A stretch of 59,350 nt of DNA from Flavobacteriales bacterium (GTDB lineage Bacteria > Bacteroidota > Bacteroidia > Flavobacteriales_D > Crocinitomicaceae), in assembly GCA_947505255.1 (NCBI GenBank), contig CANNKP010000002.1, positions 1 through 59,350 of the forward strand, given 5' to 3'. A program made the position numbers and the translations under genes. Positions within the stretch are counted from its first letter, which is position 1; each line of letters opens with the position of its first letter. The notes below the pieces were generated by a model. The model worked only from the letters and a program-made list of their open reading frames with translations, did not search any database and was not told the origin of the DNA. Shown here piece by piece: positions 1 through 59,350 of the stretch.

Positions 1-93
1 AATAGATGTGAGGCCGGGACCTAAAAACAAATGTAAAATCCTCCTTGAATTTCTCTTAGTGATGAATTGTTTAACCTTTTAAATAATGAAATC

Positions 94-447
94 ATGAAAA
101 AAGTAGTTTTAAGCGCATTGTTGTTTATTGCATTAAACAGTAGCGCACAGCTTGGTGTTATTACCCTTAACGGAAAAGAACAAACTTATTACGGACAATG
201 GTTTGTAAGAAACTCTAAAGAATACAAAGATCATTTAATGTATTATGATCAAAGCCAAATTGTCGATTCTGTCTTATTAAATATTTTGGAACCATGGGAA
301 TTATCTCGTTTAGATAGTAAAAAAGACGATGATGGTGATTTGTATTGGGTTGTCGACAATGAAAATGGATTCAGTGCAACGATTTATCTAATAAAGATAG
401 ATGAAAAAGATTCTCAAATTGTAATTGTGACAAGTGAAAATGAGTAA
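94..447 (+). CDS. hypothetical secreted protein
   Basis: ORF; in-frame Met at 94 gives a signal peptide MKKVVLSALLFIALNSSAQ, so the ORF start at 67 is probably too early. Confidence 0.6.
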   Translation: MKKVVLSALLFIALNSSAQLGVITLNGKEQTYYGQWFVRNSKEYKDHLMYYDQSQIVDSVLLNILEPWELSRLDSKKDDDGDLYWVVDNENGFSATIYLIKIDEKDSQIVIVTSENE

Positions 448-622
448 GCTTAATAAATTAAGTTCAAATGGATAAGTGATAATAACAAGAAAAGGTTTCA
501 AAACAAAAGTTCTTGAACAAATACATCCACTTGTTAAATGAAGACCTAATACTTGAAAATAACATATTATTTTATCAGGATGATGATTAGGAAATTGAAT
601 AAATAACTTAAAACAACAAAAA

Positions 623-1252
623 ATGAACAATCAAATAGAAACAAATAACATCTTTCAAAAAATGAATGATCACGCTATAATAACGCGGTATAATCAAGAA
701 CTTGGAAATCCAGGTTGGACAAGTTCGAGAGGTGTTTTTTTAACAGCATTAAACGCTGAATTTAAAGAAAGAGGAATAGACTGTGCGGCAATATCCAACG
801 ATGGAAAAGGGCTGAATTTAAGCAAGGAATATGAGGCATTTATTTCTGGTAAAAAGGTATTTCTGAAAAAGGATTTCCTACAACCTGAAACGCATTTAAA
901 ACTCGAATTCAAAAGCGAAAAAGCAGCTGAAACTGTGGAATGTTATTTTAAAAGAACGCAAGCGCATTCAATTAATTTGTTTCAACTATTAGAAGAAACT
1001 GGTCGAGCGTTGTTGCTTTCGTTTGAGCACGAGCATTTACAAACCACCATCGATGGAACAGGAATTCACAATTATTTAATGGCTGGTTTTGATGAAAACA
1101 ATAAGTTGAATGGTGTGAGCTTTTTCAATCAATCAGGGACTGGAACGTTTGGCATTTTAACACAAGCAAAAAGTGTGTTGATTTTTCACCAAGATCAGTT
1201 TGAATTTTATGCAACTGAGATAGCAAGTTTTGTTTTGGTGAAGGCAATTTAA
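623..1252 (+). CDS. hypothetical protein
   Basis: 209 aa ORF, no recognised motif. Confidence 0.6.
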   Translation: MNNQIETNNIFQKMNDHAIITRYNQELGNPGWTSSRGVFLTALNAEFKERGIDCAAISNDGKGLNLSKEYEAFISGKKVFLKKDFLQPETHLKLEFKSEKAAETVECYFKRTQAHSINLFQLLEETGRALLLSFEHEHLQTTIDGTGIHNYLMAGFDENNKLNGVSFFNQSGTGTFGILTQAKSVLIFHQDQFEFYATEIASFVLVKAI

Positions 1253-1275
1253 ATAATCATTTATACTGCAGAAAT

Positions 1276-1701
1276 ATGAGAAATCAAAGTATGAGTAACC
1301 AAGATATATTTCCCATGAGCGCTGAGAAACGTGCTCAGGGTTATGGAACCTTTCCCTATGTAATCGTTCGTATACAGGGAGCTGTTTACATGCAATTCCC
1401 AATCCACTTTTATACTGAATCAAATCCACAAAAACCAGGATTACGCGTGCGTGTAGATTCGCTAAATGATGAGAAACAAAATTTCCATGACTTATTTAAT
1501 GTGATTCGGCAGTTTGATCAACAAATCAACACTATTGATGCTAAGGCATTGAAAATGTGCTTGGTGCTTTCTCCTCTTGTCTGTCATTTCTTTGAAGACG
1601 ATACATTCAAGTTTTCAGACGAAATACCCGAAGGAGGAAGTTTAATAGACGCTAATTATAAGATGCTCGCTATGAATTCGCCACATTACATAATCGATTA
1701 A
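1276..1701 (+). CDS. hypothetical protein
   Basis: 141 aa ORF, colinear with neighbours; internal Met at 1291 also possible. Confidence 0.55.
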   Translation: MRNQSMSNQDIFPMSAEKRAQGYGTFPYVIVRIQGAVYMQFPIHFYTESNPQKPGLRVRVDSLNDEKQNFHDLFNVIRQFDQQINTIDAKALKMCLVLSPLVCHFFEDDTFKFSDEIPEGGSLIDANYKMLAMNSPHYIID

Positions 1702-1712
1702 CCAGCAACAAC

Positions 1713-2519
1713 ATGAGAAATAATGCAAAAAAAATAATTCTTCATATCCCACATTCTTCTATCAAAATCCCATTGAAGGATGGATTTATTGTCAATGAAG
1801 AAATTCTTGAAAACGAGATACTGATTCTTACTGATTGGTACACCAATGATTTGTTTCATGCGGAAAATCAACATCGAGTGATTACCGATTTTTCACGCAT
1901 TTTTTGTGATGTGGAACGATTCTCGGATGATGGAGAAGAAATCATGGCGCAATTCGGAATGGGTGCTTTATATGAAAAAACCGATTCCGGTGAACCACTT
2001 AGGATTGTTTCAACCGAATTGCGTGAAAGAATTATAAAAGAGTATTATGAACCGCATCATCAAAAATTAACTATTGCAGTTGAAGAACAACTCTATCTTT
2101 TTGGTGATGCTTTGATCCTTGATTGTCATTCTTTTCCTGATATTCCTTTAAATCGGAGTTTGTGTAAAAGTCCAAATCGTCCAGATTTCAATATTGGAAC
2201 GGATAAGTTTCACACCCCTGATAAGCTGATTGAAACGTGTTTTAATTTTTTCAAAAATACTGGCTATACAATTGGAATTGATGTACCCTACACTGGTTCA
2301 ATTGTCCCTATGAAATATTATCAGAAGAATAAAAATATTCAATCAATTATGTTAGAAGTAAACAGAAAGTTATACTTAAAAGAAGACAGTAATGAACCTT
2401 CTGATACCTATGAGCAGACAAGAGGAGTGGTACAAGATTTTATTGGGTTAATATCCGAATGGAGAATACAGAGCAGCCCTCAGTATAATTTTCCAAAAGG
2501 GATCAGGCCAATCTATTAA
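1713..2519 (+). CDS. N-formylglutamate amidohydrolase family protein
   Basis: IILHIPHSSIKIP N-terminus and LILDCHSFPD motif typical of FGase/HutG-like proteins. Confidence 0.8.
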   Translation: MRNNAKKIILHIPHSSIKIPLKDGFIVNEEILENEILILTDWYTNDLFHAENQHRVITDFSRIFCDVERFSDDGEEIMAQFGMGALYEKTDSGEPLRIVSTELRERIIKEYYEPHHQKLTIAVEEQLYLFGDALILDCHSFPDIPLNRSLCKSPNRPDFNIGTDKFHTPDKLIETCFNFFKNTGYTIGIDVPYTGSIVPMKYYQKNKNIQSIMLEVNRKLYLKEDSNEPSDTYEQTRGVVQDFIGLISEWRIQSSPQYNFPKGIRPIY

Positions 2520-2596
2520 ATCAGCCAAGGTGAAACAATATTTTGTTACTTTTTTATTATGCACGCATTTATTTAAAAACCTTAAAAATTAAAGCT

Positions 2597-2770
2597 ATGA
2601 AAACTTCAATAATCGCATTTTTAGCAATCACACTTTGCAAACTAGCTGCATATTCAGAACTTAATGTCAATCATTACTAGCCTCAGTATGAAATTTGGTC
2701 AAATTGCCAAAGAAATGCATCAAAGATTCGTTTCTGCTGTAATTTCCAGTTGGATTATTTTTTCGTATAA
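2597..2770 (+). pseudogene. small secreted-protein ORF interrupted by an in-frame TAG
   Basis: MKTSIIAFLAITLCKLAAYSELNVNHY* followed in the same frame by PQYEIWSNCQRNASKIRFCCNFQLDYFFV*. Confidence 0.25.
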
Positions 2771-2815
2771 ATAGCCCTTTTTGTTGACCGTAAGTAAACA
2801 AAAAGGGCTATTTTT
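2770..2815. terminator. bidirectional intrinsic terminator
   Basis: AATAGCCCTTTTTGTT / AACAAAAAGGGCTATT inverted repeat followed by T-run, upstream of the convergent gene end at 2819. Confidence 0.8.
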
Positions 2816-2818
2816 CGA

Positions 2819-3505
2819 TTATTTCACAGTTGTGATTTCGATTTCCTCATTTTCAGAACCGTTGGTTTCGAAAGCGTTATCATAGAACTTTCCAACTTGC
2901 TTTTTCCAAAATATAATCTTTTCGGCCCTAATATCAACTGTAGTTTTTGGAAGTTGAATTTTTACGGTTTCATTCGATGTGTTTTGGCTTAAAATCCAAT
3001 AGTATCCAAAACTTAACGTAGGACCATCCATTAATTCCTCATTGGATTCAGAAATATACATACCTATTGAACCAGTGTTAGGAACTTTTGTTAAGTCGTT
3101 GATTCCACTAAAAACAATCGGATGACCTTCTAAATCAAAACAATAAACTCTATTACTATTTATCATAAATGCCATAACAACCTGTCCTTCTTGTAATCGG
3201 GCATTGCCACTTGAAAACATTTGATTTCCAGTGTATAAATAGCCATCTGGAGAGGTTACAACTGGTCCATCGTCAGTATATTCAATATGTGCGCCATACG
3301 AATCAACTTCTTCTTCGGAACCGGGCATATAAGGCATGTAATCAAACTCCATTTTAAGTTGTTGAGCGTATTTCGCATTGTTGTTAACAAGGTAGAACCC
3401 AGGTACGAATTCGGTTTGAGAAAAAACCTGAAAGTTAAAGGTAAGTCCAATTAGTATAATTAAATATCTCATTTTCATAGTAGTTATTTTATTTTGTATT
3501 CGCAA
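2819..3505 (-). CDS. hypothetical secreted protein
   Basis: 228 aa ORF with signal peptide (KMRYLIILIGLTFNFQVFSQ). Confidence 0.65.
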   Translation of the reverse strand: MRIQNKITTMKMRYLIILIGLTFNFQVFSQTEFVPGFYLVNNNAKYAQQLKMEFDYMPYMPGSEEEVDSYGAHIEYTDDGPVVTSPDGYLYTGNQMFSSGNARLQEGQVVMAFMINSNRVYCFDLEGHPIVFSGINDLTKVPNTGSIGMYISESNEELMDGPTLSFGYYWILSQNTSNETVKIQLPKTTVDIRAEKIIFWKKQVGKFYDNAFETNGSENEEIEITTVK

Positions 3506-3542
3506 ATATAAAATATATAATGTAAATTATTAATTAGGAAGA

Positions 3543-3705
3543 TAAAAATAATTTATCATGAACATTCAAATCGTCCATTTCGATTTTTTCATCAAGAATT
3601 TTCATTGTCATTTCAATCAAAAAATGTAGGTTTTTGAGGAAGACTTTTTCTCCATTTGCGGCTTCAAGAAACAGGAGTGATGTGAAAGGTAAAACTATAT
3701 TAAAC
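3543..3705. repeat. left copy of imperfect direct repeat flanking the kinase island
   Basis: Shares TAAAAATAATTT...ATTGTCANTTCAATCAAAAAATGTAGGTTTNTGAGGAAGA...TTAAAC with 35581-35742; same orientation and almost the same length. Confidence 0.7.
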
Positions 3706-4061
3706 AACGCTAAATATATAGTAATTAAGAGAAAACTCAGAACCACTCTGAGACGTTTTTAGAGACAGTTCTAAAGCCCCGTATTTATTAAAAAGTAGGG
3801 GGTTTGAATTTTACAATAATACATAACTTGTCTCTTAAATGAAAATCCAGATAACTTAATCCAGATAATTTTATTACAAAGAGCAGATTTTAAGCTTTTT
3901 GATTGATTCTATCATTAGATTATTTATATATTTACAATTGAAAATGACCATTATTCAAAATTCCTCGTTTAAATACAAAGGAATTTTAAATTTTAGTTGA
4001 ATTTTTGAGCTTATTCGTTACCACCCTAAATACTTACTTATTCATTTATAATTTAAATAAA

Positions 4062-4877
4062 ATGACACTGAAAAAGCTATTACTACTTTTTAGTATTGGA
4101 ATGAATTGTTTTGTTTTTGGTCAACGATCAAAAGAAACTATTTTAGGATTAAAAAAAGGAGATAAATGGGTTGATGAAATAACCAATCTGGATAAAAAAA
4201 TCACCGAGAAAACTGATTCATTAAGTTTATTTCAGGACACGGTCACTTCTCAAAAACACACAATTAATAATCTTTCATCCGATTTAAAGACACGCAAAGA
4301 ATTAGATCGTTACAGTAAAATTGGTGATCAATATTGGATGAATACAAACCTTGATGTTACATCATTAAACGATGGGACAAAATTGAGGTTAGCTCAATCA
4401 AAGGAAGATTGGGACGATTGCTTCAATAATAAGATTCCGGCATATTGCATTCACCAGAATGATTCGCTCGAAAAGAATGGGTTATTATATAATATTCATG
4501 CTCTTAACTCAGGCAAATTAGCTCCAGAAGGGCTTTTCATTCCAACAAAACAAGATGTAGACTCATTGATTTCTTCCTTTGGTACGCTTCAATCTTCTGC
4601 ATCTCTTATCTTAAAAAGTAACCAAAAGGACTCATGGGAAAATCCTGGCTTGGATTTATTTAATATGAATATCAATCCAGATGGATTTCGTTTAAATGAT
4701 GGGCATGATTGGTATACAGATAATAAAGTTTATTTTTTCCATGAAGATGTTAAAGAATCAGTATCATTTTTTGTGTTTAGTGGTTTCTCAGATAAGATTA
4801 ATTTTTTGAGTCGAAATATCTCATCGGATAATGTGAATTATGGCATGTATGTGCGATGTTTAAAAGTAAATAAATAA
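4062..4877 (+). CDS. FISUMP (Fib_succ_major)-like secreted protein
   Basis: Signal peptide MTLKKLLLLFSIGMNCFVFGQ; IGDQYWMNTNLDVTSLNDGTKL...GLFIPTKQDVDSL...YGMYVRCLKVNK pattern. Confidence 0.65.
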   Translation: MTLKKLLLLFSIGMNCFVFGQRSKETILGLKKGDKWVDEITNLDKKITEKTDSLSLFQDTVTSQKHTINNLSSDLKTRKELDRYSKIGDQYWMNTNLDVTSLNDGTKLRLAQSKEDWDDCFNNKIPAYCIHQNDSLEKNGLLYNIHALNSGKLAPEGLFIPTKQDVDSLISSFGTLQSSASLILKSNQKDSWENPGLDLFNMNINPDGFRLNDGHDWYTDNKVYFFHEDVKESVSFFVFSGFSDKINFLSRNISSDNVNYGMYVRCLKVNK

Positions 4878-4902
4878 GAAATAAAAACAAAAAAGTATAG
4901 TT

Positions 4903-5553
4903 ATGAATGGTTTTAAGAAATGTAATAACGGTCATTTTTACAAAGAAGATTTAAACGCTTGCCCATATTGTCCGGGAGGTAAGCCTGCAGGAAATAGCAA
5001 TGCTGGAGGGGATTTAGATAAAACAATGATTCCTGGTGCAGGAGGAAATTCTGATACTGCGAAAACAGAAGTTTTTGGTAATACTTCCTTAAGTGGTGAG
5101 CAAACAAAAGTTTTTGGAGGAGGAAATAGCGGTGCAAGTGCTGCACCAAAAGATTTGGGCCGCACCTTTATTGGTGGCGTTACAGATTCTGAAGAAGTGG
5201 ATGATTCTGGAAAAAAAATAGAAACAGCTCCACGATCTGCTAGAAGAATTGTTGGTTGGATTATTTCATACACATTGGATCCAATGGGAGTCGATTATCG
5301 TATTTATGAAGGAAGTAATACAATTGGCAGAAATCCAGGTAATACTATTACAATAACAAAAGATGTCACTATCTCTGGCGAACATGTTAATATATTATTT
5401 AGACAAGGAAAATTTTATGTCAAAGATAAAATGACAGCCAATGGTACTTATTTAGATGGAGAAGAACTTGAGGTTGAAAAGGCGTATCAGATGAAAGATG
5501 GAAATGAATTACGCATTGGAGATACTGTTTTCAAATTTAAATCATGTGATTAA
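4903..5553 (+). CDS. FHA-domain protein with N-terminal Cys motif and Thr-rich linker
   Basis: CNNGHFYKEDLNACPYCPGG; FHA IYEGSNTIGRNPGNTITI...ISGEHVNILF...ANGTYLDGEEL. Confidence 0.85.
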   Translation: MNGFKKCNNGHFYKEDLNACPYCPGGKPAGNSNAGGDLDKTMIPGAGGNSDTAKTEVFGNTSLSGEQTKVFGGGNSGASAAPKDLGRTFIGGVTDSEEVDDSGKKIETAPRSARRIVGWIISYTLDPMGVDYRIYEGSNTIGRNPGNTITITKDVTISGEHVNILFRQGKFYVKDKMTANGTYLDGEELEVEKAYQMKDGNELRIGDTVFKFKSCD

Positions 5554-5581
5554 TTATTAAATAATTTAAATAGTAATCCCC

Positions 5582-7120
5582 ATGAAAAATATCATACTTT
5601 TTCTCCTCATCCTATGCTGTTGGAATAATGTTTCATTTGCACAAAAAACAGGTCTAGATGTTAGAGAACAAAATCTATCTGAATTTCCACTTGTTAAAGG
5701 TAAATTATGGGCGCGGAATCCCGATGGAATAAAAACGGAATCCGTAAGTTTTTATGAAAATGATTTACCTATTGCAATAAATTTTCAGAGTTATACAAAG
5801 GTAGATTCAATTGCTAAAAATAAAAGTATTTTATTTCTGGTTCTTAATACTCCGAATAAAAAGGAGATGGATTGGTATAAAAATGTTTTAAAAGAAGCGA
5901 TAAGAAAAGGGGCAATTCATAAAGGAGACAAAATCGAGATTGTATCATTTGGCTGTAAAGTAAAAGAGCAACTTTTATTTCCGAGTACAATCAATTTTAC
6001 CGATAATGCGGATGCTTTGTTTCATAAAATTGACTCAATTACAATCAATAAAAGACCTAATGTTTGTTCGGAAAGATCACATATTTACCTTGCGATTAGT
6101 GAAGCACTTGAACTTTATAGCACAGTGAATATTAAAATGCCATCTGCAATTTTTGTTTTAGCGGATGACCGAGCATTACAACCTGTTTTTCAAGGAGAAG
6201 AGACAGGTCCACGTTCAAAAAGGTTGAACATTCCAATTTATAGTATCTCTTATTTTAAGAAGAATACCTATTACGATATCAAGGATTTGTGCGCGCAAAC
6301 ATATGGTCTTTATTATAGCGATAGCGAAAATAATAGTGAGACTGCATCAAATAAACTTTTGCAATTTCTAAATGATTTCAATCAACGATATGCAGGTGTT
6401 ATTTATCCATTTAGTTATACATCAACATTCGAAAAAGATGGGAAAACGCATTCAGTTAAAATTGATTCAAAAGAAGGTCAATCAGGCTTTGCACTATTAA
6501 CTCCTAGTAAAAATTTATTCGAATGGATTGCATCAAATATGGTTCTTTCAATCATTCTTTTTATACTTTTTGTAGGAATTGGAATTATTCTTTTTCAGTT
6601 TAACAAGAAAAATAAATTAAAGAAAATTGAACTTGAGTTAAAACAAAAAGAGCAAATGTCTGAAATGGAAAGACATCAGCAAGAATCTGAGATGAAGTTG
6701 AGTAACCAAGAAATGGAGCTAAACCGAATCAAAGAGGAAGAAACGCGTAAGCGAGATTCTGAATTACGCAATCAAAATGAACAAAGTCAAAAAGTGGATG
6801 ACGAACAACAATTGAGAAAAATGTTGGAAAGAGGAAATCTTCCTTGGTTCGAATTCCGTTTTGAGAATGAATCAGGTCAAAGTCAAATAGATTCACCGCG
6901 ATTTACAGTTGGACGTGATGCTTCAAATAATTGGAGAGTAAATCATCCAACAGTTTCTCGCAACCATTTCATTTTGACGTTTAGAGATTACACATACACC
7001 ATAAAAGATTTAGGTAGTTCGAACGGCCTTATCGTTAATGGAAATAAAACGAATGAAATTCAATTGAAACACGGAGATCATATTCAAGTTGGAGATATCT
7101 CATTAACCTTTCATATTTAA
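5582..7120 (+). CDS. membrane protein: secreted VWA-like domain, TM, coiled coil, cytoplasmic FHA
   Basis: Signal peptide; TM WIASNMVLSIILFILFVGIGIILFQF; coiled coil; C-terminal FTVGRDASNNWRVNHPTVSRNHFIL...LGSSNGLIVNG; VWA assignment is by overall pattern only. Confidence 0.75.
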   Translation: MKNIILFLLILCCWNNVSFAQKTGLDVREQNLSEFPLVKGKLWARNPDGIKTESVSFYENDLPIAINFQSYTKVDSIAKNKSILFLVLNTPNKKEMDWYKNVLKEAIRKGAIHKGDKIEIVSFGCKVKEQLLFPSTINFTDNADALFHKIDSITINKRPNVCSERSHIYLAISEALELYSTVNIKMPSAIFVLADDRALQPVFQGEETGPRSKRLNIPIYSISYFKKNTYYDIKDLCAQTYGLYYSDSENNSETASNKLLQFLNDFNQRYAGVIYPFSYTSTFEKDGKTHSVKIDSKEGQSGFALLTPSKNLFEWIASNMVLSIILFILFVGIGIILFQFNKKNKLKKIELELKQKEQMSEMERHQQESEMKLSNQEMELNRIKEEETRKRDSELRNQNEQSQKVDDEQQLRKMLERGNLPWFEFRFENESGQSQIDSPRFTVGRDASNNWRVNHPTVSRNHFILTFRDYTYTIKDLGSSNGLIVNGNKTNEIQLKHGDHIQVGDISLTFHI

Positions 7121-7129
7121 ATTATAGCG

Positions 7130-8455
7130 ATGAAATATAGAAATCATTCAATCACAAATGTTGGTAAAGTAAGAAGTGCCAATGAGGATAATTTTGGAGA
7201 TGCGTTAACTCCAAATGGGCACTTATTTGTTGTGTGTGACGGCATGGGTGGTCACGTTGGAGGTGCAAAAGCTTCCTCTATTGCAGTAGCAAGTATCACT
7301 GAATATTTTATGCGCGAGCAATATGGTAATGTTATTCAAGCAATTGATAGAGCATTGTCTTTTGCAAATGAACAGATCTTTGCCAACGCATTGAGTGAAC
7401 CAGAATTAAAAGGAATGGGCACAACTGCAGTTGTGCTTATCGTTTCAGGAAATGATTGCTTCATTGGCCATGTTGGCGATAGTCGTATTTATTTAAAATC
7501 GAACAATAAATTACACCGCATAACGAAGGACCATTCATTTGTTCAAACGTTAGTGGATTCTGGTGTAATCTCAGATGATGAAGCAGAAAGCCACCCAAAT
7601 AAAAATCAAATTTTAAAAGCACTTGGAACTTCATCTGTGGTTGAAGGAACAATAAGTCAAATGCCTATTCAAGTTAAAACTGGAGATGTATTCTTACTTT
7701 GCTCAGACGGGTTGAATGGAATGGTGAATGATAAAGGAATTGAAATGATGTTGCAAGGAAATAATTTGCAACAAGCAGGAGATGACTTAATTCGCGCAGC
7801 ACTTGATGCTGGTGGAAATGATAACGTTACGGCAACACTTGTTGCAATTGATGAAAGTGTTTATTCCAAATCGATTTTTGTTGATTTTAACCCCGTTAAA
7901 AAGTTTGATGGTGCAAGTACACAAACATATTCTGCAGCGCCTGCACCAAATAAAAGTGTGGGTGGCGTGCTTTTTTCCGCAAAAGGAATCGCATTGATTG
8001 GAACTGTTGTCGTTTTATTAGGTGTTATAGGTTATTTTTTATTGACTGGGAACGAACCGCAAGAAAGAACATTAGCTGGAGATAAAAAAGAAATGGACTC
8101 AACTGTTGCAAATTTACCAACTGTTGAAGATGATAAAGGTGGGGATGAAAAGCCTAAAACGAAGGCTGCTGAAAAACCAAAAATTAAGGCTGAAGCCCCA
8201 AAAAATCAAAAACCAAAAGAAGAAGAAAAACCTAAAGTAGAAGCTGGAAATTCAGCAACAATGAAACAACATACAGTTGCCAAAAACCAAAACTTGAAAG
8301 ATGTATTAACAATATGCAAAGTATACTGTAAAAATCTGACTTTGGAAAAAATTAAATCTGCAAATACTCAATTATCAAAAGAGATAAAAAATCAAGTTGA
8401 TTCAGAAACAGAATTTATTAAAAAAGGTACCACACTTTTTATTCCTTGTGATTAA
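7130..8455 (+). CDS. PP2C-family Ser/Thr phosphatase with TM and C-terminal LysM-like segment
   Basis: VRSANEDNFGD, VCDGMGGHVGG, GHVGDSRIY, LCSDGLNGMV, GGNDNVTATLV; TM GIALIGTVVVLLGVIGYFLL. Confidence 0.92.
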   Translation: MKYRNHSITNVGKVRSANEDNFGDALTPNGHLFVVCDGMGGHVGGAKASSIAVASITEYFMREQYGNVIQAIDRALSFANEQIFANALSEPELKGMGTTAVVLIVSGNDCFIGHVGDSRIYLKSNNKLHRITKDHSFVQTLVDSGVISDDEAESHPNKNQILKALGTSSVVEGTISQMPIQVKTGDVFLLCSDGLNGMVNDKGIEMMLQGNNLQQAGDDLIRAALDAGGNDNVTATLVAIDESVYSKSIFVDFNPVKKFDGASTQTYSAAPAPNKSVGGVLFSAKGIALIGTVVVLLGVIGYFLLTGNEPQERTLAGDKKEMDSTVANLPTVEDDKGGDEKPKTKAAEKPKIKAEAPKNQKPKEEEKPKVEAGNSATMKQHTVAKNQNLKDVLTICKVYCKNLTLEKIKSANTQLSKEIKNQVDSETEFIKKGTTLFIPCD

Positions 8456-9265
8456 TTGAAAAAAATCAATAACATACAAATCATTCAACCATTAAACTCT
8501 GGAGGTACTGCTGAAGTATATTTAGGGGTTGATGTATACACTGGGACTCCGGTGGCTGTAAAGGAACTGAAACCCAGTTTCTTTAAGAGTGAATTTGTAC
8601 GTGAGAAGTTTTTAGAAGAAGCGAATCAATATTTATACTTAGATCATCCCAATATTGTAAAATTGAAAGATTTCATCAAGCACGATGAAACCCATTATTT
8701 GGTCATGGAATATGTTGATGGAAAAAATTTAAGTGATCATATTTCAAAAGTAACAGGGCCAATTCCTATTCAAAATATTGCTTTGTTTTTAAATGAAGTA
8801 CTAAGCGCTATTGGATATGTGCACACGAAAGGATTGATTCATTTGGATATAAAACCTTCAAATATCATGCTGTCCGATAGAAATGAAATAAAAGTCATTG
8901 ATTTTGGAATTTCCCATGACTCCAATGGAAAGGATTTGGACAGTGTTATGGGGAGTCCGTCTTACATGAGTCCAGAGCAGATTGAAGGTAAAAACATTGA
9001 TTTTCGCTCAGACATTTATTCATTGGGGATTACTTTGTATGAAATGGTTACAGGGAAATTGCCATTTTCTAACTGTGAATCGCGGGAAGAAATGTTTTCT
9101 GCAATAAAAAACAATAACCTACCATACGTGAAAGTACCGTACGATTTTGATGAAATTCATCAAGATAAAATAAATAAAATCATTCAAAAGTCAACAAAAA
9201 AAGACATGAAAGATAGGTATCAATCATGTGAAGAATTTCAACTCGATTTACTAGAATTTTTATGA
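8456..9265 (+). CDS. Ser/Thr protein kinase (soluble), HLD variant of HRD motif
   Basis: TTG start abutting the previous stop; VAVKELKP, LIHLDIKPSNIML, VIDFGIS, GSPSYMSPEQ. Confidence 0.9.
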   Translation: MKKINNIQIIQPLNSGGTAEVYLGVDVYTGTPVAVKELKPSFFKSEFVREKFLEEANQYLYLDHPNIVKLKDFIKHDETHYLVMEYVDGKNLSDHISKVTGPIPIQNIALFLNEVLSAIGYVHTKGLIHLDIKPSNIMLSDRNEIKVIDFGISHDSNGKDLDSVMGSPSYMSPEQIEGKNIDFRSDIYSLGITLYEMVTGKLPFSNCESREEMFSAIKNNNLPYVKVPYDFDEIHQDKINKIIQKSTKKDMKDRYQSCEEFQLDLLEFL

Positions 9266-10512
9266 ATTTTAAAACAATCAGAATAGGCAGAGCAAGTGAT
9301 AATGACATTGTTCTAAATCATGCTTCTGTTTCAAGGAATCACCTTGAATTATTTTATGATGGCAATGGAAATGTTTTTTTAACAGATCTTAATTCGGCAA
9401 ACGGAACCTTTGTAAATGGTCAACGCATAAATGGCTCTGTTCAATTAAAATCCAATGATATTGTAAAAGCAGGAATGAGTGAGCCTTTGAGATGGAAAAA
9501 CTTTAATACTTCAGGTGCTCAAAATGAAACAAAAGTTACCGAGGGAAATAGTGGTGGTTATGCAAATCACAATGATTATGACCATGAGCCAATGCCTAAA
9601 AAAAGAAATGTTTGGAAGATTGTTGGTATTACTCTGTTAATCATATTCTTGTTAATCGGATTATTTTACATAACAAACGAATATATTTTAGTTGATTCGA
9701 AACCAGACGAAGTGGATCCTGAAATGCCAAACGATAAAAGAGATCAACCTGATAAAGTTGAAAAAGATAAAAGAAAGTCAATTGAATATGATTTCAGCTG
9801 TTTGGATGATGAAAATGATTTTGGAACCACAGAGGTAATTGGGGTGTTGGAGAAAGTGGAAACAGAAATGACAGATGCATTAGGTGGTGAAATTACTATT
9901 CAAGAAGAAGCAGAAGTCGGCGACCAATTATTAAGTGATTGCCATGAAACATATGATTTTATTGAGAGTGGTAAAAAAATCGAAAATTTAACTTCTATTT
10001 TAAACCTTCTTACAGCGCAAATAATCGAACCAAAAGGATTTAATTATTCAATTTATTTGATTGAATCAGAAGAGTTGAACGCTTTTACAGCGGGTGCTAA
10101 AATATTTGTAACCACCAAAATGTACAGCTTTTGTAATTCAAATGATGAGTTAGCGTGTGTGATTGGGCATGAAATTAACCACAATGAATTAGGACATATT
10201 AAAGAATATTTACAAAAGGTTAAAATTCTTTCTGAATCGGGAGCTGCACTGAATCAAATACTTACAATTCCTTTTGGGCAAAAGAAAGAAACACATTGTG
10301 ATTTAACTGGAATAGACCTTGCTATTGCCGCTGGATATAATGGCTGTGTAAACATTGTTCTTTGGGAGAGAATGAAAAAAGAATCTGGAGAGGGAGATTA
10401 TAATGCATTTGACAACTTGCTTCGTTCCCATCCATATTCTGATAAAAGAGCCAATTGTTCACATAACCATATCCTAACGAATTATGGTTTTGAATGTGAT
10501 GATTTAAAATAA
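9262..10512 (+). CDS. FHA-TM-M48 metallopeptidase fusion
   Basis: FHA IGRASDNDIVLNHASVSRNHLEL...NSANGTFVNG; TM VGITLLIIFLLIGLFYITN; zinc motif CVIGHEINHNELGHI; ATGA overlap with upstream kinase. Confidence 0.9.
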   Translation: MNFKTIRIGRASDNDIVLNHASVSRNHLELFYDGNGNVFLTDLNSANGTFVNGQRINGSVQLKSNDIVKAGMSEPLRWKNFNTSGAQNETKVTEGNSGGYANHNDYDHEPMPKKRNVWKIVGITLLIIFLLIGLFYITNEYILVDSKPDEVDPEMPNDKRDQPDKVEKDKRKSIEYDFSCLDDENDFGTTEVIGVLEKVETEMTDALGGEITIQEEAEVGDQLLSDCHETYDFIESGKKIENLTSILNLLTAQIIEPKGFNYSIYLIESEELNAFTAGAKIFVTTKMYSFCNSNDELACVIGHEINHNELGHIKEYLQKVKILSESGAALNQILTIPFGQKKETHCDLTGIDLAIAAGYNGCVNIVLWERMKKESGEGDYNAFDNLLRSHPYSDKRANCSHNHILTNYGFECDDLK

Positions 10513-10526
10513 CGCTTTTTTAAGAT

Positions 10527-11330
10527 ATGAAACTAATCAGTATTTTTTTTATCATCGTATTCAACGTTAATGGCGCATTTTCTCAAAGCAGAAATAATAT
10601 TGTGTATGATTTTAGTTGTTTGGATACCGATGCAGCATCAGGCAGTACCTCGCTATTTGGTGATATGGAAAAGGACATGCTCAATATGTTTGGAAATGAA
10701 GTTAGCATTGACGAAGAAATAGAATTAGGTGAGGCAGCATTAAAAGAGTCAGAAACGAACTTTACCTTCATCAAAAAAGGGGAGAAATTAAAAAAAATTG
10801 AAAATATTCTTTCCAAGTTAAATGATGCAATATTGAATCCAAGAGGATTTGATTATAAAATTTATTTACTGGATACAACGCTGTTAAACGCATTTACTGT
10901 TGGTGGAAAAATCTTTTTCACAACTGGAATGTTTGATTTTTGTTTGAACGATAATGAAATTGCATGTATTATAGGACACGAAATTTCTCATAATGAATTA
11001 GGCCATATCACCGACCAAATTAAACGTGCAAAAACAGCGAATTCTTTTTTAGGTGAGGCGATGGGTGGCATAACAGCCTTAATTGGCAATGTATTAACAA
11101 CTCCCTTCAACCAAAAAAATGAAGCACATTGCGATTTATTAGGGATTGATTTAGCTCATGCTGCTGGTTATGAAATGTGCGACAATGTAAAACTTTGGGA
11201 ACGCATGAGTTTAAAAGAAGACCAAGAAAATATCATGGGAATTTTTTCGTCTCATCCGTATTCTATAAAAAGATCAGATTGTTCAAAACGCCATATTGAA
11301 TCAAATTACAATCTAAAATGTCCAAAATGA
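10527..11330 (+). CDS. secreted M48-family metallopeptidase, paralogue of the preceding protease domain
   Basis: Signal peptide; CIIGHEISHNELGHI; YDFSCLD start of mature part shared with previous protein. Confidence 0.88.
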   Translation: MKLISIFFIIVFNVNGAFSQSRNNIVYDFSCLDTDAASGSTSLFGDMEKDMLNMFGNEVSIDEEIELGEAALKESETNFTFIKKGEKLKKIENILSKLNDAILNPRGFDYKIYLLDTTLLNAFTVGGKIFFTTGMFDFCLNDNEIACIIGHEISHNELGHITDQIKRAKTANSFLGEAMGGITALIGNVLTTPFNQKNEAHCDLLGIDLAHAAGYEMCDNVKLWERMSLKEDQENIMGIFSSHPYSIKRSDCSKRHIESNYNLKCPK

Positions 11331-12229
11331 AGTGGATTAAATCAAAGTGGTTTTTAGTTTGTGCAACTGTTTTGGTTGTTGGATTTTTAATGGCTCAAAC
11401 AATTTCAATTCCTAAATTTTCTGGCATAAGTAAATTTGAAATTATTGATTTCACGAATGGTAAAATGAAGGCAAATGCGGTTCTCAAAATTCAGAACGAC
11501 AACTGGTTTTCTTACAATGGAAAAGGACTTCAATTCAACATGTATTATAAAGACCATCTAATAGCAAAAGGCAAGAGCGACGAATCTTTTCGTTTTGAAA
11601 AAAAATCAGAAAATCTTTTCCCCGTTAATGCAGATTTTTACGCAGATTCACTTTTTCACGAGTTAAAAAACATTCTATTTCAAGATTCAATTCTATTGAA
11701 AGTTGAAGTCAGTGGTAAATTCACATTTTTAAAAATCAACTCTTCAACAACACTTGATACGTGGATCGATACAAAAGATCTTGTAGATGCATTAATAACA
11801 AATTCCATGGGTGACGATGGGTTGAAACTTGATAAAGTAAAACTGAAAGAAATCACTATACCAACAACTTTTTTTGATATTAGTTTCCGCTACCAAAACA
11901 AATTGCCTTTCGAAATTTTATTAAAAGAAATTCGCTGCGGTATCTATTCGGATAAGTTATTAAAAACGAAGGTTTCAAACTGTGATTTTCAAGTAGAAAA
12001 ACTGCTTAAAAAAAATCAAAGTGAGCTTATTGAAGGTGCTGCAAATGTCAATAATATTACCTCTACATTTAGTGGTTTATCTAAAGTGATGAATGGATCT
12101 TTGGATTATTATATAAATGGTCATGCTTTAGTTTCAATAGATGGTAGGGAAATAAAAATTCCTTTACGTCAGCATTTTAAAGTAAATCTTTTGACGCAAG
12201 AAATTGTTATTCTAACTGATTTGAACTAA
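11318..12229 (+). CDS. LEA14-like/hypothetical membrane-anchored protein
   Basis: N-terminal TM WFLVCATVLVVGFLMAQTISIP; overlaps preceding CDS by 13 bp; LEA assignment tentative. Confidence 0.6.
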   Translation: MSKMKWIKSKWFLVCATVLVVGFLMAQTISIPKFSGISKFEIIDFTNGKMKANAVLKIQNDNWFSYNGKGLQFNMYYKDHLIAKGKSDESFRFEKKSENLFPVNADFYADSLFHELKNILFQDSILLKVEVSGKFTFLKINSSTTLDTWIDTKDLVDALITNSMGDDGLKLDKVKLKEITIPTTFFDISFRYQNKLPFEILLKEIRCGIYSDKLLKTKVSNCDFQVEKLLKKNQSELIEGAANVNNITSTFSGLSKVMNGSLDYYINGHALVSIDGREIKIPLRQHFKVNLLTQEIVILTDLN

Positions 12230-12240
12230 AAAAGGGGAGT

Positions 12241-14562
12241 ATGAAAATAGGATTTGTAAAAGAAAACAAACTTTATAGAAAAATTTCATTTTCACCGAAT
12301 AAATCGGCTGCCATTGTTATCGGTAGAGATGCATCTTGTGATGTTTCATTTCCTGATATACGAAATATATCTTCGCAGCATGCACAGTTAATTCAAGATG
12401 AAAACAACAATCTTTATATCGTTGATCTAGGAAGTACGAATGGAACTTTTGTCAACGGTAAAAAAATTGAAAAAGGTGTTCAATATCTTTTCTCTTCGAA
12501 TGATAGTGTTAGTTTTTCGGGTGCAGGTGGTTTAACAATTGTTTTTAATCCAGACAGTTTCTCCTCAATTCCAAAATCATCTGGTAATTCAGCTCCTTCA
12601 GGTAGGTTGGACACGACTGATATTATCGACAAATTTAGAAATAAAGCAAAAATAACGCTCGGGAGAAGTCAAGAGAACGATGTTTGGCTGGATCATCAAA
12701 TTGTCAGTAAATTTCATGCTTCTATTGAGCAAAAAGGGAAAGACAATTATATTTTAACTGATTTAGGGTCGTTAAACGGTACCTTTTTAAATGGAAGGAG
12801 AATTTCCGGATCTGAACGCGTTTCTGAACGTGACGTTATTATCATTGGTCGCTATAAATTAAGTTTAAGAGGTCAGGCTCAAGATTTAACGAAAGAGGTT
12901 GCTATTCGAGCTGAGCGAATTTCAAAGCGCTTCAAAGGAGGTAATATTGGATTGCATGGCAGCTCTTTTGAAATTCCGTCTAAATCGTTAATGGCCGTTA
13001 TGGGGCCATCAGGTTGCGGAAAGTCAACCCTTTTGAAAGCATTAAATGGTGATGCTCCGCCAACAAGTGGACGTGTTTTTATAAGTGGTTTGGATTTAAG
13101 TGAAAACTTTGATTATTTGAAAACACATATAGGCTATGTGCCCCAAGATGATATCGTTCACAAGGAGTTGACTGTTGAGCAATCACTTTATTATGCTGCC
13201 AAACTAAGATTAGAAAATGCAACACGAGATGTCATTAATCAAAAAATCGAACAGGTTCTTGAGGAATTAAACATTACACATATTCGCAAAAATTTAGTAG
13301 GTAAAATAAGTGGAGGTCAAAGAAAACGTGTTTCTATAGCAGTTGAAATTTTAACTGACCCATTAATTCTTTTCCTAGATGAGCCTACATCACCGTTGGA
13401 CCCTCAAACGATAGAAGAATTTTTAGGTATTCTAAAGAAATTATCAGAAAAAGGAACAACAGTTATAATGGTGACCCATAAACCTGAAGATTTGAATTAC
13501 ATGGATAATGTGATTTTCATGGCTGAAGGAGGACACATGGTATATCAAGGAGACACCAAGGCTTATTTGAATTATTTTGGCGTAGATGATACAGTGAAAG
13601 TCTACGCACAATTAGTTGCCCCAAAAGCTAAAAATTGGATTGATAAACATAATCAAAACAACCAAGTAGGCGCAGCAAAGCAGGAAAACAAAAAAAATCT
13701 CAGAAGTTTAAATCCAACGAATTTCTTTTCACAATACTGGTGGTTAACAATCAGGTATTTTAACATCAAATTAAATGATGTTATGAATTCCCTTATTATG
13801 GTTGGTCAAGCACCAATAATTGCAGGATTAATTTGTTTGATTTTTAGTAATATCACTTCAGCTGTGCCATTCCTTATGGCGGTTTGTGCTGTTTGGTTCG
13901 GAACAAATAATGCTGCACGTGAAATTGTAGGAGAAGCTCCAATATATAAGCGAGAACGAATGTTTAACCAAGGTGTTCTTGCTTACATGTTCTCTAAAAT
14001 AACGGTTTTGAGTGCTTTTGCAGCGGTTCAATCACTATTATTCACCTTGATTATTTCACTTAATTTCAACGATACATCACCAAGTTGGAATAATCCATCG
14101 GGAACATTTTTATGGATGTTGAGTTTGTCAATAGCCGCAACTATGATGGGCTTATTACTTTCTGCAATTGTCTCAACAACAGACAAAGTAATGACGTTGG
14201 TACCAATTGCGTTGATTCCTCAAATTATGCTTGCTGGGGTTGTAGCAAAAATTGAAAATCAATTTGTTGAAATATTGAGTTATGCTACGTTATCAAGATG
14301 GGGTACTGAAGGTTTTAGTGTAATTCAAAAAGATGTTTCGGCAGAACTTCCAGACCCTTTAAAACCGGGTGAAACATTAGTTCAGACTGTGCCAGCTGTT
14401 GATCAACTTAAGGAAAGTTTTCATGAATCGTATCCAGATAGATTTGGGGATTGGTCATTTCACTTATCATTAGATGAAATTGCTGTTTTAATAATTACCT
14501 GTCTTTGTTTTATTGGAATTTATATTTCTTTAAAACGAAAAGATTCCATTAGAATCAAATAG
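12241..14562 (+). CDS. FHA-FHA-ABC transporter (ATPase plus ABC2/ABCG-type permease), Rv1747-like architecture
   Basis: FHA1 IGRDASCDVSF...GSTNGTFVNG; FHA2 LGRSQENDVWL...GSLNGTFLNG; Walker A GPSGCGKS, signature ISGGQRKR, Walker B LILFLDEPTSPLDP; C-terminal multi-TM. Confidence 0.93.
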   Translation: MKIGFVKENKLYRKISFSPNKSAAIVIGRDASCDVSFPDIRNISSQHAQLIQDENNNLYIVDLGSTNGTFVNGKKIEKGVQYLFSSNDSVSFSGAGGLTIVFNPDSFSSIPKSSGNSAPSGRLDTTDIIDKFRNKAKITLGRSQENDVWLDHQIVSKFHASIEQKGKDNYILTDLGSLNGTFLNGRRISGSERVSERDVIIIGRYKLSLRGQAQDLTKEVAIRAERISKRFKGGNIGLHGSSFEIPSKSLMAVMGPSGCGKSTLLKALNGDAPPTSGRVFISGLDLSENFDYLKTHIGYVPQDDIVHKELTVEQSLYYAAKLRLENATRDVINQKIEQVLEELNITHIRKNLVGKISGGQRKRVSIAVEILTDPLILFLDEPTSPLDPQTIEEFLGILKKLSEKGTTVIMVTHKPEDLNYMDNVIFMAEGGHMVYQGDTKAYLNYFGVDDTVKVYAQLVAPKAKNWIDKHNQNNQVGAAKQENKKNLRSLNPTNFFSQYWWLTIRYFNIKLNDVMNSLIMVGQAPIIAGLICLIFSNITSAVPFLMAVCAVWFGTNNAAREIVGEAPIYKRERMFNQGVLAYMFSKITVLSAFAAVQSLLFTLIISLNFNDTSPSWNNPSGTFLWMLSLSIAATMMGLLLSAIVSTTDKVMTLVPIALIPQIMLAGVVAKIENQFVEILSYATLSRWGTEGFSVIQKDVSAELPDPLKPGETLVQTVPAVDQLKESFHESYPDRFGDWSFHLSLDEIAVLIITCLCFIGIYISLKRKDSIRIK

Positions 14563-14572
14563 TTCAAAAGAA

Positions 14573-14962
14573 ATGGGAAATCAATCAGGAATCTATAAAA
14601 TTGGAAGTTCAAATGAGAATGATATAGTCATTGACCATTTCACGGTTACATTGTTTCATGCTGAAATTTTCAAAGATCCTGAAAACAATGTTTTTTATTC
14701 AGATATGCAATCCAAATATGGGTCGTTTGTAAATGGTAAAAGAATTTTGGAACCCATCTTATTGCAAGTTGGAGATGAATTAACAATCGGAGAAAACCAA
14801 ATAGTTGATTGGGAATACTTGATTCTTGGGAAAGCACCAATTAGAAAAATGCCGATTGAGACAAATAACAATAAAAATTTGATAAAAGATAATTTAGATA
14901 TAGTTCTGATTTATGGACTCATTCTTTTAATGCTTTTTTTCCTTTCTTTTTTATTAGGTTAA
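14573..14962 (+). CDS. FHA-domain protein with C-terminal TM tail
   Basis: IGSSNENDIVIDHFTVTLFHAEI...YGSFVNGKRI; C-terminal IVLIYGLILLMLFFLSFLLG. Confidence 0.8.
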   Translation: MGNQSGIYKIGSSNENDIVIDHFTVTLFHAEIFKDPENNVFYSDMQSKYGSFVNGKRILEPILLQVGDELTIGENQIVDWEYLILGKAPIRKMPIETNNNKNLIKDNLDIVLIYGLILLMLFFLSFLLG

Positions 14963-14989
14963 TAAAGAAGTTAACATTTAAATACTACT

Positions 14990-16375
14990 ATGGAATACAT
15001 CAACAAAACAATCGGTAAATACGCTATCACACGCAAAATAGGCGAAGGTGGAATGGCATCCGTATATGAAGGGATTCATGAGAAATTAGGAACAAAAGTT
15101 GCCATTAAAATCCTGAGTCCAATTTTAGCAAGAAATCCTCAGTTACGTCAACGGTTTGAAAACGAAGCAAATTTCATGGCTTCATTGAATCATCCGCATA
15201 TTACACGTGTTTTGGACATTGAAGAGCAGGATGAAACGCTTGCAATTGTAATGGAATTACTAGAAGGCGAAGATTTGGATGACCGTGTAAAACGAACGGG
15301 TTCACTTTCAAATGCTGAAGTTAAAGTGATTTTCACACAAGTTTTGAATGCCTTTGAGTATGCACATTCAAAGGGAATTGTGCACAGAGATATTAAGCCA
15401 GCCAATATTTTTATAGACAAAAACAATCAAGTTAAAATACTTGATTTTGGAATTGCAAAAATATTTGGAACAGGAAATGAAATGACACAAACAGGAACTC
15501 AAATGGGAACACCTGTTTATATGAGTCCAGAGCAAGTTAAAGGGGAGAAATCAATTGATCATCGATCGGATATATATGCCTTAGGAATCACGCTTTATTT
15601 CATCCTAACGGGAAAAGCGCCTTATGAAAGTGCTGAAGAATCGAGTTTTGAGATTTTTACAAAAATTGTCAATGAACCGATTCCACATATTTCTAACAAT
15701 TCATTTTACGATGCTATCATTCAGAAAGCTGTATCAAAGGACAGAAATGAACGCTATCAAACAGTTGATGAGTTTACTAATACGCTAAATGGTTATGAGG
15801 TTTGTGAAGTAAAAACAATATTTGACTTAAATTCGGATTCAAATCAAGTAAAAGAAACGATTGAAAATAAAGTTGAGCCAACTCAAAATACAATTGTTGA
15901 TCAATCGAAAACTGACAGTTCATTAAATCAAAAAAACAAACTGTTTATTTTTATCTCGTATATACCTTTGCTTTTACTTTTAGGATTTTCTGCAGCCTAT
16001 TTCATCATTTTAGAAGCTTATACATATTTCTATTTCAGACACGAATTTAATGAAGATGGAATTGGATGGGTTTATTATGATGTTATGAAAGCAGAGAATT
16101 CAAATATAGGAATAGTAACATCAATATATGTCTTGTTATCAAGTTTATTGTGGTTATTCCTTTACATAAAGTTTAAAATGAAGATTCATTATATTTTGCG
16201 GATTATTAAAATTATTTTTTCAAGTGTTGTGGGTGTTTGGGCTTTGTTAAAGGCAATGTACTTATTAAATTATTCAACAACTCAAGAAGAGATATTCGTT
16301 TGGATACCTTTTATAATGTTTGAATTATTTTTTGCTATTCTGCTAATTGTTAAGTTTAGAAAAAAATCAATATGA
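14990..16375 (+). CDS. Ser/Thr protein kinase with C-terminal multi-TM region
   Basis: IGEGGMASVYEG, VAIKIL, IVHRDIKPANIF, LDFGIAKIF, GTPVYMSPEQ; several hydrophobic helices in C-terminus. Confidence 0.93.
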   Translation: MEYINKTIGKYAITRKIGEGGMASVYEGIHEKLGTKVAIKILSPILARNPQLRQRFENEANFMASLNHPHITRVLDIEEQDETLAIVMELLEGEDLDDRVKRTGSLSNAEVKVIFTQVLNAFEYAHSKGIVHRDIKPANIFIDKNNQVKILDFGIAKIFGTGNEMTQTGTQMGTPVYMSPEQVKGEKSIDHRSDIYALGITLYFILTGKAPYESAEESSFEIFTKIVNEPIPHISNNSFYDAIIQKAVSKDRNERYQTVDEFTNTLNGYEVCEVKTIFDLNSDSNQVKETIENKVEPTQNTIVDQSKTDSSLNQKNKLFIFISYIPLLLLLGFSAAYFIILEAYTYFYFRHEFNEDGIGWVYYDVMKAENSNIGIVTSIYVLLSSLLWLFLYIKFKMKIHYILRIIKIIFSSVVGVWALLKAMYLLNYSTTQEEIFVWIPFIMFELFFAILLIVKFRKKSI

Positions 16376-18144
16376 TCAACAAAACAATCGGTAAATACAC
16401 CATCACTCGCAAAATTGGCGAAGGTGGAATGGCATCCGTATATGAAGGGATTCATGAGAAATTAGGGACAAAAGTTGCAATTAAAATACTGAGTCCAATT
16501 TTAGCAAGAAACCCTCAGTTACGTCAACGGTTTGAAAACGAAGCAAATTTCATGGCTTCATTGGATCATCCGCATATTACCCGTGTTTTGGATATTGAAG
16601 AGCAAGATGAAACACTGGCAATTGTAATGGAATTACTAAAAGGTGAAGACTTGGATGAACGCGTTAAACGAACGGGGCCACTTTCAAATGCGGAAGTTAA
16701 AGTGATTTTTACACAAGTATTGAATGCGTTTGATTATGCTCATTCAAAAGGAATAGTGCACAGAGATATTAAACCAGCCAATATTTTTATAGATAAAAAT
16801 AATCAAGTCAAAATACTTGATTTTGGAATTGCAAAAATATTTGGAACAGGAAATGAAATGACACAAACAGGAACTCAAATGGGAACACCTGTTTACATGA
16901 GTCCTGAACAAGTGAAAGGTGAGAAATCAATCGATCATCGATCTGATATTTATGCCTTAGGAATCACACTTTATTTCTTATTATCAGGTAAAGCACCCTA
17001 TGAAAGTGCTGAAGAATCGAGTTTTGAGATTTTCATGAAAATTGTCAATGAACCGATTCCAAATCTTCCAAACAATAATTTCTTTAATTCAATCATAAAA
17101 AAATTCGTTGCGAAAGATAGAAATGAGCGCTTCCAATCTATTGAAGAAATTATTATTGAATTAAGTACTTTTGATGATAGTTCAACAATAAAATTGCAAA
17201 CCGAAAAAGATAGTTCGGAGATAATTAAAAGTAATAAAGTTCAATTTCCAAAAAAGAAAATTATTATCAGGGCATCCCTGTTTTTATTATTTTTAGCTTT
17301 TGTCGCTATCTTTTATTATCGTTTGTTTGTGCATCAAATCCCTAATAAAAATAAACTAGACAATGATCTTTCTGAAATGGGATTATATGGGGATATCAAA
17401 AACATTGAAGAAAATTATGATTCTGATCCCAATTGGGGCACACAAACTACAAAAAAAGAAAACGGTCTTTTTTTAAGTGGTTTTCTTGGTAAGGATTATT
17501 TTTCATTCGATAAAAAAGGAAATATTATTCAACATAAATCCATAACCGATTTTAAAAGTTCTAAATATAAACCCAAAATTTACGTAACCAATAATAAAAA
17601 TGTTTATAACGAAGAAAATCAACTAGTAAGAACTTCATATTATAATAATTTGAATGAGAATTGGACAAAATACTCGTATGATAATGGTTATTTGATAAAA
17701 GAAGTATCAAGTGACCCAAATAATTTTTACGAATATGAATATGGCAGAGATGGTAAACTTCTATTCTGGAAAAGCAAAAAATATCGAAAGGAATTTAAGT
17801 ATGATGAAAACAATGAATGTAATTCTCAACTTTTATTTGAAATGGATGCATTGACATATAAATGCGTCAAATTTCATGAGAATGGTAAACTCATAGAAAC
17901 TATTGAATATGATTATGAAGGAAAAAAAACTGTTCAAAAAACAGTAAGGAAATATAATAATTTGCAAGACGAATATTATTCAAAAGTTATTTATGCATCC
18001 AATAAAACTCCAGATATTGAAGAGTATAAATATGACTACGATAAAAATGGAAATTGGGTTAAAAAAGAACGTTTTTCAGTTAATTCAGGCAATAAAAAAA
18101 ATATCATTTCAATTACAAAAAGAAAAATCGAATACTACAATTAA
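16372..18144 (+). CDS. Ser/Thr protein kinase, TM, YD-repeat-like extracytoplasmic region
   Basis: Kinase domain nearly identical to 14990-16375; TM IIIRASLFLLFLAFVAIFYY; C-terminal YxYDxxG-type strands (YDYDKNGNWVKK). Confidence 0.92.
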   Translation: MINKTIGKYTITRKIGEGGMASVYEGIHEKLGTKVAIKILSPILARNPQLRQRFENEANFMASLDHPHITRVLDIEEQDETLAIVMELLKGEDLDERVKRTGPLSNAEVKVIFTQVLNAFDYAHSKGIVHRDIKPANIFIDKNNQVKILDFGIAKIFGTGNEMTQTGTQMGTPVYMSPEQVKGEKSIDHRSDIYALGITLYFLLSGKAPYESAEESSFEIFMKIVNEPIPNLPNNNFFNSIIKKFVAKDRNERFQSIEEIIIELSTFDDSSTIKLQTEKDSSEIIKSNKVQFPKKKIIIRASLFLLFLAFVAIFYYRLFVHQIPNKNKLDNDLSEMGLYGDIKNIEENYDSDPNWGTQTTKKENGLFLSGFLGKDYFSFDKKGNIIQHKSITDFKSSKYKPKIYVTNNKNVYNEENQLVRTSYYNNLNENWTKYSYDNGYLIKEVSSDPNNFYEYEYGRDGKLLFWKSKKYRKEFKYDENNECNSQLLFEMDALTYKCVKFHENGKLIETIEYDYEGKKTVQKTVRKYNNLQDEYYSKVIYASNKTPDIEEYKYDYDKNGNWVKKERFSVNSGNKKNIISITKRKIEYYN

Positions 18145-18225
18145 ATAAATTAAATCAAGGAGAATAAAATAATTGATTAGATCATTATTTAAAAGACTTC
18201 AATAAGATAAAATGAATTTATAAAA

Positions 18226-20145
18226 ATGATCAACAAACAACTTCTTAGTTATAATATCACCTCGTTACTCGGTGAAGGTGGAATGGCAAAGGTTTACCTT
18301 GCAGAACACAACATTCAGCATAATAGTGTCGCAATTAAAGTTTTGAATGAAGAATTTTTAGAAGACAAAAATATAAGGAAGCGTTTTATTGAAGAAGCAA
18401 AGAGTTTAGCAAATCTAGATCACAAAAACATTATAAAAGTTATAGATACTTATAACGAAGATAATTTTGTTGCATTTGTAATGGAATATATTGAAGGTCC
18501 AACTTTAAATGAGATTATTCAACAAGGAAAATTGGCAGACAATTATATACAAGATTACATGAAACAGCTTCTTGCCGCTGTCGAATATATTCATTCTAAT
18601 GGTATTACACATAGAGACATAAAACCATCCAATATTTTAATTGGTAAACATGGAATATTGAAATTAGTTGATTTTGGAATTGCAAAACATGCAAAGAATC
18701 CTGACGGAACTTCAACAATGTTTATTATGGGTACTCCATCGTATATGAGCCCAGAGCAGATTCGGAATTCTGGAACAGTAACATCTCAAACGGATATCTA
18801 TAGTATAGGAGTTGTTTTATGGGAAATGGTGTCTGGAAAAAGATTATACAATACATTGCAATTAACTACTCCTGAAATTCAAACTCAAATTTTAAATCAA
18901 GAATTACCACTTACAAAAACAAAATGGGATTCAATAATTGAAAAAGCAACTAAAAAAAGCTTAGTTGATAGGTATAAAAACTGCCATGAAATGGTACACA
19001 ATATCTTCGATAAAACAATAATAGATAAAAATCCTATTTACGAATCAAATGTAATAAAGAAGAAATCGAAAGTTGGAAAATTTCTTCTTTCATTTCTTTT
19101 AGTTTCGATAGTTGTGTTATTTGCACATTACACATTGTATCCTGAGTTTTATAAAATAAATGATCCTAAAGGTATACCTGAAACATTAAGCAATAATATT
19201 ATAGTTGATGCTGATGGCAATGCTTATGAAATCATTGAAATTGGTAGACAAAATTGGGTAAGTTCAAATTTTAATTGCTCTAGATTTAAAAATGGAGATG
19301 AAATTCCAGAAGCTAAAACAGATGAAGAATGGGCGGAAGCATCGAGTAAAGGACTTCCAGCATGGTGTTATAATAAAACTCGCATTTCTGATGAAAAATA
19401 TGGAAAGTTATATAATTGGTATGCTGTAAATGACGCTCGTGGCTTAGCTCCATATGGCTTTAGGGTTGCTTCAAAAGAAGATTGGAATATTTTACATGAG
19501 TACATTGGGAAAAACTCAACCAGTGCAATGAAGATAAAAACCGGCTATTGGAATTCGGGAGAAGTTGGCAAAGATGAAATTGGATTTAATGCTTTAGCTG
19601 CTGGTTTCAGAACTGAAACTTATACTTTTTCCTCAATTGGACAAACAGCTAGATGGTGGACAAATTCAGATTATTCAATTGATGAAGCAGTAGGTTATGC
19701 TATAAGTGAATCAGAATTAAAAACATTTAATTATAAAAAATCTCTTGGGTTTTCTGTTCGATTGATTAAAGATAACCAAATATTTGTTTATAAAATTGGC
19801 CAAAAGAGATTGGGAGGAATCATTTTTTCTATTACGCCAGATGGAAAGCACGGTTTAGTTTGCAGTGAAACAGATTTAGGTAGTTTTAATTGGGATTCAG
19901 CCAATAAAAGTTGTTTAAACCTTTCAATGAGTGGCTATAATGACTGGTATTTACCATCAAAAAAAGAATTAAAACGGCTTTATATAAGAAGGTCAATAAT
20001 AAATAATTTTTCTGATAAACTTTATTATTGGTCTTCAGATTCATTCGATATTGATAGAGCGTTTTGGAAGAGTTTTAACTCAGGAGAAATGTGTTCTAAT
20101 TTGAAAAGTGAAATAGGACTTGTGCGCGCAATTCGTGCTTTTTAA
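18226..20145 (+). CDS. Ser/Thr protein kinase, TM, FISUMP plus DUF1566/Lcl domains
   Basis: THRDIKPSN, VDFGIAKH; TM FLLSFLLVSIVVLFAHYTLY; FISUMP NIIVDADGNAYEIIEIGRQNWVSSNFN; Lcl IGQKRLGGIIFSITPDGKHGLVC...YNDWYLPSKKEL...YWSS...VRAIRAF. Confidence 0.92.
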   Translation: MINKQLLSYNITSLLGEGGMAKVYLAEHNIQHNSVAIKVLNEEFLEDKNIRKRFIEEAKSLANLDHKNIIKVIDTYNEDNFVAFVMEYIEGPTLNEIIQQGKLADNYIQDYMKQLLAAVEYIHSNGITHRDIKPSNILIGKHGILKLVDFGIAKHAKNPDGTSTMFIMGTPSYMSPEQIRNSGTVTSQTDIYSIGVVLWEMVSGKRLYNTLQLTTPEIQTQILNQELPLTKTKWDSIIEKATKKSLVDRYKNCHEMVHNIFDKTIIDKNPIYESNVIKKKSKVGKFLLSFLLVSIVVLFAHYTLYPEFYKINDPKGIPETLSNNIIVDADGNAYEIIEIGRQNWVSSNFNCSRFKNGDEIPEAKTDEEWAEASSKGLPAWCYNKTRISDEKYGKLYNWYAVNDARGLAPYGFRVASKEDWNILHEYIGKNSTSAMKIKTGYWNSGEVGKDEIGFNALAAGFRTETYTFSSIGQTARWWTNSDYSIDEAVGYAISESELKTFNYKKSLGFSVRLIKDNQIFVYKIGQKRLGGIIFSITPDGKHGLVCSETDLGSFNWDSANKSCLNLSMSGYNDWYLPSKKELKRLYIRRSIINNFSDKLYYWSSDSFDIDRAFWKSFNSGEMCSNLKSEIGLVRAIRAF

Positions 20146-20179
20146 AAGCTCATACAGTAATAATAATAAGATATTAATC

Positions 20180-21880
20180 ATGATAGGAAAGCAAATTCTC
20201 AACTACGAAATAAAATCGTTACTAGGTGAAGGCGGAATGGGAACCGTTTATTTAGCCGAACATGTTAAACTTGGTCGTCAGGTTGCGATAAAAGTTTTGC
20301 TTCCACATTTGGTTAAAAACGAACTTGTGAGAAGTCGTTTTATAAATGAAGCAAAGCTCATGTCGAGTTTGCATCATCCAAATATTGTAACGCTCTATGA
20401 TTACCACGAGGATGAAAATGGCTTGAGTCTAATCATGGAATTAGTTGATGGCAAACCATTGGATGAATACATTCAAGAAGTCACAGGACCAATCCAAGAA
20501 AAAGAGGCTGTCATTCTTATGAAACAAGCGCTCGAAGGATTTGCATATGCACATAAACAAGGCTTAATTCATCGAGATATTAAGCCTTCTAACCTTATTG
20601 TGACAGATGAGAAAGTAATAAAAATATTGGATTTTGGAATCGCAAAACTAGTTGGCGATTTAGGAAATAAATTAACGAAGACTGGATCGCATATCGGAAC
20701 GGTTTATTACATGTCGCCTGAACAAGTGCGTGGACAAGAATTGGATTTGAGAAGTGACATTTATGCACTCGGAATCACATTTTACCAGATGTTAACAGGT
20801 CTTTGTCCTTATGAAGGGTTAAACACGGAATTTGACGTTTTTAATAAAATTGTTGGAGAAGAGTTACCTGATCCAAGAACGATTTATCCTGGTATTTCTG
20901 AACACATGTGCCATGTTATACAAAAGGCAACTGCAAAGAAACCTGAAGATCGATTCCAAACCTGCGCTGCGTTTATTAAAGGTTTGAAAAAAGATGATTT
21001 TGCGCTTTCAACGGAAGTGAAAAATGATGTTTTAGCGCCTGTTATTCCAGTTGTAGAGAACGTTGTTATTGAAGATGTCGCAAAAAATGATGTTTCAAAT
21101 CCTACAATAGAAGCTGCAGAGCATGCTGGTATTGAAGATAAAGTAGCTGAAATTGAATCTCAAAAAGAACCAATTCTTGTTGAAGAAAAAATTGAGAAAC
21201 AAGAAAATGCGAAAAGTGAAGAAAAAACATTTGTTTCTCCATTAGAATTACCTAACACAAAAGATTCAGATAGTAAAAAGAAATTAATTATGTATGCTGC
21301 CATCGGTTTGGTTGCACTTTTTATTATAATTGGTTTAGTTGTTAATTCAAATAAAAAGGAAACAACTTCAGATGAATTTATGCCGACAGAAAAAGAGTCA
21401 AAACAACTTGAAGAAAAACCTGAAGGTAGAATAGATTCAACAATAGTGAATACCGAAGAAAGGAAAATTGAAACCCAAAAACCTACGAATTCAAATAACA
21501 AACAGACTAGAAATTCAGATAACTCTTATGATAATGGGCGTGGAACAAATAAGATAACCGTTGTTAAAAAATCAATGAAAGAAATTGAAGGTCAAAACCC
21601 ACTGGGCAATCTTTCTCTTGAAAGTAATTTCAAGGTGACCGTGTTGGGGTATCATTTATTTTATACAATCACGAATACTGCAAACGAAGCAGCATTTAAA
21701 AATATTATTTTACAAATTCAATATTTTGATAAGTACGGTGATTCAAACGGTTCTGAAAAAATCACGGTATATAGATATTTCCCACCAAATAGTTATTATA
21801 CGAATGACCAAAAATTCACGACTCCTTTTGGAACAAGGGATGTTTCATGTAGGATTATAGACGCAACGTGGACGGATTAA
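20180..21880 (+). CDS. Ser/Thr protein kinase, TM, C-terminal beta-rich extracytoplasmic domain
   Basis: Start at 20180 (MIGKQILNYEIKSLLGEGGMGTVY); IHRDIKPSN; TM KKLIMYAAIGLVALFIIIGLVV. Confidence 0.92.
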   Translation: MIGKQILNYEIKSLLGEGGMGTVYLAEHVKLGRQVAIKVLLPHLVKNELVRSRFINEAKLMSSLHHPNIVTLYDYHEDENGLSLIMELVDGKPLDEYIQEVTGPIQEKEAVILMKQALEGFAYAHKQGLIHRDIKPSNLIVTDEKVIKILDFGIAKLVGDLGNKLTKTGSHIGTVYYMSPEQVRGQELDLRSDIYALGITFYQMLTGLCPYEGLNTEFDVFNKIVGEELPDPRTIYPGISEHMCHVIQKATAKKPEDRFQTCAAFIKGLKKDDFALSTEVKNDVLAPVIPVVENVVIEDVAKNDVSNPTIEAAEHAGIEDKVAEIESQKEPILVEEKIEKQENAKSEEKTFVSPLELPNTKDSDSKKKLIMYAAIGLVALFIIIGLVVNSNKKETTSDEFMPTEKESKQLEEKPEGRIDSTIVNTEERKIETQKPTNSNNKQTRNSDNSYDNGRGTNKITVVKKSMKEIEGQNPLGNLSLESNFKVTVLGYHLFYTITNTANEAAFKNIILQIQYFDKYGDSNGSEKITVYRYFPPNSYYTNDQKFTTPFGTRDVSCRIIDATWTD

Positions 21881-21906
21881 AATAACAATGAATAAATAGC
21901 AAAAAA

Positions 21907-23055
21907 ATGATTGGACAAACAATAGCAAATTACAAAATCATTTCTCCTCTCGGTGAAGGTGGTATGGCGAAAGTGTATTTGGCTCAACACCAATCTTTAG
22001 GGAATAATGTTGCGCTTAAACTTCTCAAAGAAGAATATGTCCAGCATCCAAACATTAGAAAACGTTTTTTAGCTGAGGCGCGCAGTTTGGCGCAAATGTC
22101 GCATCCCAATATCATTAAAGTAACCGATTTAATTGATGCTGGAGATATTGTTGCATTTGTAATGGAATACATTGAAGGGCAAACTTTAGAAGAGTTTTTG
22201 TTTAAAAAGGGGGAACTTTCTCGAACTGAAATTGAATCATTTTTCAACCAAATGATTTTAGCTGTTGAATATGTGCATTCACAAGGATTAATTCATCGTG
22301 ATATCAAACCATCCAATTTCATGGTGACAAAAAGTAGCCAGATAAAATTGTTGGATTTTGGAATTGCTAAGAACACAAATGAAGGTGCTGTTGATTATAC
22401 TAAGACTGGTTTAATGCAACAAATGGGAACGCCTCTGTACATGAGCCCAGAGCAAGTGAAAAATACTGCTGAGGTTACGAAACAAACAGATATTTATAGT
22501 TTGGGTGTTGTGCTGTGGCAGTTGGTTATGAATAAAAAACCGTATGATTCAGGAGAATTTTCTTTACCTGAAATACAGGTTTCAATTCTAAAAGAACCTC
22601 TGCCTTTAACGAATACTATTTGGGATACTATAATTCAAAAAGTAACGGCGAAAAAACCTGAAGACCGTTCAATTTATAAATTTCCTATAGTATTTCCGGA
22701 AGACACGATTTTAGAAGAAATACCATTATCATTTCCGCTTAAAAGGCCAGATATTGAAAATTCTATGATTATTGGAGATTTAGAAATAAAGACAAAAGAT
22801 TTAGAAAAAATGGATTGGTATAGAGCTGAAAAATCATGTGAAAATCTTGGTGATGGATGGAGATTGCCTACAGAAAAAGAGTTAGTTATACTCTTCGAAA
22901 ACAAAGAGGAAATTGGTGGTTTTGCTAATTATTACTATTGGAGTGCGAATGAGTACAATGACTATATTGCATGTTCTAAAGACTTTGCTAATGGAAACGA
23001 GGGAACTAATGATAAACCTAATTATATAAATGTCCGAGCAGTTCGCACTGTTTAA
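21907..23055 (+). CDS. Ser/Thr protein kinase fused directly to a truncated DUF1566/Lcl domain, no TM
   Basis: LGEGGMAKVYLAQHQSLG..., IHRDIKPSN; RLPTEKELVILFENKEEIGGFANYYYWSANEY...VRAVRTV; no hydrophobic helix between domains. Confidence 0.9.
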   Translation: MIGQTIANYKIISPLGEGGMAKVYLAQHQSLGNNVALKLLKEEYVQHPNIRKRFLAEARSLAQMSHPNIIKVTDLIDAGDIVAFVMEYIEGQTLEEFLFKKGELSRTEIESFFNQMILAVEYVHSQGLIHRDIKPSNFMVTKSSQIKLLDFGIAKNTNEGAVDYTKTGLMQQMGTPLYMSPEQVKNTAEVTKQTDIYSLGVVLWQLVMNKKPYDSGEFSLPEIQVSILKEPLPLTNTIWDTIIQKVTAKKPEDRSIYKFPIVFPEDTILEEIPLSFPLKRPDIENSMIIGDLEIKTKDLEKMDWYRAEKSCENLGDGWRLPTEKELVILFENKEEIGGFANYYYWSANEYNDYIACSKDFANGNEGTNDKPNYINVRAVRTV

Positions 23056-23066
23056 CTATTTTTCAT

Positions 23067-24563
23067 ATGCTCAACCAACAAATTCAAAATTACAAAATCA
23101 TCTCACTTCTTGGTGAAGGTGGAATGGCGAATGTATATCTAGCTCAGCACCAATCTTTGGGGAATAATGTTGCTATTAAACTTCTCAAAGAAGAATATGT
23201 CCAGCATCCAAACATTAGAAAGCGTTTTTTAGCTGAAGCACGAAGTTTGGCCCAAATGTCACATCCCAATATTATTAAAGTAACGGATTTAATTGACGCT
23301 GGCGATATCGTGGCTTTTGTCATGGAATACATTGAAGGGCAAACTTTAGAAGAGTTTTTGTATAAAAAAGGGGAATTAACACGAACTGAAATTGAATCAT
23401 TTTTCAATCAAATGATTTTAGCTGTCGAATATGTGCACTCACAAGGATTAATTCATCGTGATATTAAACCATCCAATTTTATGGTGACAAAAAGTGGCCA
23501 GATAAAATTATTGGATTTTGGAATTGCCAAGAACACAAATGAAGGTGCTGTTGATTATACTAAAACTGGTTTAATGCAGCAAATGGGAACGCCTTTGTAT
23601 ATGAGCCCAGAGCAAGTTAAAAACACTGCAGAGGTCACCAAACAAACAGATGTTTATAGTTTGGGTGTTGTGCTGTGGCAGATGGTCATGAATAAAAAAC
23701 CGTATGATTCAGGAGAATTTTCATTGCCAGAAATTCAAGTTTCAATACTCAAAGAACCTCTGCCTTTAACGCATACTATTTGGGACTCAACTATCCAAGA
23801 TGCGACAGAGAAAGACCCAACTAAACGCTTCTTAAAAATTAATTCTAAAAAAGGTGTGGAGTCAAAATCTGTTTCTGACACAGAAATTGATCCTGTGATT
23901 CCGAATCAAAAGCCAAAGAAAGAGAAGCAAGTGAGAATAACATATTTTAATTTTAAAACGATAAGTATTGGAGTTGGAATTTTGCTTTTTGTTGGAATAC
24001 TTTTAATTAATTTGATTAAAGGCGAAACGGCTGATACATTAGTTACAGCTTTTCCGGATGATAAAAAAACTGAAAATGTTGTTCCAACAGAAACAGCAGA
24101 TGTGCCAGTTTTGAAGGAAGAAAAGCAGAATAAGTTACCTGGTGAAAAAACAACAAATCAAAACCCTCCTTTGGTTAAAAAAGAAGAACCAATTGAATCA
24201 TCAAAAAATTTAAAAATTGGACAAAAATATCAAGGTGGTATTATTTTTTATTTGGATGATTCAGGAGAACATGGGAAAGTATGTACTGAAAAAGAAACTC
24301 TATCAGGTGATTGGGATGCTGCTATGGAGGAGTGTCGAAACCTAAGTTTAAATGGTTTTAATGATTGGTATTTGCCATCTAAAGTCGAATTAGAACGCCT
24401 TTACATTTATCGATCTGAGATTGGCGGTTTTGCTAATAAACCCTATTGGAGTTCTACGGAGGGCGATAACTACACCGCGTGGTTCCAGAATTTCACCAGT
24501 GGTTACCAGAACTTCTACAGTAAGATCTACACCTACTATGTTCGTGCAGTTCGTGCTTTTTAA
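23067..24563 (+). CDS. Ser/Thr protein kinase, TM, DUF1566/Lcl domain ending in candidate DGR variable region
   Basis: Kinase domain nearly identical to 21907 kinase; TM ISIGVGILLFVGILLINLI; IGQKYQGGIIFYLDDSGEHGKVC...FNDWYLPSKVELERLY...YWSSTEGDNYTAWFQNFTSGYQNFYSKIYTYYVRAVRAF. Confidence 0.93.
   Translation: MLNQQIQNYKIISLLGEGGMANVYLAQHQSLGNNVAIKLLKEEYVQHPNIRKRFLAEARSLAQMSHPNIIKVTDLIDAGDIVAFVMEYIEGQTLEEFLYKKGELTRTEIESFFNQMILAVEYVHSQGLIHRDIKPSNFMVTKSGQIKLLDFGIAKNTNEGAVDYTKTGLMQQMGTPLYMSPEQVKNTAEVTKQTDVYSLGVVLWQMVMNKKPYDSGEFSLPEIQVSILKEPLPLTHTIWDSTIQDATEKDPTKRFLKINSKKGVESKSVSDTEIDPVIPNQKPKKEKQVRITYFNFKTISIGVGILLFVGILLINLIKGETADTLVTAFPDDKKTENVVPTETADVPVLKEEKQNKLPGEKTTNQNPPLVKKEEPIESSKNLKIGQKYQGGIIFYLDDSGEHGKVCTEKETLSGDWDAAMEECRNLSLNGFNDWYLPSKVELERLYIYRSEIGGFANKPYWSSTEGDNYTAWFQNFTSGYQNFYSKIYTYYVRAVRAF
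24444..24563 (+). other. candidate DGR variable region (VR)
   Basis: C-terminal 39 codons plus stop; 15 of 21 pyrimidine-ending codons between GGC(24462) and TAT(24537) end in C, with varying first two bases (GGC, AAC, TAC, ACC, TTC, ATC) on a conserved framework. Confidence 0.75.
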
Positions 24564-24591
24564 CCATTTATCGATTTAACTATATAAAAAA

Positions 24592-26088
24592 ATGATCAAC
24601 CAGCAACTAAATAATTACAAAATCATATCTCTTCTTGGTGAAGGAGGGATGGCATTTGTTTATTTGGCGCATGATAATAAATTTGATACAGAAGTTGCGA
24701 TAAAGATTCTTAAAAAAGAATTTGTACATAATGAGAACATCCGAAAACGCTTTTTGGCGGAAGCAAAAAATATGTTTAAAATGTCGCATCCCAATATCAT
24801 TAAAGTAACTGATTTAATAGATGCTGGAGATATTGTTGCCTTTGTCATGGAATACATTGAAGGACAAACGTTGGATGAATACATTAAAGTTAATGGAGTA
24901 TTTAAAGATGATGAAATCGGTAGGTATTTACCGAAAATGCTGAAGGCGATTGAATATGTTCATTATAAAGGTTTCATTCACCGAGATATAAAACCATCTA
25001 ATTTTATCTTGACAAAAGATCATGAAATTAAATTGCTTGATTTTGGAATAGCAAAAAATACAAATTCTGATAGTGACGATTATACCTCAACAAATTTAGG
25101 ACAGCAAATGGGGACTCCTTTGTACATGAGTCCTGAACAAATTGAATGTGTCGCACCAATAACTAAACTAACAGATATTTATAGTTTGGGGGTAACTTTA
25201 TGGTTTATGGTAATGGGACATTCTCCCTACAACTTGAAAGATATCAGCATCCTTTCATTACAAAATAAAATTCACAAAGAGCCCCTGCCATTAACGCAAA
25301 CCTCATGGGACTCAACAATCCAACAAGCAACAGAAAAAGACCCAACAAAACGCTCCTTAAAAATTAATTCTAAAAAAGGATTGGAGACAAAATCTGTTTC
25401 TGACACAGAAATTGATCATGCGATTCCGAAGCAAAAGCCAAAGAATAAGGAGCAAGTAAGAATAACATATTTTAATTTTAAAACGATAAGTATTGGAATA
25501 GGAATTTTACTTTTTGTTGGAATAGTTATTTTCAATTTGAGTAAAGATGGAGCTGTCGATAGATCAGTTAAAACTATTCCGGATGATACAAGTAATGAAA
25601 TTGTTGTTCCAACAGAAACAGCAGAAATGCCAGTTTCGAAGGAAGAAGAGCCAAAAAAGTTACCAGTTGAAAAAACTACAAATCAAAACTCTCCTGTGGT
25701 TATAAAGGAAGAACCAATTGTAACGTTAACTAAATTAAAAATTGGTCAAAAATACCAAGGTGGAATTATTTTTTATATAGATAATTCAGGAGAACATGGA
25801 TTAGTATGCGCGACAATTGACCAAGGAAAGTATAATTGGGCAAACGCGATTTCGGTCTGCAAATATTCAGACTTAAATAAATATTCTGATTGGTATCTGC
25901 CATCAAATACAGAGTTGAATTTACTTTTTCAACAAAAAGCAAAGATTAATGGATTCATAAATGATTATTATTGGAGTTCTTCAGTAAAATCAAATGGTAA
26001 TGCATATTCACAGTCATTTGAAAGCGGTTATCAGGGCGATGGAGATAAAAATCTAACTAATTCAGTTCGTGCAATACGTAAATTTTAA
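24592..26088 (+). CDS. Ser/Thr protein kinase, TM, DUF1566/Lcl domain
   Basis: LGEGGMAFVYLA, IHRDIKPSN; TM/linker nearly identical to 23067 kinase; YWSSSVKSNGNAYSQSFESGYQ...VRAIRKF. Confidence 0.92.
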   Translation: MINQQLNNYKIISLLGEGGMAFVYLAHDNKFDTEVAIKILKKEFVHNENIRKRFLAEAKNMFKMSHPNIIKVTDLIDAGDIVAFVMEYIEGQTLDEYIKVNGVFKDDEIGRYLPKMLKAIEYVHYKGFIHRDIKPSNFILTKDHEIKLLDFGIAKNTNSDSDDYTSTNLGQQMGTPLYMSPEQIECVAPITKLTDIYSLGVTLWFMVMGHSPYNLKDISILSLQNKIHKEPLPLTQTSWDSTIQQATEKDPTKRSLKINSKKGLETKSVSDTEIDHAIPKQKPKNKEQVRITYFNFKTISIGIGILLFVGIVIFNLSKDGAVDRSVKTIPDDTSNEIVVPTETAEMPVSKEEEPKKLPVEKTTNQNSPVVIKEEPIVTLTKLKIGQKYQGGIIFYIDNSGEHGLVCATIDQGKYNWANAISVCKYSDLNKYSDWYLPSNTELNLLFQQKAKINGFINDYYWSSSVKSNGNAYSQSFESGYQGDGDKNLTNSVRAIRKF

Positions 26089-26102
26089 TTATTTTTCAAT
26101 AA

Positions 26103-27521
26103 ATGCTAAACCAACAAATACAAAATTACAAAATCATTTCTCTTCTTGGTGAAGGCGGTATGGGAGATGTTTATCTTGGAGAACATATTTCTATCAAGCG
26201 AAAAGTTGCCATCAAAGTATTAAAGCCAGAGTTGGTTAAAAACGATGAAATTCGCAAACGTTTTAAGAATGAAGCGTCCATGCTAGCCCATTTACAGCAC
26301 CCAAACATTGTTGGATTGGTGGATTATGTGGAGCAAGAAGATGGTTTGTTTTTGATCATGGAATATGTCGATGGGCAAGGGTTGGATGAATTAATAAAAG
26401 CGCAACATTCTCCTATTAACATTGAGCGTGCAAAGAAATTAATGACCCAAATTTTGCAGGCTTTTTTATACGCTCACAAGAATGGAATTGTTCACCGAGA
26501 TGTGAAGCCATCCAATATATTGGTTACGGCCGATGATCAAATAAAAGTACTGGATTTTGGGATTGCAAAATTAGTAGGTGATGATCAGCACCATCTCACA
26601 AAAACAGGAACACAAATCGGAACTGTATATTACATGTCGCCTGAACAAGTGAAAGGCAAAGAGTTGGATCACCGAAGCGATATTTATTCATTAGGAGTAA
26701 CATTCTATGAGCTCCTTTCTGGCGTTTGTCCTTATCGTGGAATGACGACCGAGTATGAAATTTATGATAATATCGTAAAAGAACCACTTTTACCCTTGAC
26801 ACAAACTATGGGTGAGACTTATGGAGCCGTTTGGAGTGTCATTGAAAAAGCAACACAGAAAGAAGTCAATCAACGCTTTCAGGATTGTGACGAATTTCAG
26901 ATAGCTTTGGCAACATCGAAAATCACACCTTCTATTCAACAAAAAGTGAATTCATCTCAAAAAGAGATTCCAAAAAGAACGATAGAACCCCAATCTGCGA
27001 AGACTGGCAATTCTTTAAAAATAGTTTTTGGTTTTTTAGGTATTGTAATTATTGCCTCGGGTCTTTTCTACTTTATGAATGCAAATAATGAGGCTGAAAA
27101 TACTAATTCAAGTACAAACAATTTACAAGGTCAAAATGCTGGGCAAACTGAAATTGATGAATCAGAATCAGTTTCAATAGTTGACAATGAATTATTTCTT
27201 AAACAATTCCTACAAGCCGAAGACAACCGAGATTTTGATAAAATTTATTCTTTTTTCGCACCAAACATGAAACGCTATTGGTCATTTGAATACCCTTCTT
27301 ATGATAAGTTGAAAAAAGAATATCTAGCGTCATGGGATCGCTCTCAATATTCTAGAAATAATATTCAACAAATAGAAAAAATCAATGATTTAACATTCAA
27401 TGTTTATATTGATTTTGAATTTTTGCAATATAATCATGAGAATGAGAAACATGTAAATAGCGAGTTACGGTTTATCTTTGATGAAAACGGCAAAATAACG
27501 GAGATGTTCGGAATAAATTAA
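26103..27521 (+). CDS. Ser/Thr protein kinase, TM, C-terminal NTF2/SnoaL-like domain
   Basis: LGEGGMGDVYLGEHISIKRKVAIKVLK, VHRDVKPSN; TM LKIVFGFLGIVIIASGLFYFM; C-terminal fold assignment tentative. Confidence 0.92.
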   Translation: MLNQQIQNYKIISLLGEGGMGDVYLGEHISIKRKVAIKVLKPELVKNDEIRKRFKNEASMLAHLQHPNIVGLVDYVEQEDGLFLIMEYVDGQGLDELIKAQHSPINIERAKKLMTQILQAFLYAHKNGIVHRDVKPSNILVTADDQIKVLDFGIAKLVGDDQHHLTKTGTQIGTVYYMSPEQVKGKELDHRSDIYSLGVTFYELLSGVCPYRGMTTEYEIYDNIVKEPLLPLTQTMGETYGAVWSVIEKATQKEVNQRFQDCDEFQIALATSKITPSIQQKVNSSQKEIPKRTIEPQSAKTGNSLKIVFGFLGIVIIASGLFYFMNANNEAENTNSSTNNLQGQNAGQTEIDESESVSIVDNELFLKQFLQAEDNRDFDKIYSFFAPNMKRYWSFEYPSYDKLKKEYLASWDRSQYSRNNIQQIEKINDLTFNVYIDFEFLQYNHENEKHVNSELRFIFDENGKITEMFGIN

Positions 27522-27562
27522 TAAAAATGCAGATTAAAAAAATACATAATTATTAATTCATT
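27503..27562 (+). repeat. left copy of junction repeat flanking the OmpA gene; contains kinase start remnant MQIKKIHNY*
   Basis: GATGTTCGGAATAAATTAATAAAAATGC matches 30525-30552 at 27/28 positions; downstream 27531-27562 still resembles the kinase 5' end. Confidence 0.8.
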
Positions 27563-27717
27563 TTTATTATTCTTGTCAAGAAATGAGATGCTTAACTCTA
27601 AAAATAAGCATCCATTTGATACAGAGTAACTAAAAAACTGTTCTGCCCAATTTGATTAAAATACTTTATCTTTGAAGTATTAACCACTTAAATCTAAGAT
27701 TTTAAATAAGTCAAATT

Positions 27718-30495
27718 ATGAGATTAACATTTTATTTGCTTCTCTTTTCCTTCGTTGTTAATTCTCAAGAACATGACCTTAAATTAATAGAAAAGCAAAA
27801 GTTCTCAAAGGTTGAAAAAAACATACTTGATGATTTGACCGAAAATCCTAATGGAGTAGAACCTAATTTCATTGCTTCTGTCTTATATATGAGTTCTGCA
27901 TATCCTGGTTTCAATATTGAAACATCATATGGACATTTGATTACATCTAAACGTTCCTTCGTTAATTTGACAGATTTGAAAGAAATTGAAAAACTGAATA
28001 AGGTTCCGATTAACGATTCTATTTATTTAATAAATTTAGATTCCATTGGAAGAATTTCATTTACAATTTACCAAGCAAAAAATAGTATTGTAGAATATGA
28101 GTATTATTTAAAGACATTTCTAGAAATTCCTTTAAAATATAGAAATGACGCAGAAAAAAATATTCATACTATAGCTTTTAACGATTCGGAAAAAGAGGGT
28201 ACAGAGGAATCATTTGATAGCTTCATGAAGAAATACCCAAACAGTTTGCAATTCAAAGATGCTGAAAAAAACCGAAATAAATTAGGCTTTAGTAATGCTC
28301 AAGAAATTGACAATATTTCGGCATACAAAAAGTTTATTAGCAAATATCCTGCTGCTATAGAAGTGAAAGACGCTCAGTCAAGGATAGAAGAGTTAGCTTT
28401 TGAATTAGCAAAACAAATTAATAAAAGTGAAGTGTATAAGCAATATTCATCTGATTTCCCTTCAAGTAAATGGAAAAACGAAGCAATAGTTAAGTTCAAT
28501 GAATGTCAATATCATGAAGTTGTAAATACTAATCATTGGACAAATTATAAATCATTTATAGAGGATTATCCTGAGAATACATTCGTTCAAATTGCGAAAG
28601 ATTCAATTGTACAAATAGGAATTCGGACAATGGATTTCTTCCCGTTACAATATGCTGTGAAAAATATGGGTCAGCAGCAGTATCAAAAAGCGATAGTTCC
28701 ATTTTACCAATTATTTTCTCAAATTGGAACTTCTGAATATATTGAGTTTTTTCGTGATAATTATGACGAAACAGGAGTAGATGCTCAACTGGGTAAAGAT
28801 TTAACTGATTTGGAAATGTACGAAGTTTCTGATTTAAGTGAAAGCGAAATCATTCAGTTGTTTGCCCCAAACGATATTGCATATGGAGCTTTACAGTCAT
28901 TAATCAGCGAAAATTTAGCCAAAAAAAAATGGTCAGATGCTCTAAGGATTGTCAAACTCTATCAAAAAAACTTTGGGACAGAAAAAAAATATACTGCTCT
29001 TTTGAGCATGCTTCAATCTGCCTATGACGCAACAATCAAAGTGAATAAATTTAGTTTGTCAATTAACACGGATGATGGTGAAGAATATGTTCCAGTCATA
29101 ACGGGTGATGATAATACACTTTACTTTTGTGGAAAAGATCGAACAGATAATTTCGGTGGCGAGGACATTTATGTTTCTCAGAAAATTAATGGGAAATGGT
29201 CAAATTCTGAGGTAGTTGAAGATTTATCAGATTATGAATCAAACGATGCGCCAGTTAGTGTTTCAATAGACGGAAACACACTCGTTTTGTTTAAAAATGG
29301 TGAAATGTACTATTCAGACAAAATGGATTATGGTTGGGGAAGTCCAATTATTTATCCAGAACAAATTAATGGAGGTAGTTGGCAAGCTGATGGGATATAC
29401 ACTAGTGATGGGCAGGGTTTTTTATTTACTTCGGCCAAAATAAATGGCTACACATATATTGATGAACCTACAGCAAGCACCTCACAAATGGATATTTATA
29501 TTTGTTTTAAAGATTCAAACGACAATTGGACTGAACCTCTTAATTTAGGGAGTAATATTAACACTCCTTATGATGACCGTTCTCCATTCCTTCATCCAGA
29601 TATGAAAACTCTTTATTTTTCTTCAGAAGGTCGAGGAGGTTTTGGCGATTTAGATGTTTTCAAATCAACTAGACTAGCGGATACTTGCTGGAACTGTTGG
29701 ACAGAGCCTGTTAATTTAGGTAAAGAAATAAATACTATAACGAAAGATTGGGGATACAAAATTTCAACTAACGGTGATCGTGCAATTTTTGCCAAAACAA
29801 ACGGCGATGAATTTAATGGAAGCAGTGATGTTTGTTGGCTTAATCTTCCGAATCATTTACGTCCTGATTATGTTGCTACCGTTTCAGGTGAATTGAAAGA
29901 CAGCAAAGATCTGCCCGTTTCAGCCACAATAAGATGGGAGGATCTTACAAATGGAAAAGTAATAGGAGAATCTAAGACAAATCCAAAAGATGGAAGTTAT
30001 TTTATCGTATTACCACTTGGTAAAATTTATGGTTATTATGTTGAAAATGATGAATACTTTCCTCTTTCAAATAACATCGATTTGAGAAAACAAAATGCAG
30101 CATCTGAAGTGAATGAAAACATCGACATGGTGACTTTTAAGGAAATGATTGATAATGGAATTGCGGTTCCAGTTAACAATTTGTTTTTCAATGTTGCAAA
30201 AGCTGAACTACTGCCATTTTCAATTCCTGAATTGAAACGAGTAGCAGCAATTATTATTGAGAAAGGAATAAAAATCGAAATTAGTGGTCATACCGATTCA
30301 GATGGAGAAGAGGATGACAATATCTTACTTTCTCAAAAGAGAACACAATCAGTTAAGGATTTTTTAGTGAAAATGGGAGTAAGTCCGGATCAAATGACCA
30401 CAGTAGGTTATGGAGAATTAAAACCGATTATGACAAATGATACTCCAGAAGGAAAATCAAAAAATAGAAGGGTTGAAATTCGGTTTGTGAATTGA
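27718..30495 (+). CDS. OmpA-family protein with TPR-like N-terminus and PD40/WD40-like repeats
   Basis: DRSPFLHPDMKTLYFSSEGRGGFGDLDVF; C-terminal NLFFNVAKAELLPFSIPELKRVA...EISGHTDSDGEEDDNILLSQKRTQSV...GYGELKPI...NRRVEIRF. Confidence 0.93.
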   Translation: MRLTFYLLLFSFVVNSQEHDLKLIEKQKFSKVEKNILDDLTENPNGVEPNFIASVLYMSSAYPGFNIETSYGHLITSKRSFVNLTDLKEIEKLNKVPINDSIYLINLDSIGRISFTIYQAKNSIVEYEYYLKTFLEIPLKYRNDAEKNIHTIAFNDSEKEGTEESFDSFMKKYPNSLQFKDAEKNRNKLGFSNAQEIDNISAYKKFISKYPAAIEVKDAQSRIEELAFELAKQINKSEVYKQYSSDFPSSKWKNEAIVKFNECQYHEVVNTNHWTNYKSFIEDYPENTFVQIAKDSIVQIGIRTMDFFPLQYAVKNMGQQQYQKAIVPFYQLFSQIGTSEYIEFFRDNYDETGVDAQLGKDLTDLEMYEVSDLSESEIIQLFAPNDIAYGALQSLISENLAKKKWSDALRIVKLYQKNFGTEKKYTALLSMLQSAYDATIKVNKFSLSINTDDGEEYVPVITGDDNTLYFCGKDRTDNFGGEDIYVSQKINGKWSNSEVVEDLSDYESNDAPVSVSIDGNTLVLFKNGEMYYSDKMDYGWGSPIIYPEQINGGSWQADGIYTSDGQGFLFTSAKINGYTYIDEPTASTSQMDIYICFKDSNDNWTEPLNLGSNINTPYDDRSPFLHPDMKTLYFSSEGRGGFGDLDVFKSTRLADTCWNCWTEPVNLGKEINTITKDWGYKISTNGDRAIFAKTNGDEFNGSSDVCWLNLPNHLRPDYVATVSGELKDSKDLPVSATIRWEDLTNGKVIGESKTNPKDGSYFIVLPLGKIYGYYVENDEYFPLSNNIDLRKQNAASEVNENIDMVTFKEMIDNGIAVPVNNLFFNVAKAELLPFSIPELKRVAAIIIEKGIKIEISGHTDSDGEEDDNILLSQKRTQSVKDFLVKMGVSPDQMTTVGYGELKPIMTNDTPEGKSKNRRVEIRFVN

Positions 30496-30524
30496 ATTTT
30501 TTTAAAAATTGTTAGAATAACTGC

Positions 30525-30584
30525 GATGTACGGAATAAATTAATAAAAATGCTGAACAAACAAATACAAAATTATCAAATCATC
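30525..30584 (+). repeat. right copy of junction repeat flanking the OmpA gene
   Basis: GATGTACGGAATAAATTAATAAAAATGC plus kinase 5' end; copy of 27503-27562. Confidence 0.8.
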
Positions 30585-32690
30585 TCACTTCTTGGTGAAG
30601 GAGGAATGGGGGATGTTTATCTTGGAGAACATATTTCTATAAAGCGAAAAGTTGCTATCAAAGTATTGAAGCCAGAGTTGGTTAAAAACGAGGAAATCCG
30701 CAAGCGTTTTAAGAATGAAGCATCCATGCTTGCACATTTACAGCATCCAAACATTGTTGGCTTGGTGGATTATGTGGAGCAAGAAGACGGTTTGTTTTTG
30801 ATCATGGAATATGTAGATGGGCAAGGGTTGGATGAGTTAATCAAAGCACAAAATTCTCCCATAAGTATTGAGCGTGCAAAGAAATTAATGACCCAAATTT
30901 TGCAGGCTTTTTTGTACGCGCACAAGAATGGAATTGTCCACCGCGATGTGAAACCTTCCAATATTTTAGTTACGGCAGATGATCAAATAAAAGTACTGGA
31001 TTTTGGAATTGCAAAATTAGTTGGTGACAATCAGCACCATCTCACAAAAACAGGAACACAAATAGGAACAGTTTATTACATGTCGCCTGAACAAGTGAAA
31101 GGCAAAGAGTTGGATTATCGAAGCGATATTTATTCATTAGGCGTCACGTTCTATGAACTATTATCTGGCGTTTGTCCTTATCGTGGAATGACAACCGAAT
31201 ATGAAATTTATGATAATATCGTCAAAGAACCACTTTTACCCTTGACACAAACAATGGGTGAGGCTTATGAAGCTGTTTGGAGCGTAATTGAAAAAGCAAC
31301 GCAAAAAGAACTCAATAAGCGCTTTCAAGATTGTGATGAATTTATTCAGGATTTAGAAAAAGGAAGGGTTTTACAAAGTCCGAAGCCAGTAGCTATTCCT
31401 GTTTCAAAGCCAATTGAAATAAAGCCGAAAAAAACAGAACCAAAAGCGTCAGGAACAAATAAATGGTTGTTTATATCCTTGATTCTAATCGGCTTGGTCT
31501 CGTTTGGCGGCTATTTCTTATGGAGAAAAAGTGACGTAAAAGTGGACATGAAATGGCGAATAGAAACTGGACATGCGCAAGAAGGGGAGGGCTATTCTAT
31601 TGATTACGCATATTATGTTAGTGCAGGAGACAGTCTTTTGCCATATCAACTTAAAGTGAATGACCTTATTCAAAATTTTGTGATTGATAATTCATTCATT
31701 AATAATAAAAATTCCTTTAAAGATTTACCTTTAGATGTAGCCTTTTTTAGTAAAGTTCTATCTGAAAGTAAAATGGAAGCAAATAAAGAATCAACAGAAT
31801 ATGAATCATCAATTACTGATTCTATTTTTATTGACACTAATTTTATTTTATTCGATCAGGTTGTTATGTCAATGTGGGGATATATGGCGGGTGGAACAGG
31901 TTGGCAAGCTGTAAACTATAAAATAGTAGATAAAGAATCTGCAAAAGTACTCGGGCTGCAAGATTTTGTAAGTAACGTGGAGTTGTTCAATAACATAGCA
32001 GAAAATTGCTTCCGTAAACAAAAGGGATTGAATAAAACAGAAGATTTTGGAGATGAATTCACATTTGAAAATGGTGTTTTTTATTGTCCTGAAGATTTTT
32101 ATTTTGCAGATGGGAATTTTAATTTTTCTTACCAAAAATATGAAGTTTCTTATGGTGCTGCAGGAAACGTAAGCTTTGCTGTTCCAATCTCTGAGGTTGA
32201 ACACCTTTTAACAAGAGATTTAAGCACAAAAGAACCTGTGACAAACGTAACTCCTAAAGATGCTGAAATTGAGGTTGTGCAACTTGAAACCGATGCTGTT
32301 CTTCAAATGATGTCGAATTATTATTTAGATATTATCAATGAGACATTTGATGCAAATACCTATTTTGCAATGAATGTGAAACAGTTTATTTCAAGAAAAA
32401 ATTTAACGTCAGAGGATGTTAATGAAATAAATCAATCCAATGTTGAGTACACTCAGAGAAACGTAAATATCATAACAGAAACAGTAAATTTTGATCGAAT
32501 TGAAGAAGATATCCAATATTGGATTTATTGGATAAACTTTTCATGTTATCGCCCCTCAAAAGGACAATATCAAAAGTGCAATGTTCGCATTGAGGTGGGT
32601 ATTGATACAGATAATAAATTAGTTTCCTATAGAGAATTGGATGTTACTGATTTAGTGTTTTTGGATTATGACCCTGCAGATGGATATTAA
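30549..32690 (+). CDS. Ser/Thr protein kinase, TM, DUF3298/RsiV-like extracytoplasmic domain
   Basis: Kinase nearly identical to 26103 kinase; TM WLFISLILIGLVSFGGYFLW; MKWRIETGHAQEGEGYSIDYAYYV...FENGVFYCPEDFYFADGNFNFSYQKYEVSYGAAGNVSFAVPISEV. Confidence 0.9.
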   Translation: MLNKQIQNYQIISLLGEGGMGDVYLGEHISIKRKVAIKVLKPELVKNEEIRKRFKNEASMLAHLQHPNIVGLVDYVEQEDGLFLIMEYVDGQGLDELIKAQNSPISIERAKKLMTQILQAFLYAHKNGIVHRDVKPSNILVTADDQIKVLDFGIAKLVGDNQHHLTKTGTQIGTVYYMSPEQVKGKELDYRSDIYSLGVTFYELLSGVCPYRGMTTEYEIYDNIVKEPLLPLTQTMGEAYEAVWSVIEKATQKELNKRFQDCDEFIQDLEKGRVLQSPKPVAIPVSKPIEIKPKKTEPKASGTNKWLFISLILIGLVSFGGYFLWRKSDVKVDMKWRIETGHAQEGEGYSIDYAYYVSAGDSLLPYQLKVNDLIQNFVIDNSFINNKNSFKDLPLDVAFFSKVLSESKMEANKESTEYESSITDSIFIDTNFILFDQVVMSMWGYMAGGTGWQAVNYKIVDKESAKVLGLQDFVSNVELFNNIAENCFRKQKGLNKTEDFGDEFTFENGVFYCPEDFYFADGNFNFSYQKYEVSYGAAGNVSFAVPISEVEHLLTRDLSTKEPVTNVTPKDAEIEVVQLETDAVLQMMSNYYLDIINETFDANTYFAMNVKQFISRKNLTSEDVNEINQSNVEYTQRNVNIITETVNFDRIEEDIQYWIYWINFSCYRPSKGQYQKCNVRIEVGIDTDNKLVSYRELDVTDLVFLDYDPADGY

Positions 32691-32710
32691 AGTGTGAATT
32701 GTATCAAATA

Positions 32711-32752
32711 AATTTATTGAATCTTATTATTAATAATAAGATTCAATAAATT
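32711..32752. terminator. perfect 42-bp palindrome between convergent genes
   Basis: AATTTATTGAATCTTATTATTAATAATAAGATTCAATAAATT is its own reverse complement. Confidence 0.75.
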
Positions 32753-32758
32753 CCAAAA

Positions 32759-33526
32759 CTATTCGACAGCATTGGCGACAACACTAAATTCTGGGTTATA
32801 CTTTAAGCGTTTCACTTCTCTAAATTCAAATTCTAAAGATAATATTTGTCCAGGATTCATATAATGAACCTCAGTTTGGTCCCATGATTCTCCTTCTTGA
32901 GTGCACGTTGCAATTACTTCAACATTATCAGCATCATTCGAGTCATTAGTAATTGTTACATAACCGACCATTGTTTTGTCGAACAATCCTTTTTCAACAA
33001 AGTTTACATATTTTTCTCCCACAACAGGATTTGCGTATCCATAATTTTGATCGTATGAACTATTACTGCTCGCATTGCGGGAGGAAAGCTCAACAACAAC
33101 CAAAAGAATTCCTATTACGGCAGCAGAAAGAGCGACAATCAGTCCTGTTTTATTTTTCTTAGGAGCAGGACTATGAGTTTGCTCATGCGATGATGCATTA
33201 TTCTGAGGACCTTTGCTATTGATGCTTGAGGTTGTATCATTTTCTTCAGAAACGATTTTTGTTTTATGCTCTTCTCTTGCGCTATTGACTTCAAAATAAT
33301 TCTTCCAAGGAACTAAAACAGTCCCTAATTTTAAGATGTCATTTTGTTTTAAAACTGCTTCATCCTCTATTCTCTGACCATTAATAAAAGTGCCATTGCT
33401 TGAATTATTATCACAAATAATAAAGCCACTAGCTGTTTGAACTATTGTTGCATGATGCCTTGATACACTTGTGTCGTCTATTGTAACATCATTATCTTGA
33501 TTTCTGCCGATTCTAATTTGTTTCAT
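32759..33526 (-). CDS. FHA-domain TM protein
   Basis: MKQIRIGRNQDNDVTIDDTSVSRHHATI...NSSNGTFINGQRI; TM TGLIVALSAAVIGILLVVVEL. Confidence 0.88.
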   Translation of the reverse strand: MKQIRIGRNQDNDVTIDDTSVSRHHATIVQTASGFIICDNNSSNGTFINGQRIEDEAVLKQNDILKLGTVLVPWKNYFEVNSAREEHKTKIVSEENDTTSSINSKGPQNNASSHEQTHSPAPKKNKTGLIVALSAAVIGILLVVVELSSRNASSNSSYDQNYGYANPVVGEKYVNFVEKGLFDKTMVGYVTITNDSNDADNVEVIATCTQEGESWDQTEVHYMNPGQILSLEFEFREVKRLKYNPEFSVVANAVE

Positions 33527-33534
33527 AAGTGTTT

Positions 33535-34095
33535 TTATTGCTTTTCTAAATAAAACTCATGTGATAGTTTTCCATTATTTGCTTCCCATGATCCTGATGC
33601 TTCGGACCCAGAATATGGACCTACGCATTCCAATCCTTGATCACTTTCATTCGAGTTTCTGTATCCCACAAATTTTAGAGTAAACACTCCATCCCATTTA
33701 TCATCACCAGGCTCATTCAGCGTAACATCGTATGCCTTTGCACAAGGTTGATCCCAAGAGCCAATTTGAAAACGACCTTTTAAAGCCCTTTTTGTTGTTC
33801 CTAGAATATTGAAGCCTGAGAGTGATTGGCCATTTACTTCATTTATAACAACCGTCAACTTTTTTCCATTCATTTCTCCAGACCAAGTTCCGAGCATAAT
33901 TTTTGTTGCGTCGTTAATCTCATTAGGAGATTCAGTAGCTCGTTCAACACTATTGTTGTTGTTTGCTTCTGAATTTCGGTTTGCATCATCCTGAGATATA
34001 TTGCTTTCTTGTAGCTGATTTTCGGATGATTCAGAATTGGTGCAGCTTGCTAAAATCCCAAGAATACTTGCTAATAAAATTTGTTTTGTTTTCAT
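33535..34095 (-). CDS. lipoprotein, hypothetical
   Basis: MKTKQILLASILGILASCTN lipobox. Confidence 0.75.
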   Translation of the reverse strand: MKTKQILLASILGILASCTNSESSENQLQESNISQDDANRNSEANNNNSVERATESPNEINDATKIMLGTWSGEMNGKKLTVVINEVNGQSLSGFNILGTTKRALKGRFQIGSWDQPCAKAYDVTLNEPGDDKWDGVFTLKFVGYRNSNESDQGLECVGPYSGSEASGSWEANNGKLSHEFYLEKQ

Positions 34096-34162
34096 AGTAG
34101 TAATTTGTTATTAGTTAATCCTATTCAATCTTTGTAAACCAAGTGTTATAGGTTCCAAAAGA

Positions 34163-34957
34163 TCAATTCATTAAACGGTTTTTTTGAGTCTGAAACTCTT
34201 CCTCTGAAATTACACCTTGGTCTCTTAGTCGTCCTAATTTTTCTAGTTGCTCATAAATATCTGAGGAGTTGCTGTTACTAGAAGAATTATTTATTATTGC
34301 TGACTGATAAGTGTTTGCAGTAATTAATGCTGCCTCAGCACGCACTTGTGAACGTGATTTAGTAGAAATTCGGATAATGCCCATTATTAAAAAGAATAAA
34401 CCTCCTATAACAAAAATTAATCCACCTTTCTCTTGATTGCTGTTTGATTCAGAATGACCTTCTATTATAATAGTATCAAATTGATCTTCCACAGATTGAC
34501 TTCGTGTACCAACCTCTGTAACAGCTCCAATTCCAGCACTTATCGCCACTAATCCAATAAGTAAGAAAATGATTCCGAAAAATTTGCGTACGCCAGAATT
34601 GCCAACCTTTTTTGGGCTTGGTGGCACATTTATTACTTTTTCTTGAACTGGCCTTGGAATCGATTTTGGAGATTCTTCCTTTATTACATTAGTAGCATGA
34701 GAATTGCTCTCCTGCTGAAATCCAACATAATTCATCCATGGAACAAGCGCTGTTCCTAATTTTAAAATGTCATTCTTTTTTAAAGGTGATTCTTGAGTGA
34801 TTCGGTTTCCATTTATAAAAGTACCATTACTTGAGCCATTGTCGCAAATTACTATTCCACTTGCGGTTTGTATAATTTTAGCGTGATGGCGAGAAACACT
34901 TGCATCATCTATTGTAAAATCATTATCTGAACTTCTTCCGATAGTATATTGTTTCAT
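34163..34957 (-). CDS. FHA-domain TM protein with C-terminal SHOCT-like motif
   Basis: MKQYTIGRSSDNDFTIDDASVSRHHAKI...GSSNGTFINGNRI; two TMs; EQLEKLGRLRDQGVISEEEFQTQKNRLM; start set at 34957. Confidence 0.88.
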   Translation of the reverse strand: MKQYTIGRSSDNDFTIDDASVSRHHAKIIQTASGIVICDNGSSNGTFINGNRITQESPLKKNDILKLGTALVPWMNYVGFQQESNSHATNVIKEESPKSIPRPVQEKVINVPPSPKKVGNSGVRKFFGIIFLLIGLVAISAGIGAVTEVGTRSQSVEDQFDTIIIEGHSESNSNQEKGGLIFVIGGLFFLIMGIIRISTKSRSQVRAEAALITANTYQSAIINNSSSNSNSSDIYEQLEKLGRLRDQGVISEEEFQTQKNRLMN

Positions 34958-34967
34958 ATTAAATAAC

Positions 34968-35336
34968 CTATTTTTTAAATTTAGTATAAGTTTCTTCTCC
35001 TGAATCACCAAATTTGGCACAATCATCTCCGATATACATATAACCACCCAAAATGCTAATTGTATTTTCAGTTATAGTGAATTGTATGTCGGGATATTCT
35101 GAGCTTTCCCCATAAAAAGCCGAATTAACATCGCTAAATTCAGCAATTCCTTCTCCTTCAAATAAACAACTCCATTCATCATTAATACCCCAGATTATTT
35201 TGAAATCAAAGCAACAATCTTGTGCATTAGAAATAAAAAGTTTTTGGCCCACCCCATTTGTATAAGTCCCTTCAATGTTTTGGCAATAAGTATCCAATAC
35301 GAAAGTAAGCGCAATAAAAAGTAATAGATTTTTCAT
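34968..35336 (-). CDS. hypothetical secreted protein
   Basis: Signal peptide MKNLLLFIALTFVLDTYCQ. Confidence 0.65.
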   Translation of the reverse strand: MKNLLLFIALTFVLDTYCQNIEGTYTNGVGQKLFISNAQDCCFDFKIIWGINDEWSCLFEGEGIAEFSDVNSAFYGESSEYPDIQFTITENTISILGGYMYIGDDCAKFGDSGEETYTKFKK

Positions 35337-35580
35337 CTGAAAATAGTTTTAGCAAAAAAAATAAAATTAATTTTTTGGTTATTAATTTTATGTATTTTTC
35401 ACGTTGGTTAGTTCAAATATAAGATATTAAAAGCAAATAGTGCGTTTTGAATTTTATTGGCAGATAAATGGTAGATTTAATTTCTTAAAGCAGAATTATT
35501 TTTTAGAATATTGATAGAAAAATAAAATAGGTATTTTAAAATCTGAAGACTTTCTAGTCCTAGTTTTTTATTTTTTTTAT

Positions 35581-35742
35581 TAAAAATAATTTGACATCAA
35601 TATTTTAATAGCCCATCTCAACTTTTTTATCAACAATTTTTATTGTCAATTCAATCAAAAAATGTAGGTTTGTGAGGAAGATTTTTCCGTCATTTTGGCG
35701 TTAAAAAACAAGAGTGACACAAATGGGAACACTTTGTTAAAC
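35581..35742. repeat. right copy of imperfect direct repeat flanking the kinase island
   Basis: Aligned to 3543-3705. Confidence 0.7.
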
Positions 35743-35906
35743 AGCCATTTAACTACTTATATGTAAAGTGATTCCGAGAGAAGTTAGTTCCCCTCCGGCT
35801 CCACCTTTTTGGTGTTTTAAACACCTTCGGAACTCCTTTCAAAAGAGACAATCCGACTTAGAAGTAGTACTTAAAAGTATTCAAAATAAAACAGGTAAGT
35901 AACTGC

Positions 35907-36557
35907 TTAAGAACTCATTGAATTTGCTTTTTTAATATTTGCGCAAATGCTGTTTGGAATGTTTCTGTGATAAATATACGTTCTTAGATCAACTTTTTTC
36001 ACACGAAATAGGTTAGTTGCTTTTTCGTAAAAATCAGCATCAGCAGCAAAGCCGCTTTTGAAGGAAATGCTAGTAAATACTTTTTTAAGTCCGAATAATG
36101 TGCCAAATAAAATAGCATCGTCAAGATGTATGAGTTTTGTTTGATCATTTTTGTCAGGAACATAATAATCGTCAATGGTATCAACGATTGTTTCAGTTGT
36201 CGAACAAATTAAATCTACGGTATTTACCGCTCTAAGACAAGCGCTCAAATGGTTCGGTTTATATGCGTCATCACTATCAATGATGGTTATGAATTCACCT
36301 AAACTATATAAAACGCCGCGATTGATCGATGCTGATTGACCCCGATTGCTATGACGGATATAGACTATTTTAGCTTCATGTTTTTCAACGTATTGCATTA
36401 AAGCATCACGATCGGTTTCCTGACTACCATCGTCAATAATGATAAGCTCAAAATCTTGAAAATCCTGTGTTAAGACTGAATCAATTGCTCTTTTTGTATA
36501 CGAGTAATTGGTGTTAAAAACGGTCATTATTACCGATATCTTTACATGTTTAACCAT
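35907..36557 (-). CDS. family 2 glycosyltransferase
   Basis: KISVIMTVFNTNYSYTKRAIDSVLTQDFQDFELIIIDDGS; TIIDSDDAY. Confidence 0.9.
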   Translation of the reverse strand: MVKHVKISVIMTVFNTNYSYTKRAIDSVLTQDFQDFELIIIDDGSQETDRDALMQYVEKHEAKIVYIRHSNRGQSASINRGVLYSLGEFITIIDSDDAYKPNHLSACLRAVNTVDLICSTTETIVDTIDDYYVPDKNDQTKLIHLDDAILFGTLFGLKKVFTSISFKSGFAADADFYEKATNLFRVKKVDLRTYIYHRNIPNSICANIKKANSMSS

Positions 36558-36837
36558 AATTTGATGGAGTATTCGCTTTTGGTTAATAATCGATAAATGG
36601 GTTCTTTTTCTTAATTTACAGTAACATTTCCGCGAAGTTATTGTTTAAACGTATGCAACTTGTTTTTAAATTCAATTTATTTCTTTTTTAATATGCTTTC
36701 TTTTTTAGCCATGGTTAAACAAAAGCAATGAATACGATCCTTTGCAACCCATTTTCGGGAACGATTTAACCATAATATTCAGATTAAAGACGGAAACAAT
36801 ATCGGTGTTATAGGTTGCGCTTCATCTATGATTCAAA

Positions 36838-37446
36838 TTACACATTTATTGTTCTGAAAGTTAAGTTTATTCTTGGTTTGTTTATGCGTTTTGTCGGTGG
36901 TAGTCGGTGTAACCAATTTGTTTGCGTCGTGCCTTTCATAACGAGTAGACTCCCATGTTCTAATAATATTGAAACAGTTTCTTTTGTTGACTTGTGCTTA
37001 AATGAAAATTTTCGTTCTGCTCCAAAACTTAAAGAGGCGATCGCACCGTTTTTCTTTAAGTTTTTTTCAGCATCACTATGCCAAGCCATTCCCTCATCGC
37101 CAGTGTGGTATAAATTAAGCAAACATGAATTATATTTCTCGTTTGTATTTTGTTCGGTAATTAATTTTAATTCTAATAATTCTGTTGTCCACGGTAATGC
37201 GCGTTTTGTGATGCTAGAATAGGTATATTCAAAATCAGTATCGCCATACCACGCTACTTTTCGTTTTGTCAGGATGAGTTGACCGAAGATTTTTGCTTGG
37301 TCGTTTTCCCATTGAATAGTATTCAATAAACAGTCGAAATAATAATTTGCCTTGTCATGAGACATTAGCTTTCCGTGATAATTTACACTACCATCTTTGG
37401 GTACTACGTTTTTTGAATCAGCTATTTCGTTATTGAATAAGTCCAT
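36838..37446 (-). CDS. AlkB-like 2OG-Fe(II) dioxygenase
   Basis: NLYHTGDEGMAWHSDAEKNL (HxD), ASLSFGAERKFSFKHK, WLHRLPPTKRINKPRINLTFR. Confidence 0.88.
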   Translation of the reverse strand: MDLFNNEIADSKNVVPKDGSVNYHGKLMSHDKANYYFDCLLNTIQWENDQAKIFGQLILTKRKVAWYGDTDFEYTYSSITKRALPWTTELLELKLITEQNTNEKYNSCLLNLYHTGDEGMAWHSDAEKNLKKNGAIASLSFGAERKFSFKHKSTKETVSILLEHGSLLVMKGTTQTNWLHRLPPTKRINKPRINLTFRTINV

Positions 37447-37665
37447 TATTTATTTTCTTGTTTTCCTAAAATGTTCAAAATTGAAACGACTATTTAAAGT
37501 TTTCCTTTATAAAAACTGAAAGTTAGGAATGTTCGGTATACGAATGAATTTTTTGATAGATTGTCCAATAGCTGCCAATAACGTATATCTTTTAAATAAT
37601 AATTATAATATTGAACCAATGGCCATCTTTTTTGTTCAATTAACAGTAACGTTTAAATCTGAACT

Positions 37666-38286
37666 ATGAAATTGTTTTGTTTTCCCTTATTTTTCATCTC
37701 GTATTTTTCATTTGCACAACCTTTGCAGGAATTTAATAGTGATCGAGAACAAATTAATAAAAATCTAATGATTGGCTTAGGATCTTGGGCTACTGCTAAT
37801 TTTATTGCCAGTGGAATTGGTTGGGCTGCATCAGTTCCAAACGGTGAAGCCCGTTATTTCCATCAAATGAATGTGATGTGGAATACCGTAAATATTGGTT
37901 TGGCAATTCCTGGTTATATAAAAGCAAAAAAGTCAAATACAACCTTAACTTTTGCTGAAACCATTAGAAATCAGCATCAAACAGAAAAGATTTTTTTAAT
38001 TAATACAGGATTAGATGTTGGTTATTTAGCGAGTGGTTTAATTCTTCGTAGCGAGGCAAAATCCAATTTGGAGAAACAAGATCAATTCAATGGCTACGGC
38101 AATAGTCTTCTGATGCAAGGAGGATTTTTGTTTTTATTCGATTTGACTGCTTATGCTATCCATAATCGTCATTCAAAAAAGTCCCTAGATAATTTGTTGA
38201 ATTCAATTGAAATGAGCAGCAATGGAATTGGCTTTAAATGGCATTTGGAGCCGAAACTATTTTCAAGAAATCAATTGCTATTGTAA
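37666..38286 (+). CDS. conserved hypothetical membrane protein (DUF6992-like)
   Basis: Signal peptide and hydrophobic helices; family name tentative. Confidence 0.55.
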   Translation: MKLFCFPLFFISYFSFAQPLQEFNSDREQINKNLMIGLGSWATANFIASGIGWAASVPNGEARYFHQMNVMWNTVNIGLAIPGYIKAKKSNTTLTFAETIRNQHQTEKIFLINTGLDVGYLASGLILRSEAKSNLEKQDQFNGYGNSLLMQGGFLFLFDLTAYAIHNRHSKKSLDNLLNSIEMSSNGIGFKWHLEPKLFSRNQLLL

Positions 38287-38304
38287 GATTATAAAAGCGC
38301 ATAA

Positions 38305-38338
38305 GAAAGAGGAGCGATTTAAAATTGCTCCTCTTTTC
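38305..38338. terminator. intrinsic terminator
   Basis: AAAGAGGAGC...GCTCCTCTTTT stem with T-run. Confidence 0.75.
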
Positions 38339-38444
38339 GTTTGAAAAAGATATAATTTATTGGATATCTCATTATTATAAGTAACCTAAACGTGTTTTAT
38401 TAAGTCGCTTTTATCGCCTATTCCTCTTTTTTTATTTTGACTCT

Positions 38445-39746
38445 TCAATCTTCTTCCTGAGTATCAATCAACGTGTTGTTTTTTGAAATTTCGTCAAATT
38501 TAGCGGTCATTGTAGGGTTTCCTCTCGTTAATTTTTTGATCGTTAAATCCTCCGCTTTGTTATTCGCTAAACGCAGGTTGTTTTCTGAAGATAATAATGC
38601 TTCTTTCGTTTTTTGAAGGTGATCAATGGTCTTATCGATTTCTTCAATAGCAGTTTTAAATTTGCGACTTGCGAGGTCATAATTTTTCGCAAAACCCTCT
38701 TTAAAACTAGTTATTTCATCTTCAAAATTGGTAATATCAATATTTTGACTTTTTATCAATGTTAATTCTGCTTTATATTTCATAGAACTCATTGCAGCAT
38801 TGCGAAGAAGCGTGATAATAGGAATGAAAAATTGTGGTCGAACAACATACATTTTTGGGTATTTATGAGAAACGTCGACTATTCCGCCATTATAAAGTTC
38901 ATTTTCAGCTTCAAGGAGTGAAACAAGAACTGCATATTCACATTTTTTTTCAATACGATCTTTGTCTAATTCTTTAAAAAAGTCTTCATTTCTTTTTTTT
39001 GTAGCAGTTTCGTCACTCTCATTCTTCATTTCGAACATAATTGAAATGATTTCATTACCAGTATCATCTGTTTCCTTATAGATATAATCACCTTTACTTC
39101 CAGATTTTGAATTGTTGTCTTTTTCAAAATAGGCTTTTTGAAAAGCGGTTGCTCGAAGTTTATTGAATTCGTTTTCACAATGTTGCTCGAGTGTTTCGCC
39201 AATCATTTTAGTCGAAAGTTTCAATTTCATGTCCTTACGCAAAGCAATTTCATCATCTTTCATCTTGATGATGTCATCTTTTGTCTTCAGCTCTGCAGAA
39301 AATTTCTCGTTTAATGTTTTTTCCAATAATTGTTTTTCTGTTTCCTTATTTTTTAAATCGTTGGCAAGAAAATCACGTTCTTTTTCAACTTTGTTAACAG
39401 CTTCCGTTACAGATAGCGTTTTGTCAATTTGTGCTTTATCAATTTTTGATTTTAATTCAGCAATATCAGTTTCCTTTTTAGATAACTTTTCGGCGAGTTC
39501 TAATTCATTTTTGGCCTTCAGATTGGCTAGTTCTATATCTTTTTTTGCAAGATCTAACTGAAATGAGTTTTTTAAATGTGCTTCGGTAAGTTTAACTGCA
39601 TTTTCTTTTTCTTTTTCGGCAAGATTTAAGCGATTTAGCAATTCTTCTTCAAATTGATGATCGCGAACTTGTTTAAGAATATCGGCAAAACCGGCCTCAT
39701 CGACTTTAAAAACCTTATGACAGTGTGGACAAATAATATCGTTCAT
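38445..39746 (-). CDS. DUF2130-domain protein
   Basis: [33 protein letters not shown], long coiled coil, [28 protein letters not shown]. Confidence 0.88.
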
Positions 39747-40151
39747 TGAATGTGTGTTTATATTAAATTAATAGTTTCGTTTATTTTATGCTTTTAATGA
39801 AAGTGAAAATGCAGTTATTCTTTAACGCTTAAATTTTTGGTAAATAAAAGCATTGCTTCTGAAGTATTTGTCATTTGTATTAATTATTTTTTTAGTCACA
39901 ATTATTGAGCATTATACAATTCTTTGCGTTTACAATTATGAACGAATTTCATTTGAAGATTCAACCTCTTTAATAATGCAAAATACGATTAATTCATTTT
40001 GTTAAATGAAAATATAATTCAGCATGAATTAATTAAAAGAAAGTCATAAAAATTTTCCCTATTCAACATTTTTGCGTAAATTCAACTAGTTAATAGCCTA
40101 AACAGTTGAAAATAATTTAATAACGAATAAAAAATAATTTTCAAATCTATT

Positions 40152-40187
40152 ATAGATATTATCTATGTAAAAATCAATAATATTGAT
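40152..40187. promoter_or_regulatory. candidate OxyR-type operator upstream of katG
   Basis: ATAGATATTATCTAT (40152-40166) fits ATAGntnnnanCTAT; second dyad ATCAAT-AAT-ATTGAT centred 21 bp downstream. Confidence 0.55.
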
Positions 40188-40241
40188 ATTTTATATGACT
40201 GTTATTGAAATACATTTGTACTTGTGATAGTTAAATTTTAA

Positions 40242-42545
<2,304 letters not shown>

Positions 42546-42565
42546 TAAATAAATTTTCTAGATAA

Positions 42566-42598
42566 AAATAGGCTTGGTTAATCGCCAAGCCTATTTTA
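42566..42598. terminator. intrinsic terminator downstream of katG
   Basis: AATAGGCTTGG...CCAAGCCTATTTT. Confidence 0.8.
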
Positions 42599-42747
42599 AA
42601 CTACTTTAAAAACCTTTCTATTTGAGTTATTTTGTTTGGAACATTTAAAAAAAAATATTCAGCTTTTTAGCTTAATGAACAAGCAGAAATTAGGAGTTAA
42701 AATTAAAGAAACATTAAACAATATAAGTACTTAATTGTTTTCTAATT

Positions 42748-43662
42748 ATGGAAGGTGAAACGATAATCAAAGTAGAACACTTGGCCAAACGCTTTGGTAC
42801 TTTTGAAGCGGTGAAGGATGTTTCTTTCAGTGTGAATAGGGGAGATGTGTTTGGATTTCTTGGTCCGAATGGTGCAGGTAAAAGTACAACGATTCGTTGT
42901 CTTTTATCCTTGATTACGCCGGATGCTGGCTCTATCGAACTTTTTGGAAAGTCATTTAAAACAAATCGGTCTGCAATCTTGTCGAATATTGGCAGTATAA
43001 TTGAAAAGCCTGATTTTTACAAATATTTATCTGCCCAGAAGAACCTTGAAATTTTCGCACGTGTTTCTGGAGCGGATGTGTCCAAAAAGGAAATTCAGGA
43101 AATGCTTGAATTTGTTGGTTTGGGTGATCGTGGTAAACACAAATTAGGTGGTTTCTCTCATGGTATGAAACAACGTTTAGGTATTGCTCAGACGCTTTTG
43201 CACAAACCTGATTTGATCATTTTAGACGAACCAACAACTGGTTTGGATCCGCAGGGAATCGTTGAAATTCGTAATTTGATTTTAAGACTCAAGAATGAAC
43301 AACACAAAACAATTCTTTTGTCTTCCCATCAATTGTCTGAAATAGAATTGATAGCTAATCGCATGGTGATTATCAACCAAGGTCGTTCAATTGTGGAAGG
43401 AAGCGTGAGTGATTTGTTGAATACGCAAGAACTCCTTGTACGCATCGAAGTGGACAATGCAACGGCTTCCGCCGAACTTTTGCAAAAGGCATATCCAGAA
43501 ACGATTTTTAAAATCAATTCCGAAAGCGAATTAGAAGTTACGTTCGTCAAAGAGCTGGTTCCTGAATTAGCCCGTTTGTTGGTCAACAATAACATGAATG
43601 TGCACGCCATCGAGCCAACACGCAAACTAGAGGATTATTTCATGAAAATCATACAAGCATAA
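42748..43662 (+). CDS. ABC transporter ATP-binding protein
   Basis: GPNGAGKST, FSHGMKQRLGIAQ, LIILDEPTTGLDP. Confidence 0.95.
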   Translation: MEGETIIKVEHLAKRFGTFEAVKDVSFSVNRGDVFGFLGPNGAGKSTTIRCLLSLITPDAGSIELFGKSFKTNRSAILSNIGSIIEKPDFYKYLSAQKNLEIFARVSGADVSKKEIQEMLEFVGLGDRGKHKLGGFSHGMKQRLGIAQTLLHKPDLIILDEPTTGLDPQGIVEIRNLILRLKNEQHKTILLSSHQLSEIELIANRMVIINQGRSIVEGSVSDLLNTQELLVRIEVDNATASAELLQKAYPETIFKINSESELEVTFVKELVPELARLLVNNNMNVHAIEPTRKLEDYFMKIIQA

Positions 43663-43663
43663 G

Positions 43664-44506
43664 ATGTTACTGAAAAATACATACAACGAGTTTATTAAAA
43701 TACTTTCGAAACCTCGAAGTTATTTAGGAATCGGCGCTTTGACCTTGCTTGTCGGAATCATCATTTTTGCAATGAAAGCAGATGGAAGGTCGATTATTTC
43801 ATTTGTTACTTCATCTTTTGAACAGAGTTTGACGTTCAACGGGGATGTTTTGAATGGAAACCTAATTGCATTTATCATATTGCAAATGTTAATTGTGCAC
43901 ATTCCTTTATTAGTAGCGTTGGTTACAGGAGATCTAATATCTGGAGAAGCAGCAATGGGAACTATTCGCATGTTGGCGACAAAACCAATATCTCGTACGA
44001 ACATTGTTTTATCTAAATTCATTGCTGGTGCGATGTACACCCTTTTCTTGACTTTATGGCTTGGGTTTTTAGCCTTGTTTGTTTCACGTCAAATATTTGG
44101 AACGGGTGATTTAATTGTGCTTAATAGCGATGGCTTGGTAATCTTGCAAGATGCAGATATCTTATGGCGATTTGGTCTTGGTTTCTGTGTTGCTTTCTTA
44201 TCGCTTTTGACGGTATCGACACTTTCTATTGCATTGTCCGCTTTTGCAGAAAATTCTATTGGACCAATTGTCTCCACGATGGCGATTATTATTTTGTTCA
44301 CCATCATTGGTAGTTTGGATGTAACGGTTTTCGACAACATAAAACCTTATCTTTTCACTACACACATGGCGTCATGGAGAAGTTTCTTTGAAGATCCGGT
44401 TCCTTTTTCCACTATCATAAAATCGATAATCATTCTTGTTGTTCATAACATTGTTCTGGTAGGAATTGCTGTATATAAATTCAATAAAAAAGACATTAAA
44501 TCCTAA
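43664..44506 (+). CDS. ABC transporter permease (ABC2 type)
   Basis: Multiple TM helices; GEAAMGTIRMLATKPISRTNIVLSKF. Confidence 0.88.
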   Translation: MLLKNTYNEFIKILSKPRSYLGIGALTLLVGIIIFAMKADGRSIISFVTSSFEQSLTFNGDVLNGNLIAFIILQMLIVHIPLLVALVTGDLISGEAAMGTIRMLATKPISRTNIVLSKFIAGAMYTLFLTLWLGFLALFVSRQIFGTGDLIVLNSDGLVILQDADILWRFGLGFCVAFLSLLTVSTLSIALSAFAENSIGPIVSTMAIIILFTIIGSLDVTVFDNIKPYLFTTHMASWRSFFEDPVPFSTIIKSIIILVVHNIVLVGIAVYKFNKKDIKS

Positions 44507-45192
44507 TGAAAACGTTACTTACATTCCTAATATTCGCAGTTCAATTCGGTGCTATTGCCCAAGAAGCGAATGACATATTAAATAAAGTAGTTACGAAGCT
44601 GAATACTGTTAAAGATTACACCGTCACAGCCAATGTGAAAGCTAACATTCCTATGATTAAAATATTGCCTTCTAAAGCTACTATCTATTTCAAACAGAAA
44701 GACAAGTTCAAAATAGTATCAAAAGGAATTGTGATTCTTCCCAAACAAGGATTCACGGAAATCAACACGTTTCTTGCGAATAAGAAATCCTATTTAGCGG
44801 TAGCTGGAGACACTACTAAAATTGGTGGCGTAATGACAAAATTAATTACCGTAATACCAAATGGAGAAAGTAGTGAGATTGTGCTTGCTAAACTATGGAT
44901 AGACATTAAACGTTCGGTCATAATGAAATCACAAATCACGACCAAAACCAATGGTTCAGTTACCACGACTTATTCTTATGGAGACAAAGTGAATTTTGGT
45001 TTACCAAGTCAATTGGTATTCGAAATTGATGTCAAAGCTTTCAAACTACCGAAAAGTGTTGCGGCAGATATCAACAAAACGACAACTGAAAAGAAAATTA
45101 AAACAAATAACAAAGGAATCATCACCATTTCATTAACAGATTATAAGGTCAATACTGGATTGAGTGATGCTCTTTTTACGAAGAAAAAGTAA
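44506..45192 (+). CDS. LolA-like outer membrane lipoprotein-sorting family protein
   Basis: Signal peptide; DILNKVVTKLNTVKDYTVTANVKAN, linked to ABC genes. Confidence 0.65.
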   Translation: MKTLLTFLIFAVQFGAIAQEANDILNKVVTKLNTVKDYTVTANVKANIPMIKILPSKATIYFKQKDKFKIVSKGIVILPKQGFTEINTFLANKKSYLAVAGDTTKIGGVMTKLITVIPNGESSEIVLAKLWIDIKRSVIMKSQITTKTNGSVTTTYSYGDKVNFGLPSQLVFEIDVKAFKLPKSVAADINKTTTEKKIKTNNKGIITISLTDYKVNTGLSDALFTKKK

Positions 45193-45217
45193 CGAATAAT
45201 TCAGACGTGCTTCTGGA

Positions 45218-46261
45218 TTAAACAAGCTCTTCCCACCAATGTTTATTTTTTGTTTGATTCATTGGTGTAATCAGTTCCCCAATCATTGGCGTGAGATAAG
45301 GGAATGAACTTTTTTCGCACTCTTCAACAAATTGATTTGCCGGTTCAGTCCAGCTGTGATCGGATAAATTAAAACTTCCCCAATGAACGGGCATGATTTT
45401 TTTCGCTTTCGCGTCGATTGCAGCTTGAATGCACTCCTCAGGAAATAAATGTATTGGACGCCATAATTTATTGTACTGCCCACATTCCATAAAAGCGAAA
45501 TCAAAAGGGCCTAATTTATCGCCTATTTCTTTGAAATGCACTCCAAAACCACCGTCACCACTGAACCAAATATTTTCAGTATCCGTTTTGATTACCCAAC
45601 CTCCCCAAAGACCTTTGAAACGATCTTTCATTGCTCTGCCAGAAAAATGGCGGGTAGGCGTAAAAGCAAATTCGATGTCTTCAAAACTGTTTTTCTCCCA
45701 CCAGTCAAATTCTACAATTGAATTTGGATCAACTCCCCAACTGATTAAATGTCTTCCAACTCCCAAAGCAACGAAGAACTTTTTCACTTTTCCTTTCAAT
45801 AGTTGGATGCTTTTCAAATCCAAATGATCGTAATGATCGTGCGATATCAGTAATACATCTATTTCTGGAAAATCTGAAATGATAGCTGTTGAAATCGTGT
45901 TAAAGCGTTTAATTGAAAATGGAGCAATTGGCGCAGCATCCGAACCAAACATTGGATCAATCAGGATCGTTTTATTTTTTAACCGCATCAAAATCGCTGA
46001 ATGTCCGTACCAAATAAATTTCATGTGCTCTGCGGGAGCTAAAAACGAAGTGGCGTTAAAAGGTGGAACCTTAATTTCTTGAAATGGAAGATGTTGCTTT
46101 TTTTTGAATAGTTGTGAGAATAAAAGTTTAGGGAAGGCTCTAAATGGAATATCCATTTTTGTCTCTTCCAAGTTGTTAAATTTTTTACCATCCCAATGTT
46201 TCGAACGACTATATTTAGCTATTTCAAGGCGTGTAACTTTTCCTCCAAATTGTTTAATCAT
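45218..46261 (-). CDS. MBL-fold metal-dependent hydrolase (UlaG/NAPE-PLD-like)
   Basis: IWYGHSAILMRLKNKTILIDPMFG, LLISHDHYDHLD, FSGDGGFG, MPVHWGSF. Confidence 0.88.
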   Translation of the reverse strand: MIKQFGGKVTRLEIAKYSRSKHWDGKKFNNLEETKMDIPFRAFPKLLFSQLFKKKQHLPFQEIKVPPFNATSFLAPAEHMKFIWYGHSAILMRLKNKTILIDPMFGSDAAPIAPFSIKRFNTISTAIISDFPEIDVLLISHDHYDHLDLKSIQLLKGKVKKFFVALGVGRHLISWGVDPNSIVEFDWWEKNSFEDIEFAFTPTRHFSGRAMKDRFKGLWGGWVIKTDTENIWFSGDGGFGVHFKEIGDKLGPFDFAFMECGQYNKLWRPIHLFPEECIQAAIDAKAKKIMPVHWGSFNLSDHSWTEPANQFVEECEKSSFPYLTPMIGELITPMNQTKNKHWWEELV

Positions 46262-47718
46262 ATCCCTTTCAACAAATTGTCATAAAGGTCATTAAAGGAC
46301 ATTCCATTTGCAGTTCTGCGTTTTGATAATTGTTTTAAATCAACTAATGCCCACAGCACAAATTCCATTAAAAATGGTGTGTCAATAGCAGTAACATGTG
46401 GTTGATATTTTAGGATTAGCTTTTTCAATGGTTCAATTTCATCTAACGCCATTGTATAAGATTTTTCATTTGCCTCATCGGTCAATTCAAAAGAATCTGC
46501 TTCTAAAAACCAATTTAAAACGTCATCATAAGCAGTTTCTTGATCTTGTTTTTTGAGCTTTTCAATTTTCGGGAAGTACGTTAAAAAAAGTGTTTTAGTT
46601 GCTTCGCTGATTAAGTGATTTGCAACAAAAGAAGTACCTTCCTGTTCACCTTCGTATACAAGTTCAACTTTACCGGTGATAGAAGGAATCATTCCAATTA
46701 AATCACTAAATCGAACAGTCGTCTCCATTTCATTGTTCAAGATAGCTCTTCTTTCTGCAGTACTTACCAAATTTTCATATGCCGTGATACTCATTCGCGC
46801 ACTCACGCCGCTTTTATGATCGATGTATTCACTTTCTCGTGCTTCAAATGCTACTTGTTCCAAAATATCTTTAGCTAGTTCAGGAACATGGACTTTACAA
46901 TGTCGGTTTTCCAACTTGTCAGCTTCTTGATTGGTAATTGTTTTTGCCGTTTTAATATCCGCTGAATAATGCGTTAATATTTGTGATCCAATTCTGTCTT
47001 TTAGTGGTGTTACGATGCTTCCTCTGTTGGTATAATCTTCTGGATTTGCTGTGAATACGAATTGGAGATCTAATGGAAGACGCAATTTAAAACCACGAAT
47101 TTGAATATCGCCTTCTTCTAAAATATTGAATAAAGCAACTTGAATGCGTGCTTGTAAATCAGGTAATTCATTGATTACAAAAATGCAACGGTTGGCGCGT
47201 GGAATCATACCAAAATGCAAAACCCTTTCGTCTGAATAATTCAACTTTAAATTTGCTGCTTTTATTGGGTCAATATCGCCGATTAAGTCTGCAATTGTTA
47301 CATCTGGCGTTGCTAATTTTTCAAAAAAGCGTTCTGAACGGTGCATCCAAAAGATAGGTGTTTCATCTCCTTTTTCTGCAATTAAATCTCGTGCAAATCG
47401 ACTCATCGGATTGAAAGGATCGTCATTCATCTCGCTTCCAGAAACGACTGGGATATATTCATCCAATAAATTCACCATCAAACGAGCAATACGGGTTTTT
47501 CCTTGTCCACGTAATCCCAATAAATTGATGTTGTGTTTCGAAAGGATTGCACGTTCTAATTGAGGAATAACTGTTTGTTCATATCCATGCATTCCAGGAA
47601 AAGTTGATTCACCAGATTTTAAGGCTAAAATTAAGTTGTCACGGAGTTCTGTTTTGATACTTTTTGATGTGTATCCTGATACTTTCAAAGCACCAAATGT
47701 ATTGATTGTTGTATTCAT
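46258..47718 (-). CDS. MoxR/magnesium-chelatase-type AAA+ ATPase
   Basis: INLLGLRGQGKTRIARL, CIFVINELPDL, FVFTANPEDYTNRG. Confidence 0.85.
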   Translation of the reverse strand: MNTTINTFGALKVSGYTSKSIKTELRDNLILALKSGESTFPGMHGYEQTVIPQLERAILSKHNINLLGLRGQGKTRIARLMVNLLDEYIPVVSGSEMNDDPFNPMSRFARDLIAEKGDETPIFWMHRSERFFEKLATPDVTIADLIGDIDPIKAANLKLNYSDERVLHFGMIPRANRCIFVINELPDLQARIQVALFNILEEGDIQIRGFKLRLPLDLQFVFTANPEDYTNRGSIVTPLKDRIGSQILTHYSADIKTAKTITNQEADKLENRHCKVHVPELAKDILEQVAFEARESEYIDHKSGVSARMSITAYENLVSTAERRAILNNEMETTVRFSDLIGMIPSITGKVELVYEGEQEGTSFVANHLISEATKTLFLTYFPKIEKLKKQDQETAYDDVLNWFLEADSFELTDEANEKSYTMALDEIEPLKKLILKYQPHVTAIDTPFLMEFVLWALVDLKQLSKRRTANGMSFNDLYDNLLKGI

Positions 47719-47722
47719 CTTA

Positions 47723-48832
47723 TCAGTTAATTCGTTTTTTTCTGTTTGTTTCGTAATCGTGAAAAATCATTTCTCCTAATCCTTTTAATCCGGTATAAAA
47801 TGCTTTCCCTTTATTTGATTTCGTGAATTCTTCTACAAAAGATTGTAAATAGGGATCTTGTGCAATCATAAATGTGGTAATTGGAATATGCATCTTACGT
47901 GCTTGAGCGGCCATGTTGTAGCACTTTTCTACAATCACTTCATCTAGTCCATTGCTGTTTTTATAATATTGACCATCAGGTAAACGCAGACAACTGGGCT
48001 TTCCATCTGTAATCATAAATATTTGTTTGTTCGTGTTGCGTTTTCTGCGAAGAATATCCATTGCTAATTCCAAACCTGCAACTGTATTGGTGTGATACGG
48101 TCCAACCTGAAGATAAGGCAAATCCTTTATTTTGATAGGCCAAGCATCATTTCCAAAAACAATCACATCCAAGGTGTCTTTTGGATATGATGTTGTAATG
48201 AGTTCGGCCAATGCCATTGCAACTTTTTTTGCTGGAGTAATTCTGTCCTCACCGTATAAAATCATACTGTGACTTATATCAATCATCAAAACAGTACTCA
48301 TTTGCGATTTGTGGTGCGTATCTTCAACAACTAAATCTTGTTCGGTTAATCTAAAATCACCGATTCCATTATTTATTTGAGCGTTCTTTAGGCTTTCAGT
48401 GATTGAAATGTTTTCAATAGAATCACCAAATTGAAAATCACGAAATTCACCAGTTGCTTCATCACCTTGTCCACTTTTTTTTGATTTATGATTTCCAGCG
48501 CCACTTTTTTTTATTTTCCCAAAGATTTGATCCAGTGCATTTTTACGCAAAACACGCTCTGTCTTAGCCGTTATTGATAATTGGCCTTTTCCATCAGGTT
48601 CAATTTCTTCACGCAAAAATCCTTTTTTCTTTAAATCTTCAATAAAATCATCCATCGTATATTCATCTGTTGTTAATGAATATTCTTTGTCTAGCACATT
48701 TAACCAATCCAGGGCTTCGTCAACATCCCCAGATGTATGCGTAATGAGCTCACTGAAAATATCAAACAATTTATCAAAAGGTGTTTGCTCAGGTGCTTCA
48801 TATGGTGTAAATACATAACCGGATTTAGGCAT
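47723..48832 (-). CDS. VWA-domain protein, partner of AAA+ ATPase
   Basis: STVLMIDISHSMILYGEDRITPAKKVAMALAELI; MITDGKPSC. Confidence 0.85.
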   Translation of the reverse strand: MPKSGYVFTPYEAPEQTPFDKLFDIFSELITHTSGDVDEALDWLNVLDKEYSLTTDEYTMDDFIEDLKKKGFLREEIEPDGKGQLSITAKTERVLRKNALDQIFGKIKKSGAGNHKSKKSGQGDEATGEFRDFQFGDSIENISITESLKNAQINNGIGDFRLTEQDLVVEDTHHKSQMSTVLMIDISHSMILYGEDRITPAKKVAMALAELITTSYPKDTLDVIVFGNDAWPIKIKDLPYLQVGPYHTNTVAGLELAMDILRRKRNTNKQIFMITDGKPSCLRLPDGQYYKNSNGLDEVIVEKCYNMAAQARKMHIPITTFMIAQDPYLQSFVEEFTKSNKGKAFYTGLKGLGEMIFHDYETNRKKRIN

Positions 48833-49050
48833 GAATGAATGTTTTTATTAAGAACAACAAGGTAGCTAAAAAGTTTAGCGAAGTACTATTTTTTACCCGT
48901 AAAAATGTGCTAAATTTTCATAATTTTTTAAATTGAGAAATGTTTTGAATTACCAAATTGGTTTAAAATAAAATGTCTGTATCAAGTTTTGGAAAGCTGA
49001 AGATTATTGATTCAAATTTAAATACTTGTACAATCAAAAAAACTCGTTTT

Positions 49051-49528
49051 ATGAAAATTACCTCTTTCACCGCAATCGATTTTTAAATAGCTCAACCTTA
49101 GTAAGATATTATTTGTCAGGTTGGGATTTTACGAGTAGAGAATGGGTGATTTTGCAACTTATAATCAGTTGGTGTATCCTCCAGATAATTATTCTTGGAA
49201 TCGCTTCATTGATATTCATGGTATTTCTCCGAGCGACACAAAATTTCCCCCAATCTTTCCAGATGTTTGGGAAGAAATCAAGTATTTCATCGAAGGTCAA
49301 AACATTTTATCTCATAACGGAGCATTTGAGTTCAGTGTATTGAACAAAACATTGGATTATTACGGAATGGAAACGGCGCAATTCAAGCAGCATTCTACCT
49401 ATAAAATATACAAGAAGAAATTGAATATTCTTTGTGCAGAACATGGCATTCAATTGAAACACCACGATGCGTTAAATGATGCAAAAGCTTTTGCAGAACT
49501 GTTTAAAATGCATTTGAATCTTGATTGA
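49051..49528 (+). pseudogene. decayed DnaQ-like 3'-5' exonuclease
   Basis: MKITSFTAIDF* (stop where the intact paralogue at 50943 has FE), then shifted frames rejoining TYNQLVYPPDN...ALNDAKAFAELFKMHL. Confidence 0.85.
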
Positions 49529-49749
49529 AATTCGATGAGATTAAAAATAAAGCGATTAGCCAATAACAAAAATTCTAGTTTGAAATTGTGAAATGTCAAT
49601 AAATGTGTTGTAGTAATAATCTCCTTCTTTGAAGTTATAATTTCAATTCAATCATCTTTTGAAACAGAATTAATCGTCATTTAAGTCTGATTATTAATAT
49701 TTTACTAAATTTGGCAATTATTTTAAAAAAAAAACTAACACTAATCACA

Positions 49750-50538
49750 ATGAAAAAGAACTATTTTATTTTGTTTTTTCTTTCTGCCTTAATCGTAGGA
49801 TGCAACAATCCACCAGAAAACTATAACAAAGGAATTGAAAAACAAGCAGCCAAAGAGTATGAAACAGCAATTGAATTTCTAAAACTTGTCGGAGATGAGG
49901 ATAAGGAATGGAAAGATTCTGCAAATGTCAGAATTGATGAATTGGTTAAAAGTATATTCTCAACAAATGACATCAATAGAATTGTTAAGTTTTCGAGAAA
50001 ATCATTTGAAGATTCCTTGCTGACAAAAAAAATAATTACAACTGCTTTGAATCAATGGGATGAAAAATTAAGTAAAAATAATGCTTTAGAAGCGTTTGAT
50101 TTTTTTGATTCTTTGCGATTTATGTATAAAGGTGTTCCAGGAATAGATGTTAAAATTAGAAATACCGAAGATGCCTTTTTTAAAGGAGTTTGGAAATGTC
50201 ACAAAGGCACCCTAAAAGGAAATGAAATTTATTTTGACCGTGACGAGGATAATAATTTAGTTCAAGGTAAAAGTAATAAAAACACAAATGGTTGGAATTT
50301 GGGCAAAGTAATTTATAAAGATATTTTTTATATTGGAAATCATGCTTTAGATCATCGAGTTAGGGTATACAATACAGATTATTGGGGTGACCAGATTGAA
50401 TATTTTACTAAAACGAAAGGTAGCATGACTATTCTATCAGCCGATTCAATTTTAGTTAATTATGAGGGCAGCGTTGGCTCTGGGAATAAGGTGTATTTTG
50501 TGAAAAAAGAAGCGGAAAATAAAAAACTTAACCCATAA
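49750..50538 (+). CDS. lipoprotein, hypothetical
   Basis: MKKNYFILFFLSALIVGCNN lipobox. Confidence 0.75.
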   Translation: MKKNYFILFFLSALIVGCNNPPENYNKGIEKQAAKEYETAIEFLKLVGDEDKEWKDSANVRIDELVKSIFSTNDINRIVKFSRKSFEDSLLTKKIITTALNQWDEKLSKNNALEAFDFFDSLRFMYKGVPGIDVKIRNTEDAFFKGVWKCHKGTLKGNEIYFDRDEDNNLVQGKSNKNTNGWNLGKVIYKDIFYIGNHALDHRVRVYNTDYWGDQIEYFTKTKGSMTILSADSILVNYEGSVGSGNKVYFVKKEAENKKLNP

Positions 50539-50609
50539 AAGTTAGTTGATTCGAACGTAATAGATTTTATATTAGTTAGAATACTTATCAATCATTATTT
50601 ATTTTTTAT

Positions 50610-50646
50610 AAAGCGGTGTTTCTGTTTCAGAGATACCGCTTTTTTA
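50610..50646. terminator. intrinsic terminator
   Basis: AAAGCGGTGTTTCT...AGAGATACCGCTTTTTT. Confidence 0.75.
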
Positions 50647-50942
50647 TTATTTGATTTTTCAGCAACTATTAAATCCTTGAATTGAGAAAATAGCGCAACT
50701 TAGAGGGTACAACAATTTTTCCAAAACAAACGTTAGATTATTAAAAATGGTAAACTGTCTTTTCGATTTTGAATTATATCAAATGTCGTATATAGTTCTA
50801 AAATAATTTTTGTTCAATTGCCTGGGTGGAAGTGAAATCATTTTGAGCGAAAAAAAAGAATTAAATCAACAATTTTGTTTCTAATTTAGTAAATTCAATT
50901 TGTTCAATTCACTTGATTTAAGTAATTCCAAAATTATATTTA

Positions 50943-51419
50943 ATGAATATCAACTCTTTTACCGCCATCGATTTTGAAACAGCCGAACCAAAACAACATA
51001 GTATTTGTCAAGTTGGAATTGTGCGGGTCGAGAATGGGGTAATTGTCGAAACCTATAACCAACTTGTTTACCCGCCTGATAATTTTTATTGGGATCGCTT
51101 CATTGATATTCACGGTATTTCCCCAAGCGACACAAAATTTTCCCCAATCTTTCCAGATGTTTGGGAAGAAATCAAACATTTCATCGAAGGACAAGATGTG
51201 GTCGCTCACAACGGGGCATTTGATTTCAGTGTATTGAATAAAACACTTGATTATTATGGAATGCAGCAAGTGGAATTTAAGCAACATTGTACGTATAAAA
51301 TTTACAAAAAGAAATTAAATGTACTTTGCGAGGAATATGGTATACAATTAAAACACCATGATGCATTGAGTGATGCAAAGGCCTGTGCTGAATTGTTCAA
51401 AATGCATTTAAATCAATAA
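50943..51419 (+). CDS. DnaQ-like 3'-5' exonuclease
   Basis: FTAIDFETAE (ExoI), DVVAHNGAFDFSVL (ExoII), HHDALSDAKACAEL (ExoIII). Confidence 0.9.
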   Translation: MNINSFTAIDFETAEPKQHSICQVGIVRVENGVIVETYNQLVYPPDNFYWDRFIDIHGISPSDTKFSPIFPDVWEEIKHFIEGQDVVAHNGAFDFSVLNKTLDYYGMQQVEFKQHCTYKIYKKKLNVLCEEYGIQLKHHDALSDAKACAELFKMHLNQ

Positions 51420-51481
51420 TTATTAATTTTCGATGAAGTTGGATTGCGTCTAATTGTTTAACTAGAATTAAACCGCAAGAT

Positions 51482-53794
51482 TTAGATTGCATTGGAAAAA
51501 ATTTTGGTTGGTAGAAGTGTTTTGAATTCAACTGCATTAAAATCCTGCTTTTTCAATATGACAAGAGTTTTTGGTGCAACATCCACGTACTTTTGCATTG
51601 TCAAACGAGCAAGCAAGTAACAAATACTTGATTCAGCCCCTTGATTTAAATTGACATTGCGTTCTTCCAAACCATCGTGACAACCTCCTGTAACTGGATT
51701 GTAAATGATTTGGTCTAAATGATTGTTTCCATGAAACCATCCAAATGCATGAATCATATTGTTTCTGTATTCGGGTAATTTAAATACTTCATAAAAAATA
51801 TCAAGTGAGAGTATCGTATAGGCAACATCAATTGGTTGTTCACCGAAATTATTAGACTCATTTCCTTTTGTATGCCAGCCTTGGTTAGAAATCACTTTGA
51901 TTTTCTTGTTATTCATTGTAAACGACAATAAAAAATCAAATGACAATTTGGCCGTTTCTTTGTATCGATAATCACCAGTTGCAAGGTATGCATAAAGCAG
52001 TGCTTCAGGAATAACGCTGTTTGCATATGTCAGGGAATTTTCAAACCAATACCAATCCTTTTCATACGAATTATAATATTTTAGAAGTAATGTGTCAGCA
52101 AGCTTGGTTATGACTTCCGTAATTGCTAGAGATTGAATCTCTGAATTGTAAAAATATAATCCTTTCAATGAAAACGCTATAGCTCGCGGAGATTGTAGTT
52201 TTTGAATTTCATTTAATGATCTTCGGACCATTCTTTGAGCTCTAGAATTTAATAAATCGTTGAATAAATACCCATGAGAAATGAATTCTCCAAGAGCCCA
52301 AATAGCCCTTCCTAAAGAATCTTCTAAATTAACAGCTTTATTTTGATCATGATAATTACCATTGCTATCAACATAGTTTAAAAAGGTTCCATCTGTCATT
52401 TGAGTATATTCGATGAAATCTAAATAAATTTTAATCAATTGGATATCATTCATGTCGTTTGTTAACGCATAATGTTTTGTTAATGCAATGAGTGCTCTTG
52501 CATTATCATCAAGTGTGAAACCAGAATGGATATCAGGATGATTTTGCTTTGAAAACTGAATAACACCTTTTTTTGTTGTTAATCGCTTAATCTGATTGAG
52601 TGAAATTTCAGGAATTGAATAATTCAAATCACTTTCATTTGAAAGTAATTCATTGAATAGTTTTGAATGCGCAATTGCCGAATTTTGCCAAGCTGAGGAT
52701 CGAATATCGCGCAATGCATTTAAGCTCATTTCTTTTCTTTTAGTGTCGTTAGAAATTAATTCTTCCATACTTATTGAAAGTTGTTCTGAATTTTGAAAAT
52801 CCACAATTATTCCTGCATTATCTTTTAACATTTCGATTGCATGTGGAATTGGAGTTGAAATTATCGGACATGCTGAACCCATTGCATATGAAAACGTGCC
52901 ACTTACGGCTTGAAATGGGTCTTTTGAAGTGAAAAGATATACATCGGTAAGTTGTAAATATTCAATTAAATCGTCTAATGATAAATACCTGTTTATAAAA
53001 ATTACGTTATTTTCTAATCCCAGATCAACAACCTCCTTTTCAAGGAATTCCCTGTATTTTTCACCTTCTTTTTTTACAATTTCCGGATGTGTTTTGCCAA
53101 GAATATAATATATAACATTTGGATTTTTTTGAATAACATATGATAAAGCATTTAGCGCAGTTTCAATACTTTTTCCGGAACTCAACAATCCAAACGTAGA
53201 AAAAATGATTTTGTCTTGATGCTTATATTGCAACTTAAGATCTTCTTTTACAACCGTATTAACGAGGTGTGTTCCATGTTGAATAACGGTAATTTTTTCT
53301 TTTGAAATAAGATAGTCTTTCTCCAAAATCTCTTTCGAATTTTTTGTCATTACAATTATTCCACTTGAAACTGCAACTATAGAATTTATAAGATGTTTTC
53401 TTTTTTCGTTAGGATCTGGCAGAACAGTATGAAATGTAATTACGATTGGTTTATCAAGAGAATAGAGAAAATAAAGTAACGTTTCACCATATTCCCCTCC
53501 AAACAAACCAAATTCATGTTGAACAAAAACAATTTTGATGTTATTATCATTATTTATTTTGTTTGCAACATTAATATAGTCCATATGATCAGAGGTGTTT
53601 AAAGTATATTTAACATCATCTGAATAGGTGAGGTTATGATCACTATTTTCCAAAGCACAAGCGGAAATTGAAAATGATTTTCCGAATTTTTCGGATATTA
53701 CTTGCATTAAATCTTGAGTGTAGGCTGCAATACCACATTCTCTTGGAGGAAAACTACTTACGAATAAAATTTCTTTAATGTTTTCTTTTTTCAT
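51482..53794 (-). CDS. GT4-type glycosyltransferase with C-terminal alpha-helical glycosidase-like region
   Basis: FVSSFPPRECGIAAYTQDLMQVI; IIFSTFGLLSSGKSIETALNAL; C-terminal FTLDDNARALIALTKHYAL. Confidence 0.85.
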   Translation of the reverse strand: MKKENIKEILFVSSFPPRECGIAAYTQDLMQVISEKFGKSFSISACALENSDHNLTYSDDVKYTLNTSDHMDYINVANKINNDNNIKIVFVQHEFGLFGGEYGETLLYFLYSLDKPIVITFHTVLPDPNEKRKHLINSIVAVSSGIIVMTKNSKEILEKDYLISKEKITVIQHGTHLVNTVVKEDLKLQYKHQDKIIFSTFGLLSSGKSIETALNALSYVIQKNPNVIYYILGKTHPEIVKKEGEKYREFLEKEVVDLGLENNVIFINRYLSLDDLIEYLQLTDVYLFTSKDPFQAVSGTFSYAMGSACPIISTPIPHAIEMLKDNAGIIVDFQNSEQLSISMEELISNDTKRKEMSLNALRDIRSSAWQNSAIAHSKLFNELLSNESDLNYSIPEISLNQIKRLTTKKGVIQFSKQNHPDIHSGFTLDDNARALIALTKHYALTNDMNDIQLIKIYLDFIEYTQMTDGTFLNYVDSNGNYHDQNKAVNLEDSLGRAIWALGEFISHGYLFNDLLNSRAQRMVRRSLNEIQKLQSPRAIAFSLKGLYFYNSEIQSLAITEVITKLADTLLLKYYNSYEKDWYWFENSLTYANSVIPEALLYAYLATGDYRYKETAKLSFDFLLSFTMNNKKIKVISNQGWHTKGNESNNFGEQPIDVAYTILSLDIFYEVFKLPEYRNNMIHAFGWFHGNNHLDQIIYNPVTGGCHDGLEERNVNLNQGAESSICYLLARLTMQKYVDVAPKTLVILKKQDFNAVEFKTLLPTKIFSNAI

Positions 53795-54828
53795 AAACTT
53801 GAGTTTTTAATTTCATAAACTAAATCATTCAGAGAAACAGAGGCAACTCCGATGCGAGCATCTGCTGCACCATAATAAATATAAAGTCGATCTTCTATTA
53901 GGATTGCTGCAGTTGGAAAAACGACATTATTCACACTTCCAATTTTCTCCCAAATTAATTCAGGAGAGAAAAGGGGATATGGTAAACGACCAATTTCAAT
54001 TGTTGGGTTTTTTAAATCTAAAAGGGCGGCACAAGCATGATAAACATATCCATCTTTGGTGTCCTCAACGCCATGATAAATTAATAACCATCCTTCACTC
54101 GTTTCAATTGGTGGACAGCCGCTTCCAATATAACTTGCCTCAAATGAAAATTTGCTTTCTAGAACGGTAAAATCCTTGATTTTTTGTAAGAAATTTATCC
54201 AATATTCTTCAGTTAAATCATCAAAACTTGAGAAATAGGATATTTGAATATCAGGATATATGCGATGAAGAAAGGCAAATTTTTCATTGATTTTTCTAGG
54301 AAAAAAAACAACATTTTTGTCCCAAATAAAGAGTTCATCACCAGTTTCCTTTCCAACTCTTTTATGAAGAAATTTAACGAAACGTAAATATTTATCTTTA
54401 ACTCCAAAACATTTTTTTAGGATTGAATTAAATTCGTTGTACGTGAACTTGGGAACTAGGATTCCATAACGTTTAAAACTTTTTAGATCCATTGAAGTTA
54501 TTAAGGCTCCAAGTGCATTAATACCATCATAAGCAGTGTAGGTAATGAAAAATGTGTCCTCAATTTTTACGATTCGAGGATCTTCAATACCAACAAGTTC
54601 AGATGGGCCAAATGGAGAAATGATTGGTTCACTATTACGTTTTAACGCTTCTGTTGGAGTTTTTAATTGACAGTAACCAAATGAAGATGTATTGTTTTCG
54701 CCAGTCGCTCTATAGAATAAATGAATTTCCCCATTTACTTCTATACAAGCTGGGTTAAAAACACTTTTATTTTCAAAGGTTAATGAAGTAGGCTCCAATA
54801 CAATTCCTTCTTTTTTAACAGTAATCAT
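53791..54828 (-). CDS. GH130-family mannoside phosphorylase/hydrolase-like protein
   Basis: NPACIEVNGEIHLFYRATGE; GIEDPRIVKIEDTFFITYTAYDG; GWLLIYHGV; IYYGAADARIGVAS. Confidence 0.85.
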   Translation of the reverse strand: MITVKKEGIVLEPTSLTFENKSVFNPACIEVNGEIHLFYRATGENNTSSFGYCQLKTPTEALKRNSEPIISPFGPSELVGIEDPRIVKIEDTFFITYTAYDGINALGALITSMDLKSFKRYGILVPKFTYNEFNSILKKCFGVKDKYLRFVKFLHKRVGKETGDELFIWDKNVVFFPRKINEKFAFLHRIYPDIQISYFSSFDDLTEEYWINFLQKIKDFTVLESKFSFEASYIGSGCPPIETSEGWLLIYHGVEDTKDGYVYHACAALLDLKNPTIEIGRLPYPLFSPELIWEKIGSVNNVVFPTAAILIEDRLYIYYGAADARIGVASVSLNDLVYEIKNSSL

Positions 54829-54999
54829 CTTCGATTTTTAGGTGATAAATGTGTGATAATTTCAACGAAAAGTTAAAGTCAAATATATTTTTTAAGGCAA
54901 GTAATTGATATGATGTCAATCAATTAATTCAGTGATTATTATCAATACTTAATTTTTCTATCAGAATTTTCTTGTCAAACTTCTTCTTTAGGGTTTTGA

Positions 55000-55440
55000 A
55001 AACAAACAATCAATTCTTTATCATTTAAATCAATTGAAAAAAATGGTTTTGGAGAAAAAATTCCGTTTGAAGATTTTTATTTTGATTTTGTGCTCATGGC
55101 AACCTGCATCAGCTATTTTTATGATTTGAAAAAGGCTTTTACTGAAGCAAATCGTGTGCTTAAAAGTGATGGATCATTAATAATTGGTTTTATTGAAAAA
55201 GAAAGTATCGTTGGGAATTTTCATAAAGAAAATCGAAATAAAAATTCTTTTTATAAATTTGCTGCTTTTTATAAAACATCTGAAATTATTGCTCAAATAA
55301 AGGAAGCTGGATTTCACGATTTTGATTTTTTTCAAATTTTTTTTAATGGACTTGATGAAAACAATGAAAAAGAACAATCAAAAAAATATTCATGTTATGG
55401 CTCTTGTGTTCTTATAAAAGCGAAAAAAGTATCTTTTTAA
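55000..55440 (+). pseudogene. C-terminal fragment of SAM-dependent methyltransferase
   Basis: GEKIPFEDFYFDFVLMATCISYFYDLKKAFTEANRVLKSDGSLIIGFIEKES; SAM-binding N-terminal half absent, in-frame stop at 54997. Confidence 0.7.
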
Positions 55441-55526
55441 TTGGAATACTCATGCTGTTTTTCAATTCGTAATTATTAAGTTTATTTGAATTGTTTTTTA
55501 AACTCGCCTCTTTTCAATTAAAAAAA

Positions 55527-56264
55527 TTAATTACAGCTTTTCAATTTCAAAACTAAGTCAGCAGGTATTTCTTCATCCATCCATGAATAGGGTTGGGCTG
55601 CAGATTGAAAACATGCACAAGCTTTATCGTGTTCGCCTAATTCTTCATATAGCGAACCGAGCAGCAAATCGAAATTGGTATCCATAAAACCACCGAATTG
55701 TGAAAGGTCATATTTCATTATAAACTCATTCAATTCGGTTCTTTTACCACATGCATAAAGGGTTTCCACTAAAAGTTGACAAGGTGGTAAATAATCCACT
55801 TCTGGTAAAGTCAAAATATATTTCGCTTCAGCTTCAGCTAAATCATAGTTTTTGAGTGCTAAATAAATATACCCTCTGTCAATGTGAAAATAAAAATCAG
55901 TTGAGTCTAATTTAATCGCTTTATTTATATGGTATAGTGCTTGTTCTCGTTTTGTTGAATCAGTGCCATTTAGAAATCTAGCCAAACTTGCATGTCCAGC
56001 TGAAAAATTGGAATCAATGGAAAGGGCTTTTTCGTAATTTACGACTGCTATTTTAGAATCAAAAAGTTCATAGGTGCTAGCTTTGATCCAGTAAAACCAT
56101 GGTTCATTTGGATTTTTCTTGATTGCTTTATCAATCATTTTTATTTTCCTTTTAAAAGAAGCCATCTCAATATCTTGATAGAAATCAATGTGTTTAGTCG
56201 GTATCGTTTGAGAAAAAATAGTAGAACTGGTACAAATTAAGATTGCAATTAGAAATTGTTTCAT
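55527..56264 (-). CDS. TPR-repeat secreted protein
   Basis: Signal peptide; ALSIDSNFSAGHASLARFL, INKAIKLDSTDFYFHIDRGYIYLAL. Confidence 0.8.
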   Translation of the reverse strand: MKQFLIAILICTSSTIFSQTIPTKHIDFYQDIEMASFKRKIKMIDKAIKKNPNEPWFYWIKASTYELFDSKIAVVNYEKALSIDSNFSAGHASLARFLNGTDSTKREQALYHINKAIKLDSTDFYFHIDRGYIYLALKNYDLAEAEAKYILTLPEVDYLPPCQLLVETLYACGKRTELNEFIMKYDLSQFGGFMDTNFDLLLGSLYEELGEHDKACACFQSAAQPYSWMDEEIPADLVLKLKSCN

Positions 56265-56523
56265 ACGTTCGTTTTGGCAAAGATAATAAAGTAAAAAATT
56301 TAATTTAAAAGATATCGAGATATCGAAAACTTCTAACTGCCAATAGCGTTGTTTAACATCACCATCATCAGCATTTAATAGAATCTAATTAGGAATAAAA
56401 ATTTAAAAATGAACCGATTAATGTATCTTTTCTTAATTTATTCAGTATACAATTCTTTGTGTCAATAAGGCATTTTATAAATTTAACTTAATTACCTACA
56501 TTTGTAGGCCAAAATAATGAATA

Positions 56524-57831
56524 TTGAAAGAAGAGCTAGATAACACTGAAACAAATCAAATAACACTTAATAAACCAAAAAAGAAACGTTCGCGTTTTAT
56601 GAGTTTCTTTCGTTATTCGTATTTCACCATACTACATTTATTAGCAGCAGGGGCTTTGTTTGCTGTTTTCACTGCATTAGCAGTTCATTTTAAATGGACA
56701 AATGATAATGGTTCAGTCGATTTAAACAGTCGGTATTTTTCTAAAATGGCTGATAAATATAACCAAGGATTTAAAACAGATAGTATGTCTGTTGTGAAAA
56801 ATGAATATATCATGTTTAGACAAATTGGTGTTTTGACAAAATATTCTCCTACTAATGCGAAAACAATATTAGCGGCGTATCACAAAACTGGAAATATTGA
56901 GGTTGCTTTACGGATGTTGGATGCTGTGAATCTATGCATGATAAAAAACCAATCATATCAAAAAGAAATAGCACAAATAAAATGGGATAAGGATGACAAA
57001 GCTTTATCTGTATTTGCATGGTCTAATTACAATGAGTGGAAGCAATTTTGTAAAGTGATTAAAGCAGATAAACATGCAATTGATTCTGTTTCAGCATTAA
57101 CTGGTGTTGAATCACGTATGATTGTAATGTGTTTGGTAGGTGAGCAGGTTCGTATGTTTAATTCAGGAAGAGAAAAGTTTAAGAAATATGTTACACCTTT
57201 TAATCGTTTAATTCTACCAAAAAATCGTGGATATGGCGTAACAGGAATTCTTCAAAATACAGCAGTTAGAATTGAACAAAATCTATATGACAAATCAAGT
57301 CCATTTTATGCTGGTGATTATTTCCAAAAATGCTTGAATGCAAAAGATTCTTTCCCAGAATTGATAAACGACACCATTGAAGCGCACAAAAACATCATTA
57401 TTCAGCGATTGATTAAAGGAGGAGATCATTTTTATTCTTATTTGTATACAGCATTCTTTCTCCGTCAATTTCAAGCGCATTGGGAGAAAGCAGGATTTAC
57501 ACTTACGAATCGACCTGAGATTTTAGGAACATTGTTTAATCTTGGTTATCAGAAAAGTAAACCTAAGAAAAACCCGAGTGTAGGAGGTTCCAATTTTATA
57601 GTTGGAGACAAAGAATATACGTTTGGAGGATTGTGTTATGAGTTTTACTATAGTGGTGAATTACAAGATCTCTTTCCACTCACAGGAGAAGGATTTACTC
57701 CAGTGCAAAAAGTAATTGCGAATAATCGAAATCTTGATGAAAAGATTAAGAAAAGATTGGAGAAAGAAGAGAAGGATGCCAAAGCACGACAAGCTCTTGA
57801 AGGGATTGAAGTTCTAAGAGAAATTAATTAA
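56524..57831 (+). CDS. hypothetical membrane-anchored protein, possibly lysozyme-like
   Basis: TTG start; TM FTILHLLAAGALFAVFTALAVHF; fold assignment weak. Confidence 0.6.
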   Translation: MKEELDNTETNQITLNKPKKKRSRFMSFFRYSYFTILHLLAAGALFAVFTALAVHFKWTNDNGSVDLNSRYFSKMADKYNQGFKTDSMSVVKNEYIMFRQIGVLTKYSPTNAKTILAAYHKTGNIEVALRMLDAVNLCMIKNQSYQKEIAQIKWDKDDKALSVFAWSNYNEWKQFCKVIKADKHAIDSVSALTGVESRMIVMCLVGEQVRMFNSGREKFKKYVTPFNRLILPKNRGYGVTGILQNTAVRIEQNLYDKSSPFYAGDYFQKCLNAKDSFPELINDTIEAHKNIIIQRLIKGGDHFYSYLYTAFFLRQFQAHWEKAGFTLTNRPEILGTLFNLGYQKSKPKKNPSVGGSNFIVGDKEYTFGGLCYEFYYSGELQDLFPLTGEGFTPVQKVIANNRNLDEKIKKRLEKEEKDAKARQALEGIEVLREIN

Positions 57832-57955
57832 TAGAATACCAAGGGGCAGTGAGCAGCAGAAATGCTTACTATTCTGATCAACCTTCATGATAATTGGTTC
57901 TTAATTTCTCTATGTGATAGAAATATTCATAATCATATTGTGATTATTTTTTTGG

Positions 57956-58978
57956 TTATTCCTCTGAAAACGGAATATATGTATCTTCTGCAGCATCATA
58001 CAACATAAAAATACCTGTTTCTGGAATGTAGGAGAAACGATCAATAGTTACAAATCTGTCTGGATAAACTTCAAATAGCACGAAATCATATGTTTCTGAA
58101 TATTCCATACAACCATATCGTTCTTGATATGGGCAAGCTTCTATATTATAATCAAATCCACTTCCACCATTTGCAACGATTCGGTCATACAATCCTTCGG
58201 TTTTATTAATTAAATAGGTGGAATTATTCAATTGATCTATAATCATTGATAATTCATCAACCTCATCCTCATTCGCATCATCGTATGGCTCTTCTATATA
58301 ATCAACTGACTCATCAATTTGATTTTCATCATAATATTCTACTACTTCTTCATAATCACCACAATATTCTGCATAAAGAGATAGATACTCAAAAATGATA
58401 TCTTCCGCTTCAATTTTCATGTCTCTTTCTAATGTTTCATTGAATCGAACATCATTTGGGTCTGAATATATCGAGCACCAATTATCTACATTTTCAAAAA
58501 TACTTTGTGCTTGGATTAATGCATGAATGATATTAAAAGTATAACTGTTTGGATTCAGTATTAAAGCAATATTTGCAATTTCTAATGCTTCATTGACATC
58601 AGTATAATCGTCCAACGATTTCAAATAAGCATAACATAATAATTCATCAGCAGTGGCATTTTCAATGAATGCTTCATAATCTTGCCATTTCTTTGATTTT
58701 ACGCCAAAACCAAGAAACAATTCTGCATTAACTTTCCCATCAATTGACCATGATAATTTATTAATTAGCGCCATTTTCAAATCAATCGCTCTTGTTTTAT
58801 CAATTAGAAAACCGAATAGTTCTAGCGTTAAGACTCCTTTTGTATTCCCCGCTTTTACAACTAGAGGATCATTTTTATAAGCTGCTGAGAAATCAGTACT
58901 CGTTAATGGTGAATCAGCAAACGTAAAAGAGACAATGTTCAATGTTATAAAGAGTGATAGCGCGATTTTTTTTATCAT
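57956..58978 (-). CDS. hypothetical secreted protein
   Basis: Signal peptide MIKKIALSLFITLNIVSFTFA. Confidence 0.7.
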   Translation of the reverse strand: MIKKIALSLFITLNIVSFTFADSPLTSTDFSAAYKNDPLVVKAGNTKGVLTLELFGFLIDKTRAIDLKMALINKLSWSIDGKVNAELFLGFGVKSKKWQDYEAFIENATADELLCYAYLKSLDDYTDVNEALEIANIALILNPNSYTFNIIHALIQAQSIFENVDNWCSIYSDPNDVRFNETLERDMKIEAEDIIFEYLSLYAEYCGDYEEVVEYYDENQIDESVDYIEEPYDDANEDEVDELSMIIDQLNNSTYLINKTEGLYDRIVANGGSGFDYNIEACPYQERYGCMEYSETYDFVLFEVYPDRFVTIDRFSYIPETGIFMLYDAAEDTYIPFSEE

Positions 58979-59059
58979 TTTTCAGTTTTTATTAAAGACT
59001 AATAATATTGAAATATGATTAGTCTTAACGAATATATGTAATTAATTACAAATCCTAAA

Positions 59060-59200
59060 TTAAACTCTATTGTTATCAGCAAGCCAATTTTTAATGGCGA
59101 TTTTGATTTGATTTGAAGTTAAATTATCTGAAATTGCTTTTTCAGTTAACTCAGCTAATTCATTATCACCAGCAAAACGCAAAGCTATAATTTGACCCAT
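59060..59200 (-). pseudogene. 3' fragment of a DUF6526-like gene truncated by an IS element
   Basis: MGQIIALRFAGDNELAELTEKAISDNLTSNQIKIAIKNWLADNNRV*, ends 2 bp from the IS terminal sequence. Confidence 0.55.
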
Positions 59201-59202
59201 TT

Positions 59203-59350
59203 TAGACTGAACCCAAAAGTTTAGACAAATTTATTACTAATTATTGATAATAATGAGCTCGATATTTTATCGGGCTCATTTTGTTTAAATTCGACTTGAT
59301 TCTGTCGTTATTATAATAGCTTATATATTCATTTATTTCTTCTTTTAATT
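59203..59350 (-). mobile_element. end of an IS3-type insertion sequence (partial, runs off window)
   Basis: Terminus TAGACTGAACCCAAAAGTTTAGACAAAT followed by transposase C-terminus. Confidence 0.8.
59241..59350 (-). CDS. IS3-family transposase, C-terminal fragment
   Basis: LKEEINEYISYYNNDRIKSNLNKMSPIKYRAHYYQ*, typical IS3/IS150 transposase C-terminus. Confidence 0.85.
   Translation of the reverse strand, partial: LKEEINEYISYYNNDRIKSNLNKMSPIKYRAHYYQ

Follow-up and report, generated by a model that had tools for sequence, protein, structure and literature searches.

The 3' end of the Ser/Thr kinase gene at 23067-24563 of the window, which is the whole 59,350-nucleotide stretch of DNA analysed here, is a DGR variable region (VR). 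In the account that we favour, to which we give a probability of about 0.8, this end was acquired by a kinase in the ancestor of its clade and has since served as a remote DGR target.

Layout and surroundings of the kinase gene

The predicted protein joins a kinase domain, in which the HRDIKPSN and DFG motifs can be read, through a transmembrane helix and a linker to a C-terminal Lcl_C domain. The VR is located in this C-type-lectin-like domain (Pfam: Lcl_C) and runs to the stop codon. The features referred to below are the following (coordinates, strand, description and, in brackets, the evidence used):

23067..24563, +, target gene, Ser/Thr kinase with transmembrane helix and Lcl_C domain, 498 aa (ORF translation, Pfam)
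23091..23711, +, kinase domain, residues 9-215 (Pkinase match, E 7.5e-55)
23961..24017, +, predicted transmembrane helix ISIGVGILLFVGILLINLI (read from sequence; basic residues precede it)
24282..24554, +, Lcl_C domain (PF07603, former DUF1566), residues 406-496 (Pfam, E 7.8e-14)
24444..24560, +, DGR variable region, 117 bases homologous to templates (template matches and comparison)
24462..24539, +, mutated core of the VR, 17 adenine-position changes and 0 framework changes (template comparison, codon counts)
24540..24560, +, IMH-like constant end GTTCGTGCAGTTCGTGCTTTT (comparison with templates and VRs of relatives)
24564..24585, +, AT-rich flank that true DGR target genes have too, their downstream hairpin CCGC..GCGG absent (flank comparison)
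21907..23055, +, sister kinase with an ordinary non-VR Lcl_C end, kinase domains 91% identical in aa sequence (sequence comparison, tree)
24592..26088, +, next kinase, ortholog of L079:13968-15464 in genome G003, Lcl_C end in host codons (sequence comparison, tree)

The basic residues before the helix suggest an N-in, C-out topology, and the Lcl_C domain would be periplasmic and sense ligands. A C-type-lectin-like fold of the DUF1566/FGE type had been proposed for it from the DNA letters, and Pfam indeed assigns the domain to Lcl_C/DUF1566. The 125-residue C-terminal domain was modelled by AlphaFold2, using 33 relatives, with a mean pLDDT of 93.5, and its profile matches PDB entries 8q4e (HbP1; E 9e-27) and 4eps (E 0.0024), the latter having been likened to the DGR protein TvpA (PMC4159848).

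The gene sits in a kinase run inside an FHA / PP2C / kinase / OmpA cluster (~5582-32690). This part of the window is a dense phospho-signalling cluster. It encodes nine or more Ser/Thr kinases, one PP2C phosphatase, an OmpA/PD40 protein and FHA proteins, among them one FHA-M48 peptidase and one FHA-ABC transporter, and kinase runs likewise occur in genomes G001, G002, G003 and G008.

Codon signature and templates in related genera

The sequence-only reading had pointed to an unusual codon style in the last 39 codons, which it translated correctly and which end ORF 23067-24563. Its counts proved exact: between 24462 and 24539, 15 pyrimidine codons end in C and 6 in T (single-window binomial P = 5e-6 for 15/21), and G+C is 35/78. 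The 42 ORFs of the window have a C/(C+T) of 0.237. Among all 26-codon stretches that contain 15 or more codons ending in a pyrimidine, the highest values (up to 15/20) belong to this tract, and nothing else in the window exceeds 9/15. The neighbouring kinases have the same protein ending in ordinary AT-rich host codons. As for the variable positions, the NNC codons listed earlier do vary, but the set is slightly larger, with a GAT and two AGT codons also at template-adenine positions, where real templates read GAT and AAT.

To guess the template, we wrote AAC in place of the variable codons and queried the resulting 117 bases against 240 genomes of the same family. Apart from the window itself, the top matches proved to be genuine template repeats (G113:C16, 96% identity over 102 bases; G248:C24, 92%; G175:C122, 92%), each lying 0.7-0.8 kb from its cognate VR and directly upstream of a DGR-type reverse transcriptase (RT) with the SQ-motif LPIGNLTSQ; the G175 RT is divided between two reading frames. 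An additional template with an RT was present at G100:C34, and G026 has an SQ-motif RT adjoining an AAC-rich template-like stretch. An AAC-rich near copy beside a DGR RT, as the sequence-only reading anticipated, is thus found in genomes of the same family, though not in the window's own. The target VR shares about 79-80% identity with the templates of related genera (24-25 differences in 117), its own assembly holding no DGR, and the template that it calls for would read like ...AACGCGTGGAACCAG...TATGTTCGTGCAGTTCG. The scaffold ENDNNNAWKQNFNNGNQNNNNKNNNNYVRAVRGF is common to the templates of the Flavobacteriales cassettes L129-L131. Of the many template cores in IMG/VR, none resembled the window more closely than those from Flavobacteriales did, and the phage and plasmid collections searched contained no close copy of the template. 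The search also shows that the codons of a single VR allow a template to be predicted and then traced in relatives. This is an aid in detecting remote targets overlooked by RT-centred surveys, an acknowledged blind spot (PMC8144416).

Other VRs of the same family came to light. In L164:5280-6775 (IMGVR_UViG_3300020185_004330), and also in L165 and L167, as many as five small genes stand in tandem ~344 bp apart, each ending in a different VR, and the part that was read contains no RT. A close VR of the family also occurs in a MAG labelled Candidatus Cloacimonadota (L148, JAUVLU010000012.1), reflecting either cross-phylum transfer or a binning error.

With the templates of these other genera as reference, the core differences fell almost wholly at template adenines, in 19 of 20 cases against G248 (Fisher 1e-6), 18 of 19 against G113 (Fisher 1.6e-6) and 18 of 20 against G175 (Fisher 1.1e-5), in agreement with the adenine mutagenesis of an AAC-rich template claimed at the outset. 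In G248 and G113 themselves, the VRs of the two cassettes have every core difference at a template adenine (20/20 and 21/21). Framework positions 33 (C/T) and 42 (A/C) are polymorphic in the family; when both are allowed for, the target VR is changed at 17 adenines and nowhere in the framework over 96 bases, against 23 and 28 framework differences in two paralogous kinases of the window. The template-homologous stretch closes the ORF, and the extreme C-terminal position first ascribed to the VR is correct. Judged by these comparisons, the last 39 codons of the target kinase are a genuine DGR-written hypermutated segment. Given that Lcl_C domains are widespread and have a conserved protein framework, the tract might have been explained with no DGR involved, by chance or by the codon bias of an ordinary domain of this kind. 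We consider this virtually impossible: it is refuted by the paralogs, which encode the same protein framework in host codons, and by the template matches, the DNA framework, synonymous bases included, being that of DGR templates of other genera.

Missing reverse transcriptase, hairpin and history of the variable region

Searches with PF00078 and a DGR RT query detected no DGR RT in the window or its own MAG (69.3% complete), nor in 25 congeners. The window lacks both RT and template, as had been stated, and so does the MAG. A lack of RT in the genome or close relatives had been named as grounds for rejecting a DGR; it holds at the level of the genus (26 genomes) but not of the family. Those RVT_1 matches in the genus whose motif region was read were QG-type (or VGAP), retron/intron-like RTs, none of them DGR-type, and an LPIGISAS RT in G008 was likewise not DGR-type. 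The assembly (MAG 69% complete) yielded no template repeat of its own and no further copy of the target VR, and a template-core pattern search of the genome returned the VR itself and chance matches only. Either the RT of the target VR lies in the third of the genome that the MAG lacks, or its loss is recent.

Congener G005 (99% complete) has VRs with 2 and 4 framework differences, a truncated template and no RT. At L088:6575-7430 (G005:C1:220574-221430) a VR is followed by a template broken off after ~74 bases, without an RT, which makes this locus a broken DGR cassette. L089:3625-4980 (G005:C25) encodes a second membrane-protein VR in the genus, in which a hydrophobic stretch precedes the Lcl_C VR and the N-terminus is non-kinase, possibly J-domain-like (no Pfam match).

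The IMH-like end of the target VR, GTTCG...GCTTTT, carries the VR-type letter C at VR position 113, where the cassette templates of G248, G175 and G113 have G and their VRs, like most VRs of the family, have C. Within ~90 bases past the VR stop, 14 of the 19 bacterial VRs of the family with usable flank have a hairpin, CCGC-(GAA/GTA/GGA)-GCGG or a one-mismatch form, which is absent downstream of the target VR and at all five templates inspected (0/5). The conserved hairpin lies 3' of the VRs of L129, L131, L133, L141, L143, L144, L146, L149-L152, L157, L158 and L161. Hairpin-like strings also occur in the window's own genome (C49, C199), with no VR adjoining either. By analogy, the hairpin of Flavobacteriales VRs is probably a homing element comparable to that of BPP-1, which matters for homing yet is not absolutely required (PMC3240598, PMC12875486). 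On the same analogy, its absence is the main argument against strong present activity of the target VR. Since neither a DGR RT in the 26 genus members nor the family hairpin was found, present mutation activity can be called no more than possible.

VR-derived ends are also found on same-clade kinases of the congeners G003 and G001. Against the template, the G003 kinase (L079 12383-13921) shows 11 framework differences and the kinase that follows it 18, and the VR end of the G001 kinase (L080 950-2437) is altered too, with insertions. Lcl_C kinases form one clade (support 100/99), within which the window, G003 and G001 kinases belong to one subclade of six (97/94) but are not each other's nearest rows. 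The junction of the G003 pair is that of the window pair 23067/24592, save for an inserted palindromic stretch. As a gauge of divergence, 24592 and G003b, the orthologs next to these genes, have 50 differences among 236 comparable third positions. Decayed copies of the same VR end same-clade kinases in two congeners; the target VR has therefore probably long been a remote DGR target, and was written afresh in the window's lineage. VR and flank would have entered the kinase before the species split, decayed in G003 and G001, and been rewritten in the lineage of the window.

The VR might instead be a fossil, written by a DGR whose RT and template have since been lost, leaving the receptor frozen at one specificity. 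This is a serious contender, which we nevertheless place below even odds. The absence of a DGR RT from all 26 genus genomes, the VRs and truncated template that persist without an RT in the nearly complete G005, the missing hairpin and the visible decay of the G003 and G001 kinase VRs all speak for it. Against it stand the mere 69% completeness of the MAG and the nil framework drift of the target VR, compared with the third-position divergence of 24592 and G003b, so that any loss of RT and template must be recent. The kinase VR could also have been refreshed by gene conversion from another VR gene, without ever being a homing target. The flank shared past the VR implies at least one DNA-level transfer, and the absent hairpin would fit as well, but the donor would have to lie in the missing part of the genome, the assembly having no second copy; we regard such copying as improbable.

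Under the preferred reading, remote targeting by a DGR, an Lcl_C-tailed membrane Ser/Thr kinase of the clade ancestor would have gained the 3' end of a DGR target gene (VR plus ~22 bp of flank), and its VR would afterwards have served as a remote target. A DGR-type RT would copy the RNA of an AAC-rich template, inserting random bases wherever it meets an adenine, and the cDNA would replace the VR between TATTGGAGTTCTACGGAG and the constant GTTCG...GCTTTT end, so that some 17 codons would be re-drawn and the lectin-like scaffold kept. The altered periplasmic domain may then sense different ligands and signal via one helix to the kinase, and from there to the surrounding FHA/PP2C/kinase network. 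The last rewriting in this lineage would be recent; RT and template would reside in an unassembled part of the genome or have been lost since, and the DGR most likely acted in trans. A stronger version, in which this is a live hypermutable receptor kinase of Bacteroidota, with cells differing in a periplasmic VR that an unassembled DGR writes in trans, homing without the usual hairpin and feeding a cytoplasmic phospho-signalling network, is a tentative proposal that we find rather doubtful.

Relation to known kinase and lectin-fold targets

A hypermutable receptor kinase was initially not recognised as an established system. This needs correcting: kinases with C-type-lectin DGR domains, remote ones included, are established in cyanobacteria, where Ser/Thr kinases carry a C-terminal lectin-fold VR and many lie far from the RT (PMC7517822). 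As in this remote kinase-CLec class, the target gene fuses a Ser/Thr kinase to a C-terminal VR domain with no RT adjacent, and it shares the N-terminal Hanks-type kinase, the lectin-like VR at the extreme C-terminus and the position off the RT locus. Unlike the cyanobacterial proteins, it comes from Flavobacteriales, has Lcl_C/DUF1566 instead of the cyanobacterial CLec and a membrane helix between kinase and VR, and its RT was not found in the genome or genus.

Pkinase is also among the DGR target domains of Thiohalocapsa PB-PSB1, whose remote VRs are diversified in trans and match the template at all non-adenine sites, and some of whose CLec domains are predicted to be periplasmic, as may be that of the window kinase; there, in contrast to the window, RT, template and natural variation have all been seen, and the targets are mostly conflict-system NTPases (PMC10907252). 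DUF1566 often serves as the VR domain in DGRs of the human microbiome, and the window gene shares this domain and the template scaffold with gut Bacteroidetes targets (PMC4159848) and with the Flavobacteriales cassettes L129, L130 and L131, whose targets, unlike the window kinase, are secreted, often collagen-like and RT-adjacent, and are not kinases. DGR-diversified Ser/Thr kinases now extend to Flavobacteriales, in a receptor layout where a predicted membrane helix separates the kinase from the variable domain. A single clade has both a fresh kinase VR, in the window, and decaying ones, in G003 and G001, a natural series in which to follow how targeted hypermutation of a receptor is gained and lost.
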